In this document: one piece after another, positions 1 through 64,000 of the stretch
Layout: each line of letters starts with the position of its first letter
Position numbering within the stretch: position 1 is the first letter of the stretch
Source: Gonocerus acuteangulatus
Taxonomy: Eukaryota > Arthropoda > Insecta > Hemiptera > Coreidae
Assembly: GCA_946811695.1 (NCBI GenBank)
Contig: OX328124.1
Location: forward strand, 85,532,957 to 85,596,956
DNA length: 64,000 bases
Direction: 5' to 3'
Notes under the pieces: generated by a model
What the model was told of the DNA's origin: nothing
Database searches by the model: none
What the model saw: the letters and a program-made list of their open reading frames with translations, nothing else
Made by a program: the position numbers and the translations under genes

Positions 1-833
1 GTACAACTCGTTTTTTTTTCCTGTATTCTCATGAAACAAGAATAAACTTTAGAGCCGCTTAACATTGCGAATACTGGTACTCCAAGCTTTTTTTGTCTCT
101 GAAAACTTGTTTTATTTTTTGTATATTAGACTGGTTATCACGAGTTTTCCACCTGTTGATTTTGTGTCATTTTTAACATTGTGTATGTTATTTGATTAAT
201 AATAATAATCATATATGAGGGTAGTAACAAGCATTCAAATCTTCAGAGATATTTATTCTTTGTCGTTCACCTTTGATAAAGTTCAGGAGAGCTTCCGAAG
301 TTCTTAGGACTTAAGCATTCCATTGTCTAGTAGTTTGTAAAGTCTCATCCATGCCATCTGTTAGTTAGATAATAGTTGCTTGGTACATGTATATCCCTAA
401 AGAGCTATTACTAGTTATATAGTTCTTGTTGAAGATATTAAGCTCCCGGGCTTGGAATTGACAGGTAATAACCCAGCGGGTGATGCTGCACATCATGAAG
501 TCGGGACTAAAGTGTACCAAGTCCCTAATGATGTGGGCAGAGGCTTCCCTCCTTGAAGCACTCTCGACCCCGACTCTCGAGAGTATAACTTGCTACCGCC
601 GAGTCCCCACAACTCTCGATGCTTCATTAACACAGCTCTGCTCTCTTCATCGATTTCATATTAACTTATACACTTTACCAATTTAGCACAATATCGTTTA
701 GCGCGTTTCCGACAACTTAAATTCCGGCTAGGTTGGTCAAATTCGAAGGTTCCGGTGAGAAATATCCCCAATTCAGAAACCATAAGTCAGAAAACATGGT
801 TGGATCAAATGCGCGGTGGCTATGAACGAATTG
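1..833. other. No gene seen
   Basis: AT-rich DNA without a supported gene. A slightly GC-richer patch at about 540-620 contains the palindrome ctctcgagag, but its short frames have no recognisable motif. Confidence 0.5.
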
Positions 834-926
834 AAGACTGTATGTTATACAGTACATTACATAGGTTTGTCGGGTGGACCAAAAGCATATTTATGTTCCT
901 GAATTTGAGCAGAATGATCAAAACGA
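834..926 (+). repeat. Dispersed segment, inverted copy at 57064-57155
   Basis: About 90 bases recur almost unchanged on the opposite strand at 57064-57155. In both copies the second half can be read as an open stretch, CRV..KHIYVPEFEQ...NE, after an acatag that would suit a splice acceptor. Differences between the copies fall in small clusters. It may be a duplicated exon or a fragment of an unrecognised transposon. I do not recognise the peptide. Confidence 0.6.
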
Positions 927-1429
927 AAGTAATTTCCTTTTTATGTGTACTTATGTAGTTTAATTTGTTGATTTGTTTATATTCACAAAGTTCTATGAAA
1001 ACCTATTGATCACTTGCCTTTTTCCTGTTTTGCTACTTATTGGGCACACAAAAATAAGCTTTTCAGACGTTTGGTATTCATGCAGACTAAGATTCATATA
1101 TTTGGATAAATTGAGATTATAGGTACTGATCAATTTTGTAATTCCGTGTATTTTTTTTTGTTGTTGATTGTGTTTAACAGTGTATCAATGATTGGGCTAT
1201 TAACGCCGAATAGCCTCGTTTTCTTCATGTTTTTCTTAATATGAACAAAACGGTTCGTAAATAGTAGTAAGTGTAAGTAACGATTCGAAAGCGTAATAAT
1301 TTTTTTACAAAATTTAATCTCAAGAGATTATTTATCGGACAGCCAAAATAGAATAAATCAGTTCTTAATATTTTGACAGCATCGGCTTCGTTTCAAAATC
1401 GCGTCTCTTTCGTGCGGTTTTTATTAAAC
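927..1429. other. No gene seen
   Basis: AT-rich sequence with short homopolymer runs. Nothing identifiable. Confidence 0.5.
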
Positions 1430-1745
1430 GTATTATTGTTATATATTTTTTACATTTTTTAAATTCATCCGTACTAAGATTTTTAAATTTTGGTCACAAT
1501 TGGGGTTAAGGAAGTATTAAAAAAAAAAAATATATTAACAGACATGAGCATTTTAAGGATTTTCGTATATTTTCTTAGATGTCTCTAAAACATTTGGGAA
1601 ATCGCGGTAAATTCGACGGAACCATTCCGAAGCTTAATAAATCTCCTACAAAACCGTGGATTAGTTTTCGATGGGCCCCAGTGACCCATCGAAGCGATTC
1701 GAGGGAAAAATAAGTAACTAAAACTTTGAATATTTTGGTTTCGTT
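1430..1745 (-). repeat. GCGGTTCC-family repeat, degraded copy
   Basis: Read on the minus strand, this matches in order the module seen at 23690-23930 and 55850-56090: a start like ttatttctccgattgac, then gagatatt, then the phrase around ctgttaataaaatatttt. It is clearly older than the copies at 24 and 56 kb, and both ends are missing. Confidence 0.55.
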
Positions 1746-2472
1746 CAACTGAACGGTTCTTTTTTCGGTTTCCTTAGTTTTTTGTTGCTTGTCATTTTTG
1801 TAAATGCTTATATGTAGCAGAAAATGTATTTGTCAGTTAAGCAGGATACGTGAAATGAGATAAAAATATTTGTTGTTAGAAAGAGATCTTTTTGAGGGGA
1901 ATAGGAAGATGTTGTGTGAGTATTTTTTACTATTTAACTGATGTAGGTTTCGTTCTTCATTACGGTATTGTTTTCTCTATTTACCTACTTTGTCAAGTTT
2001 TTTTTTTCATTGCATTTATTAGTAAAATGTGTATTCTAATACAGGAAGGAAAGAATATGTTGTTGTTCGAAATGGAGCTTTCAGAGCGGAATTCGTTGAT
2101 GTTTTTTATAATTGTGTTGATATCGAGAAAATAATAATCCTGCAGGGCGAAAAGGTTTGGGGGCAATACTTTTTTCATAATTCTGTATAATATTTTCAAT
2201 GGAATCGTTACTTAAGCTAAACAATGCGAAATACAGATATCGATTTCCTCATAAAACATTATATGAAACGGAAATTCTTGCCTGGATTCAGAAGGATTCG
2301 TAGAAAGGAAAAGATGCACGTGGATGGATAATTGGAAGGTTAAGCTTCTTATATCACTCTCAAAATATCTTGCTTGTTAAATATTTTTTCGGCGCTCTGC
2401 TTCTGACGCTCTACTTTTGGAATTAGATTATAAAAAAAAATATGACTACTCTGAAGTAGTCTAAAATTACAG
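1746..2472. other. No gene seen
   Basis: AT-rich sequence. An 80-codon frame at 1892-2134 is rich in F, L and I and has no motif, so it is probably chance. Confidence 0.45.
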
Positions 2473-2538
2473 GAAAATTGTCCTACAACGGATTTTATGT
2501 ATATAATACAAACATAAAATCCGTTATAGGACAATTTT
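2473..2538. repeat. 66-bp hairpin
   Basis: The arm beginning aaaattgtcctacaacgg is followed after a short AT loop by its near-exact reverse complement ending ggacaatttt. The stem is about 26 bp with one or two mismatches. It could be a very short MITE or a structured RNA locus. No second copy was seen in the window. Confidence 0.7.
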
Positions 2539-3296
2539 ATATCTTTCATTACATATATAATAATATTTTTTTGTATTTGAACATAGTTTAAACAAATATG
2601 GACGGAAAAAATATGTACATTAAACTAAAACTAACATGAAATACACATTTGTAAAACACAAAGAAAATTGTTGTTATAAATTAAGCAGAAACTATGTTTT
2701 ACTATGTTTTTTTTTAGGCCACTCTTTTCTTAGTTACCTTTTTTAAGTAGATACAAAAGGGATTAATGTCATTGATGTTAAAGTTGGTTAGAAAACGGTA
2801 GATGAAAAAATTGTTGGTGTGTTCTTCCACAATTGGTCTTCTTCATCCAGTCCACAGTCGGTACAACTTTGATCATATTTTTTTATTTTTGAGGTAGAGT
2901 GTCTTCTTATATGCTAATCTTAGTTGGCTTATTATCTGTGTTTATTTAGGTCCACCTTTATCCATTAGTAGGTATGAATTACACGTAATGCGTTGTCTTA
3001 TTATGGTTGAGATTATTCCGAGTATTTCGTGAATTAATTTGAAATTGGGTATTTGAACTGAGTGGTCATCTATTATTTTATACTTTCGTAGTAAACATTT
3101 TTGCTTCGTCATTCAGTTTTGTGAAACTATGTTTTTGGGTTTTGAGTCCAGGGAGAGTAATTTTCGAAAGTATAACTTGGGGTACATTATCTCATCTGTA
3201 CCAAGTAGTATCATCCACCAGCCTGCAATTCTCTGTACAGCTTGTGTTGAAATGGTGTAGTTATTTTAGTACCAAACTATTTATTTTTTATTTTTA
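2539..3296. other. No gene seen
   Basis: AT-rich sequence without a recognisable gene or repeat boundary. Confidence 0.45.
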
Positions 3297-3430
3297 GCGC
3301 GGTTCCTTCCTCCCTCCATAGGGAGGAACCCCGCTTATAAGGTTGACCTCATGACACAATCCGGAAGTGCCGACTAGAAAATTTTGCGTTTCAGAATCCC
3401 TCGAGACCGAAAATAAGGATGGTTCAAATT

Positions 3431-3500
<70 letters not shown>

Positions 3501-3849
3501 AATAATTATAATCAGTCCCGTAACAGGCCATGAGGGCCCTGAGGGGCAGATACTATAGACACATCTGATTCATGACCATACGGCACACTAGGGAGAATAG
3601 TGTGTTCAGTACTATGCTCCGGCCGCCTGATTTTCCCCTTGGCTGCTTCGACTGCTAGAGTCATTAGCACCGACCAAGGTACCCATTATTAAATTAATTA
3701 AAGAATGGGTTGGCCTAGGGACGGTCAGGGAGGCCGAATTCAAACGGTGAACGACGACACTAGAAGAAAAAATCTTTAGTGCTTGCTCGGGATTTGAACT
3801 CAGGCCGCCAGCTTATTAGCCCAGCTTATAAGCTATATATGTATGTATA

Positions 3850-3889
<40 letters not shown>

Positions 3890-4250
3890 CATATATATAT
3901 GGGAGCTAACCTCGCTCCCACATGTATATGTATGTATATATATATTAATCTTTCGTTTAACTTGAAAGGTCAAGTTCGTTAACCTTCATATGCTTGCAAG
4001 TACTCGTTTTATAGGCTTCTTTAGGAAAACGAATGAAACCATTTTTAAGGCGATAGCTTTAACCGTTTTCGAAAAAAGTGGCAACATAGTTGTTGAATCA
4101 TGGGATTCATTTAAAATATTTTCTGCATGTTTGAAATTCATGTAAATAAAGATGTTTTAATTTCGGTTACGTTTGGAGTTAAGGAAGGATATGAATAAAA
4201 TATTTGTTTAATAGACATGAAAAGTTTTGGTGACTTCGTATATTTTCCTT
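3297..4250 (-). repeat. GCGGTTCC-family repeat, split by a SINE-like insert
   Basis: On the minus strand the order matches the better copies at 24 and 56 kb: gagatatt-type module (4250 downward), gaacttgacctttc (about 3957-3975), internal (TA)n array (3434-3497), then the end with ggttcctccctatgg and a terminal ggaaccgcgct (3297-3310). An unrelated tRNA-derived segment occupies about 3507-3835. Its insertion separates the two halves and adds a second TA tract near 3836-3900. Confidence 0.7.
3507..3835 (-). repeat. tRNA-derived SINE-like element (second type)
   Basis: Near 3785-3835 the minus strand has a tRNA-like segment with a B-box-like gagttcaaatcccgag. It is followed by about 270 bases of unrelated body (tctagtgtcg..., aggggcagat...). 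This differs from the SINE family at 39687. It lies inside the GCGGTTCC repeat. I see no clear poly-A tail or target duplication, so the exact limits are uncertain. Confidence 0.45.
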
Positions 4251-4252
<2 letters not shown>

Positions 4253-4311
<59 letters not shown>

Positions 4312-4345
4312 GGCGCATCTACAACTTGGCCATTAGCGCCGATTT
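4253..4345 (-). repeat. SINE 3' fragment with long poly-T
   Basis: A run of about 55 T is followed by acggcgcatctacaacttgg and ccattagcgccga. Read on the minus strand this is the 3' end (cggcgctaatggcc...gccgt plus poly-A) of the tRNA-derived SINE that is complete at 39687-39879. The tRNA head is missing, so it is a 5'-truncated insertion. Confidence 0.75.
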
Positions 4346-4480
4346 CCAATATCTCGAAAACAGTTTGGAATCTTCATAAGCGGATCGTTACCACTCGAAA
4401 GCTTACTTAATGCTCTACTAAAACGATTCTGACGCAATTTTCGATTAGGCGATGTCAATCGGAGAAAAAAGTGCTTAAAT
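4346..4480 (-). repeat. GCGGTTCC-family repeat, partial
   Basis: Minus-strand match to the module with ctccgattgacatcgcctaa, then agtaagctttcgagtgg, then cgagatattgg. Together with 3957-4250 it suggests that the SINE at 4253-4345 also landed inside this family copy. Confidence 0.6.
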
Positions 4481-6650
4481 CTTTAAATGTGTGTGTTTTT
4501 TTTTTTTTTTTGTTTTTGTAATTTAGAAAGGAGTTTTTTCTTTGTTCAAATAATTTTTTTGTTTCAAATTGAATTTATCTGTAAAATTAGTATTATAGTA
4601 AAAGAAAATAAGAAACAGTAAGTGGTGTGTTTCTAGAGTGAACCTTCACAAGCCCAGGTAGTCAGGTATGACCCTTGCAACGGTGGCCTATTTGGGATCA
4701 TAAATTATTTCCTGAAAGGTCTAACCAAAATTATAACGGAAGATGGAGATAGTTAGCCGTTGCAGAGATATACGAAGACAAGGTATAGTTGGGATTCGGC
4801 TAGGAGAAAAACGTCAGACTTTCAGGAAGAAATCCTTTGGAGTGAGAAAGTACACGAGCTAAAACCTTATTAATCTAACCTACAAAACAAGGCTGTTACT
4901 AAGGGAGATTTCTCTGGGTTGTTAATTTGTACGGAAATACATTAACATTTCCAAATTAATATTTGTTCTATGCTAATTGCTTTTAATAGGATTACATGCA
5001 AACCGGTCTAATTTCTCGGAAACACTAATTAACGAATGGACACTACATGGCAGACAGAATGTTGCCATTTTTTTTAGTCCAATGAATAATTTTAACTTGG
5101 GTACAATCAATGGATATATGCATCTTGGCTGAAATATCTCTCTGGCTTCAGCAAAGAACAATTTGCAGTACCTGCTTTTCTTTAGAAAATGTATGTTTTC
5201 TTTTGCATGTATATTATAGTTTGCAACTCTCATTATAATCAAATGGTAGTATGTATTTTGGATCTATGCCCCTTCACGGAAAAGTAATTACAGCATATAG
5301 TAGGAAAAAGGAATGTACTCTTTAACGGAGTTATTAAAATGTTCTTCCTACCTTAAAATTGCTAGTTCTCTCCTTTGGTCTGTTATATAAATGTATGTCA
5401 GTTCGTGTGTGTGTTTGTGTTTCTGGGTTTATATAACTATCATAAAGATATAATATATTCAGCATTCAGGGAATAGTTGGGATTTGGCTAAGAAAGTATC
5501 AATAAGGTTTTTGAAAAAATCAGTATTAAGGACGTTTGGCTACTCTTTGGCAGCCTTCGTTAGCTAAAAGACAAAAATAAAAAAAATACAGAATTAAGAA
5601 ACCGAAAAAGTTAACCAGACCTGTTGTTTGTGTTATGTACAAATGATAGATCTGTATATACAAATCACTTAAGAGAACATTTTGTTGTTAAATTATGAGA
5701 ATAATTATGTTATTAATAAACAGGTAAGTGAAGGATCGTTAATTTCTAGAAATTAGTTCTAGAAAATCAGGAAAACAAAAAAATAATAAATAAATGGAAT
5801 AAGTACAAGTGAATAGACAATAATAATAATGTTTTTAATCTTGAAAAATAAATAAGATACTACATACCAATGAAGTGCCGGGGGGCAGAATCTGTCCTTA
5901 ATAGAGATTTTTACAAAAATCGTATTCATGTTTTCTTAGCCTCATTGTAAAAATATATTCATTTTTATAATGAGGCTAGATTATATCATATTATATCATT
6001 TTAAACTATTACTTTAATATTATAAAACAATGTAATTTATGTTACCTAATGCTTCTCTTTTCGCTGTCAATAATGTTTTCAGACATGAAAATGTATGATT
6101 TTTTTTTTAATGTAAATATTTGGTTCTTTAAACTGGGTTAAAAATATATAAATATTGTATAAATGGGCAGTATAGTCACAGTATGCACATGGAGGAGACT
6201 CCATTTAAAAAAAAAGAAGAAAAATCAAAATTTAAAAATAAGTCACTGACCATTTTGCGGTATAATAAACATTTTTGTTTTCTTGGAAGGTGATACTACA
6301 ACAATATTCCCTTATGTAGAGATATTTTTAAACCACACAAGATAAAGATATTTGTGGAGCAAAGAGCTGCGGTGATTTGTTGAGCCTCCTGACACCGAGT
6401 GAAGGTGGAGTGTGTCTGGAGGGCTCCTTGAACTACCTCTTCTAGTCTGCTTCCACCCGTACAATTAAGGGCTGACTAGAATCCCGTCTTAGCCTCATCT
6501 TGAGAATTTTACACTGCGAGACGCTCCGGCGTCAGCATTTTACAATGAAATGGAAATTCCTCAAGTCAGTAAGTTCTAAAACCGATGTCACCTTTTACTT
6601 TCATTGGCGTAAAGTTAATTTGGTTTCAGGACTCGAAAGACATTGTAACC
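4481..6650. other. No gene seen; small hairpin at 5939-5977
   Basis: About 2.2 kb without a supported gene. The ORF at 4973-5242 (minus) has no motif. A short perfect hairpin, agcctcattgtaaaaat paired with its complement, lies at 5939-5977. A modestly GC-richer patch at 6360-6500 was not recognised. Confidence 0.45.
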
Positions 6651-8094
<1,444 letters not shown>

Positions 8095-8906
8095 TCAGGT
8101 CTAACAAGGAGAGTATACATCGATGGGGTCAACGATTTGGAAGAATTTTTTTGTGGTGATTCCACATCGAAAAATAGTCGACACATGTCCGAGCGTTCCG
8201 TCCAATGCGCCTTAGGAGCCGAGAAATAAAATAAAATAGCTTGAAAGTGCTTTATTTTTTATATCGAGTTTAGAAAATGATATCGACATGATTCTTTCAC
8301 CAATTCATTTGTTTTATAGAGTAGATTAAAAGAAAAATATAATCGTTTAACAATAATTTATATTTCGTCAAATATATTCAAAAATATGCTTACGTTTTCA
8401 CGTAAACTGGTATTATACATTTTTGAACACCAAAAATAATATCAGATTTAAAATCAGCACCCCAAGAAACCCTAATGTGGTGAATTTCATTGAAAACAAA
8501 AAATAATGATTTTTCCCAGTCTGGAAGAGACTAAAACTTTGTAAGCGAAAAAGAAGTGAGACGTTTTGAAATTAAATATCTCCCCTTGAGATAATCCGAT
8601 TTTTACATCACTGAAATCTTTCAAAAGAAGAAAGACTCCTGTTTCTAACCATATAAATGACTATTGTATTATCTCAAAAGGTACTTGCGAAAAATGGTTC
8701 TCAAAATAAAAATTAAATGAAAACATTTTGTATATAACGTCAATCCCATAGGACGTAGAAACACCCCGATTAGACGGAAATGTATCATATTAGGACCTTT
8801 ATCGACCCTCCAAGTTCTTAATCGGGTAAATATTCTTTGAAATACGGCGGTTTGTTGAATATTTAACAAAATTATGAGGCCCCCCCCCCTTATGCGAAAT
8901 TAAAAA

Positions 8907-8941
<35 letters not shown>

Positions 8942-10025
8942 TTCCCAAAATTTGAATTTAGTGTTTTTTCAATGCGCTAAAAACGAATCTGACATCCGTT
9001 TTTAAATCAAAAAATTTTTTATAATCGTAATAACTTTTTAAATGTAGGTATATGGAATATTTTGACAGAATAATGACTTTTATAGAGTCGAGTATGTAAA
9101 ACAATTTTCTATTTAAAAACGGATGTCAGATTCGTTTTTAGCACATTGAAAAACCCCTAAATTGAAATTTTGGGAATATTACAAAAATAAAAATAAAATG
9201 TATTTTTAATTTCGCATAAGGGGGACCTCATAATTTTGTGAAAGATTCAACAATACACCGTGTTTCAAAGAATATTTACCTGATTCAAACCAAACTTGGA
9301 GGGTCCATAAAGGCCCTAATATGATACATTTCCGTCCAATTGGGGTGTTTCTACGTCTTCTAGGATTGACGTTATATGCAAAAAGGTTTACATTTAATTT
9401 TTATTTTGAGAACCATTTTTTGCAAGTACCTTTTGAGATAATACAATAGTCATTTATATGGTTGGAAAAAGGAGTCTTTCTTCTTTTGAAAGATTTCAAT
9501 GACGTAAAAATCGGATTATCTCAGTGGGAGATATTGAATTTCAAAAAGTTACATTACTTTTTTGCATACAAATTTTTAGTCTCTTCCAGACTGGAAAAAA
9601 TCATTATTTTTTGTTTTCAATGATATTCACATATTGACATTAGGGTTTCTTGGGGTGCTGATTTTAAATCTGCTATTATTTTTGGTGTACAAAAGTGTAT
9701 AATACTAGTTTACTTGAAAACGTAAGCATATTTTTGAATGTATTTTACGAAATATAAATTATTGTTTAACGATTATATTTTTCTTTTAATCTACTCTAAA
9801 AAAACAAATGAATTAGTGAAAGAATCATGTCCATATCATTTTCTAAACTCGATATAAAAAATAAAGCACTTTCAACCTGTTTTATTTTATTTCTCGGCTC
9901 CTAAGGCGCATTGGACGGAACGCTCGGACACGTGTCGACTATTTTTCGATGTAGAATCACCAGAAAAAAATTCTTCCAAATCGGTGACCCCATCGCTGTA
10001 TACTCCCCTTGTAAGTATTCAAACT
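8095..10025. mobile_element. Foldback element, about 1.9 kb palindrome
   Basis: The left arm (8095 to about 8995) is followed by its diverged reverse complement (about 9115-10025), with a loop of roughly 100 bases near 9000-9115. Landmarks recur in mirror order: caatgcgccttaggagc (8205 and 9898), agtgctttattttttatat (8248 and 9853), ttggggtgct (8458 and 9649) and aacggatgtcagattcg at the centre. The ends start with a gggtgattcagg-like motif. There is no transposase ORF, so it looks like a non-autonomous foldback or very large MITE. The flanking target duplication was not clear. Arms differ mostly by point changes and small indels, so it is not recent. Confidence 0.9.
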
Positions 10026-11039
10026 CTAGGAGGTGATTCTGACATAAATTCCAACAAAAAAGTACGTTTGAAGTATGATCCAATTATGAAGGGAAAAGAT
10101 GTTATGTCCAATTTTTAGTTGTTTTTCTAGCATAGACATACTTTTTATTGAATAAGAAAGGATTGATCAAAAACTGTTCAAGATACTTAAATTCTAATTA
10201 TGCCATCATAAAATAAACAAAATCTCCTTTAAGAAAAACGTGATTTACATCACTAAACCCGTTGTTAGAAGACAGTTCTGGAAGTCCAATAACGCACCTT
10301 TTTTTTTTCTTGATGAATCAGAGGTTTCTCGCGAATTTTTTCCTCAGCCCCCTAATGGACTACAGATTCACTACTTGCAGGAAAACCTTTAAATTTAGTA
10401 ATCATTAAATGTTAGCAAATGAAGTGGAAGTTTATTGAGGGATTCATTGATTTATTTAAGGATTAAGACACGGCATACGGATTAATATGAGACCAAGAAT
10501 GTGAATTGCGACTATTAAATAATCCATCTCTTGTGAATATGTTCTTGTCTGTCCAAAAACTGTTGTGGCCGGTCTGAGGATTAACACTTGTCCTCCCGCA
10601 ACCCCTTTTTTTTGTTTTTGCTTTATAGTGTTATTTGAAATCATTTCAAATTATGTGTTAAGCTTTAGCTACTTTTTATTGCTTCCAGAGTGGACAACGG
10701 ATTCCCACAGTTTGACAAATAAAAAATAAGTAATCCATACTTTCTTCACACAAGGTATTTGAATGTAAGAAAACTCCATTCCCATAGATAAATGATTTTA
10801 TATAGATATATGATAGAGCCTAAAATAAGATATATAATTAGAGAGAGATGAATGATATTTTACATAAGTATTTACAATGTTATCTTAGATGGTTTACGTG
10901 GTTACAATGACAACAATTCTTAACGAACAATAGAAAATACAAAATACAAATGAGATCACTCAGTGGTATACATATTATGTTTTCAATCAATCTATTAAAA
11001 TGATTAGTTATAATTGGTATTCGCTTAAGAAATTAGAGA
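10026..11039. other. No gene seen
   Basis: AT-rich sequence without recognised coding or repeat structure. Confidence 0.45.
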
Positions 11040-11500
11040 ATGTCATATACCCTGTTTTGCTTCAAAAATGTTAATGTGTTTTCTGTATATTGGCCACCGT
11101 CTCTAAGTAAGTTCATCAAATTATTGGGCGTGTCAATATTTTGTCTAATTTTAAGTCTGCATTCAGTAAGAAAGTATTTTATATTTTTGTTTTATTGCAA
11201 TATTCACAAATTGTTATGTATGTTTTTGTCTTAAGAAGTCAATAAATAATAAGTGATTTACCTATACTTTGGCGACAAGTTTTATGCTCTCTTGCATGAA
11301 GGTCATTCACATGTCGTGCTTTTAATTAATTTAGTTTGTTGTATGTCATGTTGTGCTAAGATCGCTGACATTTGTATAGAATAAACGTCATTGCTTCAAG
11401 TTAGATGTCTTGATATAAAATGTAATGTTTTGACTAATTGCAGCCACATTAGCAAGGGTGTCAACTGCAGTGTTCCATTTTTTATAGTGGTTTGTTCGTT
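11040..11500 (-). pseudogene. Non-LTR retrotransposon C-terminal relic (Jockey-type tail)
   Basis: Conceptual minus-strand translation gives, across frame changes, an RNase H-like end (NTAVDTLANVAAISQN, near 11430-11480) and then SIGKSLIIY*LLKTKTYIT, followed by CEYC and a FLTEC segment. This is the layout of the C-terminal region of arthropod non-LTR elements (RLRIGHT..LTH..LL...C.YC...H.L..C). The same layout is cleaner at 48590-48859. Several stops and shifts make it a dead fragment. No poly-A or target duplication was located. Confidence 0.6.
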
Positions 11501-11541
11501 TATGTTGTGTTGTAATTGCGTTGTACGGCATCTCCGCAGGT

Positions 11542-11711
11542 GAACGCCCCGAGCTGAGAAGCTTGGCTCATAAACAAGGCCATGGGGGGAGTTGTTAGAA
11601 CAACCATCGGTTCCGAGGCGAGGACAAATTGGCAGCCATATTGTCTTGCCGGCCCTGGTCCAAGTTTGAAATTTACTCCGATGGAAGGTGGAAGACTCGA
11701 TATGAGCCAGT
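11542..11711 (+). other. GC-richer segment with exon-like borders
   Basis: The segment is bounded by ctccgcag on the left and gtaagtaa on the right, which look like a splice acceptor and a strong donor. It is clearly richer in GC than its neighbours. All three plus-strand frames contain stops, so it cannot be an internal coding exon. It could be a non-coding exon or a chance match. The minus frame over it has no motif. Confidence 0.25.
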
Positions 11712-12060
11712 AAGTAAAACCCCAACTCTCCTTGTAACTACCCGTACCTTGGCTCCTAACTTAGAACCCCCCGCTTCTGGAACGCAACTCTGAAATGTGC
11801 TAAACCCTCACTAAATATCGGCTGGTCTTGACTTATTGGACTCAGCCTGGATTCAATAACGGCGTAACGTTTCTCTTTCAGTAATCTTATCAAACTTTGT
11901 CATACAAGAGAGGAAATCCACGAATTATTCGCTTAAAAAATTAAACAAGGTTAATTGTGTTCATTATGTGATTAACTGAACATCAGCGAGCCAACTGTTT
12001 TGCTATGTGAAAAATAACATTTTACGTGAATATTAAAATAATAAATAAATTATAAATTCT
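11712..12060. other. No gene seen
   Basis: AT-rich spacer leading into a TA microsatellite. Confidence 0.45.
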
Positions 12061-12169
<109 letters not shown>

Positions 12170-12574
12170 ATATATGGCGCAGGTCAAAAAAATAGTACTC
12201 CTTTTTCTTATCTACTACTTTATTATTGGCTTGCCCTACATGTTTCGTGGCCTTCATGCCACGTCCTCAGGGGCCATTGAATCCTATACATTTTAAACAA
12301 ATATAATTAATTTCATTTTAATGTATTCATTAAAATTACTTGTCATTAATTTACGAGTAGTATAAACAGACTAGCATTACAATTCCTATCCAAAATCCTA
12401 ATCTTAAAACTATTGTTAAAATATAATAAAAATATTACATTGTATATCCCCATATGTGGTCTGCTCGCCACCCATATTAAGACTGAGGCTAGCTGATTAC
12501 GATAAGTTCTATAAAGGTTTGTACTATTTTTTTTCTGTCGATTATTTACTATTTTCTGATGTTATTGTAAAATA

Positions 12575-12905
12575 TTTTATTTAAAAATTTAATTTCTGTT
12601 TGCTTATTTACCGAGTTTCTGTTTTTTATAATGTGGATATTTTCCTGTATGCTACGCTTAATGTTATTTCTGTCCTTGTCAACTATTGCTATATCAAGTA
12701 AAATGTATGTCCGTTCTTAAATGCGTGGTCCGTAAGAGCTGTTATATTTGATTTCTCGTCTATATTTTTGGCATGTTGCTTAATTCTACTTTTTAGTATT
12801 TGTGATGATTACCTGATGTAGCATTTGTTACAATCATTAGATATAACCTTATATACATTATATTTTGAATTAATTTTATTTTTGGTCCTTAATTTTGCTG
12901 ATTTT
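12575..12905 (-). pseudogene. Penelope-like element, GIY-YIG endonuclease relic
   Basis: Minus-strand translation from 12905 downward gives NKINSKYNVYKVISNDCNK then CYIR, then LKSRIKQH, TALTDHAFKNGHTF and, after a frame shift, a segment ending NSVNKQTEI. This matches the C-terminal domain of Penelope-like elements: VYkI.C..CYIGqT..L..R..qH, then a talt.Ha...gH.f block, then R.i.E...I.....vN. Stops lie after CYIR and beyond GHTF, so the copy is inactive. The upstream reverse transcriptase was not recovered; the DNA up to about 13350 could be its decayed remains. Confidence 0.72.
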
Positions 12906-14887
12906 TTTTTTCTATTTTTTATTATATTTCCAGGTTATTTCACAAATCCCGTTACAAACCAGTTTCATTCTGTTTGTTATTGCCGGGTGAAAATCGAATG
13001 GATAAAATTTATTCTCTATTTGCTCGTGTACTCCCTGGATTCTTGAATGTTTTTTCTTTTATTTTGACAAAGTATATGATTATTTATGATGCTTCCCTTA
13101 TGATTTTTTTTATTATTATTTTCTGAATTATTAAAATAATGTTTTGTGTGTCTGGATAAATTTTTTCTTCTTCTTTATCGAATCTGGCCGTGCTTCGTCA
13201 TGTTCCATATCCCGTTTTCATTTAATATTAGTTTTTCTATTGTCCTTTAAAATTTGTTCATTGAATTTAACACGTTTTAAAGGTTTGTTAATAGTACTAA
13301 TGTCCAGCGAACTCTGTTTTCTTTTAATCCGAAAAGTAATATTTGTAAAAAGTTAGCCTTTATGAGGGTAGCAACCCCATATTATGTGTGGATTCATCAA
13401 TGTTTTAGGATTTTACTCTCTTATTATTAGACTATTGTTCTGTTAAATTTTCATGCATAATTTGTAAGTTTTGTCAATTATTTATGAGACTGCTACACCA
13501 CTACACTGCTTAAACGCTTTTGAACTATGTTACAGCATACATATCAATTTCCTGGCCAGTAAAATGATTTTATAATTTTCTGTAAAAAACTTATTTTCAT
13601 TTTAAAGCAAATCATTGGGAATCATTTCATAATATATCCTTTGACCCGGTAGGATTCTTAAGTTGTATGAGCCTAGAGGGATAATTATATACAGGAGAAT
13701 TGTGGTATGGAGAGTGAGAAACTGAGAGATGAGCCAAGAGATCCGGCTCAATTGAGCATACTGACCGATGGAGTGACCATCCCAATAGTATGCTAATGTG
13801 ATTTGTGACCGAGCATCCTTCTCTACTCTACCTTATACAAACCTCTGCCTGCTTTTAACTTCTACACTTAGCTTTACTCTATAGGTCGTCGCTTTATTCT
13901 CCATTGGACTCTATCGTAGAATGGACAAGGCCTAATTGATTGAGTCGTCTATTTTTAAGTTGCAATTATAGTGATACAATAAATCAGTTTCTCAAGCTAG
14001 GGCATATTTGCTAACCAGCCTCTTTTTAGAAAATATTAATAGATACAGACTTATATTTCCTTCACCAATTCAATTTTATAAATGATTCGTCAAAATAATA
14101 ATATTCTCCTTATCTTGTTTCGCTTTTTAATCAATGTCAAGACATGATGACACCCCGTCTATAAAACAAATTTTATTTCATTACCTCCACAACTGTAAGG
14201 ATTTATACGGATTGAAAATCCCTGTAAATATCAGCAGTGCGTTGGGTTACGACAGCAAAATAATAATTTTTCTTAAGAAATCCGATTCATATAAAGATAC
14301 ATGATGGAAAAATACATTTATAAGGAATAAATAAATAAGTAAAATTTGGAAAGATATAACTAAACATTAAAAAAAAAAATAAATAGATATTAACAAATCT
14401 TAATTGTAGCATATACATGACAGGAAACAAATTACGGGATTGTAGAATACACACAATTTAAGAAACAAATAACACTGATCTACAACGAAATTGTTACAAG
14501 AGATCTCAATAGCATTTCTTGTAGATCTCAATGCCCACGTTCTTGAGGTGCCACCCGTTCTTCTGAAACACCCTCCAATTCTTAGAAAAACAGCGTTTTT
14601 CATCGAATTTTGGTTAAAAACGAAGTCGCTATTTACTTAATTAACAAAGTAAAAAATTCTAATTGTAGGGTGTTTAATTCAATCACAAAATTATTTCTTA
14701 GATGAACATTTCAACATAGGAATGTTAATTAATTTCTGAAAAAATGTGAATGTTATTTTTCAACTGATTTTAAATTGTGTTAAGAAAACTAAAAGTGTAT
14801 AATTCAGGACCTTGGAGGAGAAACACTTGACTTTTTTTCCATTTTATTTTCTGAGTCAGAAAGGTGTAGCGAGCTCGACGCGTTGTC

Positions 14888-14890
<3 letters not shown>
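12906..14890. other. No confident gene; possible decayed upstream part of the Penelope-like copy
   Basis: T-rich DNA on the plus strand. A minus-strand frame around 13160-13350 is lysine-rich and may belong to the retroelement at 12575-12905, but no motif is certain. The minus frame at 14400-14603 and its neighbour frame were examined and not identified. Confidence 0.35.
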
Positions 14891-14942
<52 letters not shown>

Positions 14943-14960
14943 TGTATATATATATATATT
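14891..14960. repeat. (TA)n microsatellite with CA interruption
   Basis: About 50 bases of TA, then acacacacatg, then a second TA tract. Confidence 0.95.
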
Positions 14961-15439
14961 CATTTTAAAATAAAAAGAATTATAATATTTGTATACTTTA
15001 TCAACGTTTATTAATAGAATTAGTTAATAATCAATTCTTCGTCAGAATAATTGATTACGTACAACAATAGACCTAAATTGATTTCAAAGCTAAATATAGT
15101 TCCTTTATGTTTTGGCCTTGACGTGTAGTGGGTACGGTCTGCGCATTTCATAGATGATCGACATATCATGGACATTGAGAGGAGCAAACAGACATACACA
15201 CAATTGAATTTTCGTACAAAAGCCGTATATTTGACGTGTCGGTTTACCTCGATCAACTCAATCTCCAATAATGTTTACTCCCGATCACGTTTAGAATCGC
15301 GTGTAGGCTCTCAATCACGCATATGCAGGCTTCACCTTTATTTGCAATGCTCAAATTCTGCATTTTCATATCGTACTACGAATATAATATATTCTTTCAA
15401 TGATGGCAGGATATCTTGCCAAGCCTTATTCGTTAATGC

Positions 15440-16012
15440 TGAATAGTTCTTCTAAGCACTCATTACCTCCTAAAGTGAAGAGTTCCATGAGCGTTCGCTT
15501 GACACTATGATGCCGACGTGTAACCAAAAGCATATTATGGTCGCAAGTTCCCAGCACTTGTGCCGGTGTTTCAATTCTTTGCCGCATCTGCAACAAAGGA
15601 GACCAACATCTCCTGGTTCATTAGTCACACCAGGTACTGCTCGAAGCGGTGAGTATTTTATATTAAGCTTTAACGCATTCATCCACTTGGAGCCCGAAAG
15701 CACTTCATTGTCATAAATTAACTTGTTCGCTTTTGGACAATCCTTGAAGTGTCGGACTCTAATGCACTGCCACTTCGAGTTGGTTCAATCGTTGAAACAC
15801 ATTTCCCTCATGTTCTACCTTAACTTCCAAATTGTTTTATTGAGATTGATATCTTCTTCTGGAATTCTCAGTCCTTTGGCACATTCGAACGATTCCTGGG
15901 TAAATTAAAAAATGATTTAAACAATTCGTCCGTATCACCGTCGAGTATTTTATCAATAGACAAGTGCTGAAGTGGCGCCTCCCAATAGGATCGAGGCCAC
16001 CCAAGCCCAACC
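15440..16012 (-). pseudogene. R2-like non-LTR retrotransposon, C-terminal relic
   Basis: Conceptual minus-strand reading from 16012 down: VGLGWPRSYWEAPLQHLSI, DKILDGDTDEL, then (frame change) AKGLRIPEEDINLN, later EVLSGSKWMNALKLN, YSPLRAVPG, a zinc-knuckle start CCRCGK, then (frame change) ETPAQVLGTC and RRHHSVKRTLMELF. The blocks align in order with the cleaner ORF at 31718-32812 (RGLGLVRAKWEAYLQHINI, SEWSTAIKLN, PVRTIPG, CRAC...LLHVLGVC, RHHKV). These are the post-thumb region, CCHC knuckle and start of the restriction-like endonuclease of R2-type elements. At least two frameshifts and one stop make it dead. DNA at 14961-15440 holds its probable, unreadable continuation. Confidence 0.72.
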
Positions 16013-16015
16013 TAT

Positions 16016-16200
16016 GTGCCAAGTTTGGTCAAAATCGGGCAAACGGTGTGGATTTGTATTAGGAACAAACAAACAGACGGACAGGCAGCTGATAGACGAT
16101 TTTTACCTAGCCAATTACACCCCCCGGATCAAGACCTACTGTATAGTGTGATCTTGACCAAGTTTGGTCAAAATCAGTCAAACGGTGTGAATTTATGAAT
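16016..16200 (+). repeat. Direct repeat ahead of a TA array
   Basis: The phrase ccaagtttggtcaaaatc plus aaacggtgtg occurs at 16019-16050 and again at 16158-16190, and a (TA)n tract starts at about 16206. The phrase resembles the last unique part of the GCGGTTCC repeats (caaatttcatcaaaatcgg, then gaacagacaa, then TA). This points to the same or a related element with a microsatellite next to this motif. Confidence 0.5.
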
Positions 16201-16205
16201 ATAAA

Positions 16206-16284
<79 letters not shown>

Positions 16285-16313
16285 TTATAACTACGTTAAG
16301 AATACAACATGTA

Positions 16314-16354
<41 letters not shown>

Positions 16355-16369
16355 GTTGTGTTCTTAACT
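16285..16369. repeat. Inverted repeat with TA core
   Basis: gttaagaatacaacatgtat on the left pairs with atacatgttgtgttcttaac on the right around a TA tract. It forms a long hairpin of about 80 bases next to the 16206-16282 TA array. Confidence 0.75.
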
Positions 16370-17524
16370 TAGTTTTGTTCATTTAACATAAGCCTTTGTG
16401 TCCTTCGGTTCCTTATTGGTTGTATTTTGTCTTTGTTTTTAATTTCTTAGAGAGTAAATGAGTTTGTCTACTAAATATAAAACTATGAAGGTTAAATGAA
16501 ATTGAAGTTTTTATTGTTTTTATTTAATAAAGGATTTACTAAGACCAAAAGATATGTTTTGTAGAAAGTGGTTTTATTGACTTGTCCTTAGAGTTGGCTT
16601 CGGTCAACTTTATGTGCATTGAGGCCGTAAAAGCTCTCTATATCTTCGCTTTTCTTGGAGACTCCATTGGACTAGGTGATTCAATAACAGTAAAATTGGT
16701 TATGAAATTTACAGCAGAAGAAGCAAAAAATTTAAAAAGATAAGATTTACAGTTCCAATTTCAAGCTTCTCAAATAGTGTCAGGAATAAAAGGTACGCGA
16801 AAAAACGCTTTGGTGACGAACTACGTAGGAGTCGGAATTTCATTTCTTTAATTTTTATTCTGCATTGAATTAACAGGGGGTACGGTAAACGATCTCTATA
16901 TAAAAAATATATATAGGAGCAAATCTCCAATTTCAGAACGTTAACGAGTTGGTCTGAAACACAAGATGTAATATTCGGTAGGTGAAATAAAGAGATAAAC
17001 CCGAATGTGGGTCGGAGTGGCAAAAGGGCAGTCCCAAGGGTGTCTTCACAAGAATAGGGTCTTTCATGATTAGTTTGCAAGGGCCTCTTCAAAAACTACT
17101 CTACCTTTGATATTCTGCTTTATCAACATTCCGATAACACACATTATGCCTTAGTTCCCAGCCTGGGGAGCTGGCAAAAATTGTAGCATGATATTAGGCG
17201 AAAATATGTGGAAACATTGGTTTAGATTAATTTTATATTGAAGTCAATATATTATAGGCAAAGATTGATAGATGAGATTTCTTATATTTTTTTATTAAAA
17301 TTGTAGTGTTTAGTCATATCTCGACTTCCTCATGCTCTACGTTTGATTGAGCCATTGACAGAACTTATCTCTAAAACAAATATTAAAGCATCGTTCCTTT
17401 ATTAGCCAATATTCAATCCAATGCGAAACAAATTCGATCAGATCCTGACGCATCTAATAATAAAAAAGTATCAGAGCGCACGGTAGTCCGCCAGGCCAAG
17501 TTTCGGCCTAAGCACACTGTTGGC
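16370..17524. other. No gene seen
   Basis: The 127-codon minus frame at 16709-17092 has no recognisable domain and ends in a leucine run. I treat it as chance. Confidence 0.45.
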
Positions 17525-17926
17525 TTATGAAAGTTATGATATCATAGTATTGGGCCAATATTTAGGCTCCTAATACCTTTTCAAGAACCTAAAAATACCC
17601 TCTCACTTATTTGTGCAATTCTAACTTTCGATAACGGCCAGTTTCCCTTAACTTACGGCCGTGGCTGCTTTAAATTACATAGAGTTTATTCAAACCCGAC
17701 CGTTTTAAATCATCAAAGAGCTTATAATAACCCTAAATCTTTACCCTACGAGTCTGAATCTTTAAATGCCACTCATTTTATAATAAATCTGATCGTTATA
17801 ATGGCCATTATTTAACGAAAACTGGCCAAGTTGGAATTGCACAAATAAGCGAGAGGGTATTATTGAGTTCTATACAAGGTATTAAGAGCCCAAAACTCGG
17901 CCAGATACTGTGATATCATAACTTTC
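17525..17926. mobile_element. Foldback MITE, about 400 bp
   Basis: The left arm begins gaaagttatgatatcata and continues with attgggcc, taataccttt and taccctctc. The right arm is its diverged reverse complement, ending tgatatcataactttc. Arms are about 115-125 bp around a 160-bp centre. There is no coding capacity. No target duplication could be fixed with confidence. Confidence 0.75.
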
Positions 17927-18680
17927 ATAGAAAAACTGTTTTTGGGAGGAGCCTGGAAATTGGTCATTTTTATTTCAAGGTTATGGTTTTTGGGGGGATT
18001 TAGTTTAGTGTTAAGTCATGTCATTATGCTATATTGTTGGTAGAACTCAGCATTAATACAAATATTAAAATTTGGATCCTTTATGAGCCAATATTCAGCT
18101 TCTAATTTTATAAAACTAATTAAACGGTCTAGTTAGTTCATTAGGACGGATGATAAATTATATCTGAAAATTGGGCTACTGGAGGAAGCAAGGTGGTTGA
18201 GATATGTCAAAGACTCAGCTGATGTTATGGTAGGGCCTTGCCAAGACATAGCCTCTTGGGTATCGTCTTCTTGACACACTCCTCGTAATCACCTTTATAG
18301 CAGAGCTATTTCTGGCAGAGGTATTTCTTTTTGACAGCAAGAGAGAGCTATTTGTCTCTCTTATGCTGTCTTTAGGCTGGTCCGTTTTTCTTTTTAAATG
18401 TTTAATTATTAACTAAAAAAATGATAGATATTAGGAAAATAAACAATAATTCAACACAATTCTCCGACATAAATATTGATGTTTTGGTCATCCAGCTTAT
18501 GCGATTTGGGACGAGATGAAGTAGTTTCATGTCATTTGAAAATCAGGCACTCGCTAATCACACACTCTTACTTATTTTAAATTTATTTTATCATAAATTT
18601 ACATGTTAACCAACACCCATTATAAATGAACTCACCCATTTGTTTTATGGTAACGTTGCAAGTGGAAAATATTCTCACGC
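17927..18680. other. No gene seen
   Basis: AT-rich sequence, nothing recognised. Confidence 0.45.
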
Positions 18681-18727
18681 ACACACACACATTTATGTGT
18701 GTGCGCGCGCGTGTGCGTGCGTGTGCA

Positions 18728-18784
<57 letters not shown>
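18681..18784 (+). repeat. (CA)n/(TG)n microsatellite
   Basis: A short CA run is followed by about 85 bases of TG with CG interruptions (tgcgcgcgcgtgtg). The C/V and H/T frames over it are artefacts. Confidence 0.95.
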
Positions 18785-18785
<1 letters not shown>

Positions 18786-18879
18786 GTAATGAGTCTTCGT
18801 TCTCCAGCGGTCTTGCTCCTCCTTTCTTCACAATATTTTTCCGGCTTCTTCTGGCAGTCACTAATCCTTGCTATATATA

Positions 18880-19123
18880 TTTGTATACAAAGGATGATAT
18901 ATATATATATATAATATTAATCTTATAATTAATATATTTCCTTTGTATACAAAGGAATGATATATATAATATTAATCTTATAATTAATATATTTCCTTTG
19001 TATACAAAGGAATGATATATATAATATTAATCTTATAATTAATATATTTCCTTTGTATACAAAGGAATGATATATATAATATTAATCTTATAATTAATAT
19101 ATTTCCTTTGTATACAAAGGAAT
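18880..19123. repeat. 55-bp tandem array with palindromic core
   Basis: The 16-bp palindrome cctttgtatacaaagg recurs with its core at 18941, 18996, 19051 and 19106, an exact 55-bp period, after one partial copy at 18881. Units are almost identical, so the expansion is recent. Confidence 0.95.
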
Positions 19124-19930
19124 GATACATTAATTTTTTCGGCATGATTTAGATAGGATGGGTAAGCATTTGATGAAATATATCAGGCTTTGTTCATGGG
19201 TGCAACCTCAATAGCTCAAATATGGCGGAATTTACTAGCAAAAAGAAGTCTTTATTTACATTTCCCGCTCTATGGGGTCAAAGGTACAATAGAAGCCATT
19301 TATTTGTCAGTTTTATGGAAACAATACAGTAAAGATTTAGTAAAGAAGAAAATAAACAAAATCATTACTATTCAAATTGCAAGAAGACGTACATATATTA
19401 ATTTCAATTAGTAAAACTTTGCAGCAACGCCGGCAATCTTCTCCAAACATCAATATCAATATGTCTTAGTAACATGTAAGCGAGGACTAGACATTTCCAA
19501 ACTTAAGACTTTACACATCTACATAGAAGAGCCCCATAAAAAAAAAAAAAATATAAGAAATACAAAAAAATAAACTAAAATAAAAATACAAAATTATAAA
19601 TACAAAAATAAATAAATAAAATATGAATTGCTCAGATGAGAATGTGAGATTAATCCAGACTAGGAATTGCATAAATGAGATAGGAAACGAGGAATATGGC
19701 AACATTTGTTTCAACAGACATTAGGCAGACCCTACGAACTACAATTGCCGTTCGAGGAAAGTGTAACAGATACCAGAGAATAGTGAACTAGCTGGTGTCC
19801 AGTCTCCGTACTTGGTATTACATATCATCAACAGCATCAGTCGAATTCCGTGAAATACCAGCTTCAATGTATTCACTACTCATTTACTGAAGTTGATCAA
19901 ATAGATTCGGCTCTCCCTCGGGAATGATTG
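19124..19930. other. No gene seen
   Basis: The phrase gtgcaacctcaatagct near 19200 is shared with 33705-33722. An A-rich stretch lies at 19540-19625. No gene was identified. Confidence 0.45.
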
Positions 19931-20155
19931 TTAGACCCAAAGCGTCAATGTATCAATAAAAAAAGAAAATATCCGTAACGAAGGACCAGCATAACTAAGT
20001 ACATTCCTCAGAAGTACCTGCTGCACTTGCCGCTCAATAATGACATTTTCGCCATATATTTCTTCTTCGATAAGTTGAAGCAGCATTTTGTACTTTATCA
20101 AGCTCCCGAAGCATAACATGGCGTAAGTAAAAATACGTTTCATCAACCAAAACAT
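19931..20155 (-). other. Short ORF with relatives in the window
   Basis: A 74-codon frame contains EEEIYGENVIIERQVQQVLL then RNVLSYAGPSLRIF. The DNA under the last part (ctgaggaa.gt.cttagttatgc.g) is shared with the minus strand at 31225-31330 and more weakly with 39085-39130. The relatives are broken frames (for example ..KVLSYAAPA followed by a stop). I do not recognise a family. It could be part of a transposon or a duplicated exon. Confidence 0.35.
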
Positions 20156-20219
20156 GATAAATAGAAGTTAATTTAATGATATTAAAAAAAATCTAAAAAT
20201 TAAGCATACTGTAGAAGCA

Positions 20220-20735
20220 GGGGTTTCATTATTCGGAATATAAGGCGAGAAGAAGTTGTGCTTACTAGACTACGTATTGGGCATTCACACTTGACTCATT
20301 CCTATTTGATGACAAAACAGGACAAAACGAAGTGAAAACTATGCTATGTTCCACTAACACTCAAATACATACTTACAGACTGCAGGGAAAGAGAAGACAT
20401 TGACTTACCTATAGACTTACACGAATTGCTTAAACAGGAGAGTACACACATAAATGATATTCTAAAATCTTTATAAATTAAAAATAAGTTCTAACATTTT
20501 TGGAAATCTTCCTTATAATTTTTTATATACATTTTTATTATTTTTTTCATTTATTTTGTTATGATAAATAATGATATATATTTTCTGTTACTAAATTTTT
20601 TGTATTTTTTCCATTTGATTGCCCATAGTATGTGAATTTGATTCTATAGTACATGAAATATTTAGGTTTGTTCGTACATAGACTTAAAGAGTAAATCAAC
20701 TTTTTGTGTATTCTGAATAAATAAATAAAAAATGT
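20220..20735 (+). pseudogene. Jockey-type non-LTR element, 3' end relic
   Basis: Plus-strand translation across small frame breaks gives RREEVVLTRLRIGHSHLTHS, YLMTKQDK, then LTLKYILTDCRE. This matches the copy at 48590-48859 (RRDEVILSRLRIGHTLLTH, YLLDRKDRPTC, LTVKHILTNCRQ). The coding end is followed by an AT-rich 3' UTR and by aataaataaataaaaaatg near 20718-20735, a likely polyadenylated 3' end. Upstream domains are absent, so it is a strongly 5'-truncated insertion. Confidence 0.7.
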
Positions 20736-21475
20736 GAAGAAAAATAAATTGAAAAGGAGGGAACATAAACAAAAAGAATATTAAAAACCGACATTACTTC
20801 TGTAAAGACCTGATAGAAAGTAGGGTCGATGAAGATTTCAAGAAAGTATTCACAATGCAACCGCAATAACTAAATTCCATCGGAAAGTGCTAAATTCAAT
20901 TTTAGTGGAGTCGAAATGATGCGGAAAAAAAGATATTGAACTTCGACCTTGATTTTCGGTTCCAGAATTCGTTGTACATTTTTACAAGTTCAATCACCCA
21001 TTCGACTTCAATGCTAGAAGAAAAATTCTTTCTTGTACAAATTATAAATGTACATAAATACAAATTCAGGCAAGTGAAAAAAGTAGGAAAAGAGAAAAGC
21101 CATAGGTTTCCCTAGCTTTTTCTTGGGTGAACTCTAAGAAGGCGTTATCCGAGGACGGGAAAGATCCCTTAATTCGTTTCCCCTACGAGGGCGTGCTTTA
21201 GGGTTCCGCTACGGCTTGCTGGGTCATAAATCCTTCGGATCAAGGTCTCTCTACAAAACCCTTCTCCGCGAATTTATAGAATTTTCTTCCTTGATTGTTT
21301 TTAAATTATTTTGTTCAAGATTTTTGATACTTTTAGTAATGTTCTTCCATGTTTTAGACGACAACGTGTAGGGACTTTGTCCAAGAAGCTAACACATTGA
21401 AAATAGCGTTCGAAAAGGAACTATAACGAAACAATCGTGGGTTCGGTTCCCACTATAGAGTGGTGCCTTTTCTTT
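20736..21475. other. No gene seen
   Basis: Unrecognised. A somewhat GC-richer block at 21110-21260 has no open frame of note. Confidence 0.45.
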
Positions 21476-21560
21476 AGAAAAAAGTCCGACTCGCAGGAAC
21501 TGCAGCATCTTAGCGCGGTTCCGTTCATGTCCCTAGTGCCATTTGATAAGCTTAGAAAAG
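21476..21560 (+). repeat. GCGGTTCC-family 5' terminus
   Basis: It starts aaaaaagtccgactcgcagg, then aactgcagcatcttagcgcg, gttccgttcatgtccctagt and gataagc. The same opening is found at 40401, 48918 and, inverted, at 49905-50000. The block agcgcggttcc is the reverse complement of ggaaccgcgct, which closes the 3' end of the family at 24482, 51880 and 56798. Confidence 0.7.
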
Positions 21561-21729
21561 AAATAAACTTATTTTTTTTTATATATCTCGTGAAAATTGT
21601 CAAAACCCTCTCGAACATCTCGAATAAAAGTGATATTAAGGCGTCAGGGACACCGACAGTAGCTAACTTTTACACAGAAGCGGAAATTACAGAATCTGGC
21701 TCTCATTCTAAAGCAAAGGTCTATAAATC

Positions 21730-22790
21730 AATACAAAATATGCCTAATAAAGCCTTTCTAGTGGATACAGAAGCATGGGCGTATATGAGGGGGGGGGGGG
21801 CTGAGGGGGTTGCAGCCCCCCCGAATCAATTCAACCGAAATTTTGAATTGATGATAAAAACTTCTCGTAAAACCCTTAAAAATAAATTAAATAAGATCAC
21901 TTAGTTCATAAAACATATTTTATTTTACGTGTAATAGCGTTTTAGTTGCCTAAAACTATTCCAAGCTCTAAATATTTAGTATTCCATACCCTGGAAATGG
22001 TCTCAGCCCCCCCCCCCGAAATAGTTTTTATATACGCCCATGTACAGAAGGATCAAGAAGAAGTACACAAGATTGAGAAGAATACCCTGCCTAATATAGC
22101 CTATATAGAATAATATGCCGAATAAAACCTATCTAGTTAATACACAAGGACAAATAAAAGTCTTGACGAATAACAAGTCAAGAAAAAAAACTTTATTTCA
22201 CAAAATAAAACAAAGTTTAGTTGCCCAACTAAAATAGAATAATATATCTAATTAAGTCTATGAAGTAGACACAAATGGAGCAAAAACGAGTCTTGTGTAA
22301 TATTGTTTTTTTTCTAATTAAATACTTTTTATCAATATTTAGTATATAACCTTTGTTGAAAACTATTGATTGCTAATTGATGAATCAGTTTACAACTAAG
22401 TAGTCTTTATGAATATTTAGTATATAACCTATGTTTGGATCTGTGTTTTTGGGGTGCTCTCCGCCTAGGCTTTGTATTTGTGTCGGCAGATACCTGGGGT
22501 ATATTTACAGCTCTTGAGGATTAACTCTTAGCAGGTAAATTTCCTGCGGACCTTCTGCTTCTACGGGCATTGAACCGCAAGAAGTAATCCTCCGTCGTCG
22601 GTTCTTAACTATGTAGACTCGCTAATGTTATCCAATCTTAGATACATCGTATTTAAAATCCACAGCAAAAACACGACATTTCATCAGAATCCCCTGCTGA
22701 ATAAAACTTATATAGAATAATATGCAAAATAAAGCCTATCTAGTGGATAAAAATAGAGGAAAAAAGCCGTTCGTGGTGGTAGAAAATCTT
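21730..22790 (+). repeat. Diverged tandem module
   Basis: A module like atatgcctaataaagcct, then atctagtggatacag, recurs at about 21737, 22075-22150, 22240 and 22680-22750 with many substitutions and irregular spacing. It is old, and a MITE (21774-22042) was inserted into one copy. No coding function is evident. Confidence 0.55.
21774..22042. mobile_element. hAT-like MITE, 269 bp, exact 8-bp target duplication
   Basis: Ends are catgggcgtatat and its inverse atatacgcccatg, with G-run and C-run subterminal blocks next to them. The flanks are tacagaag at 21766-21773 and tacagaag at 22043-22050, an exact 8-bp duplication as expected for the hAT superfamily. There is no ORF for a transposase, so it is non-autonomous. 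Related copies lie at 43233-44250 and 45182-45452. The exact duplication suggests a fairly young insertion. Confidence 0.9.
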
Positions 22791-23329
22791 AAAAGTATTT
22801 CGCTCAGAAATCTCCGAAATATTGTCACTAATTTTACGTATCCTGTTTTATAGCCAAATAGATTTATATTCTATAATCAATAAGAAAAACCTACTAACAA
22901 TAAAAAACTATGGGTAACAGATGAAAATAGGGAATACCAAGAATAATTCTAAAGAACGAAATCAACACCAGTACTGTAATCTAGATATTCATACGGCATC
23001 TTCGAATTCTAAGAAACAAAATATTGATTCTAATTATACGTATCCTGTTTTATTGACAAATACATTTGGCTAATATAAGCAATTAAAAACACTAGGGAAT
23101 ATGCCAAAGAACTCGGAGTAGGAGCCTCGACAGTTTCAAGACATTTGAAGGAAATCGACAAATCCAAAACTGACATTTCATACGGTACAGCCTGTTATAT
23201 TTTTAACAATGAATTGCTTTTCTTATTTTAATTAATCTGTTTTATTGTCAAATACATTATCCTACTATAACCAACGAAAAAACAACAAGGAATAAAAACA
23301 AACAAGAAGAACCGTTCGAATAAACGAAA
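22791..23329 (+). repeat. Repeated GCGGTTCC-family 5' modules
   Basis: The phrase cgtatcctgttttat, followed by aaatacatt, ctataa and caattaaaaa, occurs near 22848, 23040 and 23240, and again near 50618 and 55750. This is the part of the family just upstream of its ttttaagcacttatttctcc module, here repeated in partial copies. Confidence 0.6.
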
Positions 23330-24482
23330 TCAATTACTTCAAAGTTTAAGCACTTATTTCTCCGATTGACATAGCCTAATCAAAAATTGTTTCAGAATCT
23401 TTTTTGTAGAACATTTAGTAAGCTTTCGCATGGTCACCCTCCGTTTACCAATATTCCTAACCGTCTTCGAGATATCAGGGAATGTATACGAAGTTCCCAA
23501 AACATTTCATGTCTGTTAATAAAATATTTTATTCTAATCCTTCCTTAGCTCCAAACGTAACCGAAATTTTAACATATTAGTGTTGATGAAATTCAAACAT
23601 GCAGAAAGTGTTTCAACTGAATCCCATAATTTTAAGTATCAAAATCAAAGACAAAAAGAACAGTTCGAATAAGCGAAATCAATTACTTTAAAGTTTTAAG
23701 CACTTATTTCTCCGATTGACATCGCCTAATCAAAACTTTCATTAGAACCTTTTTTGTAGTGCATTTAGTAAGCTTTCCAATGGTATTCTTCCGTTTCCCA
23801 AGATTCTTAACCTTTTTCGAGATATTAGGGAAAGTATACAAAGTTACCAAAACTTTTTTATGTCTGTTAATAAAATATTTTATTCTAACCCTTCCTTAAC
23901 TCCAAACGCAACCAAAATTTCAACATATTAGTTTTAATGAAAGTAGAAGATGCAGTAAATGTTTCAACTGAATCCCATGATTCTAAGTACCCAAACCAAA
24001 AACGGCATTCAAAAATTATTTTTTCAGTTTTCTCGAAAACGGTTAAAGCTATCGCCTTGAAAATGGTTTCATTCGTTTTCCTAGCCCAAGAAGCCTATAA
24101 AACGAGTACTTACAAGCTTATGAACTCAAAAACGTAAGCGTTACGATTTTTTTTGCGCGAATTTCGCCCCAAACGCCATCTTCCAGTGGGCGGATTTTGC
24201 TGGTTAACGAACTTGACCTTTCAAATTGGACGACAGATTTTTGTACCAAATTTCATCAAAATCGGACCTTCAGGGAAGCCAGAAATGAGCGAACAGACAA
24301 ATATATATATATATATAAATATATACATATATATATATATATACAAATTTGAACCACCGTTATTTTCGGTCTCTAGGGGTTCTGAAACGCGAAATTTTCT
24401 TGTCGGCACTTCCGGATTGTTTCATTGTATCAACCTTATAAGCGGGGTTCCTCCCTATGGGGGAGGGAAGAACCGCGCTAAA
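23330..24482 (+). repeat. GCGGTTCC-family repeats, one partial and one well-preserved 3' unit
   Basis: A partial unit (about 23330-23640) is followed by a better one. Its order is: ttatttctccgattgacatc (about 23706), gagatattaggg, tgtctgttaataaaat, cttaactccaaacgcaacc, tctcgaaaacggttaaag, gcgcgaatttcgcccc, gttaacgaacttgacc, caaatttcatcaaaatcgg, gaacagacaa, an internal TA tract, gaaccaccgttattttcgg, cacttccggattg, then a terminal palindrome (gcggggttcctcc/gggaagaaccgcgc) and ctaaaa. Internal microsatellite plus 3' hairpin is the plan known from DINE-1/Helentron-type elements. That comparison is inference. No protein is encoded. Confidence 0.75.
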
Positions 24483-25366
24483 AAAGAAAAGACATCAGTT
24501 CTATCCTCGCTATAAAAGGGTAGTGACCTATAGATAACCCGTCCTAAAATTCTGAGTTAATTGTAATGGACATTAAAATTTAAATAAAGAAAGAAACAAA
24601 TTATTTCTAAAAGTTTACAGAAAATTGGAGACTAATATTTTTGCGAAAAACTATTCAATGTTCGGTTATTGGACATTATAGGAATAAATTATAAAATTGT
24701 ACTTTTGACTGAAACATTAAGAATCTAAAGGCGTCGCTGCTAAGAAGCTACTTATTTACTTATTCCTCGGTACTACAATCCGATTCAAAACTTCAGAACT
24801 GAGCCTGCTTGAGGAAACTCCTCTCTTTCTCCGTGTTCAAGTTAGCGGTCCGTCAGCTCCTCAGTTTCAGCCTACCCGAGTTTTCTTGAACGTCAGCAAT
24901 CTTGTGGCGTTATGGCCTACTTCTAACACGTTCTTCTCCGGAATAGCTCTTTATCGTGTTCTTTAGATTTTCTGTCTACTTGCGACCCGATGGCGTGTTC
25001 GTCTCAAGCGGAGATATTTGATATACTAGACCACATCCAGTTGAGCGTAGATAGCAGACTGCCGTTGACTTTATTTGCCTGTCTCGGTGGCGTTTGTTAA
25101 CAGCGGTCTCACCACAATGTTACAGCATTGTTTATGTATTTTGTGTGAAAAATTGCTCATGACTCTCAACTGACAGATGCCAGCCTCTAAACTAGTAGAT
25201 ATTACGTCTCTGTCCATGTCATTGTCAATAAACATTGACCCAACACAAATGAAAAATATTGTGATTGTTGCCGAAGATGAGTTATATATCAAATGAAAGC
25301 GAAAGTGGCGTTGAAAGGAGCATAATATAAACTCATCGAAAATTATAATTCATTTATTTTGTACAA
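24483..25366. other. No confident gene
   Basis: A GC-richer area at 24770-25060 has a 36-codon frame from ATG at 24991 (starting MACSSQAEIFDILDH) that I do not recognise. It could be a first exon or chance. Confidence 0.3.
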
Positions 25367-25492
25367 CATCCAGGTCGCAGCAAGGCTTTTTCCCAACGAG
25401 CCGTGGGATGAGAAAATTCCTACCACCGGGGATCGAAACCACCATCTCCCACTTATCAATCCAAGGCGCTAGCCACTAGACCACGGGAGACC
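25367..25492 (-). repeat. tRNA-derived SINE, minus strand, lacking its 3' tail
   Basis: Reverse complement of the 39687 SINE: an A-box-like tggtctagtggctagcgcc, a B-box-like gtttcgatccc and ggctcgttgggaaaaagcc. The 3' part with poly-A is missing. It lies 46 bases from an oppositely oriented copy (25539-25710). Confidence 0.85.
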
Positions 25493-25538
25493 CTACAAGC
25501 CTATTATTTTATAGTAACTTAACATTGATTACAATAAT

Positions 25539-25710
25539 AGGTCTAGTGGCTAACACCTTAGATTCTCATGCGGGAGATGGTGGGTTCGATCCCCACCTGC
25601 GCAAGGAATTTTTTCATTTGACGGCTCGTTGCGAATATTACTCGCGGCACTGTGGACGTCGACGCTAATGGCTCAGAAGTCGATGGCCGTATTAAAAAAA
25701 AAAAAAAAAA
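25539..25710 (+). repeat. tRNA-derived SINE, plus strand
   Basis: An A-box-like ggtctagtggctaacacc and the B-box ggttcgatccc are followed by the family body (ggctcgttgcgaa, ctaatggctc) and about 17 A. The first bases of the head (ggtctcccgtg) are missing. The flanks share acaataa on both sides, a possible short target duplication. Confidence 0.85.
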
Positions 25711-26070
25711 TATGACAATAAATGACATGTTTTATTGTTTGTATTAAAGACAGTTGGCAATTAACTTCTAATTATTTCATTGTCTATCAACAGTGACAAC
25801 ATACTTTATATTGAATTGATGAAATAATAAATTAATTAAATAATTTCTAATTGACGTGTTGCTATGTTATAAATAAATTTATCGAATCTGTTTATAAATG
25901 GATTCAAGCGTTTAATTCACCTCGCAACAGATCCATCATTCACAGTGGCGTTTGGGTTCTTTTTTTTTTTGCTTCAACAGTCAGGCTAGACTGTTGACCT
26001 AACAATAAGTAAATACCTACAATAAGTAAAAGGCGTTTTTATTTTTTATATTAGCTTGTCCTCCATCTCT
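25711..26070. other. No gene seen
   Basis: AT-rich sequence, nothing recognised. Confidence 0.45.
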
Positions 26071-26074
26071 TCAT

Positions 26075-26174
26075 AGGCCTATGAGGTTCACCTCATGACA
26101 CAGTCCGGAAGTGCCGACACGAAAATTTCATGTTTAAAATCCTATAGATGAATAATATAACGGTGGTTCAAATT

Positions 26175-26234
<60 letters not shown>
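26075..26234 (-). repeat. GCGGTTCC-family 3' end with TA array
   Basis: Minus-strand reading gives a TA tract (26178-26234), then gaaccaccgttata, cacttccggactgtgtcatg and aggtgaacctcat. The terminal hairpin itself is degraded. The part upstream of the TA array is missing. Confidence 0.65.
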
Positions 26235-26237
<3 letters not shown>

Positions 26238-27187
26238 GTTCTGATTGGAATGATGCCTCGTCTTTGGAATGTTAGTATGTTCAAAATGCATTATACAAGT
26301 GAGTAATAAAAAAAACTTGAGAGTAACACAAATTGATTAATTTAGAACTTTCGAAACCGCTTTCAAGATACATAAAGTCAACAAGGTATTTCATTTAAAG
26401 CATTCTCTATCTTTATTGGTTATATATAAAAAATCGCCAGTCATCAAAATAATTGCGTAAAAAGGAATGCTTGAAGTTGAAACCCTTTATTTCATTATGT
26501 ATTTCAAAAAATTCATTGTTCATTGTATGACCTGACTTCGATTACCACGATATACCAGGCATACATCATTATTTAAAAAAAAAAAAATTAACTTGATAAA
26601 CTTAAAAGCCCACCTTTGGTTCAGGCACCATTTCAATTATGGATTTAGGATAATATAGGATATGGGGTTTTTGTCGGTTAAAAAAGGTTAGGGCTCCTAG
26701 GTTGTCTTACCAATTTAGTTGTTTAACCTATATTTATTTATTTGATTCGATTTTGAAATGAGTTTGGGGGTTTAGTGTAGATTTTTGGGCTGTGTGTACT
26801 GTTTTGTGTCTAGTGATGTTTTTTTTTTCCTATGTTAAATTATTCTATTCTGTATAGCTACTATGTAACTAATAATATACTTATTCTTTTTCATGCTTCT
26901 TGGTTATTACAAATTATTATAATTATTGTCTTAAACTAAGGCAATTATAATTTAAACTACGACCAATTAGAGTTATGTCTTAAACTTAGGATGAGATTTG
27001 TTTAAAAGTTATTTATTAATTATATTGTTATGGATTTACCAAAAATACCAATGACGAGATAAAGGAAAGATGGAGAAAATATATATCTACACTAAAAAAA
27101 TAAATCAGTCTTAAAAAAAATCTTAAATAATTTAATCTTATTAGTCTGTAAAAAGTCAAAGACTAAAAAAATTGTATTAATAGATAA

Positions 27188-27222
<35 letters not shown>

Positions 27223-28184
27223 CATACATGGGTTTGTCTGTGTAATCTACCTACGTTCTGATCTTGGTTTAGGAAATTACAATCACTCTTGTGATCCCCC
27301 CCACACACCTAATAAAATAAAACAAATAAAAATGACCTTTTTCTTTTGAAGCTGTTTGTTGAGCTGTAGAGCTTTCAATAGAATGGTATTTGGGCAAAGA
27401 GAGAGAACTTGTATTTGAGAAATTTGAAAAGGATATTGGAGGGAATGGATTAGTGCTCTGGGGTTTAAGCAGATCTGAGGGATTACCCCGCCCGTGGTCC
27501 TTCTGTTCTATCCTATTCGGGTCATCTCCCGTGTATCGCTCAACGTTATCCAGATCCACCTTAGCTCTATGCTACTAACGTATCTTTTCCTGTCTCTGTT
27601 TCGCTTTTACATTTATTTTACATTCTTTTGCAAGCTCTCTGCTATTCCATTTATACCGTCTTTAGCTTTCTCCTTTCGTAAGTCTTCTCTAGAAAATAAC
27701 TGAAAGATCTGTCTAATTCTAGAATAATTCGAAACTAGAGAAATAGACTAAACTAGAGAATCGAGAAAGAAAGAACAAGTGAGAGCGAAATGGGGAATTC
27801 TAATTACAAGAAGGTATGGGAAAATCCCAAGCAAAATTTACATTTTCCCATTGTCAGTAACAGTTATTTTTATGGCTTACGAAAAGGTATCTTTAGATTA
27901 CCAAGCACCTATTAATAGTATAATGGACGCCTAGTGACGCTAAAATGTATGCTTAACGATTTTTGTTTGTTTGTTTACATAATATGGGGCGAAATCCTCA
28001 CGGTCGTCAGCGCCCTACCATGTTATTGTAATGGGCAACCACATATCCCATGCTCCTGGTGAAGGGAGTGCTTTCCTTAGGAAGCATCCACGTCAGGATT
28101 TTTTTTTCTACCCCTTGTATTATGTGTATTTTTTTTTTAACCTTGTATTGTGTATATATATATTATTATTAATTTTTGGGATTT
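26235..28184. other. No gene seen; short TA tract at 27197-27222
   Basis: Nearly 2 kb without a supported gene. The frames at 27269-27703 are unrelated to any family I know. A GC-richer block at 27985-28105 (gtcgtcagcgccctaccatg and following) looks like part of another dispersed repeat but has no second copy in this window. Confidence 0.4.
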
Positions 28185-28352
28185 TTTAACGATTTTTTCG
28201 CGCGAATTTTGCATGTAAAAACATGTTCCGTTGGACGGATTCTTTCGGCTAAAGAACTTGACTTTTTAAATCACAGAACCTTATTAAAATTGGCCTTTAA
28301 TTGAACTAGCTAGAGATTATAAAGGCAAATGTTTATATATATATATATATAT
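28185..28352 (+). repeat. Diverged GCGGTTCC-family segment ending in TA
   Basis: It contains gcgcgaattttgc, ggacggattc, aaagaacttgac, attaaaattgg and then a TA tract at 28334-28352, in the same order as the family. The R2-like fragment begins immediately after the TA tract. Confidence 0.55.
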
Positions 28353-28881
28353 AACTTTGGAAGACTAATAGGAGTAGGGCGGTAAAGGAGATATTGGAAG
28401 GAGGTCCTCTAGAGCGCAGGCATTCGTTGGACGAAAAGGAGAATTACTGGCGCTCGGTTATGGAGGAGAGGGCGCCCTCTCGGCAATTTGATCAGGAAGA
28501 TTTGTCACCGGGAGCTATAGAGATCACCACAATATGGACGCCTGTCGAAGTGCAGGAGATCCAAACCAATAAGATAGATAGATCCTCTGCACCAGGTCCG
28601 GATGGGCTGCGAGCCTCTGATTGGGAGTCTGTTCCCCCTAAGGCTCGTGCGGTGTTTTATAACTTATATTTACTAGGGGGCAGGTTTATCCCTGAAATCA
28701 TTTTTGCAAGGACTGTCTTTATCCCTAAGAATAAATTTCCAGAGACGCCTGGCGTCTACAGACCTATCACTATGGCGTTTGTAGCTCTCAGACAACTTCA
28801 AAAGATATTGGCTGCACGTCTGAGAGCGTTGGATCTCCAGGAGACAGGCCAGAGGGCGTTCATAGCAGCCGACGGAACTGC

Positions 28882-28883
<2 letters not shown>
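28353..28883 (+). pseudogene. R2-like reverse transcriptase fragment
   Basis: An open frame of about 175 codons directly follows a TA tract and runs into the next one. The pre-RT region (LWKTNRSRAVKEILEGGPLE, then ENYWRSVMEERAP) is followed by RT motifs: SSAPGPDGLRASDWESVP, RTVFIPKN, YRPITMAFVALRQLQKILAA and QRAFIAADGTA. These are typical of the first RT blocks of R2-type non-LTR elements. The catalytic DD box and everything after are missing. No stop or shift lies inside the preserved part, so it was truncated rather than slowly eroded. It may belong to the same lineage as the endonuclease half at 31718-32812, which is on the opposite strand. Confidence 0.8.

Positions 28884-28950
<67 letters not shown>
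28884..28950. repeat. (TA)n array, left flank of mariner
   Basis: Almost pure TA interrupted by one acatat. It continues after the mariner at 30228-30280, so the transposon split an existing TA microsatellite. Confidence 0.95.
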
Positions 28951-28955
<5 letters not shown>

Positions 28956-30222
28956 TGGCAAATAAGTCCTTTCGGTTTTTGTATTCATGTTTTGTTTACA
29001 ATATGTCACATTTATCTGATGCAATTAATCCCAACAGAGGATTGTTTATCCTATTTGTAATATGTAAACAGTTATGTCTGTCGACACTTGTTAAGATTAG
29101 GTCAGTATTGCGTTTGTGATCCAGCTGAGAAGATGGACGGTAATTTATTGCATTATAGGCATATTTTGCTGTATTATTTCAAAAAAGGAAAGCGAGCTGC
29201 AGAGGCTCATAAAAAAATATGCGGGGTCTATGGGGATAAAGCCTTAACAGAGCGCACGTGCCAAAATTGGTTTGCCAAGTTTAGGGCAGGGAATTTTGAC
29301 ATAAACGACGCACCACGACCTGGTCGTCCACAAGAAATTGAAAGCATTGATGTTAAGGCTATAGTCGATCAAAATCCTTCCCAATCAGTGCGAGACATTG
29401 CTGAGGCCCTAGATATATCACATGCAAGCGTAGAAAATCATTTGCGGAAGCTCGGCTACGTTTCTAGGCTGGATGTTTGGGTCCCCCACTCTCTGACCGA
29501 AGCCAACTTGGCAAAACGCATTTCCATTTGCGATTCCCTGCGAAAACGTCAAGAAAACGATCCATTTCTTAAAAGACTTGTGACAGGGGATGAAAAGTGG
29601 ATTGTCTACGATAATGTGGTGCGAAAAAAATCTTGGAGACCTAGCAACGAACCACCTGGAACCACATCTAAAGCGGGATTGCACCCAAAGAAGATAATGC
29701 TTTCTGTATGGTGGGGTTTTTTCAAGGGTGTGACTTTTTATGACCTGCTGCCACAAGGTAAATCAATCGATTCCACTCTATACTGCTCACAATTAACAAA
29801 ATTGAATGAATCAATTCGACGAAAACGCCCAGAACTGGCAAATCGTCTTCTATCATGATAATGCCAGGCCCCACACTTCGTTAGTCACCCGCAACAAATT
29901 GTTAGCCCTTGGATGGGATCTTTTGCCCCAACGTCCCTATTCACCGGACCTTGCTCCTAGTGACTACCACTTATTCCGGTCTCTACAAAATTCCTTAGGT
30001 GGAAAACGGTTTGAAACGAACAGGGTGTCAAGGAGCACCTTGATCATTTTTTCGCTAATGAACCACAGACATTCTATGAGCATGGGATTATTCAGCTGAT
30101 GGAGAGATTGGGTAAAGTAATAGAAAATAATGGACATTACATTGTAGATTAAAATAAAAATTATGTTCAAAATATACAATAGTTTTCTTTCAACTTAAAA
30201 AACCGAAAGGACTTATTTGCCA

Positions 30223-30227
<5 letters not shown>
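28951..30227 (+). mobile_element. mariner transposon, nearly complete
   Basis: Element of 1,277 bp with about 30-bp terminal inverted repeats: agggttggcaaataagtcct at the left, then ttcggttttt, and an exact inverse at 30197-30227. It is flanked by TA on both sides, as mariner/Tc1 elements require, here inside a TA microsatellite. Perfect termini and full length point to a recent insertion, although the transposase has frameshifts. Confidence 0.95.
29133..30152 (+). pseudogene. mariner transposase, two frameshifts
   Basis: About 340 codons in total, the family's usual length. The N-terminal half is the paired helix-turn-helix DNA-binding region (LLYYFKKGKRAAEAHKKI, later SVRDIAEALDISHASVENHL). 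The catalytic domain has the D,D34D residues in VTGDEKW, HDNARPH and YSPDLAPSDYHLF. The WVPHSL motif is also present. I chose ATG at 29133 because MDGNLLHYRHILL fits the family start; the upstream frame to 29088 lies in the leader. A frameshift near 29835-29845 separates ELANR from IVFYHDN. A second near 30022 separates the GGKRFE region from the end (HLDHFFANEPQTFYEHG...). The stop is TAA at 30150. It cannot make active transposase as it stands. Confidence 0.92.
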
Positions 30228-30293
<66 letters not shown>

Positions 30294-30295
30294 AT
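30228..30295. repeat. (TA)n/(TG)n array, right flank of mariner
   Basis: About 50 bases of TA and then tgtgtgtgtgtgtg. The following atacaaaattgaacc resembles the phrase that follows TA arrays in the GCGGTTCC family. Confidence 0.9.
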
Positions 30296-31157
30296 ATACA
30301 AAATTGAACCTGAAAATTGAAAATGTATATGAATTATCAGAGACTACTTTCAGACATAGATCAACACCTTAATACAAGTAAATACTGACATTTCCTAACA
30401 TTTAAACCACATTGAACGGATTGTCAAAGCCCAACACGGTTCTATAATTAGGTAGAGTTGTCACACCTGACAGACAAGGGAGCTGTAAAAAGTGAGCACT
30501 AAAGGTTGAAGCGGTATAGCAGGATTTATGTCCAGCTGTCAGAAAGGGGTAACATCTGTTCCACTTCGTTTTTGCCTTCCTCCAGCCCTGAAAACATGAC
30601 ATCCCACACCATTCCCTCCACTTAGCTACAATTTTCAGCCTCGGGTTTACTATTTTAGAAGCTTTTTATGCTCCTAAACAACCTGGGTGTTATTGACTCT
30701 TTCTCTGAATAAAGTCTTCATATGTATCCTACACGCTTTTTTTTAGTTATTAATCTTAAATTAAATGGAATTTATTGTCATAAAATATCTTTCTCATTCA
30801 ATGAGCAATGAAGTATAGAAATAACTCTTTTTTTTTAATTTCCATTTCTTCAAATAAAAAAAGGAATAAATTCCAATTACTGAGAAATTAGCACCCTATC
30901 ATTTATTTATTGTTATTCTTTATTTGGTTTTAGAGCCCGCAACTGGGCCTTTTACTCTATAAACATGTAGGTTTTTTTTTTATAAAAATGTATACAAAAA
31001 TACATAAAAAAAAACAAAGAACGGAGAAATCATATTGATCTTGAAATTGTCCTTGTATATTGGTTGCATACGCACGTTAATGTACAATACTCTTAAACAT
31101 TAGTAATGCTCAGCCTATTTCCAACCAAATTACATAACATACTGTACATATCCATAC
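30296..31157. other. No gene seen
   Basis: AT-rich sequence, nothing recognised. Confidence 0.45.
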
Positions 31158-31345
31158 AGGGTGTCCCGATTTTAAATGGCAAACCTTCAGGAGCGTGTAG
31201 GGGACCAAAAAACTAAGACAAAAAGTCCGTCACGCAGGAGCTGCATAACTAAGCACTTTCCTCAGAATTTCTGTAGTGTAGACAACATTACTAAATAATT
31301 TGCCGTAAATAGCCTATATAAATAAAATAAAAACGTGAATAGTTC
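31158..31345 (+). mobile_element. Terminal fragment of a DNA transposon family (cagggtgtcccga type)
   Basis: It begins acagggtgtcccgatttta, then atggcaaaccttcaggagcg and aactaagacaaaaagtcc. The same terminal order occurs inverted at 34760-34873 and, diverged, at 61539-61620. Only one end is recognisable here. Its inner part (cgcaggagctgcataactaa, tcctcagaa) is shared with 19985-20010 and 39090-39130. Confidence 0.65.
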
Positions 31346-31717
31346 TGCTCATTTACATTTCTATGAGAACTGTTCAATTATTAATTTTGTAAATAATTTG
31401 CTTCCAGTGTTATATTAATAAATGATATTGAATGAAAAACAGTCATGTCCAACTGATAGCTGACCATAGATGGCGGCAGCTTTCTAATCATTCCAAGGAA
31501 AATCTTCTTTTGTATTGTGTTTTTTTTTCCTATACACTCTTTTCTGCTTGGAATGATAGTAAGCTTCCGTCCTGTATATAAGCCATCAATTGGGTACATG
31601 TGTTGTATTTTATTGTATTCCTTTTCTTTTCTGAATTTTCTTTTTAGAATTTATGGGGTTTCTTGTCGTTTCCTCAGCCGTACAAATGATGATTGACAAT
31701 CCTAATGGAGTCCTTTG
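31346..31717. other. No gene seen; possible 3' UTR of the R2-like element
   Basis: This lies just downstream, on the minus strand, of the R2-like ORF ending at 31718. No poly-A or other 3' boundary was recognised. Confidence 0.35.
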
Positions 31718-32815
31718 TTATCGAACGAGCCAGGTTTCAAAGTCACATCTAATGTTCCATCTTTTGAAAACATTTTGTACGAATGAAGGCATGGAGCCTC
31801 TTGCGCCAAAGAGAAGGCCGATTACCTCCCAATTTTCGATCCTGTAGTTTTTACGAAAGTAGGGAATACATTTTTCATAAATGGATTTTTTCTCTTTGTC
31901 AACTGACAAGGGCTGATTCTCGTCTATCTCAAACCTCACAGTCGGATCCAAAATAATTCCGGTAGATGCCTTGCGATCTATGACGACAATGTCTGCCCTC
32001 CTTGTCGAACCATCTTCTGCTATGCAGCTCACTTCTTCATACACCTCAAATCCAGTTTTCTTCCTGAACAAATCAGCAACATAGGTTCGCACCTTATGAT
32101 GTCGATTTATTCTTAGAAGTTCTGATTTCTGACAGACGCCCAGGACGTGGAGGAGAGTTTCAGGCTCGTTGCAGGCTCTGCAACGGAATCCTGAGCTTCT
32201 GCCAGGAATCGTTCGAACTGGAATTGAGTTGCAATTCAGCTTGATGGCTGTGCTCCATTCGCTGCAAGACATTCCTATTTTCGTCGACATCCAGGAATTA
32301 CTTTTTTTATATTGAGAGAAGAGAATCACGCCCTTACCCTTTGACGGAAGCTGGCACCATTTATGAAAAGAGTCTTCCCGTAATTTTCTTCGAATTCTTC
32401 TGACCTCATCCTCTTCTTGGTCAAGTTTTTTAAGACAGTCTTCTTTTTCTTCTTTCAGTCTTCTTGTTTTCTGCACATATTCATTGCCATCTTCTAGAAG
32501 TTTATTTGCAATGTTTATATGTTGGAGGTATGCCTCCCATTTCGCTCTGACAAGGCCCAGACCGCGAACATTTCTGGGTGCATATAACATTGCGTCTGGG
32601 CAGTCCATGGGTAGAGCCATTATCTCCTTTACTGCACTTCTTAGAAGTTTGTCAACATTTTCGAGAAAATAAGGCGTTATGTCTTTTACAGGAGCACACT
32701 GTAATGGGTAGATCAGGCTTGGCCAAATATATTGGTTCATGATGTTGATTTTTTGATCGGCCTTAAGGAGTGGAGATGAGACCAAACTTTCAATTTGAGT
32801 TTTAATAAACACACA
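31718..32815 (-). pseudogene. R2-like retrotransposon: thumb, zinc knuckle and restriction-like endonuclease
   Basis: An open frame of 364 codons with no internal stop. Residues 1-120 resemble the RT thumb and following helices (SSPLLKADQKINIMNQYIWP, then RGLGLVRAKWEAYLQHINI). A charged linker leads to a CCHC knuckle near residue 215 (CRACNEPETLLHVLGVC). Then comes the restriction-like endonuclease with RHHKV, RRADIVVIDR and ILDPTVRFE, and a conserved tail YEKCIPYFRKNY, GLLFGARGSMP. These are diagnostic of R2-type elements. The palm domain with the catalytic DD box is absent upstream, so the copy is 5'-truncated. It is not in rDNA, the usual R2 target, so it is either an off-target copy or a relative with another target. 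The intact frame suggests a young insertion. Confidence 0.88.
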
Positions 32816-32939
32816 AAAACTTCATTTTCCGTCTTTTGATCTGACGCAGGAACAGGATACAGTCCCCCTAGTGGGAGATAGCGCTCCTCGCGGCGGCTTT
32901 GTGAACCTACGTCTGGCGGTTCACATTTCTAATGAAACA

Positions 32940-33510
32940 GAGTTTAAAGTAAACCCACCTGTCCAATTGACCGATTTACTTCATTTTTACAACACTTCTT
33001 TCTCATAAGATACCCACGACGTATACCGCGTTTCGTTACAATACAGCAGAAATTATACCGGAGTATATTAGTACCTTAGGTCCGAAGTAAACCCCCCCCC
33101 CTCCAAATAACTCGATTTAGTTTCTTTTTACAGCCCATTTTTCTCTGTTGATTACCACCACGAATACCGAGTTTCGTCGAAATGTAACAAAAATTGCGGC
33201 TGGTAGTGGCAAATTAGTAATGTGGGTCCGGAGTAAACCCCCCCCCCCCCTCCTCCTAATGAACCGATTTATTTTATTTTTACAACGTATTTCTATCTTT
33301 AGATCAACATAACGAATACTGAGTTTCGTTGAAATATAATGAAAACTACGGCTGGCATGGTCAAATTAGTGTTTTGGGTCCGGGGTAAACCCCCCCCCCC
33401 TCCCGATGGACCGATTTTGGTGGCTAACGAACTCGTTCAATGGTTTGCTAATTGAACGCTATATACCATGTTTCGTGAAGAAAAAACGAAAACTCTGGCC
33501 GCTATCGTGT
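32940..33510 (+). repeat. Tandem array of four ~145-bp units with poly-C
   Basis: Each unit starts taaaccc followed by a C run (33087, 33233 and 33384; less clear at 32950). Each continues with a gaccgattt-like phrase, tttttacaac and gagtttcgtcgaaat, and ends with gggtccgg(a/g)g. Identity is moderate, so the array is old. The last unit leads into CA and TA microsatellites in the way GCGGTTCC copies lead into TA. Confidence 0.75.
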
Positions 33511-33516
33511 TAACAG

Positions 33517-33541
33517 ACACACACACACACACACACACACT

Positions 33542-33601
<60 letters not shown>

Positions 33602-33626
33602 TATATATATAGATATATATATAAAT
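33517..33626. repeat. (CA)n then (TA)n compound microsatellite
   Basis: About 40 bases of CA are followed by about 60 of TA with atgcat and atagat interruptions. Confidence 0.95.
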
Positions 33627-33699
33627 TTTAACGGAGGTCATTTTCGGTGTCTACTCGGTAGGATCGATAATGATTTGAAGAAATTTTTCAAAAATTCCG

Positions 33700-34875
33700 T
33701 CATGAGTGCAACCTCAATAGCTACTTTCCTTCGGAGGAAAGTGCTAAAAGTCCTTTAGAGATTTGCTCTTCTTTGCTTCGTTTTGGAGAAAATCGCAAAA
33801 CAAGAAACGAAACAAGTTTTCATTTTTGTAGATACTTATTTAAATTTTCAGGAAAAAAATTGTCATTGCGAATTGTTTCAAGAAACCAATTACTAAAATT
33901 CAATCTCTTGATGCTGATATAGTTTTCGTGTACTGTTTCTGCAAAAGTAATGCCTTAGACGCAGTGAGAGGGTTTCCACGCCGATTCACAAATAGAAGAG
34001 TGCTTAATTGACGAGTCTTTTATTTAACTTTCAATAGACTATGAGAGACTGGGTCATTTTATTTATTTACATTTTTGTATGCTATCATCTATTTAGTTTA
34101 ATTTTTAAATGTTTCCCTCTTGCAGAAAAGTTATCATTATATTTTGCATTGACTTGATAAATTGCAGCTAAATACTGTTCTGTTGATATTTGGTGCACTT
34201 CATCTATGATTCGGTCTCATAATTGCTCTCTTGAGTTTATTGAGACCGAATAAACTTCCTGCTTCAAGGTCCCCATACGAAGAAACCAATTACTATAATT
34301 CAATACCTTTGCATAATTTTGAAGTAATCAATTCTGCAATATCTGAAAATTGTAAGGTTGGCGATTATCACCTTTCAAAGTTGGTCATATTGCCTGCTGC
34401 GATATTCCTAATGCAGGCTTTGGACTCAATTTCTTCTCCGACAATGTGCTCTTAAAGCTGCGTGGATTTTGTCGCCTTCATTGTGAAATAAGAATGATCC
34501 AGTCTTGTTGTCTATGAAAAGTTAAAAAAAAAAAAAGTCGATTTAAAAAGCGCTCTTCTACTTGGGAATTGGCGCACATTCTCTAGCAACTCTTCTAAAG
34601 CATTACCGTCGCAGAATCCGTACATGAAAACTATATCAGCATCAAGAAATTGAATTTTAGTAATTGGTTTCTCTTGAAACAATTCGCAATGACATTTTTT
34701 TCATTGCAAATTTAAATAGGTTACTACAAAAATGAAAACTTTTTTCATTTCTTGTTTTGCGATTTTCTCCAAAAGGAAGCAAAAACGAGCAAATCTCTAA
34801 AGGACTTTTTGTCTTAGTTTTGGGGTCCCTTAAACGCCCCCGAAGTTTTGGCATTTAAAATCGGGAGACCCTGTA
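33700..34875. mobile_element. Foldback DNA transposon, about 1.1 kb
   Basis: Outer arms are inverted copies: agtcctttagagatttgctc and gagaaaatcgcaaaacaaga at 33745-33810 recur reversed at 34740-34812. The phrase aagaaaccaattactaaaat recurs reversed near 34652-34672, and gctgatatagttttcgtgta recurs reversed near 34620-34642. The right end reaches the family terminus (reverse complement of cagggtctcccgatttta) at 34873 next to tatata. The left terminus is missing, so this copy is truncated. There is no transposase frame. Confidence 0.75.
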
Positions 34876-37483
34876 TATACAAATTTTAAATACCGTTATT
34901 TTCGTTTTCTATGAATTGTGGAACATGAAATTGTGTAGTCGGCGCTTTCCGATTGCGTCATCATGTCGGCATCACAACCGGTTTTCGGGAGGGAGGACAG
35001 GATATATGCGTATTAATGTTGCAAGAGGCCTGAAAATGCTTAAAGATAACTGAAAAATCATTGGAAAACCGACGTTTTCCAACTGTCGGGGTTTCATCCT
35101 AATGAGGTGGTCCTGATATTCCAAATTTATTAGTTTTTCTCCATAAAAAGGTTTCCAAATTACACAAGATATTAGTATAGCACTTGTATTTCCAAAGTGA
35201 AACTACACAAAAATTGTTGTTTTTCAATTATGACTATGAATATCTCTTTATCAACCATCAAAACTGGATGAGCCTAGCGTCAGAAGTTGTGTCACCCTTC
35301 CTGTTTTTATGCTATGCCCTCTACATAAGCAAGAGTGACACAGAGTTCAGTTGAGTTTTATTTTGAGTTGTGCCACTTTAGAAATACAAGTGTCGATTAC
35401 AGTCGTTATTTTACTACAGGATAGCGCCGCTTATCGCGGGCACCCCGTGTTTTATGTCCATAAAATTTGAAATAAATAGGAAAATAATATATTTGTGAGA
35501 AATTCATTCAATAATAATAATAGCGAGAAAACATTTTTGTTTTCTACAAAAAATAATTTTGTCCGGGTAGGTATGCAGTCTTCCAAAGACAAGTATCCAA
35601 AAGGATGCTACAAGAGCTTCCTTCATTATTAAAATTGATTATTAAATTATTAGTAAGTAGTTATTAAAACTTGTTTATTTTATTTATTTTTGATATCATT
35701 ATGTGTTATGGTTTGTTGTCATTCCTCTGTTTTTGCATTCATATAAATTTGTGTTGATACTTAAGCTTTTATAAAAATCTTCTTTGCAATAAATTAATTT
35801 CTGTCAATAACCTTACAAATTGATTGTTTAATACTTAAATATAATGTTTCTAATAAGTATTTTAAATTAAAAGACACAGAATCTGATAGGTAAATTTATT
35901 AAAGTACTTTGGAAAAATATATATTAAAAAAAAATTGTAATATTTCACATTAATTTTTTAAATAGACTAATTTATTGTACAAACACCTTTAAGAAAACAG
36001 TGATATCTATAAATATAGTCAAAATTTTACAATTAACTTTTTAGTCGAAAAGGTCACAAATTATGGAACATACACATTTTTTGTAAAACCTAGTGCTTAA
36101 AATGATTAAATATATTTTCACTTTTTGCACAACAAAAATTTATTATTTTAATAATCACAAAAAGAAAAACATTTTTTTAAACGAAGCACGTAGAAATAAA
36201 TCGCTTAGGTAGAGTGCTTCCCGTGGGAAAAGGTGAGGTCTGAACACCTTGGGTTACGTCATGGCTGTCCATACATCTATAACTGATTCTGAAGAGGTGG
36301 CATTAAACTGACGAAAAGTGCGAAATATGTAAATGCTATATTTATGTAACTTCGGAAACAATATAACGTATGGAAAAACTCTAATTATTGGTGAAACGTA
36401 ATTTAAAATTAAATAAATAAGACTGGGAAAAGGGAAACATACCTTAGCAAAATAATAATAATAACATATGTTATAATGAAAGCCATAAATTAATACTTTA
36501 CCGATTGCCTCTTCACATGGCGTCCACATTTTACGATGCACACCCGTAAAAGAAAATGATACTTAAAGGAAAATGTGTCTTTTTTTATTTATTTATAAAA
36601 GTTTGGGTGGATCCTCTTATACAGTTGTAATAATTACATTGATATTATAAAAGTAGATTAATGAATTATATGTTTATTAAATTTATAGGAATATTATTTA
36701 TGATTATTTTAAACAAACACTCGATGCATTCAAATTCTCGCTTTGTTTTTTTCATATTCCGAGTGAAAATAAAAGAGGGCTCAGGAGCGGCCTTGATTGA
36801 GACTCACTTCTAATGAAAATATCAGAAAGCAGGCAATGGAGGTCCTATTGTAAATCGCACGCCGGTCCCGAGGAAATGATGAATGCCCCTTCTACATCAC
36901 GTATCATTTTCAAATGTGAGTTCTTTCATTTTTCTCTCAATACAGAATAGAAATTACTTCTAAACAAAAAGATGAATGGGCATCTCCACGCGGAAACTGT
37001 TCCTTCATTTCCACGCGAATGTAGGCCGGCGAAAACAAATTCTGAGATAACTCCTGAGAAACATACCATATCCAAGTATCTTCTTAAAAACTCAGAAAAC
37101 CTTCCCTTAATATTTTGTTTCCTAGTTATACTAAATTAAAAATATAAAAATTGAAATTAAAATTGGCTAAAGGTCATGTATACAAACACTTGACAAGTTC
37201 TTATAAGATTCTTTATTTAGAGCTCTACATATTTTGCGTCGATAGTTACCTCTCTAGAAGCAACTTATCTATATACAGGAATTAAGCCTTAACTAAGTAA
37301 GACCAATATAGCACTAAAACTATGGACAAATGCGACAACAAAACTGCTTCGGAAGATCACATATTAATACATACACACATTTGACTGATTTTAAAATATT
37401 AGATAAAGAAAATCATCCTATAAAATGAAAAAAAATAAAAGTATAAATATGGTACAAAAATCGGTGCTTAAGGAGAGAATACC

Positions 37484-37488
<5 letters not shown>
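34876..37488. other. No gene seen
   Basis: About 2.6 kb. The beginning (34880-35000) carries a diverged GCGGTTCC 3' segment (accgttattttcg, gcgctttccgattgcgtcat). The rest is AT-rich. The minus frame at 36254-36541 and the GC-richer patch at 36780-37020 have no recognisable motif. Confidence 0.4.

Positions 37489-37555
<67 letters not shown>
37489..37555 (-). repeat. Long poly-T tract
   Basis: About 67 uninterrupted T, followed by gctgccggaggtg. It is probably the tail of a retroposed sequence on the minus strand, but the body next to it is not one of the SINE families identified here. Confidence 0.8.
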
Positions 37556-37559
<4 letters not shown>

Positions 37560-37787
37560 CCGGAGGTGTATATATTGTGACCTGTATATGCAGCACTAAA
37601 ATCACCTACGTCTGGTTGAAAGTCAATAACAAAAAATACAATTTTGTGGTAGTTATCAATGAATTAAACCATCTGCAAAACTTTCACCAATATAATTTCT
37701 GAGCATTGCCGCTAACCATTAAAACACCCTATTCCAGAGTTCGGGGACGCGTGAAGTTTCTAGAATCGTAGGGATCGAACCAATGAT

Positions 37788-37820
<33 letters not shown>

Positions 37821-38070
37821 CTTAATAGGCCTAAAAGCTACCTTAACTAATCAAGGACTTTATGGCTTCCAGTTGAGATATATCGCAAGAGAAAGGGAGT
37901 GTCATATGGTAGGTCAATTTCCCTGTGGGAAAAGGTTTTATCATGGATATGTCTAAAGGAGGCATAATGAGTTATCCACGCAATTCCTTATTTGTCTATA
38001 AGAGGGCCAATTATGTATTGCCCATTACTAATGCTTAATATTACGCTGCAACTAATCCCACTGATTTAAT
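37556..38070. other. No gene seen; second poly-T at 37791-37820
   Basis: A 30-T tract preceded by ggatcgaaccaatgatag, a phrase close to a tRNA B-box reverse complement. This may be another degraded SINE. No gene was recognised. Confidence 0.4.
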
Positions 38071-38181
38071 CCAATGATTTTACGTCAAAACCTATGAAAA
38101 TTTGACGGTTTTGATAGTACGATAAGTTACCGTACTATTGAAACCGTCAAATTTTCATAGGTTTTGACGTAAAATCATTGG
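38071..38181. repeat. 111-bp near-perfect hairpin
   Basis: The arms are 51 bases each, from ccaatgattttacgtcaaaa on the left to ttttgacgtaaaatcattgg on the right, with a 9-base loop (ataagttac) and only two mismatched positions near the loop. It has no coding capacity. It could be a minimal MITE, a recent inverted duplication, or a locus for hairpin RNA. Confidence 0.9.
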
Positions 38182-38454
38182 AGATTTTAATCAGTTATCG
38201 TCGGTAGCCACGTATCTTTCTTTTTATATTTCTTCGTTCATTTTTGGGGAAATTTTATATAGTGTACATAAAACACAAAACATTTAAAATTAATTATATA
38301 TTCTTCTTCATTCTTTATAATTTCTCGGCATCTTACAGGTCTTAAATTTCATTACTGTCGAAACACTCAGCTTTTTATGCAAACGAATTTGAAAATTCGT
38401 TCAGAATTATTTTCCTAGTAAAACATTTTGTAAGGCACGAACAAAGAAGTGAAA

Positions 38455-38830
38455 ATCCCTTAGTGAAATGTACGGAGAGTAAGAAGGCTGCGAAAAAGAC
38501 TCTCAAATAAATTCAATAATTTTTTGTAGTGTTGTTTGAGCTGTAGGTGGTTTAGCATTATCATGATAAGACAACACTTAATGAACATTTACCATTTGTG
38601 TGCGGTATTTAATTCATAAGATTAATCCATACTATCTGCCATCTGATCGACTGGTAATTCGGGATCTGACTCCACAAGATATTTAAGAACTTCGTTCTTT
38701 AAAAGTTATTTGAAATTGGCCTATCATAAATGCTACTTTTTTTGAAGTTTTAATTTTTTAAACCATTTTTGGGCAGTTCTTACACTGACGGAATGTACAC
38801 AAAGCATACTATTAATTTTTATGGCTCCAG
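38455..38830 (-). pseudogene. Decayed, internally deleted mariner relic
   Basis: Minus-strand reading gives an N-terminal-like block (RAIKINSMLCVHSVSVRTAQ then KWF), a linker (VLKYLVESDPELPVDQMADS) and, after a deletion, LSYHDNAKPPTAQTTLQKII and QPSYSPYISL. The last blocks match the second and third catalytic motifs of mariner transposase (HDNARPH, YSPDLAPSD), with the final D lost. The region with the first catalytic D is missing. It is older than and different from the mariner at 28951. Termini were not found. Confidence 0.65.
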
Positions 38831-39676
38831 ATCTGAAAGATTCGTTACACGAAAATAAAAATGTAAGAAAGAATTGATAATCGATATTCATTTCCTTTTG
38901 TGTCTAATGTGCGTTGGATGTTTACGAAAATTTGTGAAATACGACTGATATATTAGTGAAGCGAAGGTTAGTGTCGAAAGCTTCGAAATCTTATTGGTCT
39001 AATAGTGAGTCATAACGAATCCCATTAATGCGCACAGACCTTTTGACTGATCAAAATGTTTATTTTAAGCACATTTGATAGGAATGCAACCTTACTGAGG
39101 AATTATTATGCAGCTCCTACGACGCGGACTTTATTTTAGTGGTTCCTCTGATAAGAAAAGCATAGTTTTCGGAGGTCCTGCGGTAAGAGTTTTTTGTTTC
39201 TTTCAACCCAAAAATAGCATAAACTATATCCATCAATATAATCTCTTATCTAATCTGAGTTCTTAATATTGTGAAGGTAATTATCTCAAGCGATCGATCA
39301 TAGCTTGAACGGATAACTTTGTGAAAGATACTTTGATTAAAAATGTCTGGTAAAAGCCTGCTGGCGTGACTAGCTTCCTGCAACCCCAACGAGCCGATGA
39401 CAATGTAATTACTCCAACTAAAAACAAACTTTTACTAATACTAAAGTGTACTTACTCGCGCATTTAACTTTCAAATCAATTAACCCCTTTCGTTCGTTTC
39501 GAATTTTACAATCAATTACATTTATGCTCATTTTCCCCGTTTTCCTAGAAAATACCACGTTTCAGAACCCATTCGGGGTACATGGGGCAAAATAACTATG
39601 CAGCTTATCGCCCAGATTAAATCAAATCCTAAATCCTATAAATACATATATTCTAGTAAAAATAATTTTTCTAATA
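38831..39676. other. No gene seen
   Basis: The stretch at 39085-39130 (gcaacctt, ctgaggaatta, tgcagctcctac, cgcggacttt) matches the inner part of the 31158 family on the opposite strand. Since it lies upstream of the mariner relic, it might be that element's leader. This is inference. Confidence 0.4.
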
Positions 39677-39686
39677 CTAATTAGGA

Positions 39687-39848
39687 GGGGTCTCCCGTGG
39701 TCTAGTGGCTAGCGCCTTAGATTCATAAGCGGGAGATGGTGGGTTTGATTCCCATCGGCGGCAGGAATTTTTTCATCCCACGGCTCGTTGGAAAAAATCC
39801 TCGCTGCACCCTGGATGTCGGCGCTAATGGCCTAGATGTTGTAGCGCC

Positions 39849-39879
<31 letters not shown>
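39687..39879 (+). repeat. Full-length tRNA-derived SINE with exact target duplication
   Basis: About 193 bp. The tRNA-like head has an A-box region tggtctagtggctagcgcc and B-box gggtttgattccc. The body has ggctcgttgg, cctggatgtcggcgctaatg, ends gcgccgt and carries 29 A. The target duplication actaattagga lies at 39676-39686 and 39879-39889. The head resembles a Glu/Asp-type tRNA, but it has lost the cloverleaf's acceptor pairing, so it is a SINE and not a tRNA gene. Other copies: 4253, 25367, 25539, 40444/55351 and 47615. Confidence 0.92.
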
Positions 39880-39881
<2 letters not shown>

Positions 39882-39889
39882 AATTAGGA

Positions 39890-40397
39890 CTAGAAAGGCG
39901 TATACTTTTGGCTAACTGCCTTCAGAGGTACTTACTTAAAACCTACCATAAAAATAGCCTTAATATATGCTAAAAACAAACATAGATACACGCAAGAACA
40001 CTATCCGGGAGGTAGCGTTGAAATGAGCGTTATCATATGATTAAAAAATATTGCTCGTGCATTGGTATGTGGATGCGTGGGTTCGCACGAAAAATGCTTA
40101 ACCTTCAAGTAGTGGCGCCCCTTTTTGGGACATCCATAGTGGCGCTACACCTCACAGGTGCAAACCCTATTTCACGCGGAAAAAATGTGCCTCAGCAACA
40201 TTTCTATTTGAGAAAAAAGTAGAAAACTGCAGAATTGATAACAACACTTTTGTTTTTGCGGGGGACATAAGAAACCATTGTTTTCGATGAAATAAAATCA
40301 TGTTATGTTCGATATGAAATAAAATATTAATATAACATATGAAATTGGATAATCAATCTATGTATAGGAGTTGTTACGTCTAAACCCGGCCATACAT
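39890..40397. other. No gene seen
   Basis: The 61-codon frame at 40037-40222 has no motif. The phrase acacctcacaggtgc near 40148 recurs at about 60559. Confidence 0.4.
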
Positions 40398-40441
40398 AAA
40401 AAGTCCGACTCGCAGGAACTGCGTCATCTTAGCGCGGTTCC

Positions 40442-40442
<1 letters not shown>
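40398..40442 (+). repeat. GCGGTTCC-family 5' part, continued at 55380
   Basis: It opens aaaaagtccgactcgcagga and reaches agcgcggttcc, where it is cut by the SINE poly-T. The same element resumes at 55380 with ggttcctgttcatatccc and runs to 56798. Removing the SINE and the Foldback-like element would restore one continuous copy of about 1.46 kb. Confidence 0.75.
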
Positions 40443-40443
<1 letters not shown>

Positions 40444-40495
<52 letters not shown>

Positions 40496-40629
40496 GGCAC
40501 ATCTACATCTAGGTCATTAGCGCCGACATCCAGGGTGTAGCGAGGAATTTCACCAGCGAGCCGTGGGATGATAAAATTCCTGCCGGAGGTTGGGAATCGA
40601 ACCCACCATCTCCCGCTTATGAATCCAAG
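40444..40629 (-). repeat. SINE, minus strand, interrupted by the 14.7 kb element
   Basis: Poly-T (about 50) is followed by acggcacatctacatctagg and the reversed SINE body up to cttatgaatccaag. The remainder (ccaaggcgctagg...accacgggagacc) is at 55342-55378. The SINE carries its own 8-bp target duplication with one mismatch: ggttccag (40436-40443) and ggttcctg (55380-55387). Confidence 0.88.
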
Positions 40630-40746
40630 AGCCCTATTACGCTGGAACAGCAACATTGCAACCCCAACTTCAAACATACTCAGTAATTTGTTGCTAATTT
40701 GTTACACTATTTTCAAATTTGTCGCTCCAGCCGTTTCCGAGAAAAC

Positions 40747-42992
40747 GTGGCTGTGCTAGCGTAATATTACGCCAGCACAGCCACCCCTGTAACTTTTGAT
40801 CTAATTGTCTGACGAAATTCAGATTGGTACGAGAATTTGTTGCTAATTTGTTGCTCTAGAATGACACCAATCACGAATTTGTCGCTCCAGCCGTTTCCGA
40901 GAAAACGTGGCTGTGCTAGCGTAATATTACGCCAGCACAGCCACCCCTGTAACTTTTGATCTAATTGTCTGACGAAATTCAGATTGGTACGAGAATTTGT
41001 TGCTAATTTGTTGCTCTAGAATGACACCAATCACGAATTTGTCGCTCCAGCCGTTACCGAGAAAACGTGGCTGTGCTAGCGTAATATTACGCCAGCACAG
41101 CCACCCCCGTAACTTTTGATCTAATTGTCTGACGAAATTCAGATTGGTACGAGAATTTGTTGCTAATTTGTTGCTCTAGAATGACACCAATCACGAATTT
41201 GTCGCTCCAGCCGTTACCGAGAAAACGTGGCTGTGCTAGCGTAATACTACGCCAGCACAGCCACCCCCGTAACTTTTGATCTAATTGTCAGACGAAATTC
41301 AGATTGGTACGAGAATTTGTTGCTAATTTGTTGCTCAAGAATGACACCAATCACGAATTTGTCGCTCCAGCCGTTTCCGAGAAAACGTGGCTGTGCTAGC
41401 GTAATATTACGCCAGCACAGCCACCCCTGTAACTTTTGATCTAATTGTCTGACGAAATTCAGATTGGTACGAGAATTTGTTGCTAATTTGTTGCTCTAGA
41501 ATGACACCAATCACGAATTTGTCGCTCCAGCCGTTTCCGAGAAAACGTGGCTGTGCTAGCGTAATATTACGCCAGCACAGCCACCCCTGTAACTTTTGAT
41601 CTAATTGTCTGACGAAATTCAGATTGGTACGAGAATTTGTTGCTCTAGAATGACACCAATCACGAATTTGTCGCTCCAGCCGTTCCCGAGAAAACGTGGC
41701 TGTGCTACCGTAATATTACGCCAGCACAGCCACCCCTGTAACTTTTGATCTAATTGTCTGACGAAATTCAGATTGGTACGAGAATTTGTTGCTCTAGAAT
41801 GACACCAATCACGAATTTGTCGCTCCTGCCGTTTCCGAGAAAACGTGGCTGTGCTAGCGTAATATTACGCCAGCACAGCCACCCCCGTAACTTTTGATCT
41901 AATTGTCTGACGAAATTCAGATTGGTACGAGAATTTGTTGCTAATTTGTTGCTCTAGAATGACACCAATCACGAATTTGTCGCTCCAGCCGTTTCCGAGA
42001 AAACGTGGCTGTGCTAGCGTAATATTACGCCAGCACAGCCACCCCCGTAACTTTTGATCTAATTGTCTGACGAAATTCAGATTGGTACGAGAATTTGTTG
42101 CTAATTTGTTGCTCTAGAATGACACCAATCACGAATTTGTCGCTCCAGCCGTTACCGAGAAAACGTGGCTGTGCTAGCGTAATATTACGCCAGCACAGCC
42201 ACCCCCGTAACTTTTGATCTAATTGTCTGACGAAATTCAGATTGGTACGAGAATTTGTTGCTAATTTGTTGCTCTAGAATGACACCAATCACGAATTTGT
42301 CGCTCCAGCCGTTACCGAGAAAACGTGGCTGTGCTAGCGTAATATTACGCCAGCACAGCCACCCCTGTAACTTTTGATCTAATTGTCTGACGAAATTCAG
42401 ATTGGTACGAGAATTTGTTGCTAATTTGTTGCTCTAGAATGACACCAATCACGAATTTGTCGCTCCTGCCGTTTCCGAGAAAACGTGGCTGTGCTAGCGT
42501 AATATTACGCCAGCACAGCCACCCCCGTAACTTTTGATCTAATTGTCTGACGAAATTCAGATTGGTACGAGAATTTGTTGCTAATTTGTTGCTCTAGAAT
42601 GACACCAATCACGAATTTGTCGCTCCAGCCGTTTCCGAGAAAACGTGGCTGTGCTAGCGTAATATTACGCCAGCACAGCCACCCCTGTAACTTTTGATCT
42701 AATTGTCTGACGAAATTCAGATTGGTACGAGAATTTGTTGCTAATTTGTTGCTCTAGAATGACACCAATCACGAATTTGTCGCTCCAGCCGTTTCCGAGA
42801 AAACGTGGCTGTGCTAGCGTAATATTACGCCAGCACAGCCACCCCCGTAACTTTTGATCTAATTGTCTGACGAAATTCAGATTGGTACGAGAATTTGTTG
42901 CTAATTTGTTGCTCTAGAATGACACCAATCACGAATTTGTCGCTCCAGCCGTTTCCGAGAAAACGTGGCTGTGCAAGCATAATATTACGCCA
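40747..42992 (+). repeat. Left array: 15 hairpin units of 160 bp
   Basis: The palindrome gtggctgtgctagcg...cagcacagccac starts at 40747, 40907, 41067, 41227, 41387, 41547, 41696, 41845, 42005, 42165, 42325, 42485, 42645, 42805 and 42965. Spacing is exactly 160 except two adjacent 149-bp units that lack one gctaatttgtt. Its centre is gtaatattac. Units differ by a few recurring variants (gtttccgag or gttaccgag; cccctgt or cccccgt), which suggests repeated unequal exchange. The last hairpin is damaged and breaks off into the interior at about 42992. Confidence 0.97.
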
Positions 42993-43092
42993 CGAGTTCG
43001 GACGCATAGCGCAGGAAATCACGTGACCTTGAGCAAGTTTTTTCATTAAGGTCATAATTGGTTCGACAAATACGACCGATATTCCATTTTTC

Positions 43093-43159
43093 CTATATAT
43101 TTAAGCCGAAATCGCCCTGAGAACACTTTGAAGTGAGTAACGAATATTTTAAGGTGAGT
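43093..43159 (+). promoter_or_regulatory. Candidate core promoter, leader and splice donor of the cargo gene
   Basis: Just inside the left array the sequence has a TATA-like ctatatatttaag (43093-43105). About 50 bases further on, the strong donor context aag/gtgagt lies at 43151-43159. This fits a TATA promoter with a short non-coding first exon driving a gene rightward into the element. It is a prediction from motif spacing alone. Confidence 0.3.
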
Positions 43160-43232
43160 TGTAATTCCCATGATTTTCGTAGATGATGAAACGTCTGTGT
43201 ATGTAATTAAACCCTAATTTTTCATATTGTTT

Positions 43233-44250
43233 ATATGGGCGTATATAAGGGGGGGGGCTTAGGGGCTGCAGCCCCTCCCGGAATTTTGATTTCATGGTAA
43301 TAACCAGAGACCGAAAATAACTATTTTTATTTCAAATGAGTTTCACTTAACCTTTAATTTTTATTATTAGGAAATAAAAATAGAAATTCCATCGTAATTG
43401 ATAATATCAATTAGATATAAAATATATTATATTTTACTATTTAAAAAAAATGTTTAATAATTTTTATTTCAAAACCTTAAAAATAAAAATTATTTGAATA
43501 ATGTTATTTCGACATTTTTTTATAACAATTTTTAATAACCTTTTTTTTTTTACTTTAACTTTAAACATTATTTTAAATAATAAAAAAAAATTAATGCTAT
43601 AATAAATAGAAAGTAATGCACAAAAACGAAGTCTATAATATACAATATATACTCCTACAAATCAATTGGATTTAGAGGAACTTTGATTCACTGACATAAG
43701 CAAATAACTTCTATTAATCAAAAGGTTTCAAATCAAGTATTTATTGATTTATTCCGAGGATAAGAGATATTTAATAAATGAGTTTCACTTTACCTTTAAT
43801 TTTTATCATTGTGAATTATAAATAAAAATTCCATCGTAATTGATATATTTCATTATTTTTTTAAAACAATTTTCCAATAATTTTTATTTTAAGAACTTAA
43901 AAATAAAAATTATTTCATAACAGTTAATTATTAATTTTAAAAATATAAATTATGAAGTAATTTTCATTTTTTTAATTAAATCATTTTTAGGAAACATTTA
44001 ATTTTGATTTCGGTCCTTGATAAAAACTTGTCATTAAACCCTTAAAAATATATTAAATAAGATCACTTAGTTCATAATACATATTTTATTTTACGTGTAA
44101 TAACGTTTTAAGGTGCAAATGACAACTCACCGTAGATGCACAAAAAAAAATAAATAAATAAAAATAGCGTTTTAGTTGCCTAAAACTATTCCAATCTCTA
44201 AATTTTTAGTATTCCATACCCTGGAAATGGTCTCAGCCCCCCCCCCGAAA
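43233..44250. mobile_element. hAT-like MITE relative, expanded and truncated at the right end
   Basis: The left end atgggcgtatataag with a G run matches the 21774 MITE. The right part (44028-44250: aataagatcacttag, gtaatagcgttttagttgcc, ttccataccctggaaatgg, then a C run) also matches, but the final atacgcccatg is missing. Between them lie about 700 AT-rich bases with a direct repeat (gagtttcactta/ttacctttaattttt at about 43336 and 43776). A 54-bp A-tailed insert at 44111-44164 has taacgtttta/tagcgtttta on its flanks. It is either a longer parent copy or a MITE with later insertions. Confidence 0.65.
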
Positions 44251-44280
44251 TTTTCCCTGCCCCGTGGGGTGAGTTCGGAC

Positions 44281-44411
44281 ATGCATCAATTATACCCGCG
44301 TCCTCTTGGCTTAAAGGAAAACAGTATTTATTCCAAAGAGGCTTTGAAAAATGTGATTGACGATGTCAAATCCAAGAAGAAGACTCTGAGAGAGGCAGTA
44401 GATCGATTTAG
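44281..44411 (+). CDS. psq-type helix-turn-helix exon, probable transposase or transcription factor fragment
   Basis: From ATG at 44281, 43 codons and two extra bases run to a splice-donor-like gtatttt. The protein has a short head (MHQLYPRPLGLKENSIYS) and then KEALKNVIDDVKSKKKTLRE and AVDRF. This is the pattern of the psq/CENP-B-like helix-turn-helix (eAl..Ai..v.....slreAa..f.v) found at the N-terminus of Pogo/Jerky-type transposases and of Pipsqueak-like regulators. The recognition helix would start in the next exon, which I could not find. It lies inside the giant Foldback-like element, so it may be cargo or a remnant of a transposase. The start codon is a guess. Confidence 0.55.
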
Positions 44412-45064
44412 GTATTTTGTTGTTTCTTTATTTATTATTTAGTTATTTCTTTAGTTTATTTATTTGTTGGTGTTCTGCATTATGCCGAAGTACACCTTAT
44501 ATTTTATATAGTTATTACAGAACATTATATGAGCTTATTGCCTATATATGTATATTATGTATATATTATTACATTGCATTATATTACCTTATTCTTTATG
44601 TATATATTATTACATTGCATTATATTACCTTCTTTTTTATGTATATATTATTACATCGCATTATATTACCTTATTGCCTATATGTTTACATACTAACATT
44701 AAATTATGCTTAATATAAGCTTGTTTTTATTATTTACTTAAATACATATGTACATATACATATAATATTAGATTACATGATTTTAAATTATTTTGAGTAT
44801 TTATATATTGTGTTAGTGCTATTGCATTGTATTAAAAAATAATGTTAAGAATAGAACTTAAAAAAAAAAATTACATTAAAAATTAGTTTTAAAATATTTT
44901 GTTTTTGCTAAATGAATTACTGTTGTTTGAACGTAAAATTTAAAAAAACAAATTAATAATTCTTATCCAAAATATTTTGTGATAATAGAATAAAACTTTA
45001 TCCTTAAATCAGTAAAATACATTATTTATGAAATTACTAAACAATGTCATAGTTATTTATTATT
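44412..45064. other. Intron-like AT-rich DNA with a 41-bp tandem repeat
   Basis: The phrase attattacattgcattat recurs at 44565, 44606 and 44647, a 41-bp period, between about 44520 and 44700. The rest is low complexity. The 98-codon Y/I/L-rich frame over it is an artefact. Confidence 0.75.
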
Positions 45065-45181
45065 TATTCTTCCCTTATACTACCTTTTATATCCTTCCTA
45101 ATACCACCTCTGATAACCTTCCTAATGCCTCCTTCTAAATCCCTTCCTAATTCCACCTCTTATATCCTTCCTAGTAACATC
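45065..45181 (+). repeat. Pyrimidine-rich imperfect tandem repeat
   Basis: About four copies of a roughly 25-35 base phrase like atccttcctaataccacctc run up to the left edge of the next MITE. Confidence 0.7.
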
Positions 45182-45452
45182 CATGGGCATAGGAAGGGGG
45201 GCCTGAGAGGTCTGCAGACGCCCCTCCCACGAAATTTTGAGTTGGTAATAATGTGGCATAAACCCTCAAAAATAAATTAACTAAGACCACTTGGTTTATA
45301 CAAAATACTTGAACCTTGGTGTTATAACGTTTTAGTTGGTTAAAACTATTCCAAGTTCTAAATTGTTAGTATTCCATACCCTGGAAAAGGCCTTACCCCC
45401 CCCCCAAATGTTACCCGCCCCTCCCGAAATGATTTTCTATTCCTATACGCCC
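45182..45452. mobile_element. hAT-like MITE, second complete copy
   Basis: It is about the same length as the 21774 copy (271 against 269 bp), with ends ccatgggcat and atacgcccatg and shared landmarks (taactaagaccactt, cgttttagttgg, ttccataccctggaaaagg, C run). The flanks do not form a clear 8-bp duplication (gtaacatc or nearby against ataccaac), so it is older or rearranged. Confidence 0.8.
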
Positions 45453-45544
45453 ATGATACCAACTTCGATATCATTCCTAATACTTAAAAATATTTTTAAA
45501 TCTTTATCGATCTTACCTAATAGACTCCGAAAATGACCCCCGTT

Positions 45545-45594
<50 letters not shown>

Positions 45595-45600
<6 letters not shown>

Positions 45601-46883
45601 GTCCCGTAAATGTCTAGTCAAATTGTGAGGGGTGATAGAGGACCCTTGGGGGAACAAAAAATGTTCTATAACGATTTCCCGAATTCTCACCTATAAGGGA
45701 GAAATCGTCGTTTTATTGTTTTATCGAGACAAACGTGGTTTTTGGAAAAATAATCGTTGTAGCTCCGTCCCAGGTGGTTCTACTAGAAAGGGAGTGAAAC
45801 CAATCGAAAGCTGAGTAAATTTACTATAAGATTAGTTGGAAGTAAGCGTATAAATGATTGAATGTAAGTATGTATATCTTACCAAAAGAAAGCTATTCTA
45901 AATTTCCTGACATTTTCTTGATATTTCTTTCCAGCGTTACTCCTCAATGGGCAGAATTAGAGATTTCCGGGTTTCAGAAAAACTTCCCCATTTAATTATC
46001 TTTCCATTCATGTATCACAACCCTGTATTGAAGTATTTGAACGGTTTTAAAACAAAAGTTTTAAAAAAAAACATGGATCTGTGAAAAGAAAATTACTTCC
46101 ACGAACATAAAAAAAATGCCTGAAACAGTAAATAAAATACAAATTTATTTTGATTTTATTAATTCAGGTACCTAATACTGGGTCCAGGAGGCGGCCATTA
46201 AGGATCCCCAACTATACATTAACCTCAAAAATTATTATTTTTACCTAGATCACGCACGCATTTGAACACACTTTTACAGGTATTTATGTTTAGAAAACAA
46301 ATGCTTTACCTTGAATTGATACTGATTGCTACGCTTATGAAACTCACAGGGATTCTCGTGAGCCCATACGTTTTAGTTGTGGTAATTAAAAATGCTATCC
46401 CTCATAAATAAGATGTACATAGTCCAGTACAAATGTTTTCAAATGCTAGGTAAAAATAATAATTTTGAGGTTAATGTATAGTTGGGGTTCCTTAATGGCC
46501 GCTTCCTGTACCCAGTATTAGTTACCTGAATTAATAAATTCAAAATAAATGTGTATTTTATTTATTTACAGTTTTAGAATTTAGAATATCTTTCTTTTGG
46601 TAAGATATACATACTTACATTCAATCATTTTTACGTTTACTCCCAACTAGTCTTATAGTAAATTTACTCAGCTTTCGATTGGTTTCACTCCCTTTCTAGT
46701 AGAAGCATCTGGGACGGAGCTACAACGATTATTTTTCCAAAAACCACGTTTGTCTCGAAAAAACAATAAAACGACGATTTCTCCCTTATAGGTGAGAATT
46801 CGGGAAATCGTTATAGAACATTTTTTGTTCCCCCAAGGGTCCTCTATCACCCCTCACAATTTGACTAGACATTTACGGGAACC

Positions 46884-46886
<3 letters not shown>
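45595..46886. mobile_element. Foldback DNA transposon, about 1.3 kb, TA-flanked
   Basis: The left end agggtgtcccgtaaatgtct and its inverse at 46868-46886 open two long arms. At least the outer 290 bp are near-identical inverted copies (aattgtgaggggtgatagag, atttcccgaattctcacc, ctccgtccca). Further in, tacctaatactgggtccagg and ccaactatacattaacctca at 46170-46230 are mirrored near 46460-46530. TA arrays lie on both sides. The 60-codon frame that appears on both strands (RILTYKGEIVVLLF...) is simply the inverted repeat read twice. It has no transposase. Confidence 0.88.

Positions 46887-46958
<72 letters not shown>
46887..46958. repeat. (TA)n array between two transposons
   Basis: About 70 bases of TA separate the elements at 45595-46886 and 46959-47809, so both sit at the edges of one TA microsatellite. 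Confidence 0.95.
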
Positions 46959-46961
<3 letters not shown>

Positions 46962-47806
46962 GGTGTTCAAAACTCGATTGACACCCCCCTTTTTTCCACA
47001 ATTTTTGATATTTAAAAGCGAAACTTGGTGGGTATTAACGCGGTTGAATGTACATTCATTGGACCCAATGCACGACCCATCAACTTTCTCCAGGTCTTCT
47101 CCAGCAACCCTAACTCTGGAATCTTCAATGGAAGGGGGTTATTTTTATGACGGATTATTGTAGAGAATTGAATTTTAGGTCGATTTTATATCGGTCATTT
47201 TTTCGCTAAAGCGCACCAATGAGTAACAAATTGCCAAAAACCGTTAAAACCCTTGTTTTTTGTCACTTTTCTGCCAATAACGCAGAAAGTATGTCCGTAA
47301 TGGAAAAAGTAATTGGTATAGTCGTTGTAGAGGATTAAATTTTCTTTCCAAAAAGTACCTTTAAATGCCTAAAACGTAAATAGGAATGGAGCAAAACACA
47401 CTTTTGTTTTTGAAGTTTTCAGAAAAGTTTATGATCAACGTGGTCTACGCTTCCGTAAAACTTAATAAACGTTTTCTAAACTTTTTGCTCCACCTAAAAA
47501 TCAAATTCAATTACTTTATAAAGGCATTAAAATAATAAATTTTAAGCAATAGAACTGACCTAATGATTAGAATTTCGTAGCAATTATTTTTGTGTTGGAC
47601 GATTTATTTATTTTTTACGGCGTCTTGACATCTAGGCCATTATTGCCGACATCCAGGGTGCAGCGAGGAATTTCCTAAATAATAAAAGTTGAGGGGTCGT
47701 GCATTGGGTCCAATGAATGTACATTCCACCACGTTAAGACCCACCAAGTTTCGCAAATATCAAAAATTGTGGAAAAAAGGGGGGTGTCAATCGAGTTTTG
47801 AACACC

Positions 47807-47809
<3 letters not shown>
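46959..47809. mobile_element. TIR element, about 850 bp, TA-flanked, carrying a SINE piece
   Basis: The ends cagggtgttcaaaactcgat and the inverse at 47790-47809 open inverted repeats of about 135 bp (gtgtcaatcgag, cacaatttttgatattt, ccaccaagtttcgc, ggacccaatgcacga). TA lies on both sides. The right arm is preceded by a SINE 3' fragment on the minus strand (47615-47675: ttacggcgtcttgacatcta, ccattattgccgacatccag). No transposase frame was found. Confidence 0.88.
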
Positions 47810-47884
<75 letters not shown>

Positions 47885-47945
47885 TTGATCCACCATTATT
47901 TTCCATCTCAAGGGGATCTGAAACGCAAAATTTTCTAGTCGGCAC
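47810..47945 (+). repeat. (TA)n array and GCGGTTCC-family 3' stub
   Basis: About 70 bases of TA are followed by aaatttgatccaccattatt, then gggatctgaaacgcaaaatt and gtcggcac, the family's post-TA block. It stops before the terminal hairpin. Confidence 0.75.
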
Positions 47946-48589
47946 ATCATCACATCACCTGTGTGACTAGGTGTCGTCAGTGTGTTTTGCAAGGAAGCCT
48001 TTTGTAAAAACGTTCATAATTTTCGATCTATTTGTTCTGTAATTAACTTTTATGCAAGAATTAATATCAAGAATAATTTTCATTTAATTTTGATGATATC
48101 ACAAAAAAAAACACAAATTACTCTTATTTATTTGCTGTTTTTTTTTTATTCTAGAATTTCAATTACATTATGAAATTGAGAGATAATCTCCGTTTTGAGT
48201 ATTCCTTTGGAAATTTGATTAAATAAAACAACATTTGTGTGATTCGGCAGTTTGGAGGATTTATTTTCGAAGAGTAGTGATTTTCGAAACGTTGTCTCTA
48301 ACCAGAAGTTTATATTATTATTGTTTGAATTGATACTACGGTTTGAATGAGATAATTGTGGGCATTTAATGTACATTAGCCTTTAAGAACATTTATGGGC
48401 CTTTATTTCTTTTTTTTATTTATTTAATTTATAGAGTTCTGCAACAGAGGCGAAAAACTCTTTAAATGTCAGTCGTCAACTTCAAATGTGATATATATGT
48501 ATATAAGAACATATGAAGAAATAAACTTGAAAAAGAAAGAAGAAAAAAACAAACAAACAAAAAAAAAAATAAAATAATCAAAACAGACA
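47946..48589. other. No gene seen; AT-rich, possible 3' UTR of the next relic
   Basis: On the minus strand this follows the Jockey-type tail at 48590-48859 and may contain its 3' UTR. T-rich and A-rich runs at 48130 and 48540-48580 are candidates for its polyadenylated end. Confidence 0.4.
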
Positions 48590-48900
48590 AAATTTAGTAA
48601 ATTAAATTTTTGTGTATAATAAAGAGTTTTTTAAATATTTGAGTAATGCATTGATGTGTGGGCTACCTTCTGTCAGTAAGTCGTAAGGTATGGTCAGGTT
48701 ATTGCGTTGTCTGCAGTTGGTAAGTATATGTTTAACGGTCAGAGTCTCGTTACAATATCTACAAGTTGGTCTGTCCTTTCTGTCTAGTAGGTAGGTGTGG
48801 GTAAGTAAGGTGTGTCCAATACGAAGCCTGGATAGGATGACTTCGTCCCGGCGGGACAACTGTTCATTTGTTCAGGCTTTCGTTGTATTTTTGTATATGG
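48590..48900 (-). pseudogene. Jockey-type non-LTR element, C-terminal fragment
   Basis: The best-preserved copy of this tail in the window has 85 open codons: SRRDEVILSRLRIGHTLLTH, TYLLDRKDRPTCRYC, LTVKHILTNCRQRNNL and LLKYLKNSLLYTKI. The C..C...H....C knuckle and the RLRIGHT..LTH block characterise the C-terminal end of arthropod Jockey/CR1-group retroelement polyproteins, after RNase H. Upstream on the minus strand it meets a stop, and RNase H and RT are absent. It was inserted in, or captured by, the Foldback-like element. Confidence 0.75.
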
Positions 48901-48914
48901 GCCTTTAAGAACAT

Positions 48915-49390
48915 GAAAAAGTCCAACTCGCAGGAACTGCGTCATCTTAGCGCGGTTACGTACATCTTGAAGAAATGGAATAGATTAGCATCACAAATCA
49001 CAGGAAACTGACAGCCACTGCCATCATGATTACCACAGCCACTCCAAACTTATTACCAATACCTTTCACCGTTTGTTAGCTTATTTTACTACAATACTAA
49101 TTTTACTGATAAATGCAATTTAAAACTAGAAACAACCAATTAAAAAGTGAGATAAAGAAAGAGAAAACCCATTTCAAAACAACAAAACAAACACTTTTTA
49201 AGTTTTAAGCGCTTATATCTCTCATTGACGTTGTCCCATCGAATATTGCTTCAGAACATTTTTTGTAGAGAATTTAGTAAGCATTCGAATGGTCACTTTC
49301 CACTTACCACGATTTCCCAACCGGTATCGAGATATTTACGAAAAATGTATGGAGATCCGAAAATTTTTCACGTCTATTAATAAAATATTT
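48915..49390 (+). repeat. GCGGTTCC-family copy, 5' half
   Basis: It starts aaaagtccaactcgcaggaa, passes agcgcggtt, and reaches the ttttaagcgcttatatctct module and gtctattaataaaatatttt, then stops. The segment 49196-49390 is almost identical to 51885-52090, so one is a recent duplicate of the other within the element. Confidence 0.75.
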
Positions 49391-49394
49391 TTTT

Positions 49395-50000
49395 TCTGAA
49401 AGGAACTGATCCATCTTAGCGCGGTTCCGTTCTTATCCGAAGTGCGATTAGGAAAGGAATAGTAGCTGCTATCGCTAGGTTTTGATCTTTCGTTAAAAAT
49501 ATAAAATAAAATCTCAAAGAGAAGGAAGCTTAAAGCGCCACATATGGAAACTGACAGTTTTCTAAGTGGATGGGACTCTCCCGTCATCGCGACGCTTACT
49601 CTAGGAAAACTCTATTACCAATATGATTCTTATTTTCTCAGCTTTAATGAAATACTCATTCAACCGTTAAATAAACTTAAAAAACAAAAGTGAGGTAAAC
49701 AGTGACAAAAACCCGTTTAAAATAACAAAACTAACACTTTCGTAGTTTTAAGCACTTACTTCTCCGACTGACATTGCCCCATCGAAATTTCCTTCAGAAT
49801 CTTTTTTTTAGAGAATTTAGTAAGCTTTTGAATGGTTACATCGTACTTCCCACGATTTCTTAACAGTTTGGAAGATATTAAGGGGGGGGGGGAAATGGTG
49901 CTAATACCTACCGATAGCTGCTATATTCCTTCACTAATCGCACTTGAGATAAGAACGGAACCGCGCTAAGATGAAGCAGTTCCTGCGGGTCGGACTTTTT
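49395..50000. repeat. GCGGTTCC-family copy with inverted 5' ends
   Basis: It begins ggaactgatccatcttagcg and cggttccgttcttatccgaa. At 49905-50000 the same start occurs inverted (gataagaacggaaccgcgct, cagttcctgcgggtcggact). The two inverted arms are about 80-90 bp around a family body (49690-49890), making a foldback of about 600 bp. Confidence 0.8.
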
Positions 50001-50599
50001 TTTTGTCAGACAAATTAATGTATTATGTTTATATTATAATATAAATATTATGTTTATAAGAAGAGCAAATCACTTTAATTGCGGTGTAAAATATTGTTGC
50101 TAGATAAATCTAAGTATTATATAAGGAAAAAATGGTGCTAATGACTCAGATTTCGATGCACCATAAAAGAAAAAAAAAATTAAGGACAATATACGAAGAT
50201 TCCAAACCATTTCATGTCTGTTAATAAAATATTTTATTCTAATCCCAATAACGCTACACTTATACACAAATAAATTTTTTTTAAGTACCTATTTAATACG
50301 TGTAAAATAAGGTTATAATGAGCGATCCGCTGTGGCATATAACAAGTACTACCACCGTGTGGAGTGCAACTAGTATAAACCGGTACGTCAGTACCACTGT
50401 GGTATGTAAAGAGCGGCTGTTCTGATACTGGCAAAAGTTAGAAATCCTACATTCCTAAAGTTGTTTGGGGGCTTATCTTTATGACTCTAGAAAGGGACTC
50501 ACAGATGACGAGGATACACTGGGCGATACCTGTACTGGGAATGCCCTCCACCCTAAGCCTCCTAGCTCCTCACCTTCGAATTGAAACAAAACATTGTTT
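50001..50599. other. No gene seen; family scraps
   Basis: It contains a short family piece at 50190-50245 (ttcatgtctgttaataaaat) and otherwise unrecognised DNA, including a GC-richer stretch at 50460-50580. Confidence 0.45.
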
Positions 50600-51668
50600 C
50601 TATATATACGTATCCTGTTTTATTGACTAATACATTTGACTACTATAAGCAATCACAAAAATAACGAGCAGTGAAAAAAAACTGTAGGAAACACACAAAA
50701 AGATTCGTTCAAATGAACGAAATTACCTATGTTTTAAGCACTTATTTCTCCAAATATAACCGTCCCATCGCAAATGTCTTCAAAACATTTTTTGTAGAAA
50801 ATTTAGTAACCTTTCGAATGGTAACCTTTCGCTTCCCAAGATTTTCAACCGTTTTCGAGATATTAATGAAAGTATACGAAGTTCCCAAAATTTTCATTAT
50901 TTCTAGCAACAGAAAATTGGTCTCATTTTTCCTATCCTGTTTTACAAACAAATACATTTTCCTAACATAAGAAATTACAAAAATAAAAAACGAAGGGAAA
51001 TAGACAAAAATTACAAAAAGAACGACAAAAACCCGTTCATAAGAACAAAACAGACGTATTTGAAGTTTTAAGCACTTATTTCTCCGATTGACATAACCTA
51101 ATCAAAAATAGTTTTAGAATCATTTGTATAGAGAATTTAGTAAGCTTTCAAATAGTTTCTATCCACTTACCACGATTTCCCAACCGTGTTCGAGATATTA
51201 ATGAAATTATACGAAGTTCCCAAAACTTTTCATGTCTGTTCATAAAATATTTTATTCTAACCCTTCCTTAACTCCAAACGTAACATAACTTTCAACATAT
51301 TAGTTTTAATGAAAGTAGAACATGCAGATAATGTTTCAACTGAATCCCGTGATTCTAAGTACCCAAACCAAAAACGGTATTCAAAAACTATTTTTCCAAA
51401 TTTCTCGAAAACGGTTAAAGCTATCGCCTTGAAAATGGTTTCATTCGTTTTCCTAGCCCAAGAAGCCTATAAAAAGAGTACTTACAAGCTTATGAACTCA
51501 AAAACGTAAGCGTTACGATTTTTTCAGCGCGAATTTCGCCCCAAACGCCATTTTCCAGTGGGCGGATTTTGCTGGTTAACGAACTTGACCTTTCAAATTG
51601 GACGACTGATTTTTGTACCAAATTTCATCAAAATCGGACCATCAGGGAAGCCAGAAATGAGTGAACAG

Positions 51669-51718
<50 letters not shown>

Positions 51719-52506
51719 ATATATACATATATATATATATACAAATTTGAACCACCGTTATTTTCGGTCTTTAGGGGTTCTGAAACGCGAAATTTTCTTG
51801 TCTGCACTTCCGGATTGTTTCATTGTATCAACCTTATAAGCGGGGTTCCTCCCTATGGGGGAGGGAGGAACCGCGCTAAAACAAACACTTTTTAAGTTTT
51901 AAGCGTTTATATCTCTCATTGACGTTGTCCCATCGAATATTGCTTCAGAACATTTTTTGTAGAGAATTTAGTAAGCATTCGAATGGTCACTTTCCACTTA
52001 CCACGATTTCCCAACCGGTATCGAGATATTTACGAAAAATGTACGGAGATCCGAAAATTTTTCACGTCTATTAATAAAATATTTTTTTCGCATACTTCCT
52101 TAACTCCAAATGTAACCAAAATTTAATCATCTTAGTTGGGATTAATTTCCAAGATGTAGAAAATATTTCAATTGAATCCCGCGATTCTAAGTACTCACAA
52201 AAAAATAATGACCTACAAAAACATTGATTCCACTTTTCTCAGAAACGGTTACATATATCACCTTAAAAATGGGTTCATTCGTTTTCTTATGTTAACAAAC
52301 CTATAAAACAAGTACCTGCAAGCATATAAACTCAAAAACGTAAGCGTTACGATTTTTTTTGCGCGAATTTCGCCCCAAACACTATCTTCAAGTAGGCGGA
52401 TTCTGCTGGTTAACGAACTTGACCTTTCAAATTAGAAGACAGATCTTTGTGCCAAATTTCATCAAAATCGGACCATTTTTGAGCCGTCAGGAGCGCGAAC
52501 AGACAA

Positions 52507-52573
<67 letters not shown>

Positions 52574-52712
52574 CAAATTTTAGCCACCTATATTTTCGTG
52601 ATCTATAGGGTCTGAAACGTGAAAGTTTCTAGTCGGCACTTCCGGATTGTGTCATGAGGTCAACCTCATAAGCGGGTTCTCCCTATGGAGATAGGGAGTA
52701 ACCGTGCTAAAA
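50600..52712 (+). repeat. Three consecutive GCGGTTCC-family units
   Basis: Units at about 50600-50930 (5' half), 50935-51880 (complete 3' end) and 51881-52712 (complete 3' end) lie head to tail. The second and third each have the internal TA array (51672-51740; 52509-52570) and the terminal palindrome (ggttcctccctatgggggag, then ggaaccgcgctaaaa at 51880; diverged ggagtaaccgtgctaaaa at 52712). No proteins are encoded. The in-frame peptide GGFCWLTNLTFQ...NFIKIGPS recurs only because the DNA recurs. Confidence 0.8.
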
Positions 52713-53132
52713 AGAGTATTTTATAAAGGGAGCCTGCTAGAGTTGTTGTTACCAGGTATGTAAACATAACATCACGTGGACAAGTTAAGAGAGTTAAGAA
52801 TGAGGGAGGAAGCGGTGAATTTCCTGTAGCTACTAGGTACTGTCAGATTCCTGTGAAGGCTGATTCTTATAATCTCCCGTTCTCCGGTATGCCATTGCGT
52901 CGGTGTTTTAATTTTTCTCAAAATACCAAAACATAATATTAACCTTTAAGTAGAGATGTGGGGAGTTTTAAGCACCCCATGACTTAATTAGCACTATATT
53001 TTGAATTTAAAAATTTACAATCCATTTCATCGCTTTGGTACCTTCATAAAGAGTAGTTCTCTTCACATTGAGGTTGCATTCGCAGAAAAAAAAACATTAT
53101 TTGTTTATTTCCTGGGCCTTTTACTGACTTAG
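52713..53132. other. No gene seen; ends in an acceptor-like site
   Basis: A pyrimidine-rich stretch followed by gacttag at 53127-53132 could be a splice acceptor for the exon-like segment after it. Confidence 0.35.
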
Positions 53133-53319
53133 GGTGTTCTCAACACTCTACTTACGTAACAAAAATTTAAAATATAATGTCTTCTTTCGACCGCCGTTTG
53201 ACATTTTATATGAAGAGAATCAAGAAATAATGAAGAGGCGTTTTAAGTAAATGTGTGAAAATGATGGAGAAGATGAGTGTATTGATTCGGACGATGAGGA
53301 AAGAGATAGGTATTTTTGA
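53133..53319 (+). pseudogene. Possible acidic C-terminal exon of the cargo gene
   Basis: Reading with one carried base, the frame gives VFSTLYLRNKNLKYNVFF, RPPFDILYEENQEIMKRRFK, a stop (TAA at 53248), and continues in the same frame with ENDGEDECIDSDDEERDRYF to TGA at 53317. The acidic end is typical of many transposase and nuclear protein tails. The phase (needs two bases from upstream) fits the psq exon at 44281-44411, which leaves two bases. There is no homology call and no intermediate exon, so this is weak. Confidence 0.22.
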
Positions 53320-53334
53320 AAAATCTACTATATA

Positions 53335-53830
53335 TTTGTCAAATACCACTCACTCACTCACTCACTAACTGACCTATCATCCCCTAGCCCAAACCACACG
53401 ACAGAAAATTTTGAAATTTTGCAGGACACTCCCTATAGAACGTAGGTGCTCGCTAAGAAAGAATTTTTTGATATTCGAATTTTTAAGTATTTTTAGAGGG
53501 GTTTAAAGTTTGAGTTGGTTAGAGCAGGCAAGCCTAGGTAGCATGCGTTGCTAGGACGATAACAGAACAGCTGTTACTATACTCTATCTATTTCATAGTA
53601 TTATTTTTAATTGAGGTTAATTTCAACTATCATGGCAGACCTTGAATTACTAAAACTGAGAAATAAAATGTGAATTTTTCCCTCAAAGAGTTTCCGCCCT
53701 TGACACAAAAATTTGAAATTTTACACGGGCCATCCGTTTAAAGTATAAACACTCGCTAAGAAAGGTTTTTTATTTTTATATTCAAACGTTTAAGTACTTT
53801 TAGGGGGGTTTGAATTATTAAGAAGAAAAT
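53335..53830 (+). repeat. Imperfect direct repeat pair
   Basis: The segment from cgacagaaaattttgaaatt to tatttttagaggggttt (53400-53505) recurs diverged at 53703-53808 (aaatttgaaattttacacgg, cactcgctaagaaagg, agtacttttaggggggttt). A short cactcactcactcact stretch precedes the first copy. Confidence 0.7.
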
Positions 53831-53910
53831 GGTTCGAATTTGATAACATTTGGTACAAAAATCTTTCTTCTTATTTAAAAGTTTATGTTCATTAACCACC
53901 AATCACGAAT

Positions 53911-55224
53911 TTGTGCTGGCGTAATATTACGCTAGCACAGCCACGTTTAATCGGAAACGGCTGGAGCGACAAATTCGTGATTGGTGTCATTCTAGAGCAA
54001 CAAATTAGCAACAAATTCTGGTACCAATCTGAATTTCGTCAGACAATTAGATCAAAAGTTACGGGGGTGGCTGTGCTAGCGTAATATTACGCTAGCACAG
54101 CCACGTTTTCTCGGAAACGGCTGGAGCGACAAATTCGTGATTGGTGTCATTCTAGAGCAACAAATTAGCAACAAATTCTGGTACCAATCTGAATTTCGTC
54201 AGACAATTAGATCAAAAGTTACGGGGGTGGCTGTGCTGGCGTAATATTACGCTAGCACAGCCACGTTTTCTCGGAAACGGCTGGAGCGACAAATTCGTGA
54301 TTGGTGTCATTCTAGAGCAACAAATTAGCAACAAATTCTCGTACCAATCTGAATTTCGTCAGACAATCAGATCAAAAGTTACAGGGGTGGCTGTGCTGGC
54401 GTAATATTACGCTAGCACAGCCACGTTTTCTCGGAAACGGCTGGAGCGACAAATTCGTGATTGGTGTCATTCTAGAGCAACAAATTAGCAACAAATTCTC
54501 GTACTAATCTGAATTTCGTCAGACAATCAGATCAAAAGTTACAGGGGTGGCTGTGCTGGCGTAATATTACGGTAGCACAGCCACGTTTTCTCGGAAACGG
54601 CTGGAGCGAAAAATTCGTGATTGGTGTCATTCTAGAGCAACAAATTAGCAACAAATTCTCGTACCAATCTGAATTTCGTCAGACAATTAGATGAAAAGTT
54701 ACAGGGGTGGCTGTGCTGGCGTAATATTACGGTAGCACAGCCACGTTTTCTCGGAAACGGCTGGAGCGACAAATTCGTGATTGGTGTCATTCTAGAGCAA
54801 CAAATTAGCAACAAATTCTCGTACCAATCTGAATTTCGTCAGACAATCAGATCAAAAGTTACAGGGGTGGCTGTGCTGGCGTAATATTACGGTAGCACAG
54901 CCACGTTTTCTCGGAAACGGCTGGAGCGACAAATTCGTGATTGGTGTCATTCTAGAGCAACAAATTAGCAACAAATTCTCGTACCAATCTGAATTTCGTC
55001 AGACAATTAGATCAAAAGTTACGGGGGTGGCTGTGCTGGCGTAATATTACGCTAGCACAGCCACGTTTTCTCGGAAACGGCTGGAGCGACAAATTCGTGA
55101 TTGGTGTCATTCTAGAGCAACAAATTAGCAACAAATTCTCGTACCAATCTGAATTTCGTCAGACAATTAGATCAAAAGTTACACGGGTGGCTGTGCTGGC
55201 GTAATATTACGGTAGCACAGCCAC
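53911..55224 (-). repeat. Right array: 9 hairpin units, inverted
   Basis: A partial palindrome lies at 53911 and full ones start at 54067, 54227, 54387, 54547, 54707, 54867, 55027 and 55187, exactly 160 bp apart. The sequence is the reverse complement of the left array. Several palindromes here read gtaatattacggtagc instead of ...cgctagc, a variant also seen once on the left side, at 41696 (gctaccg). Confidence 0.97.
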
Positions 55225-55350
55225 GTTTTCTCGGAAACGGCTGGAGCGACAAATTTGAAAATAGTGTAACAAATTAGCAACAAATTACTGAGTATGTTAG
55301 AAGTTGGGGTTGCAATGTTGCTGTTCCAGCGTAATAGGGCTGAATCCAAG

Positions 55351-55378
55351 GCGCTAGGCATTAGACCACGGGAGACCC
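55351..55378 (-). repeat. SINE head separated by the 14.7 kb insertion
   Basis: gcgctaggcattagaccacg and ggagacc complete the tRNA-like head of the SINE that begins at 40444. Confidence 0.88.
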
Positions 55379-55379
55379 C

Positions 55380-56798
<1,419 letters not shown>

Positions 56799-57063
56799 AA
56801 CAAGCTGTTATTGGTATAAGTGCCAAATTTCTGATTAAAAAAAAAAAATGTATCGTGTTTCATGACTACATTATTACTAGGCACTGTTGGTGGAGTCGTA
56901 ATCCACTTTATGTTAAAATATATAACATTTGTTATATACCAGGTTATAGACATGAATCATGTCTAAATACATAAAATATGAATAAAAAATATTGCATTAA
57001 AATATGATATATGTACATCAAATATGAATATGAAACACATGAATATGAAATAATAATCAATTT
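56799..57063. other. No gene seen
   Basis: AT-rich spacer. Confidence 0.4.
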
Positions 57064-57155
57064 CGTTTAGAGCCTTCTGCTCAAATTCAGGAACATAAAT
57101 ATGCTTTAGCTGCACCCGACAAACCTATGTAATGTACTGTATAACATACAGTCTT
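57064..57155 (-). repeat. Inverted copy of the 834-926 segment
   Basis: Minus-strand reading gives gactgtatgttatacagtac, ataggtttgtcgggtg, gcatatttatgttcctgaat and ttgagcag, as at 834-926. The open stretch reads CRVQLKHIYVPEFEQKALNE. Confidence 0.6.
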
Positions 57156-57706
57156 CTTTTTCGTACATGGCCACCGTACATTTTTTTGTGACACTTTTTT
57201 GTAACGCTTTTTTTTCAGTTTAGTCATCGCTAAAGCATATTTATGCTAATAAGAACGTCCTGTGATCCTGTGTTGCTAAAATGTGTATACGAGGCCATCT
57301 TTAATCTTATCCTACATGATATTCCTGTAAAAAAGGGTGGGAAATCACATGAATAGTGGCGCTGAAATTTTTACTCCTCTCATTTATTCTACGATCGAAT
57401 AAACTCACCCACATACTCATAGATGATAGCATAGTAAGATAGAGCTCGAAAAGTTTAGATATTTCATAATTGTAAAACTGACGTGAGTTGTGGCGGGGCA
57501 CCTGAGAGGTGGCGAGGCCAGCCACTGACAATGATTTTTTTTTTTTTTAATAAATGTTTATTTAAAATCTGTACAATTTATATAGTACAATAATTAATTG
57601 TGATCGTCTTGCTTACATTCAGTGAATAGTATACGGAAGGATCCAATCATTATTGGCACTTCCTAATATATGCTAACATTTATATTTTCACTGTTTTAAA
57701 CCGCTG

Positions 57707-60279
57707 CTAGGGTAGCTGGTCACGGGGCCAAACTCTCTTAAGCCTCCTGGGAAGGTCTTTAGGACGGGTCTGAGTGGAAAGGGATTGACCTCTAGGATTT
57801 GGATGGGATGACAATTTGGAATGAAACGTTAGGAATCTGGATGTTGCGAGGTCTTTTACGAAGGGAATATTTAGGTCATTGTGTAGGGTTTTGTTGGAGA
57901 CATAAAAGGGAGCATTGACTATTCCACGAAGGACTTTGGATTGGAATGCTTGTATTCGTTGTATATTTGAGTGTTTTGCTGTTCCCCATAATTCAAGTCC
58001 GTAAGTCCAGATAGGTCTGATGATGGTTTTGTATATAGTGAGTTTGTTTTGTGTCGTAAGCTTTGACATAGGGCCGAGTAGTCGTCTTAAGAGTCCAAAT
58101 CTCCTGTTCACCTCTTGTCTTTTTAGTCGTGTGTGTGGGTTCCATGTGAGTCTGCTGTCTAGTAGAAGTCCCAGGTAACGCACCTCATTAGATACAGGAA
58201 GTTGACTGTTGCATATGAAGACTGGAGGGCAAGTGCTCTTATTAAGAGTAAATGTTACGTGAGAGCATTTTTCAGGATTCACTGTGATTTTCCACAAGGT
58301 GTACCATTTCTCGACAGACTCAAGGTGCTCCTGTAATTGCTGAAAAGCTGTAGAGGGATCGGGGGAAGAGGAAAAAATGGCAGTATCATCGGCGTAGGTT
58401 GTTATATGTGTAGATGGGTGGGTAGGGATGTCTGCCGTATACAGGAGGTAAAGGACAGGACCTAGGATGCTGCCTTGTGGAACGCCTCAGGATATGGGTC
58501 GGGAGGAGAACAAGGTAGTACCAGACCTTGCTTGAAAGGAACGATGCGAGAGGTAGGATTGAAGGATGAGGTAATATGTGTGAGGTAAAATACGCTTTAC
58601 TTTGTATAACAACCCCGGGTGCCAAACCCGATCGAACGCTTGGGCAACGTCGAGGAAGGCACTCGTGCAGTAGTTTTTACATTCAAGCGCGTAGGATATT
58701 GTGTCAACAACGCTGAAGCATTGTTGGATAGTGGAGTGACGTAAGCGGAAACCGAACTGGTGGTCAGGAATAGAATTGGAGGATGTAACGATGGGAAGGA
58801 TACTCTTTAGAAAATATTTATGGGGTTTGGGAATAAGAATTATTATGGAGTGTTTCCATGGATTGGGAAAGTGAGTAGTTCTTAGGATTGAATTAAAGAT
58901 GTAGGTAAGGAAGATTATGGCTTTCTGGGGTAGGTTTTTTAGGATGCGGGCTGTGATAAGGTCGTAACCAGGGGATTTTCTGGGGAGGTGTTTGATGATA
59001 TATTTTACGTCTGCTGGATTGAATGCTTTCGGTGGAGGGGAGAGGGGAAGAGGGTGGTCAAGGTGATCATACACAATCTGGTCATGGGTGGAATTTGTCT
59101 CTGGGTGCGAGGAAAATGTGGATTCTAGATGGGTTGCGAATAGTTCGGCTTTTTCCTCATCGCTTCTTGCCCAGCTGCCGTCACTGCGTTGGAGAGGATG
59201 AGGAACGGAATGGAATTTGAGGATTTTCCGAGTAGCAGTCCAGAGGGAATTATCTTCTGTGGATAGTGTTTGAAGATAATCATTGAAGGATTTGGATCGA
59301 TGTTCGGAAAGGGTCTTTTTTAGGATTCGACAAAGTCTATTGAAGGAGGAACGGTGGGAGGGATAGCGGGTTCTCTGCCAGAGAGCTCTTGCTCGGCGCT
59401 TGGCGGTTAGAAGGTTCTGTATGTGGTCTGGAAGCTGAGGTTTAGGATTGGAAGGAAGGTGTGTTCTTAGTCTACACGATTTTATGACACTGTCCTGGAT
59501 GGCTTTAGTAAACGTAAGAACGGCACTGTCGACATCTGATGGAATTTTAAGGGGAATAGTAAGGTCTATGGAAGCGGTAAGGTTTTCTTGGAATAATTTC
59601 CAGTTGATAGGACCTTGGATGAGGCTAGAATACTGGGCACGAGGTTGAGGAACGGTATCAAGCTTAAGGAGAATGGCTGAGTGATCGGAGGATAGGTCAA
59701 GCAGTGACTGCACAGAGTAAGATATACTTCCTAGGCAAGAAGAGATGAAGAAATCGACCAAGTCTGGAGTTCGAGAGAGATCTGTAGGCCAGTAGGTGGG
59801 AGAGGTTGTATAGGATTCTGCCACGGGAGTTTGTGAGACGGCTTCCCCATCTGGGATGTTTCGCATTGAAATCAGCCCCTATGAGGATGCGAGGACCAAA
59901 GGATCTGAATAGTGAAAGGAATTCAGGATGGTGGATGGTACTATTAGGGGAAAAATATGCAGCCGATATTATGAAATTTTGGGAGGAAAGGGAAAGGGAT
60001 ATTCAACTTACCTGCATATTGTCTGTCGAGATTGTAGAGTGTAGAAAGTGAGCCAGTGAGTTCTTCAGCTGCTCCGTTGTGGGCTACAGTTGGGTGATCG
60101 GCCCTGTAAGTTGCGTATCCTGGGACTGAAAAATGGTGTTTGTTGAGTAAGTGTGTTTCCGTTATCAGTGCAATGTCGATGTCCTTTTCTGTGAGTAGAA
60201 GTTCCAGTTCAAGTCGTCTTGTTGTAAGTCCGTTTGCATTCCATAGAAGTATGGTACGAGGAGAAGGGGGTGGGATCAT
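57707..60279 (-). pseudogene. Jockey-type ORF2: AP endonuclease plus reverse transcriptase
   Basis: About 857 codons from ATG at 60279 to the stop at 57707, close to normal length. Endonuclease: ILLWNANGLTTRRLELELL, LITETHLL, ISAAYFSPN and GADFNAKHPRWGS. Reverse transcriptase: KSPGYDLITARILKNLP, HSIIILIPKP, FGFRLRHSTIQQ, AFLDVAQAFDRVWHPGLL, GVPQGSILGPVLY and the catalytic TYADDTAIF (near 58390-58415). The C-terminal connection is VRYLGLLLDSRLTW, KTIIRPIWTYGLELWG. Breaks: a frameshift near 59970-60040, another near 59815, and an in-frame TGA at 58487 just before GVPQGS. Beyond that stop the frame is open to the end. Few lesions, so the copy is young but inactive. Confidence 0.92.
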
Positions 60280-60428
60280 TTAAGTAGTTTGGGGAGAAGG
60301 TCGGTTATAAGGGAAGTCATAATGGAAATAAGTGGGGTTAACATTGTTTCTAGTTTATTGAGGAATGCGGACATGATGGTAAATGGGTCTTGAGATTTTG
60401 GAGGATCAGGTATCTTGGGAGTTTGTAT
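60276..60428 (-). pseudogene. ORF1 C-terminal end of the Jockey-type element
   Basis: About 50 codons (QTPKIPDPPKSQDPFTIMSA, then FLNKLETMLTPLISIMTSLI) end in TGA at 60276, which overlaps the ORF2 start in an ATGA. Such overlap is the usual ORF1/ORF2 junction in Jockey-clade elements and implies termination-reinitiation. The zinc knuckles further upstream were lost by 5' truncation. Codons before 60428 in this frame come from the target duplication and are not part of the element. Confidence 0.7.
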
Positions 60429-60731
60429 TGACAATGATAGCTCACAAAAAGGCGCCAATGCGACTGGCCGGTGGGAAAACGGAAATTCGGAAGATACTAA
60501 AGCGGAGAGTCCGCCAAAACACGGCTGCCAACCGTGATAAAAAAAATAAAAAAAGTATGCACCTCACAGGTGCGCGCCACTAACGGAGGGTTAAAAAATA
60601 ATCGAACACTTTTCTCAGGAACAAAAACTTGTAGAATGATTACACAGGCACGCACACAAAAAAAGTGGTATTTTCCCAAGACACCAAACATATATTCCCA
60701 ATCCTGAGTCCGTTTCACCCCATCTCGTCAG

Positions 60732-60803
<72 letters not shown>

Positions 60804-61538
60804 GGATTTTTCGTCGAACCTAACTACAAAAGAGCCAACCAAGGCTGTATGCGGATAATTTTATCCCTCATTGCTTAGAATGATTAGTGGTGGAGTAATT
60901 CCAATATTGGAATTTGTTTTCCTTTCTAAGTGCCTTTTATCGGATGATAGGAGGGTGTGCCGGCGGTCGAGGTGTAATCTAGTTATCAGTGTTGCCTAGG
61001 TGATGGAAGTGGACAGGAATACGCCATTGTACACAAGGCCCTGTCGAGGCTTCGATGAGAGCTGTGTAAACAACACCTAGGACCCCGTTCCGCTGCCCTT
61101 ACACCGTCCAACGTCCAACGTTTACAAGCACAATTACCTCAGCCACTTCGCTCAGGAATTTCATAACAAGAAAAACAAATACCCTCTTTAATGTTAGTTT
61201 TCTCTCAGCCCTCTCTCTCTCTCTCTCACACTCTCCCACCCTCTCTCTGTCTCTTTTCTGACTTCCTCCAACTTCTGACACACGTCACGAACTCAATAAA
61301 GCCCTTAGGATTCACTGTGGCAATTTTTTTTTTCTATTATTAAGCACAAACACTTAATAATTTGAGAAGTAGACTACGCAAATTAACTAGTCTTCGATAT
61401 CGACTAACATTTTCTAAAAGTCAAAAAAGGGAGAAATGGATCAAGAATTATTTAATTACGTATCGTGCCATGCAAGGCTACAAATAATTGACTTTTGTTT
61501 TATGCCAACCGTGTTTTTTCTGAATAATATACTTTAAT
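60429..61538. other. No gene seen; TA array at 60737-60800
   Basis: It contains a TA microsatellite and a CT-rich stretch at 61203-61256. The 66- and 73-codon frames at 60383-60718 have no motif. Confidence 0.45.
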
Positions 61539-61780
61539 ATACAGGGTATTCCGAATTTAAATAGCAAAACGTCAGGAGCAAAAAAACTAAGACAAAAACT
61601 CCTTTAGGGATTCCCTGGTTTTTGCTTTGTGTTGGAGAAAATCGCAAAACAAGAAACAGAACAAGTTTTCATATTTTTACTTATTTAAATTTTCAATGAA
61701 AAAACAATTTACCACGATTTTTTATGAGAAATCAATTACTAAAATCTATTTTAATGGTTCCTATGTCATAATATTCTGCC
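61539..61780 (+). mobile_element. Terminal fragment of the cagggtgtcccga-type transposon
   Basis: acagggtattccgaatttaa, caaaacgtcaggagc, aactaagacaaaaactcctt, then gagaaaatcgcaaaacaaga and caattactaaaat, in the same order as the arms of the 33700-34875 foldback. Only one end is present. Confidence 0.7.
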
Positions 61781-62569
61781 CTTTCCCATATATTGTGGGT
61801 ATAATCCTGGATTTCAGCCCATGTATACATGGAGGTAATGTCCCTTTATAGAGTATGAGTTAAGCTCATATCAGACCAAAGGCTCCTGGAGCGAATTAGA
61901 TAGGAGCTCTGAAGGCTAATAAATGAGGAATGGGTAGGAGAGACCGCTCAAAAGATTCCAATTCCCTTCAGCTCGGGCTACCTTTGTGGCCGCCTTTTGA
62001 AATGTGACGCTTGTCTCCGAAACACTTTAATTAGAGAGGAGTAATAGCAGCTGATATTTATCTACATAATTCACAAATCTTTATGTTTAATTCTTGAAAC
62101 ATTTCCAATTATACAGCTTATTTGCCCGACCATCTTAGAAGATACTTTTCTATCAAAAATATATCGGTTGCCTTACTCGTTGTATTTCAACCGTGTTGTA
62201 TTATTAACTACACATTACATTTTCTGCTCTCGCTTCTTTTGAGGTTGACAATCCGAAAGCGGCGACTTAATAATGTCACGCTTCAGAACCCATAGATTAT
62301 GATAGTTTTATTTATTTTTTCCAATGAGGGGAAAACCTAAAAGGCCTTCAGAAGGATTCCTCGTGCAAATCTCTCAGTGTGTGGGACTCTCTCCCACCAA
62401 AATCTCCTCATTACCGGTATGTTTCCCTATTGGAACAGCTACGTTGGCCAATCTTCAAGAGGGTATTTTCCTTTAAAAGGGACCCGCTATATATTCCTTA
62501 TATTTATGGGGGACTAGCTCTGTTTCCCTCCCACTTCTTTTTGAGCAAAACCTTTATTGGATTATGATA
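61781..62569. other. No gene seen
   Basis: Unrecognised sequence without a supported gene. Confidence 0.4.
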
Positions 62570-62700
62570 GTAGCGATGGTTTAAATTTGTATTTATATAT
62601 TTGGCCAGCTCAAAAACGGACTTATTTGAATGAAATTTAGAAAAACAATACTTGGTGTTATTTAGAAGATAAAGTTCGTTAACCAGCTGATTCTGTCAAA
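62570..62700 (-). repeat. Diverged GCGGTTCC-family segment
   Basis: Minus-strand reading gives cagctggttaacgaac, aatttcattcaaataag and ttgagctggccaaatatata, then a reduced TA tract and aaatttaaaccatcgcta. It is the region around the internal TA array, in an old copy. Confidence 0.5.
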
Positions 62701-64000
62701 CCATGGGTCATGGGTTTTCGCGGAGGAATTACGCGGAGGACTTCTCCGCGAAATAATCCGAACGCTTACTTTGCGTTACTAGGCTTCCAGGGACACGTTT
62801 TATAAATGGTTGGACGTAGGGAGTCTTATAAACCACTTCAAAAGCCACATCTATAAGCGTTGTTGAGGACAATGGGCCAACAAATTCCTTGAGATTTTCT
62901 GATAGGCGTTTGGAGAACTTTGGGCAGGCGAAGAACCGCAAAATATTAGCACCTTTTTCAGTTTTTCTTCATTAATTTGTAAACCTTTGGTTTCGGGTAA
63001 AAAAATTCGAATAGTGATTAATGAAAACTAAACTATGCGTTAAATGAGTTGGAAAAAGTCTAAATTCTAAATTTAATTAGTCACTACTGTGTGTGGATAG
63101 ACCGTTAGTCCCATTTCAGCCACCTCATGAAAACTTTTATATTTTATTGATAGGCGGAAATGAGGGTACGTTGAGGTGACGTGACTGATGTTTGTAATTA
63201 AACTTTTATTTTGACAGCAGACAATTACGATGTGAACTGCTATTTAAGGTATCTGGAATGTGAGTTTTATTTACAAAGATTTTACACGTGGAAGCTCCTG
63301 TTTCCAAAACGTCTAGAATGAAAAAGAAAAGCAATCGTGAAAATGAATCGCCTGTTGGCAGTCTGCCTTGTTTCAGAATAAAGTATTACCTGCAATGCAG
63401 CTTGTGGGAGATAATGGATTCATGGGGAGAGGATAGAAACGACAAGCCGTGGACTTCTTCCAGACGATTGACTCGATGGCTATCGATGAGTCCTCTTCCT
63501 TCTCCTAGCTAATAATGTAAGTACATCCATACTTGTGTAGAGGTATTGCAGATTGTCTGCTGGGTAGTTGCCAACAACCCCTATCCGGGGTAAACAACTC
63601 CTTAACTTATGTCCTTGTTTCACGGTCGGTAGGAGTCTCTGCAAGGTTTACTCCCTTCTGTCCTGCCCATTCATCCTAACTCCCATTAGGAAAGCTTATG
63701 TTTCTCTCTTTATCGACCATCATCTCTTCCCTTTTGCGTTAATTTCTCTTAAAGGATCTCAATCCCTTCTCTGGCTTCCATCTACCCTTCGAATCCTTTC
63801 CTTTGTCATTCATCACATATTCGCTTCATAGAACATGTTCGCTTTCTTGAGGAATAATAATTCTACCTAGCTGAAAAATCCAACTCTGTAGCTCTCTCTT
63901 TCATTATCCTTTTGCGCTCTTATAAAACTTATATTAACTTGGCTCTTAGTTTTTAACAAATATTAGAAGAACCATTTGACCTAAAAATAAATAAACAAGC
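62701..64000. other. No confident gene
   Basis: Frames at 62729-62941 (minus, 70 codons), 63288-63512 (plus, 74 codons) and 63568-63831 (plus) have more even composition than most in the window, but I recognise no family and see no consistent splice signals. A host exon here cannot be excluded. Confidence 0.3.

Follow-up and report, generated by a model that had tools for sequence, protein, structure and literature searches.

The Drosophila Foldback (FB) elements carry long inverted ends, made up of tandem repeats, and are flanked by 9-bp target duplications. Transposons with ends of this kind have also been described in other hosts. In Tribolium castaneum, the account of Rehavkus-1_TC presents a 9.5 kb element, whose inverted termini contain arrays, mostly of five and eight copies, of a 164-bp unit (PMC10218199). 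Rehavkus elements, found in arthropod and annelid hosts, are described as producing 9-bp duplications and as featuring inverted ends of 26-400 bp, with a minisatellite before the 3' end; for the Mutator superfamily the same source gives 8-11 bp duplications and, in most members, long inverted ends (PMC6446971). Tetris, in Drosophila virilis, is reported as a non-autonomous foldback element, composed of an outer domain, tandem repeats of about 220 bp and a non-coding middle, and flanked by 8-10 bp duplications; its units have 37 bp in common with its own outer terminus (PMC4079207). Tm1 elements of root-knot nematodes, coding and non-coding groups of which are described, feature composite tandem-repeat ends and mostly 9-bp duplications (PMC3169594), and Galileo is reported to hold extra transposase sites in its long, tandem-repeated ends (PMC3688188).

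The locus studied here lies in a window of 64,000 nucleotides of the genome of Gonocerus acuteangulatus, the window being the whole stretch of DNA analyzed, to which all coordinates refer. A first-pass annotation, made from the letters alone, had proposed a Foldback-like transposon with inverted ends, composed of a 117-bp outer segment and arrays of a 160-bp unit, and enclosed by a 9-bp duplication. These boundaries hold to the base, and define an element of 14,712 bp at 40630-55341, organized as follows.

40498..40620, minus strand: left part of the target repeat, a dispersed sequence, tRNA-like and with poly-A by reading (SINE-like)
40621..40629, no strand: left target-site duplication, GAATCCAAG
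40630..40683, plus strand: left outer terminus, 54 bp, beginning with AGCCCTATTACGCTGGAACAGC
40684..42992, plus strand: left array of about 14 tandem 160-bp units, the first altered and two of 149 bp, from tandem-repeat detection
40747..40784, plus strand: near-palindrome (hairpin) of the first unit, 38 bp, with terminus-like arms, from folding and alignment
42993..53911, plus strand: interior, a non-coding body
45597..46886, no strand: nested element with inverted ends of about 300 bp, between TA runs (arms 45602-45904 and 46578-46880, 97%)
46959..47809, no strand: a second nested element, likewise with inverted ends (CAGGGTGTTCAAAACTCG...), flanked by TA runs, ends read by eye
53912..55287, minus strand: right array of about 8 tandem 160-bp units, inverted, from tandem-repeat detection
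55288..55341, minus strand: right outer terminus, 54 bp, from its inverted match to the left one
55342..55350, no strand: right target-site duplication, the same 9-mer as on the left
55351..55610, minus strand: right part of the target repeat

The outer 117 bp of the two ends are inverted copies, identical at 116 of 117 positions; the outermost 54 bp, which precede the arrays, agree at 53 of 54, and the inverted arms as a whole extend over 1,015 bp at 98% identity (40630-41644 and 54327-55341). Once joined, the sequences flanking the element match, without gaps and at 98.7% over 392 bp, positions 1807-2198 of a locus found elsewhere in the genome (L038), where GAATCCAAG is present in single copy. 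This is an unoccupied target, from which the 14.7-kb stretch is recognized as a genuine insertion. A relative of the tRNA-like target repeat lies at 39687-39839; ARAGORN called no tRNA anywhere in the window, and Rfam gave no match in it at gathering scores.

The element belongs to a large family. The first 29 bp of the terminus, with up to 3 mismatches allowed, were found 794 times (390 + 404) in the 1.1 Gb genome, while the backward control gave no match in either orientation (0 + 0), and a 55-bp piece of the unit was found 4,450 times. The search for further termini with 9-bp duplications, suggested by the first-pass annotation, was successful: 22 of the 25 end pairs examined feature an exact duplication, in every such case of 9 bp, as opposed to none of 600 mispaired flanks. 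The other three lack the duplication, and in an additional pair, belonging to the C22 copy, 8 of 9 bases agree. Together with the unoccupied target, these figures support the reading as a Foldback-like transposon with tandem-built inverted ends. A terminus pattern excluding the standard sub-terminal bases was matched only twice in the genome, by a diverged family member (L058) and by a terminus-like sequence (L057). Twenty further copies, the best matches to a 216-bp query containing part of the first unit, were fetched: in all of them the end retrieved bears an array, and in 11 the 10 kb retrieved also include the opposite one. Two copies have no interior at all. One, L037, is 751 bp long and has an exact 9-bp duplication; another, L062, is mirror-symmetric around the hairpin centre at 595 of 600 positions, and both switch strand at the near-palindrome of a unit.

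Extended inverted arrays pose difficulties for assembly, and the flanks of one copy (C5:846151) mirror each other, as those of an inverted duplication or of an assembly fold would. That the sequence is no transposon but an ectopic inverted duplication, or an artefact of assembly, is nonetheless hardly tenable in the face of 794 termini, 22 independent exact duplications and an unoccupied target; at the family level it is refuted by the 9-bp duplications. The many independent copies with duplications of their own likewise speak against an artefact at 40630-55341. Family copies are numerous and, apparently, young.

Most of the interior, which had been interpreted as mixed cargo, turned out to be nothing of the kind. 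Its main blocks recur, in the same order and with identities mostly of at least 95% (about 85-99.8%), in the 20 further copies, and thus represent, for the most part, the body proper to the family, along with a few nested elements; the one at 45597-46886 is found in only some of the copies. The 20 copies fall into two interior forms, A and B, and a third group, C, has a different interior. Samples were taken from the middle of eight C1 elements, showing no exact A or B left boundary between their termini among the matches listed: five match the C22 copy, which belongs to subfamily C (two of them partially), and three match A or B (one over half). No evidence of coding capacity emerged. The longest frame in the shared interior is 162 aa (frames of at least 90 aa, TA-repeat frames skipped), the longer frames of copy L026 lie in parts absent from other copies, and Pfam matched none of the 29 interior ORFs of at least 60 aa scanned in the window copy. 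No long frame occurs in any of the eight C1 samples, and a 301-bp sample from another part of a C element is non-coding. An 85-aa frame of the C22 copy had, by look only, been considered as the end of a hAT-type protein; Pfam giving no match, it is not claimed as such.

Tandem-repeat detection, with a period of 160 bp in both cases, found 14.4 copies at 97% matches in the left array (40716-42992) and 8.4 copies at 98% in the right one (53912-55255). The first unit after the 54-bp terminus is altered at both ends, being 92% and 91% identical to the standard one. The hairpin that the first-pass annotation had seen in each unit is real, and corresponds to a 38-bp near-palindrome in which a single pair is mismatched. 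DNA folding of three 63-base pieces gave energies from -17.9 to -18.7 kcal/mol and z values from -6.5 to -7.4, and for each of them none of 200 shuffles was equally stable. The arms of the palindrome resemble the terminus of the element, 17 of 20 bases being equal, as counted on an alignment scoring 18/25; the alignment of terminus and unit has a score of 26, attained by 10 of 5000 shuffles.

The GC-rich stem of the units has GTAATATTAC at its centre, and TAATATTAC is the origin nonamer of viruses of the CRESS/geminivirus kind. The units might accordingly be taken for rolling-circle origins, stem-loops with TAATATTAC in the loop, through which the element would replicate. We judge this very improbable. 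The palindrome centre is what two terminus-like sites (TATTACGC...), placed face to face, produce; exact 9-bp duplications at the ends point to integration by staggered cuts; neither a Rep nor any other Pfam domain was found in the 29 frames of at least 60 aa of the window copy; and a stem pair is broken in many units.

This last observation comes from the 239 units that measure 160 bp exactly; of the 263 units found, 24 with other lengths were excluded. A change breaking a pair of the palindrome is present in 61 of the 239, and one closing the mismatched pair in 14. The palindrome is no more conserved than the remaining unit (mean variability 0.0102 vs 0.0107), so that nothing indicates recent selection for the hairpin, and its role as a selected structure is unsupported. 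Homogenisation of units within an element is hardly detectable: per 160 bp, units of the same arm differ by 2.5-2.6, those of different arms by 2.95 and those of different elements by 2.8-3.0. Array edges fall inside the hairpin in only 5 of 9 junction types, told apart by eye (P 0.04), a result no more than suggestive of the hairpin as a preferred breakpoint. Exact termini abutted end-to-end, with a gap of 0-20, were found nowhere in the genome; a descent of the units from two elements fused together thus lacks a preserved intermediate of this type.

The copies examined yielded no transposase gene, and no transposase found in the genome could be linked to the family; mobilization in trans, by an enzyme encoded at another locus, is therefore likely. 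Among Mutator (MULE) domains, PF10551 has two genome matches and PF20700 a short one, and no terminus-like sequence lies within these loci. The first PF10551 match, L029, is a 688-aa C2H2 + MULE protein, with no family terminus within the 15 kb fetched; a protein search with it retrieved 26 relatives, the named ones mostly from insects, and nothing bearing on the foldback family. The second is an IS256-like bacterial protein, and the PF20700 match provided no lead. A PHD finger is a feature of the transposase of autonomous Rehavkus members; of the 50 matches to PHD PF00628, five places were fetched and read as LINE-type frames and a host gene, none being a family element.

Distances from transposase places to exact termini were taken on C1 and on C5 below 97.6 Mb, places beyond this point on C5 being left out. 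None of the MULE (2), P (4) and Merlin-type (39) places lies within 20 kb of an exact terminus, among the matches listed (100 of 794). Merlin-type (IS1595-like) domains are the most abundant of those searched, with at least 150 matches (150 of 272 candidates were scored), many with stop-free frames, and Merlin duplications measure 8-9 bp. A Merlin-type enzyme is, nevertheless, an improbable mobilizer of the family: none of the 39 places has an exact terminus nearby among those listed, and Merlin elements are short and devoid of long array ends. Distinctly improbable, by our estimate, is that the element belongs, as Galileo does, to the P superfamily, of which it would be a non-autonomous member with foldback-like ends of independent origin. 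The four P-type places compared are equally distant from the exact termini listed, and Galileo, which depends on a P superfamily transposase, and P make duplications of 7-8 bp, whereas all 22 exact ones of this family are of 9 bp. In favour of such an origin are the 15 P-type transposase domains found in the genome and the likeness to Galileo, the ends of which are described as long, internally repetitive and provided with several transposase-binding sites (PMC3688188).

The features observed, namely a variable number of tandem repeats in long inverted ends and a target-site duplication, are those of foldback-type elements. FB shares the tandem-built long inverted ends and the 9-bp duplication, but its repeat units are far shorter, the two being compared by description. 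The length of the duplication and the long inverted ends agree with the Mutator (MULE) definition, and the 9-bp size with that of Rehavkus (PMC6446971), whose minisatellite arrays, at or near inverted termini, also have a counterpart here (PMC10218199, PMC6446971). Rehavkus-1_TC is close in unit size as well (164 and 160 bp); as far as descriptions can be compared, it is reported in "several" copies (PMC10218199), whereas the family studied here has 794 termini and shows no coding gene in any copy looked at. Against the 26-400 bp given for Rehavkus inverted ends, those of this family measure 54 bp before the array, 117 bp as outer segment and more than 1 kb counting the arrays, which are present at both ends and not just before the 3' end (PMC6446971). 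Tetris is similar in being non-autonomous, with tandem-repeat ends, partly terminus-like units and a non-coding middle, but only three structurally complete copies are reported, and its middle is described as variable in composition and size, where a few interior forms are shared here (PMC4079207). Tm1 has comparable composite ends and mostly 9-bp duplications; its units are of 13-15 bp, its elements of 1,080 and 2,593 bp, and its 496-aa transposase is known (PMC3169594). The superfamily is most likely Mutator/Rehavkus. We file the family, likened to others by structure and duplication rather than by sequence comparison, as a new, numerous and apparently non-autonomous one of the known Foldback/Tetris/Rehavkus kind. 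The first-pass claim of an undescribed family is plausible as regards the sequence, no published account giving it having been found in a literature search that included PMC13359780 and PMC4438587, with Repbase and Dfam outside its scope; it does not extend to the architecture, already described in Rehavkus-1_TC (PMC10218199), Tetris (PMC4079207) and Tm1 (PMC3169594).

In our view, the stretch probably represents the insertion of one member of a multi-copy family of non-coding, foldback-type DNA transposons, mobilized in trans by a cut-and-paste transposase, likely of Mutator/Rehavkus type. Such an enzyme would stagger the target cut by 9 bp and cleave at the 54-bp terminus. The 160-bp units may derive from duplicated DNA containing the terminus, and their arrays would offer extra transposase-binding sites, by which a single complex could gather the two long arms and carry along the large body, free of coding sequence. 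Strand exchange or template switching at the unit palindrome would drop the interior, giving rise to the interior-free palindromic copies. A bolder version, which we hold to be rather unlikely, makes the element a giant parasite of its transposase: units, as face-to-face copies of the terminus deprived of the cleavable tip, would bind many transposase molecules without being cut, large coding-free elements would outcompete the autonomous feeders, breakpoints at the palindrome would keep producing near-perfect foldback palindromes, and the enzyme would represent a lineage, making 9-bp duplications, that is little described or not described at all.

Should the preferred reading, that of a trans-mobilized foldback family, be right, the genome holds hundreds of long inverted arrays of high similarity, which could give rise to inversions and deletions, an effect reported for Galileo, and could seed satellite DNA, as proposed for Tetris. 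The reason why foldback elements hold so many terminus-like copies, whether as additional binding sites, as decoys or as recombination by-products, could then be tested directly, since this family offers numerous, apparently young copies as well as unoccupied targets.

The inverted ends, the unit arrays and the 9-bp flanking duplication that the first-pass annotation had described in the window were borne out by the present analysis. The two outer 117-bp segments of the element are inverted copies that differ at one position (116 of 117 identical). Their outermost 54 bp, hereafter the terminus (53 of 54), are external to arrays in which a 160-bp unit is repeated in tandem, about 14 times on the left and about 8 times on the right, in opposed orientations. 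The inverted arms extend over 1,015 bp with a 98% match, and GAATCCAAG is present in both flanks. Within each unit lies a near-palindrome of 38 bp in which a single pair is mismatched; its folding as DNA, evaluated on three pieces, gave z values of -6.5 to -7.4.

Features of the window
40630-55341, whole element, 14,712 bp
29088-29858, 256-aa truncated transposase of a Mos1-type mariner, domains PF01359 and PF17906; it overlaps another frame's end
58487-59866 and 57707-58297, minus strand, broken LINE, with a 459-aa frame that carries a reverse transcriptase domain

In the broken LINE, a second frame downstream reads like the LINE's end.

The check proposed by the same annotation, a search of the genome (1,106 Mb, 135 contigs) for the terminus, gave a positive answer: its first 29 bp match at 794 places with at most 3 mismatches (390 forward, 404 reverse; backward control 0), and a 55-bp part of the unit matches at 4,450 (2,271 and 2,179; control 0). 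Plus and minus termini not more than 16 kb apart, mostly in contigs C1 and C5, were paired, and the flanks of 25 pairs were read; in this non-random sample an exact target duplication was found in 22, always of exactly 9 bp, against 0 of 600 mispaired flanks. L062, which would have made a 26th pair, was dropped since its right end lies beyond the stretch fetched, and L024 was omitted as no more than two bases of its right flank were available. The three pairs lacking an exact duplication are one with mutually mirrored flanks, one with 3 mismatches and one with 6. The mirrored pair belongs to the copy at C5:846151-852700; its flanks are exact mirror images over the 14 bases read (TAGCTGTATTTATA / TATAAATACAGCTA), as an inverted duplication of this locus, or a fold in the assembly, would produce. 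The flank duplication of a further copy, on contig C22, matches at 8 of 9 positions.

The window copy sits in a dispersed repeat, which by our reading includes tRNA-like and poly-A sequence. When the window flanks are joined with a single 9-mer, they find an unbroken match in another stretch of the genome, L038 (392 bp, 98.7%, no gap), and a more distant relative of the repeat lies inside the window at 39687-39839 (90% over 154 bp).

Twenty further copies were fetched, each as about 10 kb from one end; being those that best match a 216-bp query extending into the first unit, they are a non-random sample. An array is present at the fetched end in all 20, and the opposite array also falls within the stretch in 11. 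In their interiors the blocks of the window recur without change of order; identity is 95% or more for most of them and falls to as low as about 85% in some, strand having been set in this comparison from the inner array edges. Two forms were distinguished among them, a window-like form A and a shorter form B, devoid of some blocks.

Form B copies: L012, L020, L024, L026, L027, L028

A third form, C, was first found in the C22 copy (L058/L059), which is matched at 93-96% by samples taken from the middle of five further elements, in two cases over part of the sampled length. One of these samples is found at 97-100% in at least 40 genome places (the best 40 scored, out of 1,305 candidates). The edge at which the interior of forms A and B begins on the left occurs 133 times at no more than 3 mismatches; as the 794 termini imply about 400 elements, this edge is present in roughly a third. 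The remaining two thirds or so are form C, interior-free, otherwise changed, or truncated.

In a survey of frames of at least 90 aa, skipping TA-repeat frames, the longest one in the interior shared by the window copy and the 20 fetched copies has 162 aa; longer frames were seen in L026, only in parts absent from other copies, and one of these resembles, by our reading, a reverse transcriptase. In the window interior, 42 stop-to-stop frames with a length of 60 aa or more were listed. Leaving aside 13 (TA-repeat, array or overlapping), the other 29 were compared with Pfam and had no match; nor had one frame of the C22 copy, the single one scanned outside the window copy. When MULE, PF20700, PHD, P and Merlin profiles were run against the genome, no enzyme linkable to the element's termini was found among the places examined. 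As far as examined, and within these copies, the family is therefore non-autonomous.

Merlin-type (IS1595-like) transposase domains are very abundant genome-wide, with at least 150 matches (the best 150 of 272 candidates); many of the frames are free of stops, and one group of similar copies carries three TAA stops. Protein relatives of the C2H2 and MULE locus, L029, include some with insect names; together with the mariner of the window, these point to a probable insect host. At C1:102626054 (L030), within a 170-Mb contig, an IS256-like transposase (PF00872, E 1.5e-92) adjoins a fragment of a TraD/TrwB-like conjugation ATPase (E 2.1e-59); this is bacterial DNA, by transfer or contamination, and by our reading perhaps Rickettsiales-like. 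Within L031:763-2872, several segments have a second copy some 1.58 kb downstream (identity about 75-91%), a pattern resembling the duplication of a block that long, and L032:2653-3201 holds identical copies of a 119-bp-period tandem repeat, shortly after a PHD-containing LINE-type frame.

Terminus and unit resemble each other in sequence. The palindrome arm TATTACGCTAGCACAGCCAC and the terminus segment TATTACGCTGGAACAGCAAC, five bases inside the tip, are identical at 17 of 20 positions, counted on an alignment scoring 18/25. The 54-bp terminus aligns to the unit with a score of 26 on one strand and 24 on the other, scores attained in 10 and 34, respectively, out of 5,000 dinucleotide shuffles, and both alignments start at the same terminus base, at the palindrome. 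The unit thus holds two terminus-like sites that face each other but lack the tip AGCCC, and it is because of this arrangement that the palindrome centre spells GTAATATTAC. This includes the origin nonamer of geminiviruses and their kin, an occurrence regarded as coincidence. No pair of real termini abutting each other (exact, gap 0-20) turned up in the genome. The diverged copy at C22:6558573 (L058) has two terminus tips in tandem at its end, CCAGCGTAATATCACCCTG then CCAGCGTAATAGGGCT, possibly a picture of how terminus duplication begins. The palindrome is not conserved above the rest of the unit, and a pair is broken in 61 of 239 units (the mismatched pair is closed in 14), so that any role is not visible as constraint.

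In the mechanism we propose, a transposase supplied from elsewhere would bind the terminus and, as we infer, many terminus-like array sites as well; once bound, it would bring both ends together and cut at the 54-bp terminus, and the element would insert with a 9-bp stagger. Extra transposase sites in tandem-repeated ends are reported for Galileo, from footprinting and sequence search, in PMC3688188; for Tetris, whose units have 37 bp in common with the outer domain, a similar scenario is proposed in PMC4079207. Sampled arrays differ at about 2.5-3 positions per 160 bp, whether compared inside an arm or from element to element, in a sample biased towards copies resembling the window's; such low divergence suggests that arrays spread recently from few sources, rather than being slowly homogenised in place.

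Interior-free copies are also found. L037, flanked by an exact duplication of its own (GTGAAACTG), spans 751 bp; L062 is longer. In both, the arms flip strand at the hairpin centre, with mirror symmetry at 50 of 60 positions in L037, where the left arm is short, and at 595 of 600 in L062. Inner array edges fall within the hairpin in form A and B copies, not in L038 or the C22 copy; overall, among the 9 junction types told apart by eye, 5 have their edge there (P 0.04). A plausible but unproven explanation of these junctions is breakage promoted by the palindrome, or template switching.

Compared by description only, the closest known element is Rehavkus-1_TC of Tribolium, by its 9-bp duplications and arrays of units of about this length in inverted termini (164-bp unit, 9.5 kb, PMC10218199; Rehavkus traits from a table in PMC6446971). 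Membership in Rehavkus or in the Mutator superfamily is likely, though unproven; the duplication length makes the P superfamily unlikely. The family is real and numerous, apparently young, and has three interior forms, none with a detected gene. Its mode of working is that of a foldback transposon: a known kind of transposon and a new family, instructive for its terminus-like palindromic units and its interior-free palindromes.
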